DNA of 64,000 nt from Candidatus Mediterraneibacter merdipullorum (GTDB lineage: Bacteria > Bacillota > Clostridia > Lachnospirales > Lachnospiraceae). A model generated the notes under the pieces. That model was not told the DNA's origin and ran no database searches. It was given only the letters and a program-made list of their open reading frames with translations. The stretch lies in contig DXAL01000015.1 in assembly GCA_019117125.1 (NCBI GenBank), positions 1-64,000 of the forward strand, given 5' to 3'. How positions within the stretch are numbered: position 1 is the first letter of the stretch; each line of letters starts with the position of its first letter. This document shows, piece by piece, positions 1 to 64,000 of this stretch. The translations under genes were made by a program, and so were the position numbers.

Positions 1-612
1 CGCAACGGTAAATTGTATTTTTTTATTATCGACCATATCTAATAGTTCAGGAATAAGTTCGGTAAGCCGTATGTATCTTTGAATTTGTTTTGAACTCTCG
101 CCAACCTGCTCTGCAAGAACATCTCGTGAAACTATTCTTTCTAACTTCTGGCCATTTTGACCAGAAGTTATGTCTGTCCTTCCCCCTTGATGTTTCATCG
201 CCTCTAATTTCATTTTATATGCAAATGCTTTCTCACTCGGCAACAGTTCTTCTCTTTGGATGTTAGTATCTACCATGGCGATCACCGCCTCATCGTCCGA
301 CAGTTCTCTCACGATTGCCGGAATCGTACCAAGACCTGCTTTACGTGCAGCATACAATCTTCGATGGCCAGATATCATTTCATAATGATTTTTCTCTGTC
401 GGCCGGATTAATACTGGTGTAATGACTCCATTTTCTTTTATACTATTGATAAGGTCTTCCATCTTCTCATCATTTAATACTTTAAATGGATGACTTCTGA
501 ATGGAGTGATTGATTTGAGCTCAATCTCCATTGCCGACTCTTCATTCATAACACCCAGCAGCTCATCTATGCTTGTTAATTTAACTTTTTCACCGCTTCT
601 ACTACTTTTCAC
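1..612 (-). CDS. parB: ParB/Spo0J-like partition protein (C-terminus cut by window edge)
   Basis: Reading the minus strand from a GTG at 612 gives MKSSRSGEKVKLTSIDELLGV...SITPFRSHPFKVLNDEKMEDLINSIKENGVITPVLIRPTEKNHYEMISGHRRLYAARKAGL.., a classic ParB N-terminal domain. Overlaps the 3' end of parA. Not in the ORF track because it runs off the edge. Confidence 0.9.
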   Translation of the reverse strand, partial: MKSSRSGEKVKLTSIDELLGVMNEESAMEIELKSITPFRSHPFKVLNDEKMEDLINSIKENGVITPVLIRPTEKNHYEMISGHRRLYAARKAGLGTIPAIVRELSDDEAVIAMVDTNIQREELLPSEKAFAYKMKLEAMKHQGGRTDITSGQNGQKLERIVSRDVLAEQVGESSKQIQRYIRLTELIPELLDMVDNKKIQFTVA

Positions 613-1387
613 TGTTCAGCACCTCCTGTGTCAGATTTCGATATGCTTCTGCCACCTTGCTTTTAGGACAATGGGAATAAATACTGACTCCCTCGGCACT
701 TGTTTCTGCAGCCTTAACAGACATAGGAATCGAATTATTAAAAATCGTAATTCGTGACCCATAGGTTTCATGCAGCTTTGCCGCAATATCTTTCGCATAA
801 TTGGTCCTGTAATCTACCATTGTAAGAAGGATTCCCTGAATTTTCAGCCCACGGTTCAGTCTCTTCTTGACCATCAGGATAGTCTTCATCAACTGTTGAA
901 GACCTTTTACAGGCAAATATGCCGCCTGAACAGGGATCAGTACAGAATCAGAAGCAACCAACGCATTGATCGTCATCATTCCAAGACTGGGCATACAATC
1001 AATCAGGATATAATCATATCGTTCTCTCATCATATCGATATAATCTTTTAAAATGAGTTCTCTGCTCATTACGTTTCCCATGACAACTTCCAGTGCGGAC
1101 AGTTCAATATTTCCAGGCATGATATCAATGTTCTCCTCATGATGAAGAATTCCATCATCCGGACCAATCTCCTGCTCATTGATCACCGCAGTAAGTATAT
1201 TTGCCAGTGTGATCTGAATTTCATCAGGTTCCACATACCCAAGACTGGCTGTGAGACTTCCCTGGGGATCTGTATCAACAAGCAGCACTCTTTTCCCTTC
1301 TCTTGCAAATCCAATTCCTAAATTTACCACTGTTGTTGTCTTGGCGACTCCGCCTTTCTGATTTGCTACTGCAATAACTCTTCCCAT
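602..1387 (-). CDS. parA: ParA/Soj family ATPase
   Basis: MGRVIAVANQKGGVAKTTTVVNLGIG (deviant Walker A KGGVAKTT), DTDPQGSL, followed by parB. Confidence 0.92.
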   Translation of the reverse strand: MGRVIAVANQKGGVAKTTTVVNLGIGFAREGKRVLLVDTDPQGSLTASLGYVEPDEIQITLANILTAVINEQEIGPDDGILHHEENIDIMPGNIELSALEVVMGNVMSRELILKDYIDMMRERYDYILIDCMPSLGMMTINALVASDSVLIPVQAAYLPVKGLQQLMKTILMVKKRLNRGLKIQGILLTMVDYRTNYAKDIAAKLHETYGSRITIFNNSIPMSVKAAETSAEGVSIYSHCPKSKVAEAYRNLTQEVLNSEK

Positions 1388-1623
1388 TCTTCAGTCCCCC
1401 TTTTCACATGGTTTCTCAAATATTCTTCAAAAATGTTACGCCGGATCAATACCTTTTTCCCAATCTTATAAACAGATCCTGATATATGGGACAGCCTGAC
1501 AATCGGTTTATATCCTAATCCATAATATTCCATTGCCTGCTGATAACTGACAAATTCCCTCTGCAGGAACGCCAGATCCTCATCGTCAATCAGATTGGAA
1601 AACATCCATACTTTTCCATGCAT
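1366..1623 (-). CDS. small DUF6462-like / excisionase-like protein of mobile elements
   Basis: 85 aa, FVSYQQAMEYYGLGYKPIVRLSHISGSVYKIGKKVLIRRNIFEEYL; same architecture as the adjacent 1625-1921 ORF. Confidence 0.6.
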   Translation of the reverse strand: MHGKVWMFSNLIDDEDLAFLQREFVSYQQAMEYYGLGYKPIVRLSHISGSVYKIGKKVLIRRNIFEEYLRNHVKRGTEEWEELLQ

Positions 1624-1624
1624 G

Positions 1625-1921
1625 CTAGTCCTCCTCCTTTAGATCGGAATTTTCTTTTGTCTCATGAAACCTTTCTAGATATTCATCAAAAATTTCACGA
1701 TTAATCAATACAATTCCATCCATTCTGTAAATTGCTCCTGCAGCATTGGCTAATTCCATTAATTTCTTATGAGACAGACTGTATACAATCTCTGCCTGCT
1801 GATATCGAAGAAATTTTCTTCTAAGCCTTCGGGCCGCCTCCATAACTTCACTGCGTTTCTGCTCATTATAGTACATATCTTCTGTTCTCATGAAACAGTC
1901 TCCTTTCTTTAATACGGCCAC
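1625..1921 (-). CDS. small DUF6462-like / excisionase-like protein (start probably at internal MRTED)
   Basis: FLRYQQAEIVYSLSHKKLMELANAAGAIYRMDGIVLINREIFDEYLERF parallels the neighbouring protein. Confidence 0.6.
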   Translation of the reverse strand: MAVLKKGDCFMRTEDMYYNEQKRSEVMEAARRLRRKFLRYQQAEIVYSLSHKKLMELANAAGAIYRMDGIVLINREIFDEYLERFHETKENSDLKEED

Positions 1922-1951
1922 TACTGCTGTTTATACGTGAGGAATAAAAAA

Positions 1952-1989
1952 GAGCACTCTTTGAAAGTTTTTTCTTTCAAAAAGTGCTC
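1952..1989. terminator. strong inverted repeat, likely terminator
   Basis: gagcactctttgaaag-tttttt-ctttcaaaaagtgctc. Confidence 0.6.
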
Positions 1990-2130
1990 AAATCATCGGT
2001 TTCCCGATATGTTTCGCAGATAACAACTCTTCATCACGCTTCGTGATAATTCGTGATTATTTCGAAAATTGTTGTCAAATTGTTGTCAAAATGAATTTTT
2101 GCTGTCAAATCTGAAGGTTATTTCTTATCC

Positions 2131-4050
2131 TTAGTAGAGCTTCGCTCCTGCCGGAATACTATCATCCAGCATCAGCAGATTCAATACTTCCTGCCCGTCG
2201 TACTCATGTACTGCACTGATCAGCATACCCTCGGAGTCGATACCCATCATCTTCCTCGGCGGCAGATTTGTGATCGCCACACAGGTCTTTCCGACCAGCT
2301 CTTCCGGCTCGTAATACTCGTGAATTCCGCTTAAAATCGTGCGTTTCCGGTCCGTTCCATCGTTCAGTATAAACTTCAGGAGCTTCTTGGACTTTGGAAC
2401 TGCCTCGCATGCCTCTACCTTTACAACCCGGAAATCGGACTTGCTGAAGGTGTCAAAATCAACAGCATCCTCGAACAGCGGCTCGACTTTCACCTTGGAA
2501 AGATCGATCTTCACAGCCGGTTCGGACTCTTCTTTCTTGTCCGTTTTCTTACCTTCGGCTCCGCCGATGCTCTTCATTGTCGGGAACAGCAGCACATCGC
2601 GGATTGCCGCGCTGTCTGTGAGCAGCATGCACATACGGTCGATGCCGAATCCGATGCCTCCTGTGGGCGGCATGCCGATTTCCAGCGCATTCAGGAAATC
2701 TTCGTCTGTATGCTCCGCCTCATCATCGCCTGCTGCCGCATTGGCATCCTGCTGCGCGAAGCGCTCTCTCTGGTCGATGGGGTCGTTGAGCTCAGAATAC
2801 GCGTTCGCCATCTCCCAGCCGTTCATAAAGAACTCGAACCGCTCCACATAGTCCGGATTCTCCGGTTTCTTCTTTGTCAGCGGAGAAATCTCAATCGGAT
2901 GGTCCATCACGAACGTCGGCTGCACCAGATGCTCCTCAACAAATTCCTCGAAGAACAGGTTCAGGATATCTCCCTTCTGATGCCGCTCCTCAAATTCGAT
3001 ATTGTGTGCTTTCGCAAGCTCACGCGCCTGCTCCAGCGTCTCTACTTCGTTCCAGTCCACGCCTGCATATTTCTTTACGGCATCGACCATGGTGATGCGC
3101 TCGAAGGGTCTGCCAAGGTCCATCTCAATACCGTTGTATACAATCTTTGTGGTGCCGAGCACATCCTGTGCCACGTGGCGGTACAGGTTCTCGGTCAGGT
3201 CCATCATCCCGTTGTAGTCCGTGTACGCCTGATAGAGCTCCATCAGGGTGAACTCCGGATTGTGCCGCGTATCAAGTCCCTCATTCCGGAAGACGCGCCC
3301 AATCTCATAGACTCTCTCCAGTCCGCCAACGATGAGCCTCTTCAGGTAAAGTTCCAGGGAGATGCGGAGCTTTAAGTCCTCGTTCAGCGCGTTGAAATGC
3401 GTCTCAAAAGGTCTCGCCGCCGCGCCGCCGGCATTGCTGACCAGCATCGGCGTCTCCACTTCCATGAAGCCCTCTCCGTCCAGGTATTTCCGGATAGAGC
3501 TGATAATCTTTGACCGTTTGACAAATGTATCCTTCACTTCCGGATTCATGATGAGGTCCACGTATCTCTGGCGGTAGCGGATATCAGTATTGGTCAGTCC
3601 GTGGAATTTCTCCGGGAGTATCTGAAGGCTCTTGGAGAGCAGCGTCACACGGGAGGCGTGGATGGACATCTCACCGGTCTTTGTCCGGAAGACTTCGCCC
3701 TCGATGCCGATGATATCGCCCACATCCAGCTTTTTGAACTCTTTGTAGTTCTCCTCGCCTACGCTGTCTCTTGCGACATAAGACTGGATGTTGCCCTTCA
3801 GGTCCTGGACATTGCAGAAAGAAGCCTTTCCCATCACACGTTTGGACATCATACGCCCCGCAACGGACACCTGCTTCCCTTCCAGCTCGTCAAAATTGTC
3901 TTTGACATCCTGGCTGTGGTGTGTCTGCTCATATTTTGTAATCACGAACGGGTCTTTTCCGTTCTGCTGAAGCTCCGCGAGTTTCTCACGGCGCACTTTC
4001 CTCAACTGGTTCAGGTCCTGTTCCTGTCCGTTTTTCTGCTGCTGTGCCAA
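2131..4050 (-). CDS. lysS: class II lysyl-tRNA synthetase with C-terminal tRNA-binding (EMAPII/Trbp111-like) domain
   Basis: N-terminal OB domain, [45 protein letters not shown]; extra C-terminal domain [75 protein letters not shown]. Confidence 0.95.
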
Positions 4051-4089
4051 TGTTTCTTCTCCTTTCTGATATCCCCTTACACGCGAACG

Positions 4090-4115
4090 CAGACCTCTTA
4101 ATACTAAGAGGTCTG
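4090..4115. other. intercistronic stem-loop between greA and lysS
   Basis: cagacctctta-atac-taagaggtctg, perfect 11-bp stem with 4-nt loop and no obvious U-tract. Confidence 0.55.
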
Positions 4116-4130
4116 TAACGTGTCCTTTGT

Positions 4131-4616
4131 TTACTTTGAGCGGTTGATCTCAAGCACCTTGTATTCGATGTCGCCTGCCTGCGTCTCAACCTTCACCGTC
4201 TCCCCGGCTTTTTTGCCGAGCAGCGCCTGCCCTACCGGAGATTCGTTGGAAATCTTGCCTTCCAGGCTGTTTGCCTCCGTGGAGCCCACAATCTTGAACT
4301 CCATCTCTTCCTCATAGGTGATGTCATAGACCTTTACAGTGCATCCCACATTGATCTTGTCAAAGTCAACCTCGTCCTCTACGACGACCTCCGCATTTTT
4401 CAAAATGCCTTCCAGCTCCTCGATGCGCGCCTCGATATCCCGCTGTTCGTCTTTCGCCGCATCGTACTCTGCATTCTCGGAGAGGTCGCCCTGCTCTCTC
4501 GCCTCTTTGATCTTGGCTGCAACTTCTTTTCTCTTTACTACTTTCAGGTTCTCAAGTTCATCCTCAAGTGCCTTGAGACCGGCATAAGTAAGTAATCGTT
4601 TCTTCGCCTCTGCCAT
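4131..4616 (-). CDS. greA: transcription elongation factor GreA
   Basis: [58 protein letters not shown]; internal M17 of the ORF chosen as start. Confidence 0.95.
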
Positions 4617-4739
4617 GGTTACGCTTCCTTTCTGTTCCCTTGGATTTCTTTCTATATTTTTCATCCACGCATGCAGGAATGCCTGTCCTGTATGCTGTCA
4701 TTTAAGTCTATTTCGCAATTTCAATATTATAACCAAACT

Positions 4740-5699
4740 CTATAGTGATGTCAAGAGATTTTCCAGTTCTTCAAGGCTCTCTACCGCGTTCACTTTTTCC
4801 CGCAGACGCGCGGCTCCTTTGAGCCCTTTCGTATACCATGCCACGTGCTTTCTCATCTCCCGGATGCCGGAGAATTCCCCCTTGTACTGAAGCTGCAGGC
4901 GGGCGTGCTTAAGCATCATCTCCCGCACTGCATCCTTATCCGGACGGGGCGGCAGGACGCCGGTCTCTTCATAGGACACCATTTCCGAGAATATCCAGGG
5001 ATTCCCCTCCGCGCCCCTGGCGATCATGATGCCGTCGCACCCGGTCTCTTTCACCAGTTCCTCCGCTTTCTGCGGAGAGGTCACATCCCCGTTGCCGATG
5101 ACCGGGATCGACACCGCCTCTTTCACCTGCCGGATGATGTCCCAGTCTGCCTTTCCGCTGTAGTACTGCTCTCTCGTCCGCCCGTGGACTGCCACGGCAG
5201 ACGCGCCCGCCTCCTCGATGATTTTCGCGATTTCCACTGCATTTACATGGTCGTCGTCAAAGCCTTTCCGTATCTTTACGGTCACAGGCTTCTCAATGGC
5301 TTTCACAAGCGCGCTGACAATGTCATAGACCAGCTTCGGCTCCTTCATGAGCGCGGAGCCCTCCCCGTTCTTTACGACTTTCGGCACCGGACAGCCCATA
5401 TTCACATCCAGGATGGCGAACGGGCGCTCCTCGATGCGCTTCGCCATCTCGCTCATGATTTTCGGGTCCGAGCCAAAAAGCTGGAGCGATACCGGATGCT
5501 CATCCGGATGTATCTCGAGCAGGCTCTCGGTATTCCGGTTATTGTAGTAGATCGCCTTTGCGCTTACCATCTCCATGCAGAGGAGTCCGGCGCCCTGCTT
5601 CTTGCAGAGCAGACGAAATGGCAGGTCGGTAACGCCTGCCATGGGTCCTAAGATATATCGGTTTTCCAGTTCGATGTTTCCTATTTTTAAGTGTTTCAT
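4740..5699 (-). CDS. dusB: tRNA-dihydrouridine synthase (DusB type)
   Basis: ILGPMAGVTDLPFRLLCKKQGAGL, NMGCPVPKVVKNGEGSALM, GNGDVTSPQKAEEL. Confidence 0.93.
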   Translation of the reverse strand: MKHLKIGNIELENRYILGPMAGVTDLPFRLLCKKQGAGLLCMEMVSAKAIYYNNRNTESLLEIHPDEHPVSLQLFGSDPKIMSEMAKRIEERPFAILDVNMGCPVPKVVKNGEGSALMKEPKLVYDIVSALVKAIEKPVTVKIRKGFDDDHVNAVEIAKIIEEAGASAVAVHGRTREQYYSGKADWDIIRQVKEAVSIPVIGNGDVTSPQKAEELVKETGCDGIMIARGAEGNPWIFSEMVSYEETGVLPPRPDKDAVREMMLKHARLQLQYKGEFSGIREMRKHVAWYTKGLKGAARLREKVNAVESLEELENLLTSL

Positions 5700-5718
5700 A
5701 TATCTGCTTCTCTCATCT

Positions 5719-6588
5719 CTATCTCACGACGATGCGATAGCTCTTCCGGAAGCTCTCTCCCGGCGCCGCCTTATTGATATTCGGCTTTTCCGAGATGTCC
5801 CGGTCAAATCCCACATCATCGCAGCGCCCCATCCACGGCTCAAGGCATACGAACGGTGCGTCTTTTACCGACCACACGCCGAAGTTCGGAAAGCCTTCAC
5901 ATTCCATCCCCACACGGGGCGTGCCGTCTCTGCGGCACAGCCACACTTCCGAAATCTGTCCGTTGTCGAAGATGAGCGCGTCATTCTCAAACATCTCCTC
6001 CGTAAGAGGCAGGCAGCCGTCCTCCAGGTCCAGGCGGTATACGTTTTCCGTATCCGCCGCCAGCTCCTTCCTGTCTATCAGGATATATTCCAGAGCATCC
6101 TTCCCGGGGAACTTCAGCATGTATCCGGTCTTTGCGTCACCGGCGTCTGCAAAGCAGAATGCCGGATGTCCGCCGATGGTAAAGTACATTTCCTCATCGC
6201 CCGGATTGCGCACTTCCCACTCTACAGTCAGGGAGGTCTCTTCCAGCGTGTAGGTTATCACCAGTTCAAACTCAAAGGGATAGACTTCCTTTGTCTCTTC
6301 TGTAGACACGAGGAGAAATGACGCCTGGTCCCGCTTCTCGCGGATGCACTTAAATGCACTGTCTCTTGCAAATCCGTGCTGGGATGTGGGATAGTGGGTG
6401 CCGCCGATGGATACGGTGTTGTGCCAGGTCTTTCCCACGTTTGGGAAGAGAACGGGCGAGCGGCGCTTCCAGTACCTCGCATCCCCATTCCAGAGGAGCT
6501 CCGTATGGTTCTTCTTATCGAAGATACGCGTCACTTCTGCTCCCAGTTCCGAGATTTCCACACACAGTCTGTCATTTTCCAGTTTCAT
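5719..6588 (-). CDS. aldose 1-epimerase family protein
   Basis: ELLWNGDARYWKRRSPVLFPNVG, SQHGFARDSAF, GGHPAFCF, CLEPWMGRCD motifs. Confidence 0.88.
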   Translation of the reverse strand: MKLENDRLCVEISELGAEVTRIFDKKNHTELLWNGDARYWKRRSPVLFPNVGKTWHNTVSIGGTHYPTSQHGFARDSAFKCIREKRDQASFLLVSTEETKEVYPFEFELVITYTLEETSLTVEWEVRNPGDEEMYFTIGGHPAFCFADAGDAKTGYMLKFPGKDALEYILIDRKELAADTENVYRLDLEDGCLPLTEEMFENDALIFDNGQISEVWLCRRDGTPRVGMECEGFPNFGVWSVKDAPFVCLEPWMGRCDDVGFDRDISEKPNINKAAPGESFRKSYRIVVR

Positions 6589-6604
6589 GGCGTTTCCTCC
6601 CTTC

Positions 6605-6800
6605 TCTCACATCGTTCAGGAATCCCTCTGAACAAAGTGGGCAAGCCCACCTCAACTCCCCCTCCCCTCAATCTTGAGGGGCTTGAACACTTTGCGCACC
6701 GCCGCAATACCGCAAAGCGGTAACATACCTCATTGCGGCGTGTGCATCCTGCCCGGAGGGCTTTTTGTTTCATAGGAAAGCAATTTCCTATGAAATAAAA
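6605..6800. repeat. highly structured palindromic intergenic element (candidate MITE/REP-like element or leader RNA)
   Basis: Consecutive inverted repeats: gttcag..ctgaac, gtgggcaagcccac, cccctcaatcttgagggg, cgccgcaat[accgcaaagcggt]..attgcggcg, gcccggagggc, tttcataggaaagcaatttcctatgaaa. Confidence 0.5.
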
Positions 6801-6810
6801 AACGGCTCTC

Positions 6811-7893
6811 CTACTCGGAATCTCCGCTCTGCTCCACCTGGATGCAGTGGTCCACCAGATATTCCGCTACGACCTGCTGCAGGACGGATGCCTTAAGGTC
6901 TTCCTCTCCAACATCCTCCACAAATGTATCTACATCCTCATATCCGGATTCTTCCGCATATTCCGCATACCGCTCCTGATACTCTTCCTCCGTGGGCTCC
7001 AGCTTCTCTTTCTCCGCAATCAGCTTGAGCGCCTCGTCCAGGGCTGCGGACTGCTGCGCATACTCCTCAATCTGGGCGTCAAACTCCTCCTGCGTAGTCT
7101 GCATGTATGTTGTGAGGAATTCATCCAGTTCCACACCGTACATCGCCGCCATCTGAGAGTAATAATCCGTCATCTGCGTTTTCATTTCATTTACAGTCTC
7201 TTCCGGATAGGAACTTGCCTCTACATTTTCAAGCAGCGCCTGGAGTACGGAATTCTGCAGTTCCGACTGGACAGACTGCTCTACATTGTCTTCCAGTTCT
7301 GCGCGTATCTCCTCCCGGTACTCATCCGCTGTTTCCGAGTCTTCGCTGTTTTCCCTGACCCACTCGTCCGTCAGCTCCGGCACGGTCTCTGTCTCGAGCC
7401 CGTTGAGCACGATGTGGAATGTTGCCACTGCTCCGGACATATCCGGATTCTGGTCATAGGGGTCCGGGAACTGTACTTCAATGTCGAACTCATCGCCCAC
7501 ATTGTGTCCCTCTATCTGCTCTTCAAATCCCTCATAGTCTTCCGTTGCGCCGATGAAAGAGCCGCTTCCCAGCTCCAGCTCCGCACCCTCGGCGGAGCCT
7601 CCGTCAAACGCCTCGCCGTCCAGGTATCCGGTGTAATCGATATTTGCGATATCCCCTTCCTGCGCTGCTCGGTCCGTAACCGTCTCCCTCTCCGCGTACA
7701 TGGAGAGATTTCCGTCGATGACCTGCTGCACATCTTCATCGGTGATTTCTTCCGTGGCAGTTTCCGGCTGAGGCACCTCAAGCCCTTTGTACTGCTTCAC
7801 CGTCACATATTCATTGGACAGCTCGCTGCTGCATCCGGCGAGAGTCCCCGCAAGCGCTGCTGCGAGCATCAGACTTAAAAATTTTCTTTTCAT
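6811..7893 (-). CDS. trigger-factor-like FKBP-type peptidyl-prolyl isomerase lipoprotein
   Basis: Lipoprotein signal MKRKFLSLMLAAALAGTLAGCSS; GDIANIDYTGYLDGEAFDGGSAEGAELELGSGSFIGATEDYEGFEEQIEGHNVGDEFDIEVQFPDPYD (FKBP core) followed by a trigger-factor C-domain-like helical region; no ribosome-binding N-domain. Confidence 0.85.
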   Translation of the reverse strand: MKRKFLSLMLAAALAGTLAGCSSELSNEYVTVKQYKGLEVPQPETATEEITDEDVQQVIDGNLSMYAERETVTDRAAQEGDIANIDYTGYLDGEAFDGGSAEGAELELGSGSFIGATEDYEGFEEQIEGHNVGDEFDIEVQFPDPYDQNPDMSGAVATFHIVLNGLETETVPELTDEWVRENSEDSETADEYREEIRAELEDNVEQSVQSELQNSVLQALLENVEASSYPEETVNEMKTQMTDYYSQMAAMYGVELDEFLTTYMQTTQEEFDAQIEEYAQQSAALDEALKLIAEKEKLEPTEEEYQERYAEYAEESGYEDVDTFVEDVGEEDLKASVLQQVVAEYLVDHCIQVEQSGDSE

Positions 7894-8025
7894 GTTTCTT
7901 CTCCTTTTCTTCCTGTTCTGTTTTTTCTGATTTTTCCGGTGTACTTATCCCGGTCCTCTATCTGTTCTTTTCCTGGTCCTCTGTCATACATCGCACGTGC
8001 CTTAGCCGCCCGGGTCGCACGCGCT

Positions 8026-9501
8026 TTACAAAAGCGGCGACAGCAGCCTGGAGAACTGCTCCTTGCCTTTAATGACAAGGCTTCGCTCATCATAGACTTT
8101 CCGCGTCACATGCGTGCACTGCGTCATGTCATTCTCAAACGCCCGTTCCAGGCGCTGCACGGTGCGCTCGCTGTATATCACGGCGTTCACCTCGAAGTTG
8201 AGCCCGAAACTGCGGATATCCATATTCGCAGTCCCCACGCACGCCACCATGCCGTCCACGCTCAGCGTCTTGGCATGGAGGAAGCCGTTATTGTACACAT
8301 AGCATTTTGCTCCGGCTGCAACCATATCCCCTACATAGGAATATGTCGCCCAGTAGACGAAGGGATGGTCCGGCTTGCATGGCACCATAATGCGCACATC
8401 GATGCCGGAACGGCTGGCAATCTTCAGCGCGTCGAGTATCGAGTCATCCGGGATGAAGTACGGCGTCTGGATATATACGTGGTCCTTTGCGCTGTGTATC
8501 AGCCGCAGATAATTATCGTGAATCGTCTTCGTCTGGGAGTCCGGACCGCTGGATATGATCTGCACCGGGTCCCTCCCGTGCCTTGTATACTGCGGTATCT
8601 CAAAGAGCCTGTCCTGAAGGAAGAGATTCTCCCGCGCCGCATAGTTCCAGTCCAGCACGAACCGGACCGCCAGAGACGTGACCGCCGCGCCCTCGATGCA
8701 CAGATGGGTGTCGCGCCAGTACCCGAATTTCTTATCCCTGCCCAGATACTCCCGTCCCACGTTAAATCCGCCTACAAATCCGATGCGTCCGTCGATGACG
8801 ACAATCTTCCGGTGGTTGCGGTAATTGACGCGCAGCTGCAGTTTCCCCAGGAGTGCCGGGAAGAATTCCGCCACCTGGATGCCTTCCCGCTCCAGGCGTT
8901 CCCAGTCCCGGTTCTTCATCGTGCGGCAGCCCATGCTGTCAAAGAGCACGCGGACTTCCACGCCTTCCCGGGCTTTCTGTATCAGCACTTTCTCGATTTC
9001 CTGCCACAGCTCATCGTTCCGGATGATATAGTACTGCAGATGGATATATCTCCGGGCATGCCGCATCTCTTCGATGAGCGCCCGGAATTTCTCCTTGCCG
9101 TCCGTGTAGATGCGGATATCATTGTTGTCGGTAAGCACCGCCTCTCCGGCTTCCAGATTGTACAGGATGAGGTCCTTGAACCTTGCCATCTCCGGGTTGG
9201 CGAGGCGGAGCCGCTTGTGGTAGATGGTCTCCTCCTGCCGCCGCACGGCATATTTCAGTTCCCCCTCGATTTCCTTCGCCTTGAACATCCGGCTCTTGTG
9301 GAAATCCTGTCCGATGACCAGATACAGGATGAATCCGAGTATCGGTATAAAATAAAGCAGAAGCAGCCATGTCCATACCGTCTGCGGAGATCTCCTCTGG
9401 AAAAACACAATGATGAGTGCGAAGAGGATGTTTATGATGACGATATTGTCCATGACAAAGTCATAAACCGTCACCGCTCCGTTCCAAATCATTTCTGCCA
9501 T
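8026..9501 (-). CDS. cls: cardiolipin synthase (phospholipase D family)
   Basis: Two N-terminal TM helices and two HKD motifs (NYRNHRKIVVIDGRIGFVGGFNVG; FLHAKTLSVDGMVACVGTANMD). Confidence 0.92.
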   Translation of the reverse strand: MAEMIWNGAVTVYDFVMDNIVIINILFALIIVFFQRRSPQTVWTWLLLLYFIPILGFILYLVIGQDFHKSRMFKAKEIEGELKYAVRRQEETIYHKRLRLANPEMARFKDLILYNLEAGEAVLTDNNDIRIYTDGKEKFRALIEEMRHARRYIHLQYYIIRNDELWQEIEKVLIQKAREGVEVRVLFDSMGCRTMKNRDWERLEREGIQVAEFFPALLGKLQLRVNYRNHRKIVVIDGRIGFVGGFNVGREYLGRDKKFGYWRDTHLCIEGAAVTSLAVRFVLDWNYAARENLFLQDRLFEIPQYTRHGRDPVQIISSGPDSQTKTIHDNYLRLIHSAKDHVYIQTPYFIPDDSILDALKIASRSGIDVRIMVPCKPDHPFVYWATYSYVGDMVAAGAKCYVYNNGFLHAKTLSVDGMVACVGTANMDIRSFGLNFEVNAVIYSERTVQRLERAFENDMTQCTHVTRKVYDERSLVIKGKEQFSRLLSPLL

Positions 9502-9666
9502 ATAGTAAACTCCTTTTCATTACTATAACAGTATACTCGTTCCCCCTGCAAAAAGTAAACCCTAAAATGCCCGAAAATGCACTTATTATCTTGCGCTTGC
9601 ATGAAAACAATGTTAAAATACTATGTGCGCAATCGCAGAAACAGTAAGATTCAGGAGGTTACTGCC

Positions 9667-10098
9667 ATGAATACATTCACCATTGTGATGATCGTCATCA
9701 TCGTGGTCCTCATCGCAGCCTGCATCGCCCTGTATTTTTTTGGAAAGAAAGCCCAGAAGAAGCAGGCGGAACAGCAGGAGCAGATGGATGCAGCAGCTCA
9801 GACGATCAGCATGCTCATCATCGATAAAAAGAAAATGAAACTAAAAGAAGCCGGGCTGCCCGCCATCGTGCTGGAGAAAACGCCGAAATACTTAAGGCGC
9901 ACCAAAGTACCGGTGGTAAAGGCAAAAGTCGGACCCAAAATCATGACGCTGATGTGCGAGAGCAAAGTGTTCGATGTGCTCCCGGTCAAAAAAGAGGTCA
10001 AGGCAGTCGTGAGCGGCATCTACATAACAGGCATCAAGAGCGTCCGCGGCGGCTCCATCGAAGCCCCGCAGAAAAAGAAAGGCTTTTTCAGACGATAA
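9667..10098 (+). CDS. conserved small membrane-anchored protein of unknown function
   Basis: MNTFTIVMIVIIVVLIAACIALYFFGKKAQKKQAEQQEQ (single TM) plus soluble domain; aggaggt RBS upstream of the ATG at 9667. Confidence 0.8.
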   Translation: MNTFTIVMIVIIVVLIAACIALYFFGKKAQKKQAEQQEQMDAAAQTISMLIIDKKKMKLKEAGLPAIVLEKTPKYLRRTKVPVVKAKVGPKIMTLMCESKVFDVLPVKKEVKAVVSGIYITGIKSVRGGSIEAPQKKKGFFRR

Positions 10099-10261
10099 GA
10101 GAGCGGACGGTTCTCCACAAAACAACATGCGCGCAGCAGTTCAGGCATGCAGAGGCAGCCGGGCTGCTGCGTTTTATATTTTTTTTAGTTTTCGTTTATA
10201 ATTTTCCTGTTTCTTTTATGATTCACTCATATTTTTGTCACAATTTCCGGCTATACTATGA

Positions 10262-10402
10262 ACAGATAGTTGATAAACAACTATCTTTCCCCCCTCATAA
10301 AGTTAAGGTACCGAAAGGTGCCGCACTTTACTCTCATTCCTTTAGATAACTAATAAAACAACGAAAGCCCGCCAGCCGGAAAGCTGGCGGGTTTTCGTTG
10401 TG
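10262..10402 (+). ncRNA. candidate structured small RNA ending in an intrinsic terminator
   Basis: Ordered hairpins: agatagttg-ataaa-caactatct (10264-10286), ggtacc-gaaa-ggtgcc (10307-10322) flanked by aaagt/acttt, then a GC-rich terminator 10359-10400; tatact sits immediately upstream (10252-10257). Confidence 0.4.
10359..10400. terminator. bidirectional intrinsic terminator
   Basis: caacgaaagcccgccagc-cggaaa-gctggcgggttttcgttg. Confidence 0.85.
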
Positions 10403-10422
10403 TCTGTATTGATTCATTCTAT

Positions 10423-11361
10423 TTATTTCCTGTGTTCCTCGAACCATCGATACAGGTCCGCATACACCTGCTCCCTGTCCGTCTCATTGAGTATCTCGTG
10501 TCGGTCGCCCGTATACAGCCTGAGCGTTACGTCATGTATGCCCGCCCGTCTATACTTCTCATAAATCTTCCGGACGCCTTTGCCGAATCCGCCCACCGGG
10601 TCATCAGCACCGGATACGAACAGCACCGGAAGGTTTTTGGGAATCATATAGACGCTCTCTTTCTTCTGCATGCTCGCCATGCCCAGGAACATATTATAAT
10701 ACGCGTTCACCGTGAAACGGAACGAGCAGAGCGGGTCTGAAGCATACGCTTCCAGCCGTTCATAGTCGCTTGTAATCCAGTCCGCCTTTGTGCGGGCAGG
10801 CTTGAATTTCTTATTGTACCCGCCTATCGCCAGTCCGTCCACGATTCTGCTGCGGTAATGCCAGCCTCGCAGAGCCGCCATCACGCGGCACAGACGCCTC
10901 CCGAAGACGAGCGCGGCTTTGGCATGGTCCTCTACAGTGCCCATCAGCACCACCCCGCTCAGCCCGTTCCCATACATCTGGATATACTGCCGCAGGAGCG
11001 AGGAGCCCATGCTGTGCCCCAGGATGAAATAGGGCACATCCGGGTATTTCTTCATGGTGCGCTGCCGGAGCGTATGCATATCTCCAAGCACGCACACATT
11101 TCCGTATTTTTCATTGAAAAATCCATACTCAGACTTTGACTGCACGGATTTTCCGTGTCCGAGATGATCATTTCCCACCACATAGTATCCCCTGTCGCAC
11201 AGATAGCGGGCAAATTCTTCATATCTTCCGATATATTCCACCATCCCGTGACTAATCTGCAGGACCGCTTTTACTTCTGTTTCCGGTTTCCACTCCATCG
11301 TGTGGATTTCTGTGTTTCCGTCTTTTGAAGGGAAATAAAATTCATCTCTCATGTTGCTCAC
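10423..11361 (-). CDS. alpha/beta hydrolase (monoacylglycerol lipase/lysophospholipase-like)
   Basis: QISHGMVEYIGRYEEFARYLCDRGYYVVGNDHLGHGKS, GHSMGS nucleophile elbow, GADDPVG, GDRHEILNE. Confidence 0.9.
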   Translation of the reverse strand: MSNMRDEFYFPSKDGNTEIHTMEWKPETEVKAVLQISHGMVEYIGRYEEFARYLCDRGYYVVGNDHLGHGKSVQSKSEYGFFNEKYGNVCVLGDMHTLRQRTMKKYPDVPYFILGHSMGSSLLRQYIQMYGNGLSGVVLMGTVEDHAKAALVFGRRLCRVMAALRGWHYRSRIVDGLAIGGYNKKFKPARTKADWITSDYERLEAYASDPLCSFRFTVNAYYNMFLGMASMQKKESVYMIPKNLPVLFVSGADDPVGGFGKGVRKIYEKYRRAGIHDVTLRLYTGDRHEILNETDREQVYADLYRWFEEHRK

Positions 11362-12731
11362 TGCCTGTCATCTAATTTTATGTACTCGCGGTACGGCGCC
11401 AGCGGCTTATACGCCGGGCGGATGATCTTGTCGACATTCTGGAGCTCTTCCAGCCTGTGCGCGCTCCAGCCGACGATACGCGCCGCCGCAAATATCGGCG
11501 TATACAGAGACGCCGGAAGGTCCAGCATACTGTACACCAGACCGCTGTAGAAGTCGACGTTCGCATTGACGCCCTTGTAGATATGGCGCTTCTCTCCGAT
11601 GATCTCCGGAGCCATATGCTCTACCTTCTCATACAGTGCGTATTCCGCATCGCACCCTTTTTCATGTGCAAGCTGCTTCACGAATTTCTTAAAGATATCG
11701 GCACGCGGGTCGGAGATGGAATATACCGCATGTCCCATACCATAGATAAGACCTTTCTTATCAAACGCCCGCTTCTCAAGGAGTGCCTCAAGGTAAGCTC
11801 TCACCTGGTCATCGTCCGCCCAGTCCGTCAGCGTCACTTTCATATCTTCAAACATCTTCGTCACCTTGATGTTCGCACCACCGTGCTTCGGTCCCTTCAG
11901 GGAAGCCATCGCCGCAGCAATCGTCGAATAGGTGTCGGTGCCGGAAGAGGTGACGACGTGTGTTGTAAACGTGGAGTTATTTCCACCGCCGTGGTCCATA
12001 TGCAGAACCAGCGCCATATCCAGTATCTTTGCCTCAAGCTCTGTATACTTCCTGTCCTCGCGCAGCATCATCAGGATGTTCTCCGCCATGGACAGTTCCG
12101 GCTTCGGCGCGTAGATATACAAATCCTCGCCCCGTTTATAATTATACGCGTGGTACCCGTATACCATCAGCATCGGGAACTGCGCAATCAGGTTCAGACA
12201 TTGGCGCAGCACATTGGGAATGCTCGTATCGTCTGCTTTGTCATCATAGGAATAAAGCTGAAGGATGCTCCGGGTGATGCTGTTCATCATATCCCTGCTG
12301 GGCGCCTTCATGATGACGTCCCGCACGAAATTCGGCGGCAGCGTACGGCGTTCCGCAAGCATCTCCTGAAAATGTTCCAGCTCGTCTTTTGTCGGGAGTT
12401 CACCGAACAGAAGCAGATAGGCGGTTTCCTCAAATCCGGAATGTTTCGCCTCAAGGAAGCCTCTTACCAGGTCTTTGATATTGTAGCCGCGGTAGTAAAG
12501 GTTGCCCTCGCACGGAACGGATTTCCCGTCCACAATCTTCGATGCGCAGACATCGGAAATATTCGTCAGTCCGGCGAGCACGCCTTTCCCGTTCAGGTCG
12601 CGGAGTCCCCGTTTCACCTCGAATTTTGTGTACAGTTCCTTGTCAATCCCGTTGTTCTTTTCGCATTTGAGAGCCAGTTCTTCAATTTCCGGAGTAATGT
12701 CGAAAAAAATGCTGTCAATGTCTCTTGCCAT
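11358..12731 (-). CDS. citrate/2-methylcitrate synthase family
   Basis: LYYRGYNIKDLV, MDHGGGNNSTFTTHVVTSSGTDTYSTIAAAMASLKGPKHGGAN, GMGHAVYSISDPRADIFKK; overlaps the hydrolase start by 4 bp. Confidence 0.93.
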   Translation of the reverse strand: MARDIDSIFFDITPEIEELALKCEKNNGIDKELYTKFEVKRGLRDLNGKGVLAGLTNISDVCASKIVDGKSVPCEGNLYYRGYNIKDLVRGFLEAKHSGFEETAYLLLFGELPTKDELEHFQEMLAERRTLPPNFVRDVIMKAPSRDMMNSITRSILQLYSYDDKADDTSIPNVLRQCLNLIAQFPMLMVYGYHAYNYKRGEDLYIYAPKPELSMAENILMMLREDRKYTELEAKILDMALVLHMDHGGGNNSTFTTHVVTSSGTDTYSTIAAAMASLKGPKHGGANIKVTKMFEDMKVTLTDWADDDQVRAYLEALLEKRAFDKKGLIYGMGHAVYSISDPRADIFKKFVKQLAHEKGCDAEYALYEKVEHMAPEIIGEKRHIYKGVNANVDFYSGLVYSMLDLPASLYTPIFAAARIVGWSAHRLEELQNVDKIIRPAYKPLAPYREYIKLDDRQ

Positions 12732-12885
12732 ATAGTTTCCTCCTTCTCTCTGTTCTCTTTTTCCCCGTATGTTCTTTCTATTATACTAAAAAACAGGAAT
12801 TTATACAATTAACTGTCTATTAAAAATTAATGAAGACATCACCCGTTATTGTCTATTTTATTATACTATTTTCTGAAATTATCAG

Positions 12886-13761
12886 TTAATTCATCTTGTT
12901 GTGCAATATATTTGCAAGATTTGCAAATTCTTCCAACGACAATGTTTCGCCCCGGACTGCAGGTCCCTTCCCAAGCTGCGCGATTGCTTCTTCAATCTCT
13001 TCCTTCGTATAATCCAGCTCCGGCGAGTTTTTCAGCCCGTTTGCCAGCGTTTTCCTCCGCTGGTTGAAAGACGCGCGGATGATGCGGAACATCAGCTTCT
13101 CATCCTGCACCCTGACCGGCGGTTCTGCACAGCGGTCCAGACGTATCACGGCAGACCCTACTTTCGGGCGGGGCATGAAGCAGTTGGGCGGTACATTTGC
13201 CACGATGTACGGTCTGGCATAATACTGCACCGCGAGGGAGAGCGCCCCGTAATCCTTGCTCCCCGGTCCGGTCTGCATACGGTCTGCCACTTCCTTCTGG
13301 ACCATGACCGTGATGCTCTTTAAGGGAACCTGCTTTTCAAAAAGCCCCATGATGATGGGCGTGGTGATATAATACGGAAGGTTCGCGACGACCTTGAGAG
13401 GCTTCCCGCCGTTTTCTTCCTCCGCCAGCCTGGCGATATCCACTTTCAGCACATCCTCGTTGATGACTTTTACATTATCGTAGCCCGAGAGGGTATCCTC
13501 CAGGATGGGGATCAGCGCTTTGTCAATCTCCACTGCGACCACTTTCCCCGCCGCACATGCCAGGTACTGGGTCATGGTCCCGATGCCCGGTCCGATTTCC
13601 AGAACGCAGTCGTCTTTGTCAATCTCCGCCGCGCGGATAATCTTATCCAGCACATGCGTGTCTATGAGGAAGTTCTGACCGAATTTCTTCCGGAATATGA
13701 AGTTGTACTTCTGCAGGATTTCTATCGTATTCTGCGGATTTCCAAGTGTAGGTTCTCTCAT
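12886..13761 (-). CDS. rsmA: 16S rRNA (adenine1518/1519-N6) dimethyltransferase
   Basis: KKFGQNFLIDTHVLDKI, VLEIGPGIGTMTQYLA, VANLPYYITTPIIM. Confidence 0.95.
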   Translation of the reverse strand: MREPTLGNPQNTIEILQKYNFIFRKKFGQNFLIDTHVLDKIIRAAEIDKDDCVLEIGPGIGTMTQYLACAAGKVVAVEIDKALIPILEDTLSGYDNVKVINEDVLKVDIARLAEEENGGKPLKVVANLPYYITTPIIMGLFEKQVPLKSITVMVQKEVADRMQTGPGSKDYGALSLAVQYYARPYIVANVPPNCFMPRPKVGSAVIRLDRCAEPPVRVQDEKLMFRIIRASFNQRRKTLANGLKNSPELDYTKEEIEEAIAQLGKGPAVRGETLSLEEFANLANILHNKMN

Positions 13762-13782
13762 GGTCTTCTCCCTGTGTTCTCC

Positions 13783-14550
13783 TCATCCTGCCAGACCATA
13801 CAGGTCTCTGGCATTTCTCTCGGTCTGTGCGGTCACTTCTTCGACGCTCACGCCTTTGAGTTCCGCTATCTTCTCCGCTACGCGGGGCAGATAGAGGGAA
13901 GAATTGCGTTTCCCCCGGTACGGCTCCGGCGCCAGATAGGGACAGTCCGTCTCAAGGACAATGGAGTCAAGAGGTATCTCCTGTACGACTTCTTTGAGCT
14001 TCCTGGCATTTTTAAATGTCACGACGCCGCCGATGCCGATATAGTATCCCATCTTCACGTATTCCCTTGCCATCTCCGCAGAATAGGAGTAGCAGTGTAT
14101 CACGGCGCGCATCCCGGCAGCATGCTCCCGCATGATGTCCATCGTGTCCGCCGCTGCCTCCCGGCTGTGGATGATGACCGGCATCTCTTTGCTTCGGGCG
14201 AGCTCCAGCTGGCGTATGAACCATTTCTTCTGCATGTCATGGTTTTCCTTGTCCCAGTAGTAGTCCAGCCCGATCTCTCCCACTGCCACAATCTTCTCCA
14301 TATCCAGCATCTGTCCCATGCGGGAGAACTGCTCCTCATCCAGCGCCCCGGTCTCATCCGGATGAACGCCGATAGCTCCGTACACAAAGGGATACCGCTC
14401 CGTCAGCTCCCGTATCCTGTTCCAGGAGTCTGTCGTGGAACCGGCATTGACGATAAGCCCGATGCCGGCTTCCTGCATCCGGCTCAATAATTCGTCCCTG
14501 TCTGCATCAAACTGCCCGTCATCATAATGGGCATGTGTATCAATTATCAT
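13783..14550 (-). CDS. tatD: TatD family metal-dependent DNase
   Basis: MIIDTHAHYDDGQFDADRDELL, GVHPDETG, GEIGLDYYWDKENHDMQKKWF, ETDCPYLAPEPYRGKRNSS. Confidence 0.93.
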   Translation of the reverse strand: MIIDTHAHYDDGQFDADRDELLSRMQEAGIGLIVNAGSTTDSWNRIRELTERYPFVYGAIGVHPDETGALDEEQFSRMGQMLDMEKIVAVGEIGLDYYWDKENHDMQKKWFIRQLELARSKEMPVIIHSREAAADTMDIMREHAAGMRAVIHCYSYSAEMAREYVKMGYYIGIGGVVTFKNARKLKEVVQEIPLDSIVLETDCPYLAPEPYRGKRNSSLYLPRVAEKIAELKGVSVEEVTAQTERNARDLYGLAG

Positions 14551-15826
14551 GTTCCTGTCCTTCCTGTGCAGTCCCGTCATCCTCCGGCTGTCCGCCTTCC
14601 TTTTCCTGCTCCGGGAGCAGGGTCAGGAGAAATGCCCGGAACGCTTCTCTGTCCCAGATGACCGGGACCGGATAGAAGGGATTCCCTTCTTTTTCCGCCC
14701 ACTCTGCAATCTGGTCCACGTCTTCCCTGCGCAGCATCTCCGGGAGATGCGGAATCCCGAGTTTTTCCCTGAGCTCTTCCAGCCACCGGAGGAAGGCTTC
14801 CGCCTTCCCTGGAATGTCCATATCCGGCTCTGTCAGCGCGCAGGCATCCGCAAGCTCGGCAAGCTTCTCCCATACAGCGTCTCCATACGCACGCAGGACA
14901 TGGGGGAGCAGGATGCCCACCGCAAGCCCGTGGGGTGTGCCGTAGAGTCCGCCCAGCGGATGGGCGGCAGCGTGCACGTAGCCCACGCATCCTCTGGTAA
15001 ATGCGCGTCCTGCGCAGAATGCCGCCTTCTGCATCTTCTGTCTCGCTTCCAGGTCAGAGCCGTCCTCAAAGACTTTCAGCAGATTTTCATGGATGAGCCG
15101 GACCGCTTTTACGGCGAGCTCATTTTCCTTTTTCGTATTATAGGTGCCGTTCGTGTATGCCTCGACCGCATGGCAGAGGGCATCCATACCGGTCTGCGCC
15201 GTGGTCTCCTTCGGGAGCCCTTCCGTCAGCTTCGGGTCCAGCACGATGAACCTGGGCATCAGGCTCAGGTCCGTAATGGACGCTTTGTGATGCGTCTCCG
15301 TTTCTGTGACGACAGCCGCAATCGTCGTCTCCGAGCCGCTGCCCGCTGTAGTCGGCACTGCAAAGAGCACCGGAATCGGGCGCAGCACGCGGAACAGCCC
15401 CTGCAGCTGTCCGACGGTCTTCCCTGGGCGCGCGATCCGCGCCCCGATGGCTTTGGCACAGTCCATCGGCGAACCGCCTCCGAACGCGATCAGGCAGTCA
15501 CAGCCGTTTTCCTGAAACGCCCGCACTCCTGCCTCTACATTTTCCTCCGTGGGATTGGGCGTCACATCGTCAAAGATGACGCAGGGGATGTGGAATGACT
15601 CCATCGTCTCCAGCATACCATCCAGAAGCCCGCTGCCGTGAACAATCTTTCCGGTCACAATCAGCGGCTTTTTCAGATTCATGCGATTCACCGCCACCGG
15701 CAGCTTCCGGACGCTGTCCGGTCCCTGCATGAGCTTCGGCGTCTTCCACGGGAGGAGGTACATCCCTGATTTTACACAATACTGAAGGATACGGCAACCC
15801 GTCTTTCCCATTTTCTGTCTGTCCAT
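14540..15826 (-). CDS. iron-containing (group III) alcohol dehydrogenase
   Basis: LIAFGGGSPMDCAKAIGA, PTTAGSGSETT, GMDALCHAVEAY, HAAAHPLGGLYGTPHG. Confidence 0.92.
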   Translation of the reverse strand: MDRQKMGKTGCRILQYCVKSGMYLLPWKTPKLMQGPDSVRKLPVAVNRMNLKKPLIVTGKIVHGSGLLDGMLETMESFHIPCVIFDDVTPNPTEENVEAGVRAFQENGCDCLIAFGGGSPMDCAKAIGARIARPGKTVGQLQGLFRVLRPIPVLFAVPTTAGSGSETTIAAVVTETETHHKASITDLSLMPRFIVLDPKLTEGLPKETTAQTGMDALCHAVEAYTNGTYNTKKENELAVKAVRLIHENLLKVFEDGSDLEARQKMQKAAFCAGRAFTRGCVGYVHAAAHPLGGLYGTPHGLAVGILLPHVLRAYGDAVWEKLAELADACALTEPDMDIPGKAEAFLRWLEELREKLGIPHLPEMLRREDVDQIAEWAEKEGNPFYPVPVIWDREAFRAFLLTLLPEQEKEGGQPEDDGTAQEGQEHDN

Positions 15827-15847
15827 GTGAATTCTCCCTTTCCCTTC

Positions 15848-17215
15848 TTATTCCATAGAGAGTTTGACTTCCAGTATCCGCCGTACGGATTCCTCGACGC
15901 GCTCTTCTGATACCGTCCCGTTCTCCACGGCGTCCAGCACGCCCTGATATGCGCTCTGGAAATCCTCCGGCATCAGCAGCATATCCGCGCCTGCCTTCAG
16001 GGCTGCGACCGCCGCCTCCGAGGAGCTGTACTGCTGCGTGATCGCGCCCATGCCCAACGCATCTGTGATAACCATCTCGTCAAATCCCATATCTTCACGG
16101 AGAATCTCTGTAATCATCCTCTCCGAAAGGGTTGCCGGCGTATTGTCTCCTGTGACGTTCGGGCAGGAAATGTGGCTGACCATGATGACCTGTATTCCCT
16201 CGTCGATTCCGCGCTGGAAAGGAACGAACGCCCCTTCCTCCAGCTCTTCCAGTGTATCATCCACATAGGCATAACCCTCGTGGGAGTCTGCCGTCGTCCC
16301 GCCATGCCCCGGGAAGTGCTTATACATGCCGATGATGCCCTCCTCTTTCAGTCCGCGGAGCTCTTCCTGTGCCATATCCGCCACAAGTTCCGGGTCTGAG
16401 CCGAAGGAGCGGTACTTCACGACTTCATTTTCCGGGTTGGTCAGGACATCCGTATCCGGTGCGGCATCCATATTGAAGCCGAGGTCGCTTAAGTAAGCGC
16501 CAATCGTCGTGCCGATGCGGTACGCTTCCTCTGTGTCGCCTCTGCTTCCCACATCGCTCATATTTCCAATGCGCTCCACGCCGAATGCGGAGTTGCGCCC
16601 TACGCGCGCCACCTGCCCGCCTTCCTCATCCACAGAGAGGAAGACCGGGAATCCCATGCGTTCTGTGGCGTATTCCTGTGTGTTGGCGAGCATGGACCGC
16701 GTCTGCTGCGGATTCTGCAGGTTCTTGGCAAAATAGATGACGCCGCCCACCGGATATCGCTCGATGGCTTCCTGCGTCGCCGTTCCTGCCTGCGTCGCCG
16801 TGCCGACTCCCGTTATCGCCTCCGGAGTAACCATGAAAAGCTGGCACACCTTTTCCTCCAGCGTCATATCTTCTATGATTTCTGCGATACGGTCTCCTGC
16901 CTGTCCGCCCGCATCGCTTTCCTGCGATGCGGCGCTGCCTTCCTCCTGGTCCCCGGCAGGCGCATCGTCCTGTGCTTCTCCGGTCTGCCCTTCTTCTGTC
17001 TGCGTCCCGGAGTCCGCCCCGGCACCCGACTGTACCTGTGCATTCTGTGCCTGTTTTACTTCCTCTTCCCCTGAGCCGCCAAAGCCGCCTGTGACTGTCC
17101 ATACGGCGACTGCCGCTGCGGCGATGATGACAAGGAGCGAGGCGACGATGCCTGCGATATATTTTCCGTTTCCGCCTTCCTTTTGGTGATGTTTTCTGTG
17201 CTGATGTCTGTTCAT
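15848..17215 (-). CDS. glycoside hydrolase family 3 (NagZ-like beta-N-acetylhexosaminidase), membrane anchored
   Basis: N-terminal TM, QLFMVTPEAITG, FLSVDEEGGQVARVGR, MYKHFPGHGGTTADSH, VITDALGMGAI. Confidence 0.9.
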   Translation of the reverse strand: MNRHQHRKHHQKEGGNGKYIAGIVASLLVIIAAAAVAVWTVTGGFGGSGEEEVKQAQNAQVQSGAGADSGTQTEEGQTGEAQDDAPAGDQEEGSAASQESDAGGQAGDRIAEIIEDMTLEEKVCQLFMVTPEAITGVGTATQAGTATQEAIERYPVGGVIYFAKNLQNPQQTRSMLANTQEYATERMGFPVFLSVDEEGGQVARVGRNSAFGVERIGNMSDVGSRGDTEEAYRIGTTIGAYLSDLGFNMDAAPDTDVLTNPENEVVKYRSFGSDPELVADMAQEELRGLKEEGIIGMYKHFPGHGGTTADSHEGYAYVDDTLEELEEGAFVPFQRGIDEGIQVIMVSHISCPNVTGDNTPATLSERMITEILREDMGFDEMVITDALGMGAITQQYSSSEAAVAALKAGADMLLMPEDFQSAYQGVLDAVENGTVSEERVEESVRRILEVKLSME

Positions 17216-17314
17216 CTGATTTCCTCTCATTTCCCATCTGTTTCTGCAGTTCTTCTCCTGAAGTGTCAATCTCATGGATTATAGCACACTTTTTGCGGAT
17301 ATGCCGGAGATTTA

Positions 17315-17345
17315 CCGATAATGGCACAACTGTTACCATTATTGG
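17315..17345. promoter_or_regulatory. imperfect palindrome in the divergent GH3/purC intergenic region
   Basis: ccgataatgg-cacaactgtta-ccattattgg. Confidence 0.35.
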
Positions 17346-17500
17346 CATCCGACAGACAGCCGCTTATTATTTATCATCAATACTTATAATGAATAAAGGG
17401 CTTGTATTTTCCCGCCATTTTGTCTACTCTATATATTATAGAAGTTTCTTTTTCTATTTCACAAAGAACTGCTAAATCACAAATCAATGAGGTGCATGAC

Positions 17501-18361
17501 ATGAAACCAATCAAAGAAGGTAAAGTACGTGAAATCTACGACAACGGCGACAGCCTGATTCTTGTAGCTACCGACCGTATCAGCTGCTTCGACGTGATAC
17601 TCAAAAACACGATAACAAAGAAAGGGACCGTGCTCACACAGATGTCAAAATTCTGGTTCGAGATGACGCAGGATATCCTGCCGAACCACATGATATCCAC
17701 CGATGTGAACGATATGCCGGAATTCTTCCGCCAGCCGCAGTTTGACGGCAACAGCATGATGTGCAGGAAGCTGAACATGCTTCCCGTGGAGTGCATCGTC
17801 CGCGGCTACATAACAGGAAGCGGCTGGACAAGCTATCAGAAAGACGGCACCGTATGCGGCATCCGCCTTCCGGAGGGATTAAAAGAGTCCGACAAGCTCC
17901 CGGAGCCCATCTACACACCGTCCACCAAAGCCGAAATCGGCGACCACGACGAAAACATCTCCTACGAGCAGAGCATCGCCCATCTGGAGAAGTATTTCCC
18001 GGGCAAAGGCGAGGAGTACGCACAGAAGCTCCGCGATTACACCATCGCTCTCTATAAGAAATGTGCGGATTACGCGCTGAGCCGCGGCATCATCATCGCA
18101 GATACGAAATTCGAGTTCGGTCTGGACGAGGATGGAAATATCGTGCTCGGCGACGAGATGCTCACACCGGACAGCTCCCGTTTCTGGCCGGCAGACGGAT
18201 ACGAGCCGGGTCACGGCCAGCCGTCCTTTGACAAACAGTTCGCACGCGACTGGCTGAAAGCAAATCCGGACAACGACTGGACGCTTCCGGATGATATCGT
18301 GCAGAAGACCATCGACAAGTACCTGCAGAGCTACAAGATGCTGACAGGAAAGAGTTTATAA
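17501..18361 (+). CDS. purC: phosphoribosylaminoimidazole-succinocarboxamide synthase
   Basis: MKPIKEGKVREIYDNGDSLILVATDRISCFDVIL, RGYITGSGW, IIADTKFEFG, LGDEMLTPDSSRFW; RBS tgaggtg upstream of 17501. Confidence 0.96.
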   Translation: MKPIKEGKVREIYDNGDSLILVATDRISCFDVILKNTITKKGTVLTQMSKFWFEMTQDILPNHMISTDVNDMPEFFRQPQFDGNSMMCRKLNMLPVECIVRGYITGSGWTSYQKDGTVCGIRLPEGLKESDKLPEPIYTPSTKAEIGDHDENISYEQSIAHLEKYFPGKGEEYAQKLRDYTIALYKKCADYALSRGIIIADTKFEFGLDEDGNIVLGDEMLTPDSSRFWPADGYEPGHGQPSFDKQFARDWLKANPDNDWTLPDDIVQKTIDKYLQSYKMLTGKSL

Positions 18362-18388
18362 AAAGCAGAGGAACCGCAGCGGAGCGCT

Positions 18389-18505
18389 ATGGACAGGACG
18401 CAAAAGGAACAGATACGATACCGCATTTTTGAAATCCTGGAAGTGCGCTCCGGCTCCGATGCCGCCGCCAGGGCTTATGACATTCCGCTTTCTCTTTCAT
18501 AGAGG
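18389..18505 (+). pseudogene. N-terminal remnant of a voltage-gated ion-channel-like protein
   Basis: MDRTQKEQIRYRIFEILEVRSGSDAAARAYDIPLSLS*: resembles the cytoplasmic N-terminus preceding S1 of ion-transport-family channels, then breaks where the opposite-strand HTH-Uma2 gene ends. Confidence 0.4.
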
Positions 18506-19263
18506 AACCGGATATGCCCGTACACCTCTGAAAAATCAATTTCCAGTTCCCCGTCCCATATCCTCACCGGGACTCTGGCGTCAAATCCGTAGAGGATAGG
18601 ATACTCATCATGTTCAAAATCATAGACGACCACGGTCTTCCTGACCGGGTCTATCATCCAATATTCCCGGACTCCGGCATCCAGATATTTATTCAGCTTG
18701 ACGAAGGAATCCTTCCGCTTCGTGCTGTCTGACAGCACCTCGATGATAAAGTCCGGCGCCCCGTACACGCACCGGTCGATAATCTTGTCCCGGTCGCACA
18801 CGATAAGCACGTCCGGCTGCACCATCGTCCGGTCATCCCGGTCAAGCTGGACATCCACCGGCGCAATCATCGGCAGACATTCCCCGCCCTTCTCCAATAC
18901 ATGCGTCAGCATCCTGCTGTAGATAAACCCGGCGATAAGCTGATGTGCGCTCGTCGGCGACGACATCTCGTATATCACACCGTCAATCAGCTCGATACGG
19001 ACATCATCCGGATATGCATAATAGTCTTCCAGAGTATACTCGCCCTGCTTTTTCGTTCCATAGGAAACAGACTCTCTTACCGCCATGGGCTGTCTTTCCC
19101 CCAGCACACGCTCCAGCGCCATGATGGTGTCATATCTGGGGGTCATGGTGATGCCGCCCAGTACTTTCTGCACGGTCCCTACCGGGACCCCGGAAAGCTC
19201 CGCAATCTGCGCGTAAGAATAGCCAAGCTCCCGCTTCCTCTCCTGCATCTCTTTAATCGTCAT
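18475..19263 (-). CDS. HTH-domain plus Uma2/DUF820-family (PD-(D/E)XK-like) protein
   Basis: N-terminal HTH (YSYAQIAELSGVPVGTVQKVLGG) fused to Uma2 core (RIELIDGVIYEMSSPTSAHQ, QPDVLIVCDRDKI, GAPDFIIEVLSDSTKRKDSFVKLNKYLDAGVREYWMIDP). Confidence 0.88.
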   Translation of the reverse strand: MTIKEMQERKRELGYSYAQIAELSGVPVGTVQKVLGGITMTPRYDTIMALERVLGERQPMAVRESVSYGTKKQGEYTLEDYYAYPDDVRIELIDGVIYEMSSPTSAHQLIAGFIYSRMLTHVLEKGGECLPMIAPVDVQLDRDDRTMVQPDVLIVCDRDKIIDRCVYGAPDFIIEVLSDSTKRKDSFVKLNKYLDAGVREYWMIDPVRKTVVVYDFEHDEYPILYGFDARVPVRIWDGELEIDFSEVYGHIRFLYERESGMS

Positions 19264-19548
19264 TGACTGTTTCCCCTTTCCGTTTCGTATCCATATAATA
19301 CGATATATCCATCCAAATATCAACCGTTTTTCTCTAATATATCCATATTTTATCCATTTTATTTTCTTCCATCGTGCAGAGAAACTTCTGTTTTTCTCGA
19401 AAAGTATTGAAAATCAGCCGAATTTATAGCAGACTATATTAAATATGATGTTTGGGTCAAAAGAGGGCTTTACGAAATGACAGCAGAAATCACCACATAC
19501 ATAGCATAATTCTGCCCTTTTTTCCTATCAAACTGAAAACCACGCAAA

Positions 19549-19605
19549 ACAGAAGGCGTATTATGTCCGATTTATAACGGACTGGATGCGTCTTTTTCTA
19601 TTTTG
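19549..19605 (+). terminator. terminator/attenuator-like hairpin in front of a surface-protein remnant
   Basis: agaaggcgtattatgtccgatttataacggactggatgcgtctttttctatttt: nested stems aaggcgtat/atgcgtctt and gtccg/cggac followed by a T-rich tract. Confidence 0.5.
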
Positions 19606-19639
19606 CATTAAAAATCTATAGAAGGGACGGAGCAAAGCG

Positions 19640-19740
19640 ATGAAAGCAAAGAAACGATTTTGGGGTATGGTGCTGGCAATCTGCCTTGTGGCGGGACTTA
19701 TGCCGAGAACTGCTTTGGCGGCGGGAACAGACACAGGAAA
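19640..19740 (+). pseudogene. truncated secreted surface protein (signal peptide only)
   Basis: MKAKKRFWGMVLAICLVAGLMPRTALAAGTDTGKA is a complete Sec signal peptide; the following sequence lacks a recognisable domain. Confidence 0.5.
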
Positions 19741-19873
19741 GGCAAGAGAAAATAGAACAGATAAATCAGCTATGCGCCCTGGGGAATGCAACGCCACGGG
19801 GCGCATTTGCTATCCCTGTCTAAATCATACATTTCGTCCTCACTCGCCTGCCGCCACACTGCAGTCAGGGCAT

Positions 19874-19908
19874 AAAAAATCGCCGCCTGCAGTCAGGTGA
19901 CGATTTTT
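19874..19908. terminator. bidirectional terminator downstream of the toxin gene
   Basis: aaaaaatcgccgcctg-cagt-caggtgacgattttt. Confidence 0.7.
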
Positions 19909-19925
19909 CTTCTGATATTCTGTTG

Positions 19926-20243
19926 TCAGTGAATGAGCCAACTATAATCCTTGCGGCAGTCAAGGATATATTCTACATAAACCGTATCATCCTGGATTTG
20001 GTAAAGGACAAAATACCACTTCTCAACAAACATCTTGTGATATTTATTCGGCGTGATATACAGTTCCTCAAAGTAAGGGAAACGCTGCGGCATCTGCTTT
20101 AGAGAGCGCATCGCCGCCATAATCTCTTTTTTCTTTGCCGCCGCTGCCTCTTTATTGACCTGCGCCATAAAGCGTATATGCGTTCCTAACATCCTTTTTG
20201 CCCTGTCGGAAACAATGACTTTGTATTTGCTGTTTGATACCAT
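19926..20243 (-). CDS. RelE/ParE-superfamily toxin
   Basis: YKVIVSDRAKRMLGTHIRFMAQVNKEAAAAKKKEIMAAMRSLKQMPQRFPYFEE...KWYFVLYQIQDDTVYVEYILDCRKDY. Confidence 0.85.
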   Translation of the reverse strand: MVSNSKYKVIVSDRAKRMLGTHIRFMAQVNKEAAAAKKKEIMAAMRSLKQMPQRFPYFEELYITPNKYHKMFVEKWYFVLYQIQDDTVYVEYILDCRKDYSWLIH

Positions 20244-20246
20244 ACG

Positions 20247-20519
20247 CTATACCTCCGCAATCACTTCATCCAGATAAGCGTCCAGTTCATCAAGCGTACA
20301 GCCAGTTCTTCCCGCCATCCTGTCCTCCTCAACCGCAAGCAGTTCCTCACGGAGTTTCAGCATCTTCTCCCTGCGGTTAAAGGTTTCCATATCCATAACG
20401 ACCAAATCTCCCTCGCCATTCTTGGTAAGGAAAACCGGCTCTGCGGTCTTTCTGCACATTTCGGCAATCTCGTTGTAATTCTGGCGGATTGCTGCAGATG
20501 GACGAATAATCATAGCCAC
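20247..20519 (-). CDS. Phd/YefM-family antitoxin
   Basis: IIRPSAAIRQNYNEIAEMCRKTAEPVFLTKNGEGDLVVMDMETFNRRE; directly upstream of the RelE-like gene. Confidence 0.87.
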   Translation of the reverse strand: MAMIIRPSAAIRQNYNEIAEMCRKTAEPVFLTKNGEGDLVVMDMETFNRREKMLKLREELLAVEEDRMAGRTGCTLDELDAYLDEVIAEV

Positions 20520-20616
20520 ACCTCCTGTTTTGCATTTGGTAGTATTATTCTAACCATATTGTACTCGTTTTGTGCTACCATTTCAATATGCACAGATATA
20601 TTTTGCACAGAAATAT

Positions 20617-21474
20617 TTACAAATTACAATCGCAGAAATATTTACAATTTATAATCGTTTCAAGGTCATACAGATACAATCCTTCTGATTTCCCGGCTTC
20701 TTCTCTCAACTTGTCGTCAAAACCGGATTCGGAAAACAGGGCATACCAGAACTTCGCTTTTCCTTTCAGGGGAGAAAGTTTTGCTGCTGTATCCAGGTAC
20801 TCCTTCGCATCTTTTCCGACTGCGAGCAGGTCAATCTCCGTTTCAGCCACTCTGAGCCTGCTGTCCGTACTATTGTCACGGACGGTGGTCTTCCCCCACC
20901 AGCGCCCCATCTTTGTATACCGAAACGGCAGGGCATTTTTCTTCTGCTGTTCCCGGACAAATTCTCTGCAGATGTCTTCAAACACAGGCGAGGCGAACTC
21001 ATGCAGCGCAGGCTCTACGAGATAATCATAAACGCCTTCTGTATCCCCATCCTCAAGCTGTGAAATATTTGCATATCCAAATGCATACCAGAAGCGGAAG
21101 AAATTGTCAGTCAGCCGGTAACGTCCGCGATTGATATTTGCCCGCTCTTTTATTCCGGTATCAACCGAAAACTCACGCTCCACAATTCCCAGTTCTATCA
21201 GGTTTTTCAGATAGACACTTGTTTTTGAGGTGTCTTCTACAAGGGATTTCCGGCTGATGTCATTCAGCCTCGTATTGCCGAGTGCGATTGCCTCGATAAT
21301 GGAATTGTAGATGGGAGTCTCCCGGAGTTCCTGATGGAGCAGGAATTCTACTTCACTGTAAAGCACGGAACCTTTCGTCAGGATATTTTGTTTGATATTC
21401 TCCGCAATGGAACATTCCGGACGGAACTGATTCAGATAGTGCGGAATACCGCCAAGCACCGCATAGGCAATCAC
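20617..21474 (-). pseudogene. ATP-binding protein (archaeal-type AAA ATPase/DUF234 family), N-terminus with nucleotide-binding core missing
   Basis: Starts at MIAYAVLGGIPHYLNQF, the post-ATPase helical/winged-helix region; C-terminal DUF234 domain is present but there is no Walker A/B. Confidence 0.7.
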
Positions 21475-21713
21475 CTTATCTCTCTTTATCTAATCATGAT
21501 TTACTAAATCCTGATTTGATATTATCGCGCCCGTAAACATATGAATTTTTAAGTGTTTTTTCCGGGCTGGCGCCCTATGTCAAATCACAAGAACCCCCTG
21601 CGAAAAATGCAAGCACTCTCGAATGGTGTACTTCGCCGTGCGCAACTTCGGTTCCGCGGTTTCACCGCTTCACCTCAGTCGCGGGCTGGCGCCCTATACG
21701 AAAACAGAAAAAG

Positions 21714-21745
21714 ATTCCGGGAAGAATGTAAACACTCTTCCCGAA
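21714..21745 (-). terminator. terminator downstream of the ABC efflux operon
   Basis: Minus strand ttcgggaaga-gtgtttacat-tcttcccggaatctttttc. Confidence 0.7.
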
Positions 21746-21778
21746 ACCTTTCCTGTTTTCACGCACGGCTTGTTGCCG

Positions 21779-23707
21779 TCACGAAAGCTCCAGTTTCCCT
21801 GTATAGAGCTGATAGTAGGTTCCTTTGAGTTTGAGGAGTTCGTCGTGTGTGCCTCTTTCGATGATGCGCCCGTGTTCGAGCACCATGATGGCATCGCTGT
21901 TGCGTATCGTCGAGAGTCTGTGGGCGATGACGAATACGGTCCTGCCTTTCATCAGGTTATCCATGCCCTGCTGGACAATCTGCTCGGTCCTGGTATCGAT
22001 GGAGGATGTCGCCTCATCGAGGATGAGCACCGGCGGGTCTGCGATGGCAGCGCGGGCAATGGCAAGGAGCTGTCTCTGACCCTGGGACAGTTCTTCTCCG
22101 TCGCCGCTCAAGTGAGTGTCATACCCCTGGGGCAGCATGCGGATGAACCCGTCTGCATGGGCAAGTTTTGCAGCCTTTACCACTTCTTCGTCGGTGGCAT
22201 CCAGCTTTCCGTACCGGATATTGTCTTTGATGGTCCCGGTGAAGAGATGGGTATCCTGGAGCACGATGCCCAGTGAATGGCGCAGGTCCGCCTTCTTTAT
22301 TTTATTGATATTAATGTCGTCGTACCGTATCTTTCCGTCCGCCACATCGTAGAACCGGTTGATGAGGTTCGTGATGGTGGTCTTGCCCGCGCCGGTAGAG
22401 CCGACGAAGGCAATCTTCTGCCCGGGCTTCGCGTACAGAGTCAGGTCATGGAGCACCATATGGTCCGGCGTGTACCCGAAGGTCATGTCGTAGAACCGCA
22501 CATCGCCTTTTAATTCCTGATACGTGATGGTCCCGTCCGCCTGATGGGGATGCTTCCACGCCCACAGACCGGTGCGCTCTTTGCATTCCGTAAGGCTTCC
22601 GTCTTCCTGCCGCTTCGCGTTGACGAGCGTCACATAACCGTCGTCCACTTCCGGCTCCTCATCCATCATGTTGAAGATACGCTCTGCTCCGGCAAGCGCC
22701 ATGATGATGGAGTTGAACTGCTGCGCCACCTGCATGAAGGGCTGGGTAAAGCTCTTGGTGAACTGCAGGTAGGATGCCATGACGCCCAGCGTGATATTGC
22801 CGATGCCCGCCACGGACAGGAATCCACCGAACACGGCTGTGAGCACGAACTGGAGGTTCCCCAGGTTTCCGATGATGGGTCCCATCATGCTGGCAAATGT
22901 ATGCGCCCTGGATGCGCTCGTAAAGAGTTCCTCGTTCAGTTCGTCAAACTCCCGCTCTGATATCTTCTCGTGGTTGAATACTTTGATGACTCTCTGCCCG
23001 TTCATCCGCTCCTCGACGAATCCGGTGATGTTGGCAAGGTCGAGCTGCTGGCGGATGAAATATTTCCCGCTGTTCCCCGTGACGACCCGGGAGACCACGG
23101 TCATCACCAGTATCATCAACACGGCGAGCGCCGTCAGGATGGGGCTTAAGACCAGCATGGAGATAAAGGTCACCACAATGGTAAACGCCGACATGAGCAC
23201 CTGGGGGATGGACTGGTTTATCATCTGCCGGAGGGTATCCGTGTCATTCGTGTAAAGACTCATGATGGAGCCGTTGGTATTCTGGTCGAAGTAGCGGATG
23301 GGCAGCGTCTGCATGTGCTCGAACATCTCGTCGCGGACACGCTTCAGCACGCCCTGCCCGATTATGACCATCATCCTGCTGTAGATAAATGTAGAGATGA
23401 CGCCGCACAGGAAGATGGTCCCGAGTATCATGAGCGCCTGATACAGTTCCGTATAATCCGGGTTCTGCTGCCCAATCAGCGGGATGATAAAGTCATCCAG
23501 AAGGAATTTCAGCGACAGCGATACGGATATCGACGCCACCGAACTCATCAAGATGCAGATGAGCACGATGATGAACTGCACCTTATAGGTCCCGACTACA
23601 TAGCCGAGCAGACGCTTCGCCGTCTTGATGGTGCCCTTTGTGACTGCCGGACCGCCGCCGGCTCTCTGTTTCACCGGGTGTACCGTAGTGTTTGTCGATT
23701 CACTCAT
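21779..23707 (-). CDS. heterodimeric ABC exporter, permease/ATPase subunit
   Basis: TM domain plus FVGSTGAGKTTITNLINRFYD, LSQGQRQLLAIARA, LILDEATSSIDTRTE. Confidence 0.93.
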   Translation of the reverse strand: MSESTNTTVHPVKQRAGGGPAVTKGTIKTAKRLLGYVVGTYKVQFIIVLICILMSSVASISVSLSLKFLLDDFIIPLIGQQNPDYTELYQALMILGTIFLCGVISTFIYSRMMVIIGQGVLKRVRDEMFEHMQTLPIRYFDQNTNGSIMSLYTNDTDTLRQMINQSIPQVLMSAFTIVVTFISMLVLSPILTALAVLMILVMTVVSRVVTGNSGKYFIRQQLDLANITGFVEERMNGQRVIKVFNHEKISEREFDELNEELFTSASRAHTFASMMGPIIGNLGNLQFVLTAVFGGFLSVAGIGNITLGVMASYLQFTKSFTQPFMQVAQQFNSIIMALAGAERIFNMMDEEPEVDDGYVTLVNAKRQEDGSLTECKERTGLWAWKHPHQADGTITYQELKGDVRFYDMTFGYTPDHMVLHDLTLYAKPGQKIAFVGSTGAGKTTITNLINRFYDVADGKIRYDDININKIKKADLRHSLGIVLQDTHLFTGTIKDNIRYGKLDATDEEVVKAAKLAHADGFIRMLPQGYDTHLSGDGEELSQGQRQLLAIARAAIADPPVLILDEATSSIDTRTEQIVQQGMDNLMKGRTVFVIAHRLSTIRNSDAIMVLEHGRIIERGTHDELLKLKGTYYQLYTGKLELS

Positions 23708-25433
23708 CGTCCGCGCCTCCTTTCACCTGTGATTCATATACTTCCCTGTAGATATCGTTCGTCTTCAGAAGTTCTTCGGATGTGCCGATGCCGTTGATCT
23801 CGCCGTTGTCCATGACAATGATGACATCCGCATCTTCCACGGAAGAAATCCTCTGGGCGATGATGATTTTCGTCGTATCCGGTATCTCCTCGCGGAACGC
23901 CTGGCGTATCAGGGCGTCTGTCCTTGTATCCACCGCGCTGGTGGAATCGTCCAGGATGAGTATCTTCGGCTTCTTCAGAAGCGCACGCGCGATACAGAGC
24001 CGCTGCTTCTGACCGCCGGATACGTTGTTTCCGCCTTCCACGATCATCGTGTCATATCCCGCCGGGAACTCCCGGATAAATCCGTCCGCCTGCGCCAGAC
24101 GGCAGACTCTCTGCACTTCCTCGTCCGTGGCGTTCTCATCGCCCCAGCGGATGTTGTCATAGATGCTTCCTGTGAAAAGGACATTTTTCTGCAGCACCAT
24201 GGACACCTGGTCGCGCAGCGCCTCCAGTCCGTACCTGCGCACATCCACGCCGCCGACTTTCACGCTTCCTCCGGTCACGTCATACAGCCTCGGGATGAGC
24301 TGCACGAGGGTGGACTTGGCGCTTCCGGTTCCGCCGATGATGCCGACGATCTGTCCACTCTTAATATGAAGGCTTACATCCTTCAGGGACAGGTTGCCGC
24401 CCTCTCCCGCATAGCTGAAATCCACGTGGTCGAAATCGATATCGCCGTTCGCCACTTCCATGACCGCATCCGAAGCGTCCTCCATCTCCGGCACCTCGTC
24501 CAGCACTTCCGTGATACGGTCCGTGGACGCCTCCGCAATCATAATCATCGTGAATACGAAGGTAACCATCATAAGCGACATAAGTATCTGGAGCGCATAC
24601 ACGATGACGCTCGTCAGCTCTCCGGTCTGCATCGTTCCGGTGATGATGCTCTCGCCGCCTATCAGCACCATGATGATGACGACCGCATAGACGGTAAACT
24701 GCATGATGGGAGAGTTCCACGCCACAATCTTCTCTGCCTTTGTGAACAGTTTGAAGACGATGGTGGAGACTTTTCCGAACTTCTCCACTTCATGGTCGCC
24801 GCGGACATAGGCTTTTACCACCCTTGCCGCATTGACATTTTCCTGCACCGTATTGTTGAGCACATCGTACTCGTCAAACACCTGGATAAAATGCGGATGC
24901 GCCATCTTCGCAATCCCAATCAGCGCACCGCCCAGGATGGGCACCGTGATGAGCATGATGACCGCAATCTTCACGCTGATGGTCATCGTCATGATAAGCG
25001 ACAGGATAATCATGATGGGCGCACGCGCCAGCAGGCGGATGGTGAACATGTACGCCATCTGCACATTGGTGATATCCGTCGTCATCCTCGTCACAAGGCT
25101 TGACGTGGAGAAATGGTCGATGTTCCCGAAGGAAAACTCCTGTACTTTATAAAAAATATCGTGGCGCAGGTTCTTCGCATAGCCTGACGAAGCGATTGCG
25201 CCCAGCTGTCCCGCCTTTGCTCCGAAAAAAAGGGCAAGTACAGCCAGAAAAATCAGAAGAAGCCCTATCTTGATAATATATCCCATGTCGCCGTTCATGA
25301 TGCCGACGTCGATGATGCGTGCCATCAAAAGGGGGATGAGCACTTCCATCAGCACCTCAAGACAGACGAGCAGCGGCGTCAGAAAAGATTCGCGCTTATA
25401 TTCCCTGACGGAACGAAGTAATTTTCTATTCAT
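23700..25433 (-). CDS. heterodimeric ABC exporter, permease/ATPase subunit
   Basis: TM domain plus [53 protein letters not shown]; overlaps the partner gene. Confidence 0.93.
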   Translation of the reverse strand: MNRKLLRSVREYKRESFLTPLLVCLEVLMEVLIPLLMARIIDVGIMNGDMGYIIKIGLLLIFLAVLALFFGAKAGQLGAIASSGYAKNLRHDIFYKVQEFSFGNIDHFSTSSLVTRMTTDITNVQMAYMFTIRLLARAPIMIILSLIMTMTISVKIAVIMLITVPILGGALIGIAKMAHPHFIQVFDEYDVLNNTVQENVNAARVVKAYVRGDHEVEKFGKVSTIVFKLFTKAEKIVAWNSPIMQFTVYAVVIIMVLIGGESIITGTMQTGELTSVIVYALQILMSLMMVTFVFTMIMIAEASTDRITEVLDEVPEMEDASDAVMEVANGDIDFDHVDFSYAGEGGNLSLKDVSLHIKSGQIVGIIGGTGSAKSTLVQLIPRLYDVTGGSVKVGGVDVRRYGLEALRDQVSMVLQKNVLFTGSIYDNIRWGDENATDEEVQRVCRLAQADGFIREFPAGYDTMIVEGGNNVSGGQKQRLCIARALLKKPKILILDDSTSAVDTRTDALIRQAFREEIPDTTKIIIAQRISSVEDADVIIVMDNGEINGIGTSEELLKTNDIYREVYESQVKGGADDE

Positions 25434-25923
25434 GGTCTGTTATCTCCTCTCTTCTTTTTTCATCACCTGACAAATTTTCCGACATCTGCTCCAGCACTTC
25501 CCTGCAGACGGCGAGCTTCTCTTCCGGGATGCCTCCCGCCAGAAGTTTCTCGATATAACGGATGTTCTCGAGGATGTGTTCCCGGACGCCCACCGCCTTC
25601 TTCGTAGGCGTCAGCTTCTTCAGGCGCGCGTCGCGCTCCACAGGCTCCCGGACGATGAACCCGTTCTTTTCCAGTATCTGCAGCGTACCCGTCGCCGTAG
25701 ACCTGCGTATCTGAAATTCTTTCTCCACATCCTTCTGGTAGATATCCCGTTTCAGGGATTCAAAAAGGATGTAGTGGAGCACGAGCCTCTGCATGTTCGT
25801 CGTCAGGCTGTCCTCGCATTCGTCGAGGCACATCTGGCGCTTGAGCTGGTGGGAAAGTGTGTTGATGAGCCTTCCCACATCATGTCCGCATTCGCATGCT
25901 CCCGGGGGTGCTTTCCTGCACAT
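25426..25923 (-). CDS. MarR-family transcriptional regulator
   Basis: QKDVEKEFQIRRSTATGTLQILEKNGFIVREPVERDARLKKLTPTKKA winged helix; first gene of the ABC operon. Confidence 0.85.
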   Translation of the reverse strand: MCRKAPPGACECGHDVGRLINTLSHQLKRQMCLDECEDSLTTNMQRLVLHYILFESLKRDIYQKDVEKEFQIRRSTATGTLQILEKNGFIVREPVERDARLKKLTPTKKAVGVREHILENIRYIEKLLAGGIPEEKLAVCREVLEQMSENLSGDEKRREEITDHE

Positions 25924-26185
25924 CCTGCGTCTCCGTCCTTTCCTGTGAATTTAATTTGTTCGGTAACTAACAATACAGTATATGCGGTTCTTTTTTTATT
26001 GTCAATCCTTTATTTTTCACTGTCCGGAAGGTTTTTTCCGGGCAAAAATGACACATTTTACAAGGCGTTAGAAAAATATGGGATTTTTTAACGAAAATAT
26101 TTCATATTCCAAACAAAAAGTGTGGAAATGTTACAAAAAAATATGTATAATTATAGAATAGTAAGTATGAAAGAGAGGGCTCATT

Positions 26186-27325
26186 ATGAAGCAAAATAAC
26201 ATGTTAGCTATGATCTTAGCTGGCGGCCGCGGTTCTCGCCTTCACGACCTGACGAAGAAAGTGGCAAAACCGGCTGTTTCATACGGCGGGAAATACCGCA
26301 TCATTGATTTCCCACTGAGCAACTGTGCGAATAGTGGAATCGATGTTGTCGGCGTTCTGACGCAGTATGAGTCTGTTCTCCTGAACAGTTACGTCGCAGC
26401 GGGACGGCGCTGGGGTCTGGACGCAAAGGACAGCGGCGTGTACGTCCTTCCGCCCCGTGAGAAATCCGACGCGGACCTGAACGTATACCGCGGGACTGCC
26501 GATGCGATTTCCCAGAATATCGACTTTATCGATACCTATTCTCCGGAATACCTCCTCATCCTTTCCGGCGACCACATCTACAAGATGAACTACGCGAAGA
26601 TGCTGGCTTACCACAAAGAATGCCAGTCCGACGCGACCATCGCCGTCATCGAAGTGCCGATGAAGGAGGCGAGCCGTTTCGGCATCATGAATACGAACGA
26701 GACGGGACGCATCGTGGAATTCGAGGAGAAACCGGAGCACCCGAAGAGCAATCTCGCTTCCATGGGCATCTACATCTTCAACTGGAAGATGCTGCGCAAG
26801 ATGCTCCAGGCAGATATGAAGAATCCGGATTCCAGCCATGACTTCGGAAAGGACATCATCCCTGAGCTCTTAAACGAAGGCAAAAACGTCTACGCATACA
26901 AATACAAAGGCTACTGGAAGGACGTGGGAACGATCGATTCCCTCTGGGAGGCGAACATGGACCTGCTCAGCAAGAACAACGAGCTCGACCTGCACGACTC
27001 CACATGGAAGATTTATACGGAAGATGTAACGTCTCTGCCGCAGTACATCGGCGCTGACGCAGTCATCAACAAGGCGTTCATCACACAGGGCTGCGTGGTG
27101 GACGGTGAAGTCCGCAACTCCGTGCTCTTCACCAATGCAAAAGTAGCCGCAGGCGCAAAGGTCATCGACAGTGTTCTGATGCCCGGCGCGGAAGTGGCAG
27201 AAGGCGCCGTCGTCACGCGCGCCCTCGTAGCGGACGGCATCAAGATTGGCAAAAATGCCGTTGTCGGCAGTGCGGGCAGCGAGAATATCGAACTCGTCGC
27301 AAAACGTGTAAAGGGGGACGAATAA
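26186..27325 (+). CDS. glgC: glucose-1-phosphate adenylyltransferase
   Basis: [47 protein letters not shown]. Confidence 0.96.
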
Positions 27326-27326
27326 T

Positions 27327-28442
27327 ATGTATAAGGCATTTGGCATCATTAATTTCGCCGGAAATCACATACAGGTAAACGGAGTTCAGGACTACCGTCC
27401 GGTAGGAGCGTTCTCGTTCCTCGGAAGATACCGCATCATCGATTTCCCGATATCCAACATGAGCAACAGCGGCATCGACAACATCCAGGTCTACGTGCGC
27501 AGGAAGCCCCGCTCCCTGACCGAGCATCTGGGCACCGGACGCCACTACAACATCAACTCCAAGCGCGGCAAGCTCAATATCATGTACGCGGAAGACGGAC
27601 AGGTCGGCAATATCTACAGCACGGACATCGCCGCGTACATCGACAACCTAGACTGCATCGAGCGGATGTCACAGCCCTACGTGGTCATCGCTCCGAGCTA
27701 TATGATTTACACGGCGGACTACAGTGAGTTCTTAAACGCCCACGTGGAGTCAGGCGCAGACATCTCCATGATGTACCACACCGTGGACAACGCAAAGGAA
27801 GCGTTCCTCGCATGCGACACGCTCAACATCAACAAGCAGAAGGGCGTGCTCTCCATCGAGCCCAACCGCGGAAATGCAAAGAACCGGAACATCTCCATGG
27901 ATACTTATGTCATGAGCAAGGAACTGTTCCTGGACCTCATCACAAAAGCGCACAAGACATCCTCCATGTACACCTTCGCGGACATCCTGGATGAAGGATG
28001 CAAAGACCTGGACATCCGCGCCATCCCCCACAGAGGATATTTCGCGGCGGTCACGGATTTCAAGAGCTACTATGACGCGAACATGTCACTCATCAATCTG
28101 AAGAACGCCATGGACCTCTTCGACGACGAGTGGCCGGTATATACCCGCACCAACGACTCCTGCCCGACGCAGTACTTTGCAGACAGCAAGGTAATATCCT
28201 CCGTCGTCTCCAACGGCTGCCTCATCGACGGCACTGTGGAGAACTCCATCATCGGCAGGGGATGCACCATCAAGCCGGGGGCAGTCGTCAAAAACTGCGT
28301 GATCTCCGCAGACGTCGTCATCGGCAAGGACGTACATATCGAAAACATGATGGTGGACAAACACGCGCGGCTCATCCGCGGCAAACGCATCATCGCATCA
28401 CCGGAGAAACCGGGATATATCCGCCGCAGCGATACGCTGTAA
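27327..28442 (+). CDS. glgD: glucose-1-phosphate adenylyltransferase regulatory subunit GlgD
   Basis: GlgC paralogue lacking the GGRGSRL catalytic loop, immediately downstream of glgC. Confidence 0.93.
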   Translation: MYKAFGIINFAGNHIQVNGVQDYRPVGAFSFLGRYRIIDFPISNMSNSGIDNIQVYVRRKPRSLTEHLGTGRHYNINSKRGKLNIMYAEDGQVGNIYSTDIAAYIDNLDCIERMSQPYVVIAPSYMIYTADYSEFLNAHVESGADISMMYHTVDNAKEAFLACDTLNINKQKGVLSIEPNRGNAKNRNISMDTYVMSKELFLDLITKAHKTSSMYTFADILDEGCKDLDIRAIPHRGYFAAVTDFKSYYDANMSLINLKNAMDLFDDEWPVYTRTNDSCPTQYFADSKVISSVVSNGCLIDGTVENSIIGRGCTIKPGAVVKNCVISADVVIGKDVHIENMMVDKHARLIRGKRIIASPEKPGYIRRSDTL

Positions 28443-28477
28443 GGACAGACCAGTCCCGCATCATACAGGCGGACAAA

Positions 28478-28538
28478 AGACAGGCAGGCAAAAAAACAGG
28501 CAGGCAACAGATTCATTTCTGTTTCCTGCCTGTCTTTC
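28478..28538. terminator. bidirectional terminator between glgD and phoR with duplicated 5' arm
   Basis: aaaagacaggcaggcaaaaaaacaggcaggcaacagattcatttctgtttcctgcctgtctttctttt. Confidence 0.75.
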
Positions 28539-28540
28539 TT

Positions 28541-29866
28541 TTACTTCGCTGCTTTCGGGAACTGCATCCCAATGCGGGTCCCTTTCCCGGGCGCGCTGTC
28601 CACCGTCACCTTTGCCCCGTGGAGCAGGGCTCCGTGCTTCACGATGGAGAGCCCCAGCCCGGTGCCGCCGCGCTCTTTGGAGTGGCTCTTGTCCACCCGG
28701 TAGAACCGCTCGAATATCCGCTCGTGGTGTTCTTCCGGGATGCCGATGCCTGTATCGGACACCGTGACTTTCGGTCCGTCCAGCGTATTTCCCACCCAGA
28801 CGGATACCCGCCCGTTCTCCTGATTGTACTTCACTGCATTCTCACATACATTGTATATCATCTCATCCAGTATCTGACGGATGCCGTAATAGGTCACCGG
28901 CTCCCCGGTCACCTCCATGCGGATATTGCGCTGGGCAGCCTGGGGAGAAAGGCGGCTGATGATTTCCCGCGTGAGCTCATAGAGGTCCACGTTCTGCTTC
29001 TCCAGCTCCACGGATTCCTCGTCCAGTTTGGACAGCTTGATGATATCCTCCACAAGGGTGATGAGCCGGCGGGCTTCTTTGTAGATGCGCTCGGAGAACG
29101 CCGGGATGTCCGCCGGTCTTACCAGTCCGTTCTTCATGATTTCCGCATACCCGGATATGGATGTGAGGGGCGTCTTGAGCTCATGGGAGACATTGGCGGA
29201 AAACTCCTTGCGCATGTTGGAGACCGCTTCCTTCTCCCGGTTCTGCTTATCCATTGCCTGCAGGAACGGCGTCAGCTCCTCATAGGTCCGGTTCTCCAGC
29301 GGATGTTCCAGGTCCAGCTCATAGATAGGGCGGACGAGGCGGCTTGTCTGCCACTTCGCCAGGAACCATGCCAGGAGCATCATGAGGGCTCCCAGTCCGA
29401 TGATGAAGGGAAGGTTGGCCAGGGCGGTCCCGATCAGGCCGTCCATGGATTTGGACACGCGCAGCACGGTCCCGTCATCCAGGAGGAGTGCATAATAATA
29501 CAGCTCCTGCCCTACCGTATCGGACATCCTCACGTCCTCTCCCTCGCCGGAGGCAAAGGCTTCCCGTACTTCCTTCCGGCTGCCGTGGTCCTCCATGGTC
29601 TCCTCGTCCTGCCGGGTGTCATAGAGGACCTGACCGTCCCGGTCTATCTGAGTAACGCGCGTGGTCCAGTCCACGCCGTTCATCTCCTCCAGGTACTCCG
29701 CCCCCGATATGTTGATGGCTGCCCGGATGTAGCGCGCTTCCTGGCGCACTTCGCCTTCGAGCACCGAGAGACTGCTGCTGTATGTAATGAGTGTCAGTAT
29801 GATATAAGAAAGAAGCAGAGTGACGGCGAGCACCGTCACCATGCTTCTCTGTATTCTCTTTCTCAT
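28541..29866 (-). CDS. phoR: PhoR-type sensor histidine kinase
   Basis: FSANVSHELKTPLTSISGYAEIMKNG, NAVKYNQ, DTGIGIPEEHHERIFERFYRVDKSHSKERGGTGLGLSIVKH. Confidence 0.9.
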   Translation of the reverse strand: MRKRIQRSMVTVLAVTLLLSYIILTLITYSSSLSVLEGEVRQEARYIRAAINISGAEYLEEMNGVDWTTRVTQIDRDGQVLYDTRQDEETMEDHGSRKEVREAFASGEGEDVRMSDTVGQELYYYALLLDDGTVLRVSKSMDGLIGTALANLPFIIGLGALMMLLAWFLAKWQTSRLVRPIYELDLEHPLENRTYEELTPFLQAMDKQNREKEAVSNMRKEFSANVSHELKTPLTSISGYAEIMKNGLVRPADIPAFSERIYKEARRLITLVEDIIKLSKLDEESVELEKQNVDLYELTREIISRLSPQAAQRNIRMEVTGEPVTYYGIRQILDEMIYNVCENAVKYNQENGRVSVWVGNTLDGPKVTVSDTGIGIPEEHHERIFERFYRVDKSHSKERGGTGLGLSIVKHGALLHGAKVTVDSAPGKGTRIGMQFPKAAK

Positions 29867-30537
29867 GCGGCTCCTCCGACGCGGTAACCCACACCGCGCA
29901 CTGTCTGGATAATCTCTCCTTTTTCTCCGAGCTTCTGGCGCAGGGTACGGATGTGGACGTCCACGGTCCTCGTCTCTCCGTCGAAATCATAGCCCCATAT
30001 CTCGGTCAGGAGCTGGTCCCTTGTCAGGACGATGCCCTGATTGCGCATCAGCTTTTCCAGGAGCTCGAACTCCTTGAGGGTGAGGGCGACTTCCTTTCCG
30101 TCCACCGTGACCTCATGCTTCTTCACATCCACATGGACGCCGGACGTCTCCATGTCCATCCGGTCCTCGGTCTTCCCGCTGCGGCGCAGGACCGCCTTGA
30201 TGCGGGAGACGAGCTCCATCATGCCGAAGGGCTTTGTCACGTAGTCGTCCGCCCCGGAATCCAGCCCCACGACTTTGTCATACTCAGAGCCTTTTGCCGT
30301 CACCATGATGACCGGGATTCCCTTTGTCCTGGACGAGGACTTCAGTTTTTTCAGAAGTTCCAGCCCGTCGTCTCCTGGGAGCATGATATCCAGCAGGATG
30401 AGCTCCGGCGTATCAAACGCCAGAGCCTCCATAAAAGCAGAACCGTCTGCGAAGCCTCTGGCTTTGAGCCCGGTCGTCTCCAATGTATATATCACAAGTT
30501 CACGGATGTTGTCGTCATCTTCCACGCAATATATCAT
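29863..30537 (-). CDS. phoP: PhoB/PhoP-type OmpR-family response regulator
   Basis: MIYCVEDDDNIRELVIYTLETTGL, LLDIMLPGDDG, winged-helix C-terminus LTRDQLLTEIWGYDFDGETRTVDVHIRTLRQKLG; start at internal M51. Confidence 0.92.
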   Translation of the reverse strand: MIYCVEDDDNIRELVIYTLETTGLKARGFADGSAFMEALAFDTPELILLDIMLPGDDGLELLKKLKSSSRTKGIPVIMVTAKGSEYDKVVGLDSGADDYVTKPFGMMELVSRIKAVLRRSGKTEDRMDMETSGVHVDVKKHEVTVDGKEVALTLKEFELLEKLMRNQGIVLTRDQLLTEIWGYDFDGETRTVDVHIRTLRQKLGEKGEIIQTVRGVGYRVGGAA

Positions 30538-30626
30538 CTCATCAGTTCTCCTTTGTCTGTAATCCCGCATGCTGCGGCAATCCGGTCCCCGCAGGAAACA
30601 GGATTCCCTGTCCCGCCTGACCGCTC

Positions 30627-31295
30627 TTAATCCTCGTGGACGAGCGCGCTGTCTTTGTGCACGCCTGTGATGGAGAATTCCACCCACTCGGCGATGTTGG
30701 TCGCATGGTCGCCGATACGCTCGAGATATTTGCTCACCATGATAAGGTCGAACGTCCTGCCGCCGTTTTCCCCCTTCTCTTCTTTGATGAACTGAATCAT
30801 CTCATCGCGCACCTGCTCGAAAAAGCTGTCGATGGCGTCGTCTGCTTCCATCACGTCCCGCGCCAGTTCCAAATCCCTGTTCACATAGGCGGTCACGCTG
30901 TTGCGCACCATCTTGCTGACTTCGGACGCCATCGTCCCGATGACATGGATTTCCTCCGACGCTGCGGCGCCTTTGGAAGAAATGATGATTTCGGCGATAT
31001 CCGCCGTCTGGTCGCCGATGCGCTCCATATCCGTTATCATCTTGAGCGCCGCGGAAATCCTCCTTAAGTCCCGTGCCACCGGCTGCTGCTGGAGCAGAAG
31101 CTTCAGGCACAGTCTCTCAATGTCCTTCTCGCACTGGTCGATTTCCTCGTCTTCCTCGATGACCTTTTTCGCCTGCTCGATGCTGCCGTCCTTGAGCGCC
31201 TGTGTCGCCTTGGCAATCGCTGTCTCGCAGAGTTCTCCCATATGTGTAAGCTGCCCATCGAGGGAATGCAGCTGTGCATCAAATCTGTTACGCAT
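30627..31295 (-). CDS. phoU: phosphate transport regulator PhoU
   Basis: MRNRFDAQLHSLDGQLTHMGELCETAIAKATQAL...VARDLRRISAALKMITDMERIGDQTADIAE...YLERIGDHATNIAEWVEF. Confidence 0.95.
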   Translation of the reverse strand: MRNRFDAQLHSLDGQLTHMGELCETAIAKATQALKDGSIEQAKKVIEEDEEIDQCEKDIERLCLKLLLQQQPVARDLRRISAALKMITDMERIGDQTADIAEIIISSKGAAASEEIHVIGTMASEVSKMVRNSVTAYVNRDLELARDVMEADDAIDSFFEQVRDEMIQFIKEEKGENGGRTFDLIMVSKYLERIGDHATNIAEWVEFSITGVHKDSALVHED

Positions 31296-31298
31296 GAT

Positions 31299-32048
31299 TT
31301 AACCGAACCTCCCTGTGATATAGTCTTCTGTCCGCTTGTCGGACGGGATGGAGAATAACTTCTCTGTGTCATTGTACTCTACGACTTCTCCAAGCAGGAA
31401 GAAAGCGGTATTATCGGATACACGCACTGCCTGCTGCATGTTATGTGTGACCATGACTATAGTATAGTCTTTTTTCAGCTCCATCGCAAGGTCCTCAATC
31501 TTGGAGGTGGAGATGGGGTCGAGAGCGGATGTGGGCTCATCCATCAGCAGCACTTCCGGCTCCACTGCCAGCGCTCTGGCGATGCAGAGTCTCTGCTGCT
31601 GGCCGCCGGACATGCCCAGGGCGCTCGTCTTTAACCGGTCCTTGCACTCATCCCAGATTGCGGCGTTGCGCAGGGATTTCTCCACGATGTCGTCCAGCTT
31701 CGCCTTGGAATGAACGCCGTGGGTCCTCGGTCCGAACGCGATATTGTCGTAGATGCTCATGGGGAACGGGTTCGGCTTCTGGAATACCATTCCCACTCTC
31801 TTTCTCAGCAGGTTCACATCCATGCCCTTGAAGATGTCCTCGCCATCCAGGAGGATTTCTCCTTCGATGCGGCAGCCTTCCACAAGGTCGTTCATCCGGT
31901 TGATGGACTTGAGGAGCGTAGATTTTCCGCATCCGGAAGGTCCGATAAATGCGGTAATCTTATTGGATTCAATCTCAAGATTTACGTCTTTGAGAGCCTT
32001 GAAGTCCCCGTAGTATAAATCCAGATTTTTGATACTTATCTTAGACAT
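31299..32048 (-). CDS. pstB: phosphate ABC transporter ATPase PstB
   Basis: [54 protein letters not shown]. Confidence 0.96.
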
Positions 32049-32068
32049 TTCCTTTTCCTTTCTGCTTG

Positions 32069-32947
32069 TTACGCTTTCGTAAGTTTTCTCGCGATGACGC
32101 TTGACAGCGCGTTGATGCCCACTACAAGGACGAGCAGGATGACCGCCGTCGCATACGCCTGGTCCATGTAGAGCCCCTCACTGGAGAGGACGTACATGTG
32201 GAGCGCCAGGGTGCGCCCGGAACCCATAACGCTGTCGGGTATCTGCGCCACCGTTCCCGAAGTGTACATCAGCGCCGCCGTCTCTCCCACGATACGCCCG
32301 ATGGCGAGGATGACGCCTGCCAGGACGCCCGGGATGGCGGACGGGAGCACAATGCGGAACACCGTGCGCAGCTTGCCTGCGCCCAGCCCGAAGCTGCCTT
32401 CCCGGTAGGAATCCGGCACTGCCTTTAACGCCTCTTCTGTCGTCCGCATGATGAGCGGCAGAATCATGATGGCGATGGTGAAAGCTCCGGCGAGAAGGGA
32501 AAATCCCCAGCCCAGCGCATTGACGAAGAACAGCATACCGAACAGGCCGTACACGATGGACGGGATTCCGGAGAGCGTCTCTGTCGTCAGCCGGATGACT
32601 TCCACGAATTTATTCCCTCTCTTTGCGTACTCCACAAGGAAGATTGCGGAAAATATCCCGAACGGGACCGCGATGAGCAGGGACAGCAGCGTCATAACGA
32701 TGGTGTTGACGAAAGCCGGCACCACCGATGCGTTCTCGGAGCTGTACTCCAGCGAGAACAGGGACGGTGTGATGTGCGGAAAGCCGTTTATCAGGATGTA
32801 TGCGATAAGGAAAATCAGCACGGCGAAGGTGATGACCGATGCCAGCATCACCAGCAGCATGGTGATGAACGAACCCGGATGCTTCAGATACGTCCGGAAC
32901 TTATCGCCGATGGATGTCTTATTTGCCATTTCTCTGTGATTATTCAT
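32069..32947 (-). CDS. pstA: phosphate ABC transporter permease PstA
   Basis: [65 protein letters not shown]. Confidence 0.95.
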
Positions 32948-33833
32948 GGTCCGCCCCCCTCTTGAGCAGCGCTACGCTGAAATTGATGATGAGGATGAAC
33001 ACGAACAGGACCACGCCCGTCGCGATGAGGGCTTCCCTGTGGAGTCCCGTCGCATAGCCCATCTCGATGACGATGTTTCCGGTCAGGGTGCGGATGCCGT
33101 CCAGCATGCTCCCTGTCAGTCTCGCCTGGTTCCCGACAATCATGATGACCGCCATGGTCTCGCCGATGGCGCGTCCGATGCCCAGCACGATGCCGGCGAT
33201 GACGCCGGACTTGGCAGCCGGGATGATGACCCGGAAGATGCTCCGCTCTTTGGTCGCGCCCAGGGCGAGCGAACCTTCATAATAATGAGACGGAACTGCC
33301 CGCATGGCGCTCTCCGTCGTGCCGATGATAGTCGGCAGGATCATCATGCCGAGGATAAGGGAAGCCGTCAGGATGCTGTTTCCGTTTCCGGGCTTCTGCA
33401 CCAGCCCTGCTTTATATAATGCGGTCCCGAACTCGCGTATCAGCGGAACGACAACGACCAGACCGAAGAAACCGTAGATAACGGACGGAATCCCGGCAAG
33501 GAGCTCTGTCGCAGCCTTCAGCGGTTTGTAAATCTGCTTCGGGCAGTACATCGCCATGAAGACAGACGTCAGGATGCCGATGGGGACTCCGAAGATGATG
33601 GCTCCCGCCGTCACGTAAAGGCTTCCCACAATCATCGGCAGGATGCCGAACTGTTCGCTGTTCGGACGCCAGATGTCGCCTGTGATAAATTTTACAAATC
33701 CAATCTCTCTCATTGCAGGGATGCCGTTTGCGAACAGGAATACGCAGATGAGCGCTACCGCCAGCACGGATGCGCACGCTGCCACGAAAAAGACTCCCTG
33801 CATGAATTTTTCAGTCCATGCTTTCGATTTCAT
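32940..33833 (-). CDS. pstC: phosphate ABC transporter permease PstC
   Basis: LLAGIPSVIYGFFGLVVVVPLIRE, TTESAMRAVPSHYYEGSLALGATKERSIFRVIIPAAKSG; start at internal M20, since the upstream codons form a stem-loop. Confidence 0.95.
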   Translation of the reverse strand: MKSKAWTEKFMQGVFFVAACASVLAVALICVFLFANGIPAMREIGFVKFITGDIWRPNSEQFGILPMIVGSLYVTAGAIIFGVPIGILTSVFMAMYCPKQIYKPLKAATELLAGIPSVIYGFFGLVVVVPLIREFGTALYKAGLVQKPGNGNSILTASLILGMMILPTIIGTTESAMRAVPSHYYEGSLALGATKERSIFRVIIPAAKSGVIAGIVLGIGRAIGETMAVIMIVGNQARLTGSMLDGIRTLTGNIVIEMGYATGLHREALIATGVVLFVFILIINFSVALLKRGADHE

Positions 33834-33845
33834 TTTTTTCTCCCG

Positions 33846-33881
33846 ATGAGCCGGGCAGATCAGTCTCTCCGCCCGGCTCAT
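33846..33881 (-). promoter_or_regulatory. intercistronic stem-loop between pstS and pstC
   Basis: atgagccgggc-agatcagtctctcc-gcccggctcat, perfect 11-bp stem. Confidence 0.7.
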
Positions 33882-33948
33882 GATTTTCAAGTGAACATTT
33901 TCTCATCCGGAAATGTTTCGATTCTGTTTTCTGTCCTGCGCTGCCAGA

Positions 33949-34890
33949 TTAGATGGCATCCCATGTAGCGACTTCGCCGAGGTAGATGCTCTTTACCTGG
34001 TCAGATGTCAGATCCTCTGTCGGGTTGTCCTGGTTCACGATGACTGCGATTCCGTCTGTCGCGATAACCGTGCCCTCAAGCTCTGCGGACTCTTCCTCTT
34101 TCAGCTCTCTGGATGCCATACCGATGTCATAGCTTCCCTCGATTGCGGATGTCATACCTGTTGTAGAATCAGATGTCTGGAGCTCGATGGATGCGTTCGG
34201 GTTTACCTCTGCATAAGCCTCGATGAGTTTCTCCATCAGCGGTGATACAGAAGAGGAACCGCCTACGACACAGCTTCCTTCCGGAGCCTCGCCTGCATAA
34301 GCCTCTACGTCAGATACCGGGATGTATCCCTCGCCTGCGACAACTTCCTGTCCCTCTGTGCTCATGATGAATGCCATGAAGTCTGCTGCCACTGCGTTGT
34401 CAGAATCCGGTTTTACCGCTACGTTGAACGGTCTGGATACTTTGTAGGAACCGTTCTCGATGTTCTCTGCCGTCGCCTCTGCTCCGTCAATCTTTGCTGC
34501 CTTTACAAGAGACTCGTCAAGAGAACCAAGAGAGATGTATCCGATTGCGTATTCGTTCTCAGATACCGTCGTCATCATAACGGATGTGCTGTTTGTCACC
34601 TGAGCGTCCAGGGTCGTCATATCGTTGTCTTCTTCATCTACCACTCCGAACAGCTCTGTGAAAGCTCCTCTCGTTCCTGAACCTTCCTCACGGGATACGA
34701 CGGTGATGGCGTTTGCTGCGTCCCAGCTTCCGGAAGCCTCTGCGCCGCCTTCTTCTGTGCCTTCTGTGCTTTCTTCTGCTGCTGCATCGGCGCCCTCTCC
34801 TGATTCCTCAGAACCGCCGCCGCATCCGACAGCCATAGCCGCTACCATAGATACTGTTGCCAATACTGCGATAAACTTTTTCATTTTCAT
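33949..34890 (-). CDS. pstS: phosphate-binding lipoprotein PstS with circularly permuted domain order
   Basis: Lipobox VGC; TVVSREEGSGTRGAF near the N-terminus and VVGGSSSVSPLMEKL...DLTSDQVKSIYLGEVATWDAI at the C-terminus, the reverse of canonical PstS order; precedes pstCAB. Confidence 0.93.
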   Translation of the reverse strand: MKMKKFIAVLATVSMVAAMAVGCGGGSEESGEGADAAAEESTEGTEEGGAEASGSWDAANAITVVSREEGSGTRGAFTELFGVVDEEDNDMTTLDAQVTNSTSVMMTTVSENEYAIGYISLGSLDESLVKAAKIDGAEATAENIENGSYKVSRPFNVAVKPDSDNAVAADFMAFIMSTEGQEVVAGEGYIPVSDVEAYAGEAPEGSCVVGGSSSVSPLMEKLIEAYAEVNPNASIELQTSDSTTGMTSAIEGSYDIGMASRELKEEESAELEGTVIATDGIAVIVNQDNPTEDLTSDQVKSIYLGEVATWDAI

Positions 34891-35006
34891 CTTTGATAAT
34901 CTCCTTTTTTTCATTCAGATTATTATGTACCGCGCATCTTCTTTCTATTCGATGCGCCGCCGCGGAGCGTTCTCTTCCGTCGACGCTATCCATCATAAAA
35001 GAGAAA

Positions 35007-35046
35007 TGTAAAATGTAAAATCAGGCTTATGTTAAATCTGTGTAAA
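35007..35046 (-). promoter_or_regulatory. candidate Pho-box cluster upstream of pstS
   Basis: Minus strand tttaca-cagat-ttaaca-(10 nt)-tttaca-t-tttaca; TT(A/T)ACA-type repeats, two in 11-bp register. Confidence 0.45.
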
Positions 35047-35054
35047 GTCGAAAA

Positions 35055-35093
35055 AAGCCCTGATCTGCGCTGTTTTTCGCAAATCAGAGCTTG
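35055..35093. terminator. terminator downstream of phnX
   Basis: aagccctgatctgcg-ctgttttt-cgcaaatcagagctt. Confidence 0.7.
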
Positions 35094-35103
35094 TACGTCC
35101 CGT

Positions 35104-35877
35104 CTATCCCAGCAGGAACTGCCCCATATCTTCTATCGTATAAAAGACTTTGTCCGCCCCCGCGTCCAGGAACCGTTCGGCGACTTCCCGGCATCTTGCC
35201 GCCTGTTCTTCCTCTCCGAGCGCTTCGTACTCTTCCTGTGTCAGTCCCATCTCGGAACTTCCGATGACAATGCCTGCGGACCAGACGCCTGCGTTCTTCC
35301 CTTCTTTGATATCCGATACCGTATCCCCGACTTTCAGGACCCGGCGCACCTTCTTGATATCCAGTGCTTCCATGTTGCGGAATATCATATACGGATACGG
35401 GCGTCCCTTCTGCCCCGCCGCGTCCGGGCTGAACCAGACGTCCGGCTCATATCCCTGCGCCTTCGCCGCCGGCACGACAATCTCCATCATCTTATCGTTA
35501 TACCCTGTGGTGGAGCCAATCTTAATGCCGTGTCTTCTCAGCCGGTTTACCGTCTCCGCCACGCCGGGCTTCACACCACAGTACTCCGGCAGGATGCTTA
35601 AGAGCTTTTCCTCAAAGATAGCATAGAGCGCCCGGGCTTCTTCCTCCCCCGGCTCTGTTCCGTATTTTTCTCTCCAGAGGTCCCGGATGCGCTCCATCTT
35701 CAGCATCGTGCGGATATGGTCGATTTCCAGCATGCCCATGGGCTTTCTCACTTCCTCTATCGTCGGCTCGATGCCGTACTGTCGGAATACTTCCAGAAAT
35801 GCCCTTACCGGAGCCATGCACCCATAGTCCACGGTCGTTCCCGCCCAGTCAAATATCACTGCCTTAATCTTCTTCAT
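35104..35877 (-). CDS. phnX: phosphonoacetaldehyde hydrolase
   Basis: MKKIKAVIFDWAGTTVDYGCMAPVRAFLEVF, YCGVKPGVAETVNRLRRHGIKIGSTTGYNDKMM, KVGDTVSDIKEGKNAGVWSAGIVIGSSEMG. Confidence 0.93.
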   Translation of the reverse strand: MKKIKAVIFDWAGTTVDYGCMAPVRAFLEVFRQYGIEPTIEEVRKPMGMLEIDHIRTMLKMERIRDLWREKYGTEPGEEEARALYAIFEEKLLSILPEYCGVKPGVAETVNRLRRHGIKIGSTTGYNDKMMEIVVPAAKAQGYEPDVWFSPDAAGQKGRPYPYMIFRNMEALDIKKVRRVLKVGDTVSDIKEGKNAGVWSAGIVIGSSEMGLTQEEYEALGEEEQAARCREVAERFLDAGADKVFYTIEDMGQFLLG

Positions 35878-36460
35878 GATTATACTCCTCCAGAAATTCC
35901 CTGATAATCGCACACACTTTCTCTATGTCTTCCCGGTATATCTCTCCGATATTGCCGATGCGGAAGGTGCCGCCTCCGTCACCTTGCCCGGATAGATGGC
36001 ATATCCCCTGTCCTTGATGTAATGATACATCTGCGAAAAAGTAAAGCGGCATTTCTCCGGATAGTAGAACGTCGTGATGATGGGACCCTGGTGCGCGCTG
36101 TCGATATACGGGCGTATTCCCATCTCTCCCAGCTTTTCAATGAGCAGACGGTTGTTGCCGATATACCGCCGGGTCCGCGCCTCGATGCCGCCTTCTTCCC
36201 GCAGCTCCTTCATCGCCTGGGCGAACGCCAGCACCACATGGGTCGGGGATGTGAACCGCCACTTCCCGTCCGCTTCCATGCATTAGGACCACGGTGTACT
36301 CTTTCTCCGATACATGCGCCAGTTCCAGAAGCCCTTTGCGTATCTCCTGGGTAATCTGCTTGTAGTCGTCATCCCAGGTGCAGTGGTCAAAAAGCATCTG
36401 CTGCTTCACCGTATCCGTCGTGGTGAGCGGTCCCGGTGTGAGAAGTTTATATGTTTTCAT
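35864..36460 (-). pseudogene. phnW: 2-aminoethylphosphonate-pyruvate transaminase, disrupted by internal deletion and frameshift
   Basis: N-terminus [60 protein letters not shown], then a jump (~36281) to [26 protein letters not shown]...KVTEA in another frame, and a second shift near 35966 to TFRIGNIGEIYREDIEKVCAIIREFLEEYNHEED. Confidence 0.9.
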
Positions 36461-36550
36461 TTCTGTTTCCTCTTTCCTGCGTTTTGATTCTCTCTGTTTT
36501 TCCTGTCTTTGTTTTTCCTGTCTCTGCTTTTTTCTCCGTTCCCTGACGGC

Positions 36551-37579
36551 TTACAGTCCTGCCGCTTCCTTTGCCGCCTCGGAGACTGCCTGATGCTGCT
36601 CCAGCAGGTCTACCGTCAGCTTCTCCGGGAACACTTTCGGGTTCGCGGATTTGTTCGCCGCGTCTGTGGACTCTCCGTTGTACAGCGCGTTCGGATAGTA
36701 GGACTGCCGTTCTTCCCGTCCGTTCTCAATGATGCACTGCGCCATCTCCATTGCCAGCGGATTGGCATCCTCTCCCTTGTCAATAACTGCCACGGACTCG
36801 GTCAGGCTGAAATTGCCCTCCGCCGGGTCGATATAGTCGATGGGAAGTCCATCCGCCTTGTCCGCAACCGCCTGCTGCCGGAGTCCGAACCCGATGGCCA
36901 CCTCACCGGCGCGCACTTTCTTCAGCGGTGCGGAGCCGGAATCTTCCAGATGGTCGCCCACATTCTCATAGATGCCTGCCAGCACGTCCTGCGCCCCGTC
37001 CTCGCCGTATTCGGATACAAGCGCCTGTATCAGAAGCCACGCCGTAGAGGACGCTGCGATATCTGTCACCGAGACATATCCCTTGTACGCCGGGTCCGCC
37101 AGGTCCGCGATGGACTCCGGCATGGAAAGCCCGTTTTCTTCCATCATCTCGGTATTGACGATGATGGTCCCTTCCTGGGAGGTAATGGGCGCACAGTAGG
37201 GCTCGAACGCATCGATGGTGTCCACGTCAAAGCTCAGGTCTGTAAACATGCTGTTCTGCTCCTGGGCGCTCTCCACATAGAAGGTGCTCATCGTCACCAT
37301 GTCCGCCTCGATGTCCGTCCCCTCAGCCAGCAGCTTGCCGCCCAGCTCGGACGTTCCGAACGTCTGGAACATGTACTGTCCCTCGTAGCCGTTGCTGTCC
37401 AGCGCGTTCTCCATCGCGGTGATGGCTTCCTCATCTGCATTGGAATAGATGATGACCTGCTCATCCGACGAGCCGGTATCGCACCCGGTAAGTCCCAGTC
37501 CTGTCACAGCCACTGCCGCTGCGAGCGTCAGTGACGCCGCACGTTTTACATTCCCTTTTTTCATGTTCATCTTTTTCAT
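36551..37579 (-). CDS. Fe3+/2-AEP-type ABC transporter substrate-binding lipoprotein
   Basis: Lipobox TGC; VIIYSNADEEAITAMENAL, intact ~340-aa type 2 binding-protein fold; located with phnW/phnX. Confidence 0.85.
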   Translation of the reverse strand: MKKMNMKKGNVKRAASLTLAAAVAVTGLGLTGCDTGSSDEQVIIYSNADEEAITAMENALDSNGYEGQYMFQTFGTSELGGKLLAEGTDIEADMVTMSTFYVESAQEQNSMFTDLSFDVDTIDAFEPYCAPITSQEGTIIVNTEMMEENGLSMPESIADLADPAYKGYVSVTDIAASSTAWLLIQALVSEYGEDGAQDVLAGIYENVGDHLEDSGSAPLKKVRAGEVAIGFGLRQQAVADKADGLPIDYIDPAEGNFSLTESVAVIDKGEDANPLAMEMAQCIIENGREERQSYYPNALYNGESTDAANKSANPKVFPEKLTVDLLEQHQAVSEAAKEAAGL

Positions 37580-38250
37580 GATTTGCCTGTTCCTGAAGCT
37601 GTCCGGCGAACAGCGTAAAGATATTGTTCTTCTTTATCTCGAGCTGGTTCAGGATGAATTTTCCGGTTGGTGGATGATTTCCTCCGGACGGGCAAACTGT
37701 GCAATCTTTCCTTCGTTGATGATCATCACCCGGTCCGAGAGCGTCAGTGCCTCTTCCAGGTCGTGGGTCACGATGATGGTTGTCAGGTGGTACTCTCTCG
37801 CGATGGTCCGGATGCGGTCCTTAATGGACTCCTTTATGACGCCGTCCAGCGCGCTCAACGGCTCGTCGAGCAGCAGTATCTTCGGCTTCATGACCATGGT
37901 CCTTGCAAGGGCGACCCTCTGCTTCTGACCGCCGGAGAGCTGTCCGATGCGCTTGCTCAGGTGCTCTTCCAGACCGAGCAGGCTGATGAGTTCTTCCACT
38001 TCTTCTCTGGAAGAGATTTCCGGCTTGTTCCTCAATCCGTATGTAATATTCTGATATACGTTCAGGTTCGGGAAGAGCGCGTAATCCTGAAATACAATAT
38101 TGAAGCCGCGCTTTTCCATCGGCACGTCCGTAATATCTTCGCCCTGATAGAGAATCTGTCCGCCGTCCGAATCGACGATGCCCAGTATCAGATTTAGAAG
38201 CGTCGTCTTGCCGCAGCTTTTCCGCCGCCGCATGAGCAATTATACCTGCG
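37580..38250 (-). pseudogene. ABC transporter ATPase of the phosphonate locus, N-terminally truncated and frameshifted near the C-terminus
   Basis: Begins at a degenerate Walker A (..RRRKSCGKTTLLNLI), retains LSGGQKQRVALART, ends PENSS*; the +1 frame continues FILNQLEIKKNNIFTLFAGQLQEQ. Confidence 0.8.
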
Positions 38251-38281
38251 CTGCTCCGTGCGTTTCTATCAGAAAAAAATC

Positions 38282-38319
38282 AAGCCTCTGTAAAGGAAAT
38301 GTAAACTTTACAGAGGCTT
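38282..38319 (-). terminator. terminator after the RpiR-family pseudogene
   Basis: aagcctctgtaaag-gaaatgtaaa-ctttacagaggctt, 14-bp perfect stem followed on the minus strand by gattttttt. Confidence 0.75.
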
Positions 38320-38343
38320 AACATACGTTAAGATGTAGATTTT

Positions 38344-39127
38344 CTACGTCTGGCGGTCATACGCTTTTCTGCGCACCACCTTCTCGCATTTGTTCAGTTG
38401 TTCCACATAGTATCCGTAATCCGAAGAAATCAGACCCATATATATCATATCCACAATCAGAATCTGAGACGCCCGTGAGAAAATGGCATTTCCATAGAAA
38501 TGCTGCTCCTGGCTGGTGCAGATGAGGATGTCCGCGTGCCGGCTGATAGGCGACCTGCGGAAATTTGTGATAGCAACGGTCATCGCCCCGGCATGCTTCG
38601 CCGCTTTCAGGGCATCCACCGTATCCCTGGATTCATCGGAATAGGAAATACCCACCGCCACATCCTGCTCCGTCAGCCTCGCCGCCGTAATCTGCTGCAG
38701 ATAGCAGTCCGTAAAATACCGGCACGGCAGACCGAGGTAGGACAGCTTCGTCATCAGGTCCACCGCAGCGGCTTCCGAATTCTCCACGCTGTAGATGTCG
38801 ATAAAACGGGATATCGTCCAGCCGGGTGTCCTCTTCCAGCGTATACCCGTACATGAGCTGGTCCTTCCCGCCGGTATCTTCCTTCTTCTCTGCCTTTGCA
38901 AGCTCTGCCACGAGCCGGTACCGGAACTCCCGGTATCCGTCGTATCCAAGCGCCTTGAGCATGCGCAGCACCGTGGGCTGGCTGACGCCCGCCTCCTGCG
39001 CCAGACGGTCGAGTGATAAATCCGGCACAAGCTCCATGTGCTCCAGGATATAGTCCGCCGCCTGCTTCTCCGATTTCCTTAAGTCCGCATATCCGGCTTC
39101 CAGCTGTATCGCAATCTCATTTTTCAT
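38344..39127 (-). pseudogene. RpiR-family regulator (HTH plus SIS), internal deletion/frameshift
   Basis: HTH part MKNEIAIQLEAGYADLRKSEKQAADYILEHMELVPDLSLDRLAQEAGVSQPTVLRMLKALGYDGYREFRYRL in one frame; SIS part FIDIYSVENSEAAAVDLMTKLSYLGLPCRYFTDCYLQQITAARL...ISYSDESRDTVDALK in another; break near 38800. Confidence 0.85.
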
Positions 39128-39336
39128 ATCCGCTCTCCCTGTGGATTCTCTACAATCCGCTCCCCGGCTCCCGCCGGTCCGGTACGGATTCCATTATAGC
39201 AGAGAGGGCATGCGTCCGGTATGTTCCGGCGTGTTAAATGTTTGTAAATCCGCAACAGCTCAGATTCCCTGAAGCCATTGATATCGCAGGGCGCATGATT
39301 ATTTCTATGGAGTTATCTGCTGTATTCTCTACGGAT

Positions 39337-39456
39337 TTATCTGCTGCATTTTCTCCTGCGGCTGTAAAAGACGGTGCCGGTCAGGGCAGTTCCTGCAGCG
39401 AGCATAACCGCAATCCAAAGAGCGATGTTGCTGTCATCGCCGGTCTGCGGGGAAAC
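39337..39456 (-). pseudogene. C-terminal cell-wall-sorting remnant (LPXTG-like) of a surface protein
   Basis: VSPQTGDDSNIALWIAVMLAAGTALTGTVFYSRRRKCSR*: sortase-like motif, TM helix, basic tail. Confidence 0.55.
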
Positions 39457-39619
39457 GGTATTGCCTGCTTGCTTACTTACATTGTCGCAACTGCCGTCAT
39501 TTTTATCAAGCCCCTTTCTGTAAACTGTATCCCCAAAAATGGACACATCCTTTTCATTTATTTCCAGTTTTCGGACATTTTTCGATTTCCGAATCCCGTC
39601 CATCATCTTTTTCCCTATG

Positions 39620-39843
39620 AAGATACGGATGCCTTTCACGTCGCTGAAATCCTCGAAGGCAGATGCTGGCCGCGTAACAGAGCCAACATTGACGAACTGC
39701 TGCACGCCTGCGGTCTGAAAGAATATGACGTCATGGGAATCATCCGCGCGACCCACGGCTGTATGTACAACGACCCGGTATGGATTCGTTTTGAAGGTGA
39801 AACTCTGACTTATGATGATGTCAATCTGAGGAAGGACTGGTAA
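39620..39843 (+). pseudogene. C-terminal fragment of an accessory protein of unknown family
   Basis: DTDAFHVAEILEGRCWPRNRANIDELLHACGLKEYDVMGIIRATHGCMYNDPVWIRFEGETLTYDDVNLRKDW reads as protein; upstream part of the ORF is non-coding-like; overlaps the 3' end of tadA. Confidence 0.4.
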
Positions 39844-40360
39844 TTTTCTGCATCTTTTTCCGCTCCCTCAGTTCCCGGAAAAAGCCGCTCATCAGCTCGC
39901 TGCACTCCTGCCCCAGCACGCCGGTCGTCACTTCCGCCTGATGATTGAACTCTTTCACATCCAGCAGGTTTAAGACCGAGCCTGCGCATCCCGCCTTCGG
40001 GTTCATGCATCCGATGACCACCCGGGGTATCCGGGACTGTATGATTGCGCCGGCGCACATCTGGCACGGCTCCAGCGTCACATAAAGGGTGCACTCTTCC
40101 AGCCGCCAGTCCCCAATCTTCCTGCTCGCCTTTTTGATTGCCGTTATCTCCGCATGGGCGAGAGGGCTTTTATCCGTATTTCGGCGGTTATATCCCCGTC
40201 CGATAATCTTTCCCTCATGAACGATGACGCAGCCGATGGGCGTCTCGTCGAGACGGTACGCCTTCTTCGCCTGACGTATCGCCTCCCTCATATATCTTTC
40301 ATCTAAATATCTTTCATCCTTGCATTTTTCATCCATGTATCTTTCCCCGCCCGCTTCCAT
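39821..40360 (-). CDS. tadA: tRNA-specific adenosine deaminase
   Basis: MREAIRQAKKAYRLDETPIGCVIVHEGKIIGRGYNRRNTDKSPLAHAEITAIKKA, TLEPCQMCAGAI; true start uncertain because of N-terminal repeats. Confidence 0.93.
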   Translation of the reverse strand: MEAGGERYMDEKCKDERYLDERYMREAIRQAKKAYRLDETPIGCVIVHEGKIIGRGYNRRNTDKSPLAHAEITAIKKASRKIGDWRLEECTLYVTLEPCQMCAGAIIQSRIPRVVIGCMNPKAGCAGSVLNLLDVKEFNHQAEVTTGVLGQECSELMSGFFRELRERKKMQKITSPSSD

Positions 40361-40463
40361 CCGGCTCTCCTTTTTTATTTCCTCTGCTGCTGGTCCTTTG
40401 TTCTTTTTTCCCGTTTTCCCGAATAAACTGGATTGAAAGAGACAAGACCAGAGGTACTTTTTT

Positions 40464-41342
40464 ATGAATCCGGGAACTTATTATCTCTATGAATACGATA
40501 ACACAAAACGCACGCGGAATGTAGGCTTTATCCGCGTGACGCACCGATTCCGGTCCTGCATCCTGCAGATTCAGGCGCGGGGGCTTCCCTTAAGAGAGTC
40601 CTCCTCCCTGGAACTGATTGCATTTTACCACGAACAGGACCGCCTCTTCGGCGCCGTAGCCGCCGCGCCGGACCGCTGCGGGAAAACCCTGTCCCTGCGC
40701 CTGACCGTATCCGAGACCTCTTTCCCGGACAGCCGTCCCATGTCCCGGATAGACGGGTTCATCCTGCGCAGACCTGGCAGTTCCCTGCATCTGTTCTGGA
40801 TGGCGTCCGCTTTCTTCTTCGATGTAAAATCCGATATGCTCCGTCTTCCTGCGGAGGAACCGCCCGCGGAAGAGTCCGCCCCGCCGGCAGACGCACCGGA
40901 GGCAAATGTCCCGGTAGCACCGCCCGCAGAAGAGCCCGCCTCGCCGGCGGACACCCCGGAAGCGCCGTCCACGGAAGAGCCGGCTTCCATGGAACCATCC
41001 GTAGAATCCGCAGAATCCGCATCGTGCCCCCACGTAAAAAAAATCCGCCGTTCGGACCTCTCCATCCTCCCGCGCAGATTCTGGCACCTTGCAGACAACA
41101 GCTTCCTGCTCCACGGCTGCCGCAGCTACGGGCACCTCCTCCTGATAGAAGAGGACGGGCGCATGTGGCTGGGCGTCCCCGGCATCTACGATGCCCATGA
41201 AGCCCGCGCGGCAGACCTGTTCGGATTTCCGCGCTTTACACGGGCGTATGTATCCGCTGCCGGGCTTTCCAAAGAGGAGCGCAACGACGGCGCGGACTTC
41301 GGACACTGGTGCCGCTGCGTGGGACCGGGGAGCATGGCATAG
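40464..41342 (+). CDS. conserved protein of unknown function with a PAEE/APAD-rich linker (DUF6128-like)
   Basis: MNPGTYYLYEYDNTKRTRNVGFIRVTHRFRSCILQIQARGLP N-domain and LLIEEDGRMWLGVPGIYDAHEARAADLFGFPRF C-domain, separated by Pro/Ala/Glu repeats. Confidence 0.75.
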   Translation: MNPGTYYLYEYDNTKRTRNVGFIRVTHRFRSCILQIQARGLPLRESSSLELIAFYHEQDRLFGAVAAAPDRCGKTLSLRLTVSETSFPDSRPMSRIDGFILRRPGSSLHLFWMASAFFFDVKSDMLRLPAEEPPAEESAPPADAPEANVPVAPPAEEPASPADTPEAPSTEEPASMEPSVESAESASCPHVKKIRRSDLSILPRRFWHLADNSFLLHGCRSYGHLLLIEEDGRMWLGVPGIYDAHEARAADLFGFPRFTRAYVSAAGLSKEERNDGADFGHWCRCVGPGSMA

Positions 41343-41408
41343 CGCCCGGCTATAGCACAGCGCGCAGCCGCGGCAGACTTCCCGGCTGTCCGCTGACCAC
41401 GCTCTCCG

Positions 41409-42833
41409 TCAGAGGATGCCGTTCATCTCCTGATAGAGGCGCTTTGCAAAGCTGTCCGTCATGCCGCACACATAGTCCGTCACAAGGAGCAGGCGGAGAT
41501 AAAGTTTTTCCGGTTCACTCCTGCCTGCCGCCTGGAGGCGGTACGCATTTTTATAATTATCAGAGATAAACGATATGACGCGCCGGTCTATCGTATCCTG
41601 TTTCACATCCGTATCATAATACAGCACGGCGCGGACCAGCCTGTCCATGAGATTGTTGAGTATCGCCGACTCCGCCACTTCCATTTTGTAGATATCCATG
41701 GACGAAAAGACATACCGGTATGCCATATCGCCCAGAAGTTCCATCAGCTCTTCGCCGAACGTGCCGTGGAAGAGGTCCTGCCGGTACGTTCCCTCCATGA
41801 TGCTGTCATAATTGGATGTAAATCCGAATGTGGCGCAGCTGATGAGGAATCCCTGCACGCTGACTATCCAGTTCTTCACCGCGTAGGACTCCGGGCTGCT
41901 CACGCACTTCTGCACGCCCCGCTCATAGAGCCGCTGCAGCTTTTCCAGCGGGCGGAACGGACACTGAGGACTGCGTTTCTCCAGCGGTGCAAGCTCTCTC
42001 TGGAGGGTATGGTAGGTGATATATCCCTTCACAAAGGCGTCCTCGATATCCGCCGTCTTATATGCCAGGTCATCCGCCGCCTCCAGGATGAAGGTCAGGG
42101 GGTGCCTGTGATTTCCCGCGCCCGTCGCCTCCGTCACATTCCGGAAGACCGTCTCATCCGCCAGATAATATCCCAGCTTCTTTTCCCGGATATCCCCGCT
42201 GTCCGGGCGGATTTCCGTGGATGACACGGGATACTTGATGATGGTGTTGAGCAGCGCGTATGTCAGGTTCATCCCGTACTCGTCCACAAGATAATGGAGC
42301 CTTGTGACGAGCCGGAGCGCCTGCGCATTTCCCTCGAAATGATACAGGTCCTCTTTCATCTGTCCGCTCAGCATCTCTTCCACCTGCTGTCCTTTGAACG
42401 ACAGCTTCGGCAGATTTTCCTCAAACCACTCGCGGATGGCGATTTCCCCAAAATGTCCGAAGGGCGGGTTCCCGATATCGTGTATCAGTCCCGCGCACTC
42501 GAGGATATGGGAGATATCTTCCTTCATCTGCGGGGTAAACCCCGAATTCTTCCGGAATTTCAGAATGTTTTCCCCGATATTCTGTCCCAGGGACTTGCCA
42601 AAAGACGAGACTTCCAGCGAATGGGTCAGTCTCGTCCGTATAAAATCGCTCTTGTCAAGGGGAAAAACCTGGGTCTTGTCCTGAAGACGCCGAAATGAGG
42701 CGCTCCCGATGATTCGGTGATAATCCTTTTCAAATTCGCTCCTTAAGTCTGCAGCTTTTGACCTGCCGGAACTTTCGCGCTCCCGCGACCAGGAAAGCAG
42801 CGTCCTCCATTCCATCTGTCCTGCTCCTTTCAC
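41409..42833 (-). CDS. dgt: deoxyguanosinetriphosphate triphosphohydrolase-like protein
   Basis: FRRLQDKTQVFPLDKSDFIRTRLTHSLEVSSFGKSL, CAGLIHDIGNPPFGHFGEIAI (HD). Confidence 0.93.
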   Translation of the reverse strand: MKGAGQMEWRTLLSWSRERESSGRSKAADLRSEFEKDYHRIIGSASFRRLQDKTQVFPLDKSDFIRTRLTHSLEVSSFGKSLGQNIGENILKFRKNSGFTPQMKEDISHILECAGLIHDIGNPPFGHFGEIAIREWFEENLPKLSFKGQQVEEMLSGQMKEDLYHFEGNAQALRLVTRLHYLVDEYGMNLTYALLNTIIKYPVSSTEIRPDSGDIREKKLGYYLADETVFRNVTEATGAGNHRHPLTFILEAADDLAYKTADIEDAFVKGYITYHTLQRELAPLEKRSPQCPFRPLEKLQRLYERGVQKCVSSPESYAVKNWIVSVQGFLISCATFGFTSNYDSIMEGTYRQDLFHGTFGEELMELLGDMAYRYVFSSMDIYKMEVAESAILNNLMDRLVRAVLYYDTDVKQDTIDRRVISFISDNYKNAYRLQAAGRSEPEKLYLRLLLVTDYVCGMTDSFAKRLYQEMNGIL

Positions 42834-42885
42834 ATCTGTGCCTGCTGCCGTCTGATATCCCGCTCCGCCGTCTGCGGGCGGAACG

Positions 42886-43752
42886 TCAGTCCAGATAGAT
42901 TGGCGGCTCGTAGTTCCTTCCGAGCAGCGCTTTCTTCCGCTCCTGAAGCCCCAGGAATGCCCACTCCGTCATGTCGGTCCACTTGTGGATGGTGCGGTCG
43001 TAGACCTGCACATACCCGATTCTCGACGGGTGCATCCGCACGCTGTTGGACTGGTATTCTCTTCCAGTGTAGGGATTGACCTCGCCGGCTTCCCGGTCTT
43101 CCTTCGCGTCGTTGTGGGAGATGACCGGTTCAAAATCATCTTCCTGCTCCTGACCGGCGCCCTGCGCGGCATCTTTTGCCTTCGCTTCTTCCAGCTCTTT
43201 CCTGATATTCTCTACCGGCTCCCCGGCTTCCACGCTCTTCTCAAGTTCGGAGAGCTCCCGGTGTATCTCGTAGAGTTCCCCGATGGTCATATCCCGCTCC
43301 TCCACGGAATCCCCACCGGCTTGAGCCTTCTCCTGTGCAGACGCAGGCTCTGCCGCAGAGGCTTCCGGCGCACCCTCTGCTTCCGGCTCTGCCTTTGCCT
43401 GCTCTGCCTCCGGCGCAGGAGCTTCCGGTGCGACCGCTGCTTCCGACGCTGTCTCTGCCGCGGAGGCTTCCGGCACATTCGCTGCCACAGGCGCATCCTC
43501 TGTCTTTGCTGCAGGCTCCGCCTGGGACGGCGCTTCCCCCAGGATGCTCAGGTGGAAGGAGCATCCCAGTATCTGGGCGATCATCCGCATGTCCTGCTCC
43601 TGGAAATTATCCCGTCCGAGACGCTGGGTGAGATTCTGTCGGGACATTTTCTTTCCCGTGCGCTCTTCAATGACCTCTGCCAGCTGTTTGATGGTCATCC
43701 CTTTTCTGCCGAGAATAATCTTGACCTGTTCGCCAAATGTTAAATCTTCCAT
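42886..43752 (-). CDS. XRE-like HTH protein with Ala/Glu/Pro-rich linker and conserved C-terminal segment
   Basis: FGEQVKIILGRKGMTIKQLAEVIEERTGKKMSRQNLTQRLGRDNF; low-complexity centre; C-terminus HPSRIGYVQVYDRTIHKWTDMTEWAFLGLQERKKALLGRNYEPPIYLD. Confidence 0.8.
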   Translation of the reverse strand: MEDLTFGEQVKIILGRKGMTIKQLAEVIEERTGKKMSRQNLTQRLGRDNFQEQDMRMIAQILGCSFHLSILGEAPSQAEPAAKTEDAPVAANVPEASAAETASEAAVAPEAPAPEAEQAKAEPEAEGAPEASAAEPASAQEKAQAGGDSVEERDMTIGELYEIHRELSELEKSVEAGEPVENIRKELEEAKAKDAAQGAGQEQEDDFEPVISHNDAKEDREAGEVNPYTGREYQSNSVRMHPSRIGYVQVYDRTIHKWTDMTEWAFLGLQERKKALLGRNYEPPIYLD

Positions 43753-43792
43753 GGTCTTCCTCCTTATGTATCTTTATCTTCCCCTCTTCTGC

Positions 43793-44425
43793 TCAGAGCT
43801 GCTCCACGTGGAGCTCCCGGTCAATCCGCCCGTCCGTCGTGCACACCGCCATCCGGTACGCCAGACCCGGGACAGTATATTCGCAGTAGTGATACTCCTC
43901 CGGAAATTCCTCCGGCTGCCGGATAAGGACCGGTGGTTCTCCCTGCTCTCCCATCCGGATGCAGAACCGGTCCGCCGGGAGCGCCATGCCCTTTCGCGTC
44001 GCCTTCATAAAGCTCTCCTTGAGCACCCAGTACCGGTAGAACATCTCGGTCTGCGCCTCCCCGGAAGGTTCCCTGACAATGGCCGCATATTCCTCGGGAC
44101 AGAAATAATGCTCTGCGATATTGAGCCGCAGCTTCCCCGTCTTCTCGATGTCACAGCCTACCTGCGCCCGGCTGCCTTCCACTTCCGCCGCACACATGAC
44201 AAGGGTGCCGGAATGGGAGAGATTAAATGAACAGTCCTCCGGCAGTCCGTATCTTTCACGGATTTTCTGCCAGAGGAACCACACGCCCACACTCTGTGCC
44301 TTCATCCCCGGGTGCTTCAGCCTGTCCGCTTTCTCCCTGCGGAACTCCGGGACCATGTGATAATATCTCTCATAGCATTCTTCCCGGCAAAGCGGCGTCA
44401 CATCTGCAATCCATGCTTTTACCAT
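43793..44425 (-). CDS. 4'-phosphopantetheinyl transferase (Sfp type)
   Basis: FNLSHSGTLVMCAAEVEGSRAQVGCDIEKTGKLRLNIAEHYFCPEEYAAI...FYRYWVLKESFMKATRKGM. Confidence 0.9.
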   Translation of the reverse strand: MVKAWIADVTPLCREECYERYYHMVPEFRREKADRLKHPGMKAQSVGVWFLWQKIRERYGLPEDCSFNLSHSGTLVMCAAEVEGSRAQVGCDIEKTGKLRLNIAEHYFCPEEYAAIVREPSGEAQTEMFYRYWVLKESFMKATRKGMALPADRFCIRMGEQGEPPVLIRQPEEFPEEYHYCEYTVPGLAYRMAVCTTDGRIDRELHVEQL

Positions 44426-44428
44426 ATG

Positions 44429-46048
44429 CTATTCCTTCAGATATCTCACTTCAAATGTATCAATCGTGATAGGTTTGTTAAACAGTGCGCCCTGGGCGTA
44501 ATCGCAGCCCAGCTCCTTTAACACATTGAGCTGGTCCTGGGTCTCCACGCCCGCCGCCTGGACGGATGCGCCGAACTGACGGCAGATATCGATGACCGCC
44601 TGTGCCACGACGCGGCTTTTCCCGTTCCCGACGATATTCGTGATGAGGCTCTTGTCCAGTTTCAGACCATCGAATTCCATCAGAGAAAGGATGGAGAAAC
44701 TGGAATCTTTCGCCCCGAAATGATCCAATATCACACGCACATTTCCTTTGCGTATCTTACTGCTCGTCTCTGCGAGCATCTCCTGGTTCATGTCATTTCC
44801 GGATTCAGACACCTCCACTTCAAGGTACTCGCATCCCACATGATATTTCTCGATGAGGTGGAGCATCTTCTCCGCGATGCTCTCCTGCCGGAGCGTCGCC
44901 CCTGCGAAATTCACCGCCACCGGGATTGGCTGGATGTCCTCCACTTCCCAGCGGTGCAGCGTCTTACAGACTTCCTCGAACACGTACAGGTCCAGGTAAT
45001 GGGAGAGCTTCGTCTCTTCCAGGAGGTTGATGTATCTCCCCGGGTCCACGATGCCCAGGTCCTTGTGGTGATAGCGCACCACTGCTTCGGCCCCCGCCAC
45101 CTGCTCTGTCCGGGTATCCATCTTCGGCACGAGACAGACGATGAAATTGCCGTGCTCCAGGTCTTCCAGAAGGTCCTGCTTGATGATGGGTTCATGATGC
45201 CCTTTTTTGAGATTCTTGTAATACTTCTTCTTCTCGTCCTGCATCATGATTTCCGCGCTGTTTACCAGCTTGTCCACATCGATGTCAACCTTTTCCCAGG
45301 CATATCCCATGGACGCCAGCCCCAGGCTGATATTGTCCAGCTTCGTATGGGCGGCGTATATCTGCTTTGTGAAATCTTCATAGGAAATATTTTCCGTGAG
45401 CACCAGGTACTCGTCCCCTGTCAGCCGATATACCTCGCCGCCGTGGAAGTACTCCCCGAGCACTTCGCCGACGCGGACGACCACCTCGTCCCCGTACTCT
45501 CTTCCGAATTCCTTGTTGAAATTCTTCAGCCCGTTGATATCCACCGAAAGGGCGCCCAGGGATTTCAACTCCCGGCTTTTCACATGCTCCAGGTAATCCA
45601 CCAGGCTGTTCCGGTTGAGCAGACCGGTCAGATCATCGTGGTAGCTTAAATACTCCTGCTGCTTCTGCATCTTCTGGAGGGCGATCGCCTGAGGGATATA
45701 GGGAAGCACCGCCCGCATCAGATCCAGCGTGCATCCGCCCCTGTGGACGCCCGCCACGGCAAGGATCGCCGTCGTATCCCCGCCAAGGTCCCGGAAGACG
45801 CTGTAGCAGTCCGCAGTAGTATCCGTAATCTCCTCTTTCATCCACCTGGGCTGCTGTTCCTCCGAAAGCAGCTTCAGGCGGTCCCTCTGCCACTCCACAT
45901 TTTCAGCGCACCATTCGTAGATGGTCTCGATATCTCCCTGTTCTTTCTCGATATAATATGCGTACTCTGAATCATAATAATCGCGCACTGTGCTCAGTAC
46001 GTCATTGATGATGTCCATCAGCGAACGCGGTCTGTAGTTTTCACTCAT
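44429..46048 (-). CDS. GGDEF-EAL domain protein with degenerate motifs
   Basis: GGDEF position VYRLTGDEYLVLTEN; EAL domain GAEAVVRYHH...VAVNFAGATL...LEVEVSES...VILDHFGAKD...KLDKSLI...VQAAGVETQDQ. Confidence 0.9.
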   Translation of the reverse strand: MSENYRPRSLMDIINDVLSTVRDYYDSEYAYYIEKEQGDIETIYEWCAENVEWQRDRLKLLSEEQQPRWMKEEITDTTADCYSVFRDLGGDTTAILAVAGVHRGGCTLDLMRAVLPYIPQAIALQKMQKQQEYLSYHDDLTGLLNRNSLVDYLEHVKSRELKSLGALSVDINGLKNFNKEFGREYGDEVVVRVGEVLGEYFHGGEVYRLTGDEYLVLTENISYEDFTKQIYAAHTKLDNISLGLASMGYAWEKVDIDVDKLVNSAEIMMQDEKKKYYKNLKKGHHEPIIKQDLLEDLEHGNFIVCLVPKMDTRTEQVAGAEAVVRYHHKDLGIVDPGRYINLLEETKLSHYLDLYVFEEVCKTLHRWEVEDIQPIPVAVNFAGATLRQESIAEKMLHLIEKYHVGCEYLEVEVSESGNDMNQEMLAETSSKIRKGNVRVILDHFGAKDSSFSILSLMEFDGLKLDKSLITNIVGNGKSRVVAQAVIDICRQFGASVQAAGVETQDQLNVLKELGCDYAQGALFNKPITIDTFEVRYLKE

Positions 46049-46247
46049 CTCTTTCTCCCCTGTCTTCTGTATAGACACGAATTCCGTATCTGACTGCCGC
46101 TATACGCACTGCGCACAGGACCCGGGCGAAAACCCTCCCCTCTTATCAGATATTTACCGGAAATCATACAAAAAATACTGGTTTATTACATTTTACAACG
46201 CATTTTTATTGTAGTATACACCATGGGAAAATGCAAGATAAAGATAC

Positions 46248-46315
46248 GGAAAAAGAGCGCCGCGCTGTACGGAAAAGGAACGCCGCGCCCTACAGAAAAA
46301 GAGCACCCGGCGCAC
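46248..46315 (+). repeat. three tandem ~23-bp repeats
   Basis: ggaaaaagagcgccgcgctgtac / ggaaaaggaacgccgcgccctac / agaaaaagagcacccggcgcac. Confidence 0.65.
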
Positions 46316-46333
46316 ATTCCGGCTGCTCTTTTT
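46296..46333. terminator. terminator downstream of the PhoU-like/PiT operon
   Basis: aaaaagagcacccgg-cgcacatt-ccggctgctcttttt. Confidence 0.75.
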
Positions 46334-46365
46334 CCTTCTTTTCCCCCGCATTTTTGACGCTTCCG

Positions 46366-46989
46366 TCAGGAATTTTTCATCACGACGCTCTCAACCACGT
46401 CCGCCACATGCTCGCACGCATCCGCGCACCGCTCCAGATAGATATAGATATCTCTCCAGGCAATAACCTTCAGCGGGTCGCTGGCTTCTGTATACAGCCC
46501 CCGGATGCTCTCCATAAAGAGCTTGTCCGCCTCTTCCTCCAGGTCGTTGATGCGGATGACGAGCTGCTTTAACGTCTTTGACCGCTTAAAATTCTGAAAT
46601 TCCGTGAGCAGGTCCTTTACCGCCTCGCAGCACTGGATGATGACATCCGTCATCTTCAGCGCATTCGGCTCTATCTCCTGCACATTGTTCATATACACGC
46701 GGAGCATGACGTCTTCGACCTTGTCGGTCACATTGTCGATGTTCTGGCTCAGGGATACGATGTCTTCCCGTTCGATGGGCGGAAGGAACTCCTTCGCCAG
46801 ATGGTCCAGTATGTCATGCTTCTTCATATCGGCGCTGTGCTCGACCTCGTGAAGTCTGTCCAGCTTCTCCTTTAAGCCTTCCGGGTCGAAGCTCTCCAGC
46901 GTTTCCCTGAGCATCTGTGCGGCGCGTCTGGAATCCTCCGCACATGACACGAAATGATCAAAATAAAACGAATCCTGTTTCTTTGCCAC
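46366..46989 (-). CDS. PhoU-like DUF47 family PiT accessory protein
   Basis: FVSCAEDSRRAAQMLRETL...LHEVEHSADMKKHDILDHLAKEFLPPIEREDIVSLSQNIDNVTDKVEDVMLR. Confidence 0.92.
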   Translation of the reverse strand: MAKKQDSFYFDHFVSCAEDSRRAAQMLRETLESFDPEGLKEKLDRLHEVEHSADMKKHDILDHLAKEFLPPIEREDIVSLSQNIDNVTDKVEDVMLRVYMNNVQEIEPNALKMTDVIIQCCEAVKDLLTEFQNFKRSKTLKQLVIRINDLEEEADKLFMESIRGLYTEASDPLKVIAWRDIYIYLERCADACEHVADVVESVVMKNS

Positions 46990-47001
46990 TTGACTTTCCT
47001 C

Positions 47002-48054
47002 CTAAAATATCATGATAAATGCCTTTGCCACTATGAAACTGATGAGACCGCAGCCCGGAAATGTAAATATCCAGGTGAGCATCATATCTTTGACAACGCC
47101 GAAATTGATAGCGGAGAGCCGCTTCACCGCCCCCACTCCCATGATGGCGCTCGTCTTTGTGTGCGTCGTCGAGACCGGGATGCCGAAGGCGCTCGAGAGA
47201 AGGAGGCATACCGCGCCGGCAAGGTCTGCGGAAAATCCCTGGAACTTCTCCAGCTTCACCATATCCATCCCCACGGATTTGATGATTTTCTCGCCGCCCA
47301 CGCTGGTGCCCACGCCCATGACGATACTGCAGAGCATCATGAGCCACACCGGGATGAGCATCCCCTCGACGCTGCTCTGCCCGTTGCAGAACGCAACGCC
47401 CAGAAACAGCACGCCGATGAATTTCTGCCCGTCCTGGGCGCCGTGCATAAAGCTCATAAATGCGGCGCCGAAAATCTGCGCCGGGGTGAAAAAGCTGTTT
47501 GCCCTGCGCCGGTCCATTGCCGCGCAGCAGATGGTGATGACTTTGCAGATGACCCACCCCATGAAAAATCCGAGCGCCAGGCTCAGGACCAGTCCGTAGA
47601 GCACTTTCACCCACTCGTCGAAATTCACGCCGCCCACGCCGTTGTGGATGGCGATGGCTGCCCCTGTCAGTCCGGCGATGAGGCTGTGGCTCTCGCTGGT
47701 CGGTATCCCGAACACGGAGGCTGCCACGCTGTAGACGACGATGGAAAAGAGCGCCGCGCACAGGGCGATGAGAGCTTCATCCGTCTGCCCGCCGAAATCC
47801 ACCATATTGCTGATGGTAGACGCCACGGAGCTGTTAATCTTCGTCATGACGAGCACGCCGAGGAAATTAAACACCGCGCTCATCATGATGGCTGTCCTCA
47901 CTTTCAGGCATCTTGTGGCAATGCAGGTCGCGATGGCGTTCGGCGCGTCCGTCCAGCCGTTCACAAAAATAACGCCCAGTGTGAGAAGGACCGTCACCAT
48001 CAGCACCGGATTGGAAAATACCTGCTGACAAAATCCCGCAAAAGAAACGTCCAT
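47002..48054 (-). CDS. PiT-family inorganic phosphate transporter
   Basis: VNGWTDAPNAIATCIATRCL, ESHSLIAGLTGAAIA, FMHGAQDGQKFIGV, VSTTHTKTSAIMGVGAVK. Confidence 0.94.
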   Translation of the reverse strand: MDVSFAGFCQQVFSNPVLMVTVLLTLGVIFVNGWTDAPNAIATCIATRCLKVRTAIMMSAVFNFLGVLVMTKINSSVASTISNMVDFGGQTDEALIALCAALFSIVVYSVAASVFGIPTSESHSLIAGLTGAAIAIHNGVGGVNFDEWVKVLYGLVLSLALGFFMGWVICKVITICCAAMDRRRANSFFTPAQIFGAAFMSFMHGAQDGQKFIGVLFLGVAFCNGQSSVEGMLIPVWLMMLCSIVMGVGTSVGGEKIIKSVGMDMVKLEKFQGFSADLAGAVCLLLSSAFGIPVSTTHTKTSAIMGVGAVKRLSAINFGVVKDMMLTWIFTFPGCGLISFIVAKAFIMIF

Positions 48055-48083
48055 AATTCCTCCTTTTTGCTATTCCGCAAAAA

Positions 48084-48107
48084 AAGCTGGCTTATCATGC
48101 CAGCTTA
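48084..48107 (-). terminator. terminator hairpin within the 5' leader of the PiT gene
   Basis: Minus strand aagctggc-atgataa-gccagcttttttt, ~30 nt upstream of the PiT start codon. Confidence 0.75.
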
Positions 48108-48127
48108 ATTTACACAAAATTTACTTA

Positions 48128-48162
48128 AATATAACATCCGGCCGCTGATATGTCAACGGCCG
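48128..48162 (-). promoter_or_regulatory. sigma70-like promoter for the PiT gene with its -35 inside a CGGCCG palindrome
   Basis: Minus strand cggccg TTGACA tatcagcggccggatgt TATATT: consensus -35, 17-bp spacer, near-consensus -10; cggccg repeated on both sides of the -35. Confidence 0.7.
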
Positions 48163-48201
48163 AATGATTCCTTAGCAAAAACTAAACTACTTCCGGTTAA
48201 A

Positions 48202-48858
48202 CTACTTCTCACTGTAGTGATGTGCCTCTTCCAGCATCATGTCCTTTACCTTCATCAGACGTATCTGGGTGCTCCTCTCGTTTTCATCCAGCTTCATCGT
48301 GATATACCGGATGTTTTCCTCGGTTTCCGGAATGATGACATGCTCCAGCGCGTTCACGCGCCGCCTCGTCTTCTCGATTTCCGCCGCCATGAGCTGGCAC
48401 GCCTTCTCGCACTCCGCGAGCCGTATCATGTCCGGCAGGATATCCGCCAGAGATTTGACCGCTCCGTCCAGGTCGCTGGACGTAAAGGCAAAGCCGTAGG
48501 AGTAGACGTCGTTCTCGTCCGCCGTCCTTGTCTGATAGGAAAATGTGGGGATTTCCACGCTCATCACGTTCTTCTCCCCGGCTTCCAGCGTCACTTCCTG
48601 CTTCGAGGCGAGAAACGCCGTTCCAAGCGCCGCCTCAGGCGTGGTCGCCTTGGCGATGACGAAGTTCCGGTTGGCAGCGCGGATGCCTGCCTCCACTTTT
48701 TTGCGCACATCCATATTTTCACGGACCAGGTCCAGGTACTGGCGCATCAGCTCGTCGCGCTTGTCCTTCAGCAGTTTGTGACCGCGTATCGCGGTGATGC
48801 GCTTCTTCTTCAGACGCGTCAGTTCCATCCTGGTCGGATTCACCTGTTTTGCCGCCAA
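48202..48858 (-). CDS. atpD: V-type ATP synthase subunit D
   Basis: VNPTRMELTRLKKKRITAIRGHKLLKDKRDELMR...TRRRVNALEHVIIPETEENIRYITMKLDENERS. Confidence 0.95.
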   Translation of the reverse strand: MAAKQVNPTRMELTRLKKKRITAIRGHKLLKDKRDELMRQYLDLVRENMDVRKKVEAGIRAANRNFVIAKATTPEAALGTAFLASKQEVTLEAGEKNVMSVEIPTFSYQTRTADENDVYSYGFAFTSSDLDGAVKSLADILPDMIRLAECEKACQLMAAEIEKTRRRVNALEHVIIPETEENIRYITMKLDENERSTQIRLMKVKDMMLEEAHHYSEK

Positions 48859-48869
48859 AACGCCACCTC

Positions 48870-50234
48870 CTAGTAGAACTCATCCAGATACTTGTCGTCG
48901 ATTCGTTTCAGCTCGTTCCTCGGCAGCATCCGCAGCAGCTTCCAGCCGATGTCCAGCGTCTCTTCGATGCCCCGGTCCGTGGTATATCCCTGGGAGACAT
49001 ATTCCTGCTCGAACGCGTCCGCGAATTTTGCATACAGCAGGTCCGTCTCAGTCAGAGCTGCCTCTCCGAGGATGACCATCAGCTCTTTCGCGTCTTTTCC
49101 CCGCGCATACGCTGCGAAAAGCTGGTTCATGGTATTGGAGTGGTCCGCTCTCGTCTTGCCCTCGCCAATCCCCTTGTCCTTCAGACGGGACAGGGACGGC
49201 AGCACGTCGATGGGCGGGGTCACGCCCTTGCGGTAGAGCTCCCGGCTCAGGATGATCTGACCTTCCGTGATATATCCGGTCAGGTCTGGGATGGGATGGG
49301 TCTTGTCATCTTCCGGCATGGTCAGGATGGGGATCATCGTGATGCTCCCGGTCTTGCCCCTCTGCCTTCCCGCTCTCTCGTAGATGGACGCCAGGTCCGT
49401 GTACATATAGCCCGGATATCCGCGGCGTCCCGGCACTTCCTTGCGCGCGGCGGACACCTCGCGCAGGGCGTCTGCATAGTTGGTGATATCTGTCAGGATA
49501 ACGAGCACGTGCATGTCTTTCTCAAACGCCAGGTACTCTGCCGCTGTCAGCGCCATTTTCGGCGTGGCGATACGCTCGATGGCAGGGTCGTTCGCCAGGT
49601 TGACGAACAGGACCGTGCGGTCCAGCGCGCCGGTCTGCCGGAAACTCTCCACGAAGAAATTGGATTCCTCGAAGGTGATTCCCATGGCGGCAAATACCAC
49701 GGCAAAGTTCTCATCTTTTCCGAGTACTTTCGCCTGCCTTGCAATCTGCGCGGCAAGCTGTGCGTGGGGAAGTCCGGACGCTGAGAAGATGGGCAGCTTC
49801 TGCCCCCTTACCAGTGTGTTCAGCCCGTCGATGGCGGAGATGCCGGTCTGGATGAACTCCTGGGGATAGCTCCTCGCCGCCGGGTTCATGGGCAGGCCGT
49901 TGATGTCCATCCGCGCCTCCGGCAGGATATCCGGACCGCCGTCGATGGGACGTCCCAGACCGTCGAACACGCGCCCCAGCATATCTTCGGATACGCCCAG
50001 TTCCATGCTCCGCCCGAGGAAACGCACCTTGCTGTTGGAAAGATTGATGCCTGTGGAGCTCTCAAAGAGCTGCACGAGCACATCGCTCCCGTTTACTTCG
50101 AGCACTTTGCAGCGCCTTGTCTCGCCGTCGGCAAGCTCAATCTCGCCCAGTTCGTCATATGTCACGCCTTCCACGCCCCGCACGAGCATCAGAGGGCCGG
50201 CTACTTCCTGTATGGTTCTGTATTCTTTTGGCAT
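48870..50234 (-). CDS. atpB: V-type ATP synthase subunit B
   Basis: [38 protein letters not shown]...[41 protein letters not shown]. Confidence 0.96.
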
Positions 50235-52001
50235 CTAACGCCCCTCCTTTTCAAATGCTCCCGCAATCTGCGCGTTCAGCGCCTGGTCTGCTTTTCTGTA
50301 TTCTTCGTCCAGTTCCTCTTCCTTCACGTATTTGAAGCGCCCGATCTGCTCCCGCACCGGCATGGTGATGAGCTTCTGGAGGGACGCGCCCCCGGACAGC
50401 GCCTCCACGGCGCGGTCGTAAAATGCATTGACCAGGAGCATCATCATGTGCTGCTTCTTCAGCGAGGTGTAGGTATCCACCTCATGGAACGAGTTCTGAT
50501 GGAGGAAGTCCTCGCGTATCGAGCGCGCCGCTTCCATCTTCAGACGGTCGCCCGGAGAAAGCGCATCCATGCCGACCATCTTCACAATCTCGTCCAGCTC
50601 CGCCTCTTCCTGGAGGAGGGTCATCATCTTCTGGCGTCCTTCCATCCAGTCCGGCGCCACATTTCCGTTGAACCACTTCTCCATATCATCCAGATACAGG
50701 GAATAGCTGTTCAGCCAGTTGATGGCGGGGAAATGCCGCTTGTACGCCAGCTCGGAATCCAGCCCCCAGAACACTTTTACGATGCGCAGCGTCGCCTGGG
50801 ATACCGGCTCGGACGTATCACCGCCCGGAGGGGATACCGCTCCGATAACGGAGAGCGCGCCCTCGCGCCCTTCCTTCCCGAGGGAGATTACATGTCCCGC
50901 CCGCTCGTAGAACTGCGCCAGACGGCTTCCCAGATAAGCCGGGTATCCTTCCTCGCCGGGCATCTCTTCCAAGCGTCCGGACATCTCCCGGAGCGCCTCC
51001 GCCCAGCGGGAGGTGGAATCCGCCATCAGCGCCACCGAGTATCCCATGTCGCGGAAATATTCCGCGATGGTGATGCCGGTATAGATGGAAGCCTCCCGCG
51101 CCGCCACCGGCATATCCGACGTATTCGCAATCAGGACCGTCCGCTGCATCAGAGGCTGTCCGGTCTTCGGGTCTTTCAGCTCGGGGAATTCATTGAGCAC
51201 GTCCGTCATCTCATTGCCGCGCTCGCCGCATCCGATGTAGACGACGATATCCGCCTCCGCCCATTTCGCCAGCTGATGCTGAATCACCGTCTTGCCGCTC
51301 CCGAAGGGCCCCGGCACTGCCGCCACGCCGCCCTTGGCGATGGGGAAGAAGGTGTCGATGACACGCTGTCCGGTCACAAGGGGCATCTCCGGCGGAAGTT
51401 TCTTCCGGTAGGGGCGTCCCCGGCGGACCGGCCATCTCTGCATCAGGGTCAGTTCCTGGTCGCCGTCCTCCGTCTCCAGGACCGCCACCGTCTCCTCCAC
51501 CGTGAAGGTCCCCTCCCGTATCTCTTTTATGGTCCCCTTCATGCCGTAGGGCACCATGATTTTCTGCTGTACCAGCACGGTCTCCTGCACCGTGCCTATC
51601 ACATCCCCGGCTTCCACCTCGTCCCCTGCTTTTACAGTGGGGACGAATTCCCATTTCAGGTCTCTCTTCAAAGACGGTACTTCCACACCGCGCTTCAGAT
51701 TATTTCCGGAAATCTTCATAATATCGTCCAGCGGTCTCTGGATGCCGTCGTAGATGCTGGTGATAAGCCCCGGTCCCAGCTCTACGGACATGGGGACTTC
51801 CATGGATTCCACCGGCTCGCCCGGTCCCAGTCCCGACGTCTCCTCGTACACCTGTATCGACGCCTCGTCGCCGTGCATCTCGATGATTTCCCCGATGAGA
51901 CGCTGGTTCGATACACGGACCACATCGAACATATTTGCATCGCGCATTCCCTCTGCGATGACGAGAGGTCCTGCGACTTTCTTGATTACTCCTGTGCTCA
52001 T
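50235..52001 (-). CDS. atpA: V-type ATP synthase subunit A (catalytic)
   Basis: [74 protein letters not shown]. Confidence 0.97.
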
Positions 52002-52324
52002 TTATCTACTCCTCCAAATAGAATATCTGAACCGACCGCCTGCTCCACTGTCTTTCTCACGCCTTCCACCCCGGAACCGGTATTTCCGGATACGCCCGGT
52101 ATCCGGATGACCGCCGGCAGCGTCATCTCCTGATAGCGTTCCAGTTCGTCCGCCGCCGCGTCAGCCGCCGCTTCCGTGATATAGATGATGCCGTATCGTT
52201 CCCCGGCAAGGCGGGCAAGGGTCTTTCGGATTTCCTCCTGTCCGCTCACCGGGCAGATGTCAAGCCCCAGTGTGGCAAAGCCGTATATGCTGTCGTAATC
52301 GCCGACCACTGCAATCTTATACAT
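51998..52324 (-). CDS. atpF: V-type ATP synthase subunit F
   Basis: [26 protein letters not shown]...[13 protein letters not shown]; operon position. Confidence 0.92.
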
Positions 52325-53288
52325 ACATCTCCCTTATCCTTTCCCGGATCACGTCATCCTCAAACCCGTTCTGCTTCCCGGTCAGGATGATGCGGACCGT
52401 CTTTATCTCATTCTCCCTGGCGACCAGGTATGCCAGCAGGGGACCGACGGAAAAGGTCTCGTATTTCTGGCTCTTCAATGTCTCGATCATGCGGTTGTCG
52501 CACCAGCGCTCAAAGGCGGACGGAGATTCTCTTAAGCTCTCCGCGCCTCCGGCATAGGACGTCCCCTCCAGATACCGGGCAATCTCTTCCGCTCCGGAAA
52601 GCGCCGCCCGTATCAGCTGGTCCACGTTCAGGCTCCGGCACTGCGCCATGGCGCTTCGCATAAAGTCCGCGCTCTTTCCCGTTTTCTGGCAGCGCACCGC
52701 AATCTTGATATCCGCGATGGCAACCATTGTATCGGCGTAATCCTCGATGACCGGTTCGCCGGACTTCTGCCCCGCCTCTTCCATTGCGTCGAGCGCCGCC
52801 CGGTCCACCAGGATGTCGCAGAGCTGTCCGTCTCCGGTGTGGAGCAGGGTGTCCAGCGCCTCCTGCGCCGTCCGCGCCATATTGCCCGGCAGCCGGGAAA
52901 ATTCCCGGTTCTCGATGATGCGGCGCATCTCCTCCCCCGGGACGGGGCAGTCGTCATAGTAGAGCGCCGGATTCCTGCTGCCCGTATACACTTCCTTGAC
53001 CGCCGCTTTCAGATTGTGATACAGCTTCGGAAAGGCGAGCACGTCGAACACGCTCATATCCGGAGCCACGTCCCGTATCACGTTCCACGCCTTCTCCTCC
53101 TCGCATTTGAGCACTGCCTCCGCGTCATTCCCCAGGCTGATATCGCCCCAGCCTTTCTCGATGACGGACTGCAGCACCTGCTGCGCGCTCCTGCATGCCA
53201 GGAGCTGACTGATAAAAGCATCCGAAAAAAGGGAGACTTCCAGCGCGCGGATTCGCGCCACCGCATACGTATATTTTGTATTACTCAA
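52317..53288 (-). CDS. atpC: V-type ATP synthase subunit C
   Basis: YTYAVARIRALEVSLFSDAFISQLLACRSAQQVLQSVIEKGWGD; operon position. Confidence 0.92.
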   Translation of the reverse strand: MSNTKYTYAVARIRALEVSLFSDAFISQLLACRSAQQVLQSVIEKGWGDISLGNDAEAVLKCEEEKAWNVIRDVAPDMSVFDVLAFPKLYHNLKAAVKEVYTGSRNPALYYDDCPVPGEEMRRIIENREFSRLPGNMARTAQEALDTLLHTGDGQLCDILVDRAALDAMEEAGQKSGEPVIEDYADTMVAIADIKIAVRCQKTGKSADFMRSAMAQCRSLNVDQLIRAALSGAEEIARYLEGTSYAGGAESLRESPSAFERWCDNRMIETLKSQKYETFSVGPLLAYLVARENEIKTVRIILTGKQNGFEDDVIRERIREMYV

Positions 53289-53312
53289 GCTAACCCTCCT
53301 AACATCTGCGCT

Positions 53313-53906
53313 TTATCCGAACAGCAGCCGGTTCATCTCGTCTGACAGTTCGTCTCTCCTGGAGTCAAATACCGCCCGGACCGTGCAGTTTTCTTCGATG
53401 CCTCCGTAGACGAGCAGGAATCCTCCGTCGATTTTCTCCGGTGTTTCGGAAATCTTCAGGCTTCCGCCTTTTTCTGCGGCGATGCGCCCGATCTTCTCCC
53501 GGAATCCTGCCGGCATCCTGTCAAGGTCCCTCCCGGAAAAGCAGATGACGCCGTCCTCTGCCAGGACGTGCTCTTTGAGCAGCTTCTCCAGCAGTTCAAA
53601 ATACTTCCCGTCGTCCAGGGCAAGCACCGCATCGTATGCGGCGTCCAGCACCTTTCCTATCATTTCCTGCTTCGTGGCGAGGATTGCCTGTTTTCTCTGC
53701 ATATCCGCAGCGGACTCCACACGCTGCGCATGCTCCTGTGCATCCCGCTTCGCCCGCGCAAGGATGTTCTCCGTCTCGCCCTTTGCAGACTCCTCTGCCA
53801 GGCGCACTGCCTCCTCTGCATCGGACTGTGCCTGGGCGAGGATGTTCCCCGCCGTGTCCCGGGCTTCTTCGAGGATGCGGGCTTTCATTTTATCCAGTCC
53901 ACTCAT
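53313..53906 (-). CDS. atpE: V-type ATP synthase subunit E
   Basis: GLDKMKARILEEARDTAGNILAQAQSDAEEAVRLAEESAKGE; operon position. Confidence 0.92.
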   Translation of the reverse strand: MSGLDKMKARILEEARDTAGNILAQAQSDAEEAVRLAEESAKGETENILARAKRDAQEHAQRVESAADMQRKQAILATKQEMIGKVLDAAYDAVLALDDGKYFELLEKLLKEHVLAEDGVICFSGRDLDRMPAGFREKIGRIAAEKGGSLKISETPEKIDGGFLLVYGGIEENCTVRAVFDSRRDELSDEMNRLLFG

Positions 53907-53923
53907 GTTCCAGCTCCCCTTTC

Positions 53924-56421
<2,498 letters not shown>

Positions 56422-56454
56422 TTATGTGTCCCTCCTTTGCTGCATCATTCTCAT

Positions 56455-56763
56455 TTACACAAGCAGCGAGAGCACTCTCCCGACTGCCTCCTGTTCTTTC
56501 TCTCCGGCAGAAGCCCGAAGCCGCTCTGTCTGCGCCCTGGTCTCCTCTGCTGCTTCGCGCTCAAAGGCTTCCCCGGCTGCGCGCGCCTGTTCCGCCTCGG
56601 CGTCTGCTTTTGCCCGGGCGCTCTGAACCGCCTCATCTCTTAGCTTCCCGCAGCGCTCCTTTGCCTCCGCCCGGATGCGCTCTCCTTCCCGGCGCGCCTG
56701 CTCCACGATTTCCTGAGCCTCCCGCTCCGTCTCGCGGATTGTCCGGATTGTTTCTTCTACCAT
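56455..56763 (-). CDS. V-type ATPase peripheral-stalk subunit (G/H-like)
   Basis: MVEETIRTIRETEREAQEIVEQARREGERIRAEAKERCGKLRDEAVQSARAKADAEAEQ coiled coil; first gene of the operon. Confidence 0.85.
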   Translation of the reverse strand: MVEETIRTIRETEREAQEIVEQARREGERIRAEAKERCGKLRDEAVQSARAKADAEAEQARAAGEAFEREAAEETRAQTERLRASAGEKEQEAVGRVLSLLV

Positions 56764-56869
56764 TGATCATACACCACCTTTCCCTCTTTCTGTCTCCTTA
56801 GTTTTTCCATTCCTCCCTGAACCATACAGGGATGGAGATAAGTGTATCCTGTCATACATGGTTAGGACT

Positions 56870-56911
56870 ATTGTATACCAAAATAACAGATAATTCAAAA
56901 TAATTATCTGT
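56870..56911 (-). promoter_or_regulatory. V-ATPase operon promoter overlapped by a perfect 10-bp inverted repeat
   Basis: Minus strand TTGAAT-tatctgttattttggta(17)-TACAAT; acagataatt-caaaat-aattatctgt (56886-56911) spans the -35. Confidence 0.65.
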
Positions 56912-56952
56912 ATACAGCCGGATTTTCGGAAAATTTCATTTATATCACAAAA

Positions 56953-56982
56953 GGCACGGAAGCATCCACGCGCTCCCGTGCC
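56953..56982 (-). terminator. terminator downstream of the truncated binding-protein gene
   Basis: ggcacgg-aagcatccacgcgctc-ccgtgcc, minus strand followed by tttt. Confidence 0.6.
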
Positions 56983-57017
56983 CGGTTTTCAGGTATAGAT
57001 TTAAGAAATCGAAAGAA

Positions 57018-57494
57018 TCATCCCCCGGCATACAGCGCTGCCGCCACCGCCGCGTAATCCCCGATGCGCTCCCCAAGGGACCCCGGAAGGAGCTTGTCGC
57101 CGATGCCGCTCTCTTCAAAATACTCGTCCAGAGGCATGACCACACCGGACTCTGCGTAGGGCTTCGCCTGTCCGCCGCCGTAGGAGAAGAACACGTCTCC
57201 CTGTGTGCCGTTGGCTGCCGCTACCTGGAGTTTAGAAACATACTCCTCGTCATTTACATAGTCCTGTTCGATGTGGACATTCGGATATGCCTCGTTGAAT
57301 TCTTCAATATAGTCATCGATAATGGCAAGCTTCTCATCCTCGACGAAGATATGCCAGAAGGTAAGGTCGCATTCGGTATCATCGATTACTTTTGACGGGT
57401 CCGCCTCTTCCTTTTCTTCGCCGCCGCATGCCGCAAGTGAGAATACCATCGCTGCTGCAAGTCCTAATGCCAATAATCTCTTTTTCATATTTCC
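57018..57494 (-). pseudogene. sugar ABC transporter substrate-binding protein, truncated to ~158 aa
   Basis: Lipoprotein signal and ~130 aa of a type 1 sugar-binding protein (CDLTFWHIFVEDEKLAIIDDYIEEFNEAYPNVHIEQDYVND...GDVFFSYGGGQAKPYAESGVVMPLDEYFEE), then an unrelated-looking tail GERIGDYAAVAAALYAGG*. Confidence 0.8.
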
Positions 57495-57525
57495 TCTCCT
57501 TTTCATTTCCTCAGACCGTGTCCGG

Positions 57526-58509
57526 TCATCGTTTGATATCGTATCTGTTTGCTGATTTTTCAATGTTTTCATATACTGTTTCGGGCAGCTTGCTGCCGTA
57601 CAGCCTGTCCAGCCCGAGAAGGGCTGCCCCTACGATCGGCTCATAGACAGACGACCGCACCTGTGCGTTTGGAGCAAGGCGGGTAATCTCTTCTGTCACC
57701 ACCTGGATGAAGCGCGGAAGCTTGCATTTCATGATGCTGCCGGACAGGACGATCTCAATCTTCTCGTCCAGGATGCCCATCAGCCTCATCCTTGCTGTGA
57801 TAAACCCTGCCAGATGCCTGCCGAAGTCTTCCCATATCGCCAGAGCCGCCGCGTCGTTGTCCAGCGCCGCCTGCTCCAGCAGGATGGGTATCCCCAGATA
57901 CTCCCGGTCAGCGATACCGGAAGTCGCCCGCTTGTACAGCAGTGCGTCCACACTGTCCACATGGAAATAATCCAGCAGGATGTCCCTGAGCGCTGTCGGT
58001 CCTGTCAGCCCCATCTCAGCGTCAAACACTGCCTGGACAGCTTTCTTTCCAAGAGACCATCCGCCCTGGTACTCATCCGGTACATAGAAGCCGTATATGA
58101 ACATCTCATCCCGGTTCCTGACCGCGCAGTTCGTGCCGGAACCGACGCATATCACAGCGCTGACCTCGCTGGAAGAGCCTGCCCGCATCGCGATGATGCA
58201 GTCGTTGACCACGCAGATTTCTTCCTTATGGAACCGCTGCTGCAATGCCGCCTTTAATACGCCGGCCTCGTCTTCCCAGTCGATGCCCGTAAGTCCTGCC
58301 GCGATATAATCCATCTGCTCCAGCGCAAGTCCGCTCTGGTTCAGGGCATTGTATGCGGCTTCCTCCACATAATCCAGATTTTTCCCGGGCTTCCCATCCG
58401 ACAGACAGGTGCCGTCACTGCGTCCGAATCCGAGCACTTCGCCCGTCTCGCTGACGATGATGGCGTACGTTTTGCTGCCGCCCTGGTCTATTCCCATCAC
58501 ATATCTCAT
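57526..58509 (-). CDS. BadF/BadG/BcrA/BcrD ATPase family (N-acetylglucosamine-kinase-like)
   Basis: MRYVMGIDQGGSKTYAIIVSETGEVLGFGRSDG, VVNDCIIAMRAGSSSEVSAVICVGSGTNCAVRN, LSGSIMKCKLPRF, GAALLGL. Confidence 0.9.
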   Translation of the reverse strand: MRYVMGIDQGGSKTYAIIVSETGEVLGFGRSDGTCLSDGKPGKNLDYVEEAAYNALNQSGLALEQMDYIAAGLTGIDWEDEAGVLKAALQQRFHKEEICVVNDCIIAMRAGSSSEVSAVICVGSGTNCAVRNRDEMFIYGFYVPDEYQGGWSLGKKAVQAVFDAEMGLTGPTALRDILLDYFHVDSVDALLYKRATSGIADREYLGIPILLEQAALDNDAAALAIWEDFGRHLAGFITARMRLMGILDEKIEIVLSGSIMKCKLPRFIQVVTEEITRLAPNAQVRSSVYEPIVGAALLGLDRLYGSKLPETVYENIEKSANRYDIKR

Positions 58510-58510
58510 A

Positions 58511-59788
58511 CTATTCCTCCGAAGCGAAAAACTGGGGCAGGAATTCTTTATTTGCCTCCAGCAGTTCCGGGACCAGCTTTTCTACCAGGTCGTACTGCCG
58601 CACGAGCGGATGCGCCAGAAGCGCCAGCTTCATCTTCCGGATGTCGCCTTCCACGGCTGCCTCCACCGCCAGCTGTTCGTAGTTTTTCACCGCTGCAATG
58701 AGTCCCCAGCACATCTCCGGGATGTGGCTTACGTGGAGCGGCTGCATGCCTCTGCAGTTGACGAGGCATTTCGCCTCTATGACCGCATTGTCCGGAAGGA
58801 ACGGCACTGCGCCCCGGTTCGGGACATTGACGACCATCTCCCGGTCTGTGTTGTTGTAGACCGCATCCACAAAGCCGATGGCTACCTCGGAATATCCGCC
58901 GCCGCCTCTCTCGGCAAGGGCTGCCGGCTTCTCGCACACATTCGGGTCCGCGTAGGCGTCATACACCTTTTTCTCCAGTGTCTGCACATATTCGCCTCTG
59001 GTCTGACCGTCCGCGAAAATCTTGTCAATCTTCTCCTGTGTCTGATAGTACCACTGGAGGTACGGGCTGGGCAGCACGCCGAGCAGTTTGATGAGGTCGA
59101 TGTTCACGGAGTCGTTTTCCTTTGCGATGGCAAGGAATTCTTCCTCTGTAACCGGGCGTCCGTCAATGGTGATGTTGCTCATAAAGTTCAGATGGTTCAG
59201 CCCCACATAGTCGTACTGCACTCTGCGGTAATCAATGCCCAGGGCTTTCTTCGCCCACATCTTCGGGAAGATGCCGCCGGAGCAGAAGCCTGCGATATTC
59301 GCCTTTGTATACTTTGTGACCGCTTCCGTAATCAGTCCGGTGGGATTCGTGTAGTTGATGAGCCATCCGTCCGGAGATACCTTTTCCATCGTCCGCGCCA
59401 CATTGAGCATGACCGGTATCGTCCGGAATGCCTTCATCATGCCGCCGGCTCCGGTCGTCTCCTGTCCGACCAGACCGTATTTGAGCGGAATCTTCTCATC
59501 TTTGACCCTCTGCTTGTTTCCGCCGACACGAATCTGCGTATCGACAAACTGTGCCCCTTCCAGAGCTTTTTCCAGGCAGTTCGTGCTTTGGATGTCGACC
59601 GGGAGTCCCAGATGGTCTGCAAATCTCTTGCAGAACCCTTCCATGATTTCCAGCCGTTTCTCATTGATGTCGTACAACATGATTTCTTTCACCGGAAGGC
59701 GGTCCTTGTAATTCACAAGCTCTTCCAGCAGTTCCGGCGTATAGGAACTGCCCGCCCCTACAATCGTGAGTTTCAGTCTGTTGTCCAT
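58511..59788 (-). CDS. glycoside hydrolase family 4 (6-phospho-beta-glucosidase-like)
   Basis: MDNRLKLTIVGAGSSYTPELLEELVNYKDRLPVKEIMLYDI, INYTNPTGLITEAVTKYT, FCSGGIFPK, GLNHLNF. Confidence 0.92.
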   Translation of the reverse strand: MDNRLKLTIVGAGSSYTPELLEELVNYKDRLPVKEIMLYDINEKRLEIMEGFCKRFADHLGLPVDIQSTNCLEKALEGAQFVDTQIRVGGNKQRVKDEKIPLKYGLVGQETTGAGGMMKAFRTIPVMLNVARTMEKVSPDGWLINYTNPTGLITEAVTKYTKANIAGFCSGGIFPKMWAKKALGIDYRRVQYDYVGLNHLNFMSNITIDGRPVTEEEFLAIAKENDSVNIDLIKLLGVLPSPYLQWYYQTQEKIDKIFADGQTRGEYVQTLEKKVYDAYADPNVCEKPAALAERGGGGYSEVAIGFVDAVYNNTDREMVVNVPNRGAVPFLPDNAVIEAKCLVNCRGMQPLHVSHIPEMCWGLIAAVKNYEQLAVEAAVEGDIRKMKLALLAHPLVRQYDLVEKLVPELLEANKEFLPQFFASEE

Positions 59789-59807
59789 TTTGGTTGCTCT
59801 CCTTTCT

Positions 59808-59823
59808 TGTGTAACGTTCCACA
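59808..59823. promoter_or_regulatory. LacI-family operator upstream of the GH4 gene
   Basis: tgtgtaacgttccaca, identical to the site at 60885-60900. Confidence 0.8.
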
Positions 59824-59847
59824 TCCGGCTATTAAAAATTACCTGAA

Positions 59848-60870
59848 TCACTCAGGCAATTTTTTTGTAGATTCTCTGACAATGAGTTCCGGATAGAAGA
59901 TTCTTTTTTCTCTCTTCATGCCCGGATTCCTGATTTGCGCGATCAGGAGCTTTACGGTCTCAACTCCAAGGTTATACAGCGGCTGGCGGATTGTTGTCAG
60001 ACCCGGGAGCGGCTCCCTCACCCCGTAACTGAACGGGTCGTCGTCGTCAAATCCCGCAATCTTAATATCTTCGGGAATGCGTATCCCGTGCCGCTTCAGA
60101 GCCCTCATGCCCCCGTAGGCAAGCGTATCCGCCCCGAAGTATATGGCATCCGGAAGTGCATTCCTGCCTGTCTTCTGCAGATACTCTTCCACCATCTTCT
60201 CGCCGAGGTCAATCTTAAAGTCCCCGCAGTCAAATGTCACCGGGGACAGCCCCAGCTCCTTCATCGCATCCTCATATCCCTTCTGCCGGTCTGTCGCCAC
60301 TTTGCTGAACTTCGTTCCAGTGATATGGAGGATGTTCCGGCAGCCGGTCTCATAGAGATGTTCCACGACCAGCCGGGAACCGTAGCCGTTCTCCACGATA
60401 ACGTTGTTGACCGAGTCATCCTCCATCACGTTCTCGATGACCGCGATGGGGAAATTTGACTGGGATATCCTGCTGATGAGCTCGATGTCATCGTAATTAC
60501 TTCCGTAGATGATGACGCCGTCTGTCCGCCCCGACGCGAAAAAGTCGATGTACTGCTCTTTGAGCTCCGCGCTGTTCTCGCCGCTGCAGAAAATCACGTG
60601 ATAATTGGAATTCATGATTTCATGCTGGATTCCTTTTATCAGTTCAAAGAAATACGGTTCGCACAGGGAATCCAGTATGATCCCTATCATCGCCGTACGT
60701 CCTGTCACGAGCGCGCGCGCCGTTCCGTTCGGAATGTAGTTGAGTTCGCGCATCGCCTTCATGATTTTCTTTCTTGACTCTTCACCCACCCCTTTCTGTC
60801 CGTTGACGACTCTGGATACAAGCGTCTTTGATACTCCTGCTTTTTTTGCCACGTCAATTAGATTTGCCAT
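59848..60870 (-). CDS. LacI-family transcriptional regulator
   Basis: MANLIDVAKKAGVSKTLVSRVVNGQKGVGEESRKKIMKAMRELNYIPNGTARALVTGRTAMIGIIL. Confidence 0.95.
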   Translation of the reverse strand: MANLIDVAKKAGVSKTLVSRVVNGQKGVGEESRKKIMKAMRELNYIPNGTARALVTGRTAMIGIILDSLCEPYFFELIKGIQHEIMNSNYHVIFCSGENSAELKEQYIDFFASGRTDGVIIYGSNYDDIELISRISQSNFPIAVIENVMEDDSVNNVIVENGYGSRLVVEHLYETGCRNILHITGTKFSKVATDRQKGYEDAMKELGLSPVTFDCGDFKIDLGEKMVEEYLQKTGRNALPDAIYFGADTLAYGGMRALKRHGIRIPEDIKIAGFDDDDPFSYGVREPLPGLTTIRQPLYNLGVETVKLLIAQIRNPGMKREKRIFYPELIVRESTKKLPE

Positions 60871-60884
60871 AATTCATTTCCTTT

Positions 60885-60900
60885 TGTGTAACGTTCCACA
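60885..60900. promoter_or_regulatory. LacI-family operator upstream of the lacI-type gene (autoregulation)
   Basis: tgtgtaacgttccaca immediately 5' of the regulator. Confidence 0.8.
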
Positions 60901-61021
60901 CACCTGGTACCTTCATTATATTCACGTCCGTGATTAATGTCAATGCATTTACTTTTAAAAGCACTTTTTTGTGCATTTTCAACAATCCCTTCCCGTTTCC
61001 TCCGGTCCGCGCCTCCCCGGC

Positions 61022-61516
61022 TCACTCCCACCTGAGCCGGTGCAGTTCTCCTTCCTTCTCCAACCCCCGGAATCCGTTCTGCCGCAGCGCCTCATACAGC
61101 ACGATTGCAGCAGAATTGCCCAGGTTCAGCGAGCGTATCTTCTCCTGCATGGGGATGCGCACGCAGTTCTCCGGATGCTCCACAAGGATTTCTTCCGGGA
61201 TGCCGGCGCTCTCCTTCCCGAACATGATGTAGCAGTCCGGCTCATAGCTCACTTCCGTGTACACCTTCCTGGCTTTCGTCGTTGCCATATAAATCTTCGC
61301 CCCCGGATTCTTCTCCAGAAAGTCTTTATAATCAATGTACACGGTCACATCCAGGTCTTTCCAGTAGTCCATCCCCGCGCGCCGGAGCGCCTTCTCGCTG
61401 AGGCTGAAGCCCAGCGGTCCGATGAGGTGGAGCCTGGCGCCTGCCGCCACGCAGGTCCTGCCGATATTTCCTGTATTTGCCGGGATTTCCGGCTCATGGA
61501 GTACGATATTGAGCAT
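61022..61516 (-). CDS. trmL: tRNA (cytidine/uridine-34 2'-O)-methyltransferase TrmL
   Basis: MLNIVLHEPEIPANTGNIGRTCVAAGARLHLIGPLGFSLSEKALRRAGMDYW, MFGKESAGIPEEIL, IPMQEKIRSLNLGNSAAIVLYEALRQ (SPOUT). Confidence 0.95.
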   Translation of the reverse strand: MLNIVLHEPEIPANTGNIGRTCVAAGARLHLIGPLGFSLSEKALRRAGMDYWKDLDVTVYIDYKDFLEKNPGAKIYMATTKARKVYTEVSYEPDCYIMFGKESAGIPEEILVEHPENCVRIPMQEKIRSLNLGNSAAIVLYEALRQNGFRGLEKEGELHRLRWE

Positions 61517-62648
61517 CTGTCTGCATCACCTTTCCTCTCGATATCCGGATTTCATCTTTCTCCGTCTGCCATCTCAGGAATTCATCCGGCGCCGGACGGT
61601 CCAGATACCGCGTCTCTTCCCCGTTTCTTATCACCCGGGCATTCTGTCTTCTGGCGGTTCCCAGCCGCACCCCGTGGGCGCCTGCCTCCGCCAGCGCTCC
61701 CAGCACTTCCTCCGCCCGGTCCGTCAGGAGGAGGAAGCTCCCAGCCGAGGTCATCTGATAGGGATTCAGCCGGCAGGCTTCACAGAACTCCACGGTCTCC
61801 TGCTTCAGCGCGATGCTGCGCATGTCAATCTCAAATCCCAGCTTCTCCTGCTCCGAGAGCTCCCAGAGCGCCGCCAGGATGCCGCCGCTTCCTATCTGCC
61901 GCGCTGTCACGGGCACCGGACTGCCGTCCGCCGCCTGCTGTACACGCCATGCGGCAAGGAGCTGCTCCGGAGCCACCAGCTCATTTTCCAGCGACGCCGC
62001 CTGGTCCAGAAACGCACCGGTGAACCTCTGCGCCAGGTCCGCGCGGGCTTCCGCAAGAAGCCGCAGCGTTCCCTCCAGACCGGCATAACCGCACAGGAGG
62101 AGGTCCTTCTCCTTTTCCTGCGCTTCTGCCGCCGGCTTCCCGTTCCGGTCCGCCGCTCTGCCTGCCGGTTCGGTACCGGCGCCTGCCGCTCCGCTGTTTG
62201 CCGCCGCGCAGGCGTTGGAATCCGCCGGAACGGTCCCCGCCGCGCAGACCGACACCATCGGCTGCGCCGCCATACAGGTCACTTCCCCCTGGAACGCTGT
62301 TATCTGCATCCGGAATTTTTCACAGGCGCGCTCCGCCTCCCCGACGATGTCGCGGAGCAGACTTTCCTCCGCCCCCTCGGGGAGCAGGACGCGGACCGAT
62401 GCTCCTGCCGCTGCGCATCCTTTTGCCGCAAGGCTGCCCGCCGCATGGAGCACGGCATAGAATCCGGTCTTTGCATCCGTGCCGCTGATGCAGGCGTCCG
62501 CCCAGAGAAACTTTGTCCCCCGGTCCGCGCCAAGCACGGAACAGTCTGTCCATGGAGAGGGCTCTGCCGCCACTTCCTCCCGCTTTGTCCGCAGCTGCCG
62601 CCTGACAGACCTCTGCCATGCGGTCTGCGTGAATTTTCCCATCCGCAT
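61494..62648 (-). CDS. PurM/HypE-like (AIR synthase-related) protein of unknown function
   Basis: CGYAGLEGTLRLLAEARADLAQRFTGAFLDQA...VPVTARQIGSGGILAALWELSEQEKLGFEIDMRSIALKQETVEFCEACRLNPYQMTSAGSFLLLTDRAEEVLGALAEAGAHGVRLG. Confidence 0.75.
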   Translation of the reverse strand: MRMGKFTQTAWQRSVRRQLRTKREEVAAEPSPWTDCSVLGADRGTKFLWADACISGTDAKTGFYAVLHAAGSLAAKGCAAAGASVRVLLPEGAEESLLRDIVGEAERACEKFRMQITAFQGEVTCMAAQPMVSVCAAGTVPADSNACAAANSGAAGAGTEPAGRAADRNGKPAAEAQEKEKDLLLCGYAGLEGTLRLLAEARADLAQRFTGAFLDQAASLENELVAPEQLLAAWRVQQAADGSPVPVTARQIGSGGILAALWELSEQEKLGFEIDMRSIALKQETVEFCEACRLNPYQMTSAGSFLLLTDRAEEVLGALAEAGAHGVRLGTARRQNARVIRNGEETRYLDRPAPDEFLRWQTEKDEIRISRGKVMQTDAQYRTP

Positions 62649-62752
62649 CGTCCATCCTCCTGTTTCTCTTCCCTGTCTGTCCGGCTGACCGCCCGCGCCT
62701 CCATGACCTGATGTCTGCTCAGCCCGATGCCCGGCGCGGTCCCGACGATTGC

Positions 62753-62854
62753 CTACGCGATGTACGGAAGTACCATCGTCAGTATCATAGCCGCCACCAG
62801 TACAAGGATGATAACCGATACGATACGGCGGAATCTCTTATCATGAAAATTCAT
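62753..62854 (-). CDS. 33-aa single-pass membrane microprotein (not in ORF track)
   Basis: ATG at 62854 to TAG at 62753: MNFHDKRFRRIVSVIILVLVAAMILTMVLPYIA; Shine-Dalgarno aaggaga appropriately spaced inside the 3' end of the radical SAM gene. Confidence 0.7.
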   Translation of the reverse strand: MNFHDKRFRRIVSVIILVLVAAMILTMVLPYIA

Positions 62855-64000
62855 TTTTTGTCTCCTTCGCTTTTTCTCTGTTTTCCTGTCTGCCATCCGG
62901 CAGTTCCACGCGGCAGACTGCCGCGTCCCCGCTCAGCGGGTCCCGCTTCCTGTAGTCGAAGAGCAGGACTTCTCCCCGGAGCCGCTCCAGATGGGTCATC
63001 TTCCGCATCTGCCGCCTGTCGCAGTCCATGTAGTCCTTCAGATACCGGTGCTCTTTTTCTTCCATCTTATAAAATGCAGCCGCCTCATCCGGATGGACTT
63101 TGTTTTCCGGCAGGAATGCCGGCCGGTTCTTTACATTATCCCGCAGATACATATCCAGTGTCAACCACTCCGCGTATTCTTCCGGGTCTCCCGCGCTTTT
63201 TCCCAGATGCATCAGGAAATCCCGGAGTATCTCATATCTGGCGATTCTGGAATGGCTGACCCGGAACAGCCCCCTCTCCTCATAATAATCTGCAAGCGCA
63301 CCGTACATGGCAAAGGGCGATGAGAACGCCCGCTCCGCCTGCTCCATCGTATTGCGGAACTGCCCGCTGTTATAATAGACTTCCACCATCTCTTCTATCT
63401 TCTTGAGCCGTATCACGTCCTCATAGGAAAGCCATTTCGTAGAAAGAACCTCGTAGGGCGGGCGGTCCTGGCAGAGCAGTCCGTACCCCTGTGTCATTTC
63501 ATACATGTAAGAGCCTTTGAGCACTTTCAGGAACCCGAGCTGGAGCTGGTCCGGCCGCATGGCATAGACCCGGTCAAAGGACCGGGCGAAACTGTCGTAA
63601 TCCTCATACGGGAGCCCGGCTATCAGGTCCAGGTGCTGATGGACATTGCGGGGCTCGCGGATGAGCGCCACATTTTGCTCCACTTTCTCAAGGTCCATGG
63701 TCCGCCGGATTTCCCGTATGGTATCCGGATTCGTCGACTGGATGCCAATCTCCAGCTGTATCAGCCCGGGGCGCATGCTGCGGATGAGCCGTATCTCCTC
63801 CTCGTCCAGCAGGTCGGCTGCGACCTCAAAATGGAAGTTCGTCCTGCCCCGGTCATGCTCCCGGATGTATCTCCATATCGCTACAGCATGGTCGCGTCGG
63901 CAGTTGAACGTCCGGTCCACGAACTTTACCTGCGGGACTTCCCGGTCGATGAAAAACTGAAGCTCCTGCTTCACAAGCTCCATATCCCGGAACCGCAGGC
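62841..64000 (-). CDS. cobalamin-dependent radical SAM protein with DUF4080-like C-terminus (N-terminus beyond window)
   Basis: FVDRTFNCRRDHAVAIWRYIREHDRGRTNFHFEVAADLLDEEEIRLIRSMRPGLIQLEIGIQSTNPDTIREIRRTMDLEKVEQNVALIREPRNVHQHLDLIAGLPYED; the frame stays open upstream of the listed Met to the window edge. Confidence 0.9.
   Translation of the reverse strand, partial: LRFRDMELVKQELQFFIDREVPQVKFVDRTFNCRRDHAVAIWRYIREHDRGRTNFHFEVAADLLDEEEIRLIRSMRPGLIQLEIGIQSTNPDTIREIRRTMDLEKVEQNVALIREPRNVHQHLDLIAGLPYEDYDSFARSFDRVYAMRPDQLQLGFLKVLKGSYMYEMTQGYGLLCQDRPPYEVLSTKWLSYEDVIRLKKIEEMVEVYYNSGQFRNTMEQAERAFSSPFAMYGALADYYEERGLFRVSHSRIARYEILRDFLMHLGKSAGDPEEYAEWLTLDMYLRDNVKNRPAFLPENKVHPDEAAAFYKMEEKEHRYLKDYMDCDRRQMRKMTHLERLRGEVLLFDYRKRDPLSGDAAVCRVELPDGRQENREKAKETKNEFS

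Follow-up and report, generated by a model that had tools for sequence, protein, structure and literature searches.

A circularly permuted phosphate-binding protein PstS in a Lachnospiraceae pst operon and its probably recurrent origin

Results

The pst locus and its permuted pstS gene

The window analysed here, a 64 000 nt stretch of Candidatus Mediterraneibacter merdipullorum DNA, carries a pstS gene directly upstream of intact pstCAB-phoU, followed by a PhoP/PhoR pair. A first-pass annotation, made from the letters alone, had described this operon and had proposed that its PstS is circularly permuted. The operon was recovered as described, with the pst genes scoring above curated cut-offs and PhoP and PhoR matched by their domains. 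The features are as follows.

33949..34890 (-), permuted pstS gene (P0001), 313 aa and stop; lipoprotein
34822..34890 (-), PstS signal peptide and lipobox (..AMAVGC), residues 1-23; from sequence
34708..34821 (-), PstS acidic low-complexity tether, residues 24-61; from sequence, low pLDDT
34312..34707 (-), PstS old C-terminal half (ITVVSREEGSGTRG...GYIPVS), residues 62-193; PF12849 positions 123-267 and model
34276..34311 (-), PstS linker from old C- to old N-terminus (DVEAYAGEAPEG), residues 194-205; 12-14 aa in 175 of 183 permuted ORFs
33952..34275 (-), PstS old N-terminal half (SCVVGGSSSVSP...IYLGEVATWDAI), residues 206-313; PF12849 positions 5-131 and model
32943..33890 (-), pstC; TIGR02138, 296 bits (cut-off 196); first TTG listed, true start probably further in
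32069..32947 (-), pstA; TIGR00974, 284 bits (cut-off 193)
31299..32048 (-), pstB; TIGR00972, 419 bits (cut-off 343)
30627..31295 (-), phoU; TIGR02135, 214 bits (cut-off 130)
29863..30534 (-), phoP-type response regulator; PF00072 and PF00486
28541..29866 (-), phoR-type histidine kinase; PF02518, PF00512 and PF16736

The pstS ORF is unbroken and in a single frame, and its ATG at 34890 is preceded by an AAGGAG ribosome site; a longer alternative start at 34914 is unlikely. The lipobox cysteine (Cys23) is encoded at 34824-34822 (-), and the motif WDAANA, with W56 at 34725-34723, closes the acidic tether. Both halves of PstS are present once, the C-terminal half before the N-terminal half, with the old termini joined. 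The old N-terminal half reads VVGGSSSVSP...IYLGEVATWDAI and is followed by the stop codon. An additional GSSSV half upstream in the same frame was looked for and none was present.

Further upstream on the same strand the gene for 2-aminoethylphosphonate transaminase, phnW, is broken (35923-36460 (-)), covering profile positions 1-65 and 232-334 of 369 in two frames, and is either a pseudogene or an assembly error. Its neighbours are an intact phnX (35104-35877), a gene for a phnS2-like binding protein (36551-37579) and a short phnT2-like ATPase ORF (37649-38239).

Order of the two halves

The inverted order was recovered in Pfam, NCBIfam and PDB comparisons alike. PF12849 (PBP_like_2) matched the minus strand in two pieces, positions 5-131 at nt 33925-34293 and positions 123-267 at nt 34354-34725, and the first half of the profile is therefore encoded downstream of its second half. 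The E-values of the two pieces (1e-21 and 3e-11) are far beyond chance, and the protein as a whole scored 114.8 bits (cut-off 27). TIGR02136 matched with an E-value of 5e-55, again as two swapped pieces, at 186.9 bits and thus below its cut-off of 206.6; TIGR00975 likewise matched as two swapped stretches. Canonical PstS chains from the PDB (4q8r, 4gd5, 1twy and 4exl) were not collinear with the window protein by phmmer; each aligned as two swapped stretches. Both halves matched PstS structures, each being 44-48% identical to Clostridium perfringens PstS (4q8r). The motifs quoted at first pass are present, and the phosphate-loop motifs GSSSV and SREEGSGTR are invariant or nearly so across 64 homologues. 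Judged by these similarities, both halves share descent with canonical PstS, and the joint tree agrees.

Predicted structure and position of the cut

An AlphaFold2 model of the window PstS, built from 64 permuted homologues, had a mean pLDDT of 90, with ten-residue blocks at 94-98 from residue 61 onward. One PDB chain, 4h1x, was collinear end to end by phmmer (residues 57-313 with chain positions 6-264, E 3e-54), and it was also the top Foldseek match of the model (E 2e-34, TM 0.95 by target length, 1.2 Å, 42% identity, 259 columns). Only half of the model, 131-141 columns, aligned with canonical PstS structures, which is how a circular permutant has to appear to an aligner that works sequentially. 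The model and its match to 4h1x give the window PstS the two-lobed Type II binding-protein fold, structure prediction having been put forward as a check at first pass. OpuAC proteins were considered as collinear relatives and rejected, since Foldseek TM scores of 0.4-0.5 at >6 Å indicate generic Type II folds.

In canonical relatives the loop that corresponds to the cut has the pattern W-x-x-[VIL]-G-G-x-x-x-I, and 55 of 62 have nine residues separating the modules. Published limits for one canonical PstS assign residues 102-117, on strands 4 and 5, to the hinge and residues 112-278 to the second lobe (PMC12421899). The model has residues 272-286 (..TDGIAVIVNQ..) as the strand that crosses from lobe I to lobe II, and residues 152-159 as the strand that returns. 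The first crossover lies ∼25 residues before the new termini and the second ∼90 after them, which places both (residues ∼61 and 313) in a lobe II loop. Strand order and the published limits together suggest that the cut falls in this loop rather than at the inter-lobe hinge, where it had been put at first. The lipid tether would accordingly leave from lobe II in the permutant and from lobe I in canonical PstS; the earlier proposal that the anchor has moved away from lobe I is retained, while its destination by strand order is lobe II and not the hinge. Nor are WDAANA and WDAI hinge residues, the crossover strands lying elsewhere in the model.

These two W-D motifs had further been taken as a relic of duplication left at both termini. 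The counts are suggestive, since of 174 permuted proteins 102 have an aromatic residue at position -6 and 84 have Asp at -5; against this, the spacing to the next strand is 6 in permuted and 10 in canonical proteins, and the motif is missing from the permutant at locus L078. A longer tether was discarded as the reason for permutation, the medians being 25 aa in permuted and 22.5 aa in canonical proteins.

Distribution of the permuted order

The vague impression, recorded at first pass, that a similar order occurs in related Firmicutes proved well founded. Within the genus 33 of 36 genomes were permuted (one of them, G014, as a fragment at a contig end), two (G002 and G008) were canonical only and one was without a match; congeneric permuted proteins were 67-91% identical to that of the window. 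At least 91 of 295 genomes in the order sample were permuted, as counted from the listed full-length matches, as were ∼75 of 390 in the class sample and 14 of 399 in the phylum sample, most others in the latter being canonical. Named permuted records include many Lachnospiraceae and Oscillospiraceae, Anaerotruncus colihominis DSM 17241, Thermoclostridium caenicola DSM 19027 and termite-gut Spirochaetes MAGs.

G005 carries both a permuted pstS (L013) and a divergent canonical one (L039), and G002 (L040) and G008 (L041) carry the divergent canonical type only, a pattern which suggests gene replacement within the genus. Permuted pstS genes at L127, L130, L134, L148, L158, L167 and L203 lie on contigs labelled as Spirochaetes, Deferribacterales, Helicobacteraceae, Anaerolineaceae or Desulfovibrio-like, and represent either horizontal transfer or MAG contamination. 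Separate permuted pstS genes stand as adjacent tandem pairs at L089, L285, L286 and L308.

Tandem forms and the route to permutation

ORFs were split by HMM into N and C modules, yielding 183 of order C-N, 62 of order N-C and two of order N-C-N-C. Two loci have this last order, L109 (genome G638) with one ORF of 544 aa and L110 (G681) with one of 531 aa; each ORF fuses two complete canonical PstS, and that of L109 is flanked by a PhoR-type kinase gene and pstC. At L335 (G1096:C82) an ORF at 1696-4665 (-), upstream of pst permease genes, encodes one 990-aa lipoprotein of order C-N-C-N-C-N, consisting of three permuted 286-aa repeats that are 92-96% identical. A tandem intermediate state is therefore tolerated. 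These fusions are distant from the window gene and are not its ancestors; they demonstrate a possible intermediate, not its occurrence here. The first-pass annotation had invoked tandem duplication followed by trimming, a route on which tandem copies in one frame are expected, and the living fusions, together with repeated origins (below), favour that route indirectly.

Fission of pstS into two genes and their re-fusion in the opposite order would yield the same product, and is a recognised general route to permutants. No separate half-genes were found among ∼320 loci, the half-length matches examined being situated at contig ends or assembly gaps, and in-frame tandem fusions exist in both orders; fission and re-fusion is thus an unlikely though not negligible origin.

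Number of origins

For phylogeny the modules were set in one common order before tree building, and the trees were unrooted. When same-order proteins were sought and mapped in this way, the order proved to be widespread and very probably has more than one origin. In an 89-row tree, 47 permuted proteins including 4h1x formed one clade (SH-aLRT 92), while the permuted L078 paired with the canonical L091 (99) outside it and L111 was unplaced. The careful tree gave two order changes, and a single change was found in 0% of bootstrap trees; branch support for the main permuted clade was moderate (68/93 and 89/73). L078 is 67% identical to L091, with concordant per-module values of 65% and 69%, compared with 44% to its nearest permuted protein. 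Its gene is located on a single contig between infC-rpmI-rplT and pstC-pstA. Altered docking of the permuted protein on PstCA, expected at first pass, is a hypothetical consequence; between L078 and L091 identity remains at 75% for PstC and 80% for PstA despite the swap.

All permuted PstS could descend from one event if L091 and the nearby canonical rows were reversions, and the C-N-C-N-C-N protein of L335 shows how a trimmed permuted tandem could restore canonical order. However, AU tests rejected a single clade that unites L078 with the main permuted group (p 1.4e-5 and 2e-43), and two canonical rows, L235 and L226, fall outside the pair formed by L078 and L091. We consider a single origin improbable. 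Given the position of L235 and L226, the preferred reading of L078 is that of an independent second permutation, again at the lobe II loop, in a sequence nested among canonical relatives. Linker lengths differ, as expected of separate fusions: most linkers of the main clade have 12-14 aa, that of L078 has 20 aa and that of L283 ∼27 aa. The f187/f238 group, to which L283 belongs, was placed by the tree beside a canonical row, with an AU p of 0.073 for joining it to the main clade; a third origin in this group is possible and tree-favoured, and is not claimed. L251 was too divergent for placement.

Role of the permuted protein

No second pstS was found in the source genome (94% complete) by PF12849 profile search. 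The remaining two weak matches were rejected as pstS, being a ModA-type protein and a LysR regulator. As the sole pstS, adjacent to the pst operon, the gene very probably encodes the only Pst receptor of this genome and the working receptor of that operon, in line with the functional role first suggested for it; this role is deduced from gene content and position.

The protein might instead be a paralogue that binds another ligand or serves in sensing, as some divergent permuted relatives are encoded away from pstCAB, beside a Na/Pi cotransporter gene. That is very improbable for the window protein, which is the only copy in its genome and directly upstream of pstCAB, whose PstS motifs are invariant across 64 relatives, and whose permuted relative SP_2084 serves the pneumococcal Pst1 system. 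Finally, there is next to no likelihood that the order stems from a canonical pstS that was misassembled or has a broken frame: the source genome is a 55-contig draft, but the ORF is intact, with its own ribosome site, lipobox and a stop at the homologous loop, dozens of independent assemblies share the order, congeners and the single-contig genomes G018, G028 and G149 among them, and the crystal structure 4h1x shows it too.

A divergent permuted PstS-like lipoprotein (..REEGSGTRAEFE..) was observed at four loci (L076:1992-2885(-), L077:1872-2741(+), L079:2878-3750(+) and L187:1412-2341(+)). At all four its gene is directly downstream of, and overlaps, that of a Na+/Pi cotransporter-PhoU fusion (PF02690 and PF01895), an arrangement in which the lipoprotein may bind Pi and act together with a secondary transporter.

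Discussion

The swapped order, intact frame, conserved motifs and intact pst operon are evident from the sequence, and a retained PstS fold is predicted by the model. We hold with high confidence that this is the pstS of an ordinary high-affinity Pst importer and that its product is a natural circular permutant, the account of its origin included. The chain would begin within lobe II at the strand ITVVSRE, run to the old C-terminus and through the 12-residue linker to the old N-terminus, and end in the old loop after IYLGEVATWD. It would fold into the two-lobed flytrap, bind Pi and deliver it to PstCA while tethered from lobe II. The order may have arisen by in-frame tandem duplication of pstS in a clostridial ancestor, with subsequent loss of the first N-terminal half and the last C-terminal half. 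A large clade, including the pneumococcal Pst1 receptor, would have inherited it, and the same duplication and trimming probably took place independently at least once more, in L078.

With only slightly less confidence we propose that PstS has been permuted at least twice, perhaps three or more times, at one lobe-II loop, and that permuted, canonical, N-C-N-C and C-N-C-N-C-N forms coexist in living bacteria. Circular permutation is usually reconstructed afterwards as a rare one-off. If the proposal is true, PstS would be a rare case of recurrent circular permutation that can be traced stepwise in functioning operons, and this recurrence at one site, with living intermediates, is the strongest claim made here. 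With the closest canonical relative of one permutant still 67% identical and tandem forms alive, direct tests become possible of how permutation proceeds, how its cut site is chosen and what it costs. The permuted protein appears to be a real and functionally ordinary phosphate receptor that is topologically unusual, widespread and undescribed. It is in use by a large clade of gut bacteria and in the inducible pneumococcal Pst1. There is also a practical consequence, as collinear models such as TIGR02136 score permuted PstS below cut-off.

Comparison with known systems

The nearest known system is 4h1x, released in 2012 as 'phosphate-binding protein pstS 2', which is SP_2084 of Streptococcus pneumoniae TIGR4. 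SP_2084-2088 are assigned to Pst1, adjoining PnpRS (PMC6722419), and the 'pstS2' of papers is SP_1400 (PMC11075461); the PDB/UniProt number (2) is thus reversed relative to the operon number used in papers (Pst1). Pst1 is induced ∼200-fold at 10 µM Pi, and its loss cuts uptake at low Pi (PMC4913102). With SP_2084 in Pst1, there is a permuted PstS that serves an importer functioning in living cells, and by homology the same role may be carried over to the window PstS. The window protein shares with 4h1x the swapped order, the cut loop, collinearity over the whole mature protein, the phylogenetic clade and a pst operon beside a two-component system; the host lineage differs. An open-licence literature search found no paper on permuted PstS or mentioning 4h1x. 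What is new is the evolutionary part, namely the recurrent origins and the tandem forms.

A natural permutant is known among other binding proteins. TpMglB-2 (Tp0684) of Treponema pallidum is a sugar binder of Type I whose chain is permuted, and it has been given the name Type Ic (PMC4990184). Like the window PstS it is a naturally permuted, membrane-tethered binding protein of an ABC importer, also with Gram-positive relatives. It differs in being a Type I/Cluster B sugar binder with another cut and a poorly conserved swapped part, and is not homologous to the PstS event. The window PstS does not show the Type I sugar-binding fold (MglB homologue), its best matches being PstS and other Type II/PBP-like families; by the logic of the Type Ic name, permuted PstS would be permuted Type II proteins.

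Canonical PstS (4q8r/4gd5, 1twy and 1ixh; TIGR02136 and PF12849) has the same motifs and operon partners and probably the same fold. In the window protein, by contrast, the halves are reversed and the score falls under the TIGR02136 cut-off, and the canonical lipid anchor is on lobe I. The most fitting classification of the window protein is that of a permuted PstS variant, canonical in motifs and operon, probably also in fold, and non-canonical in chain order.
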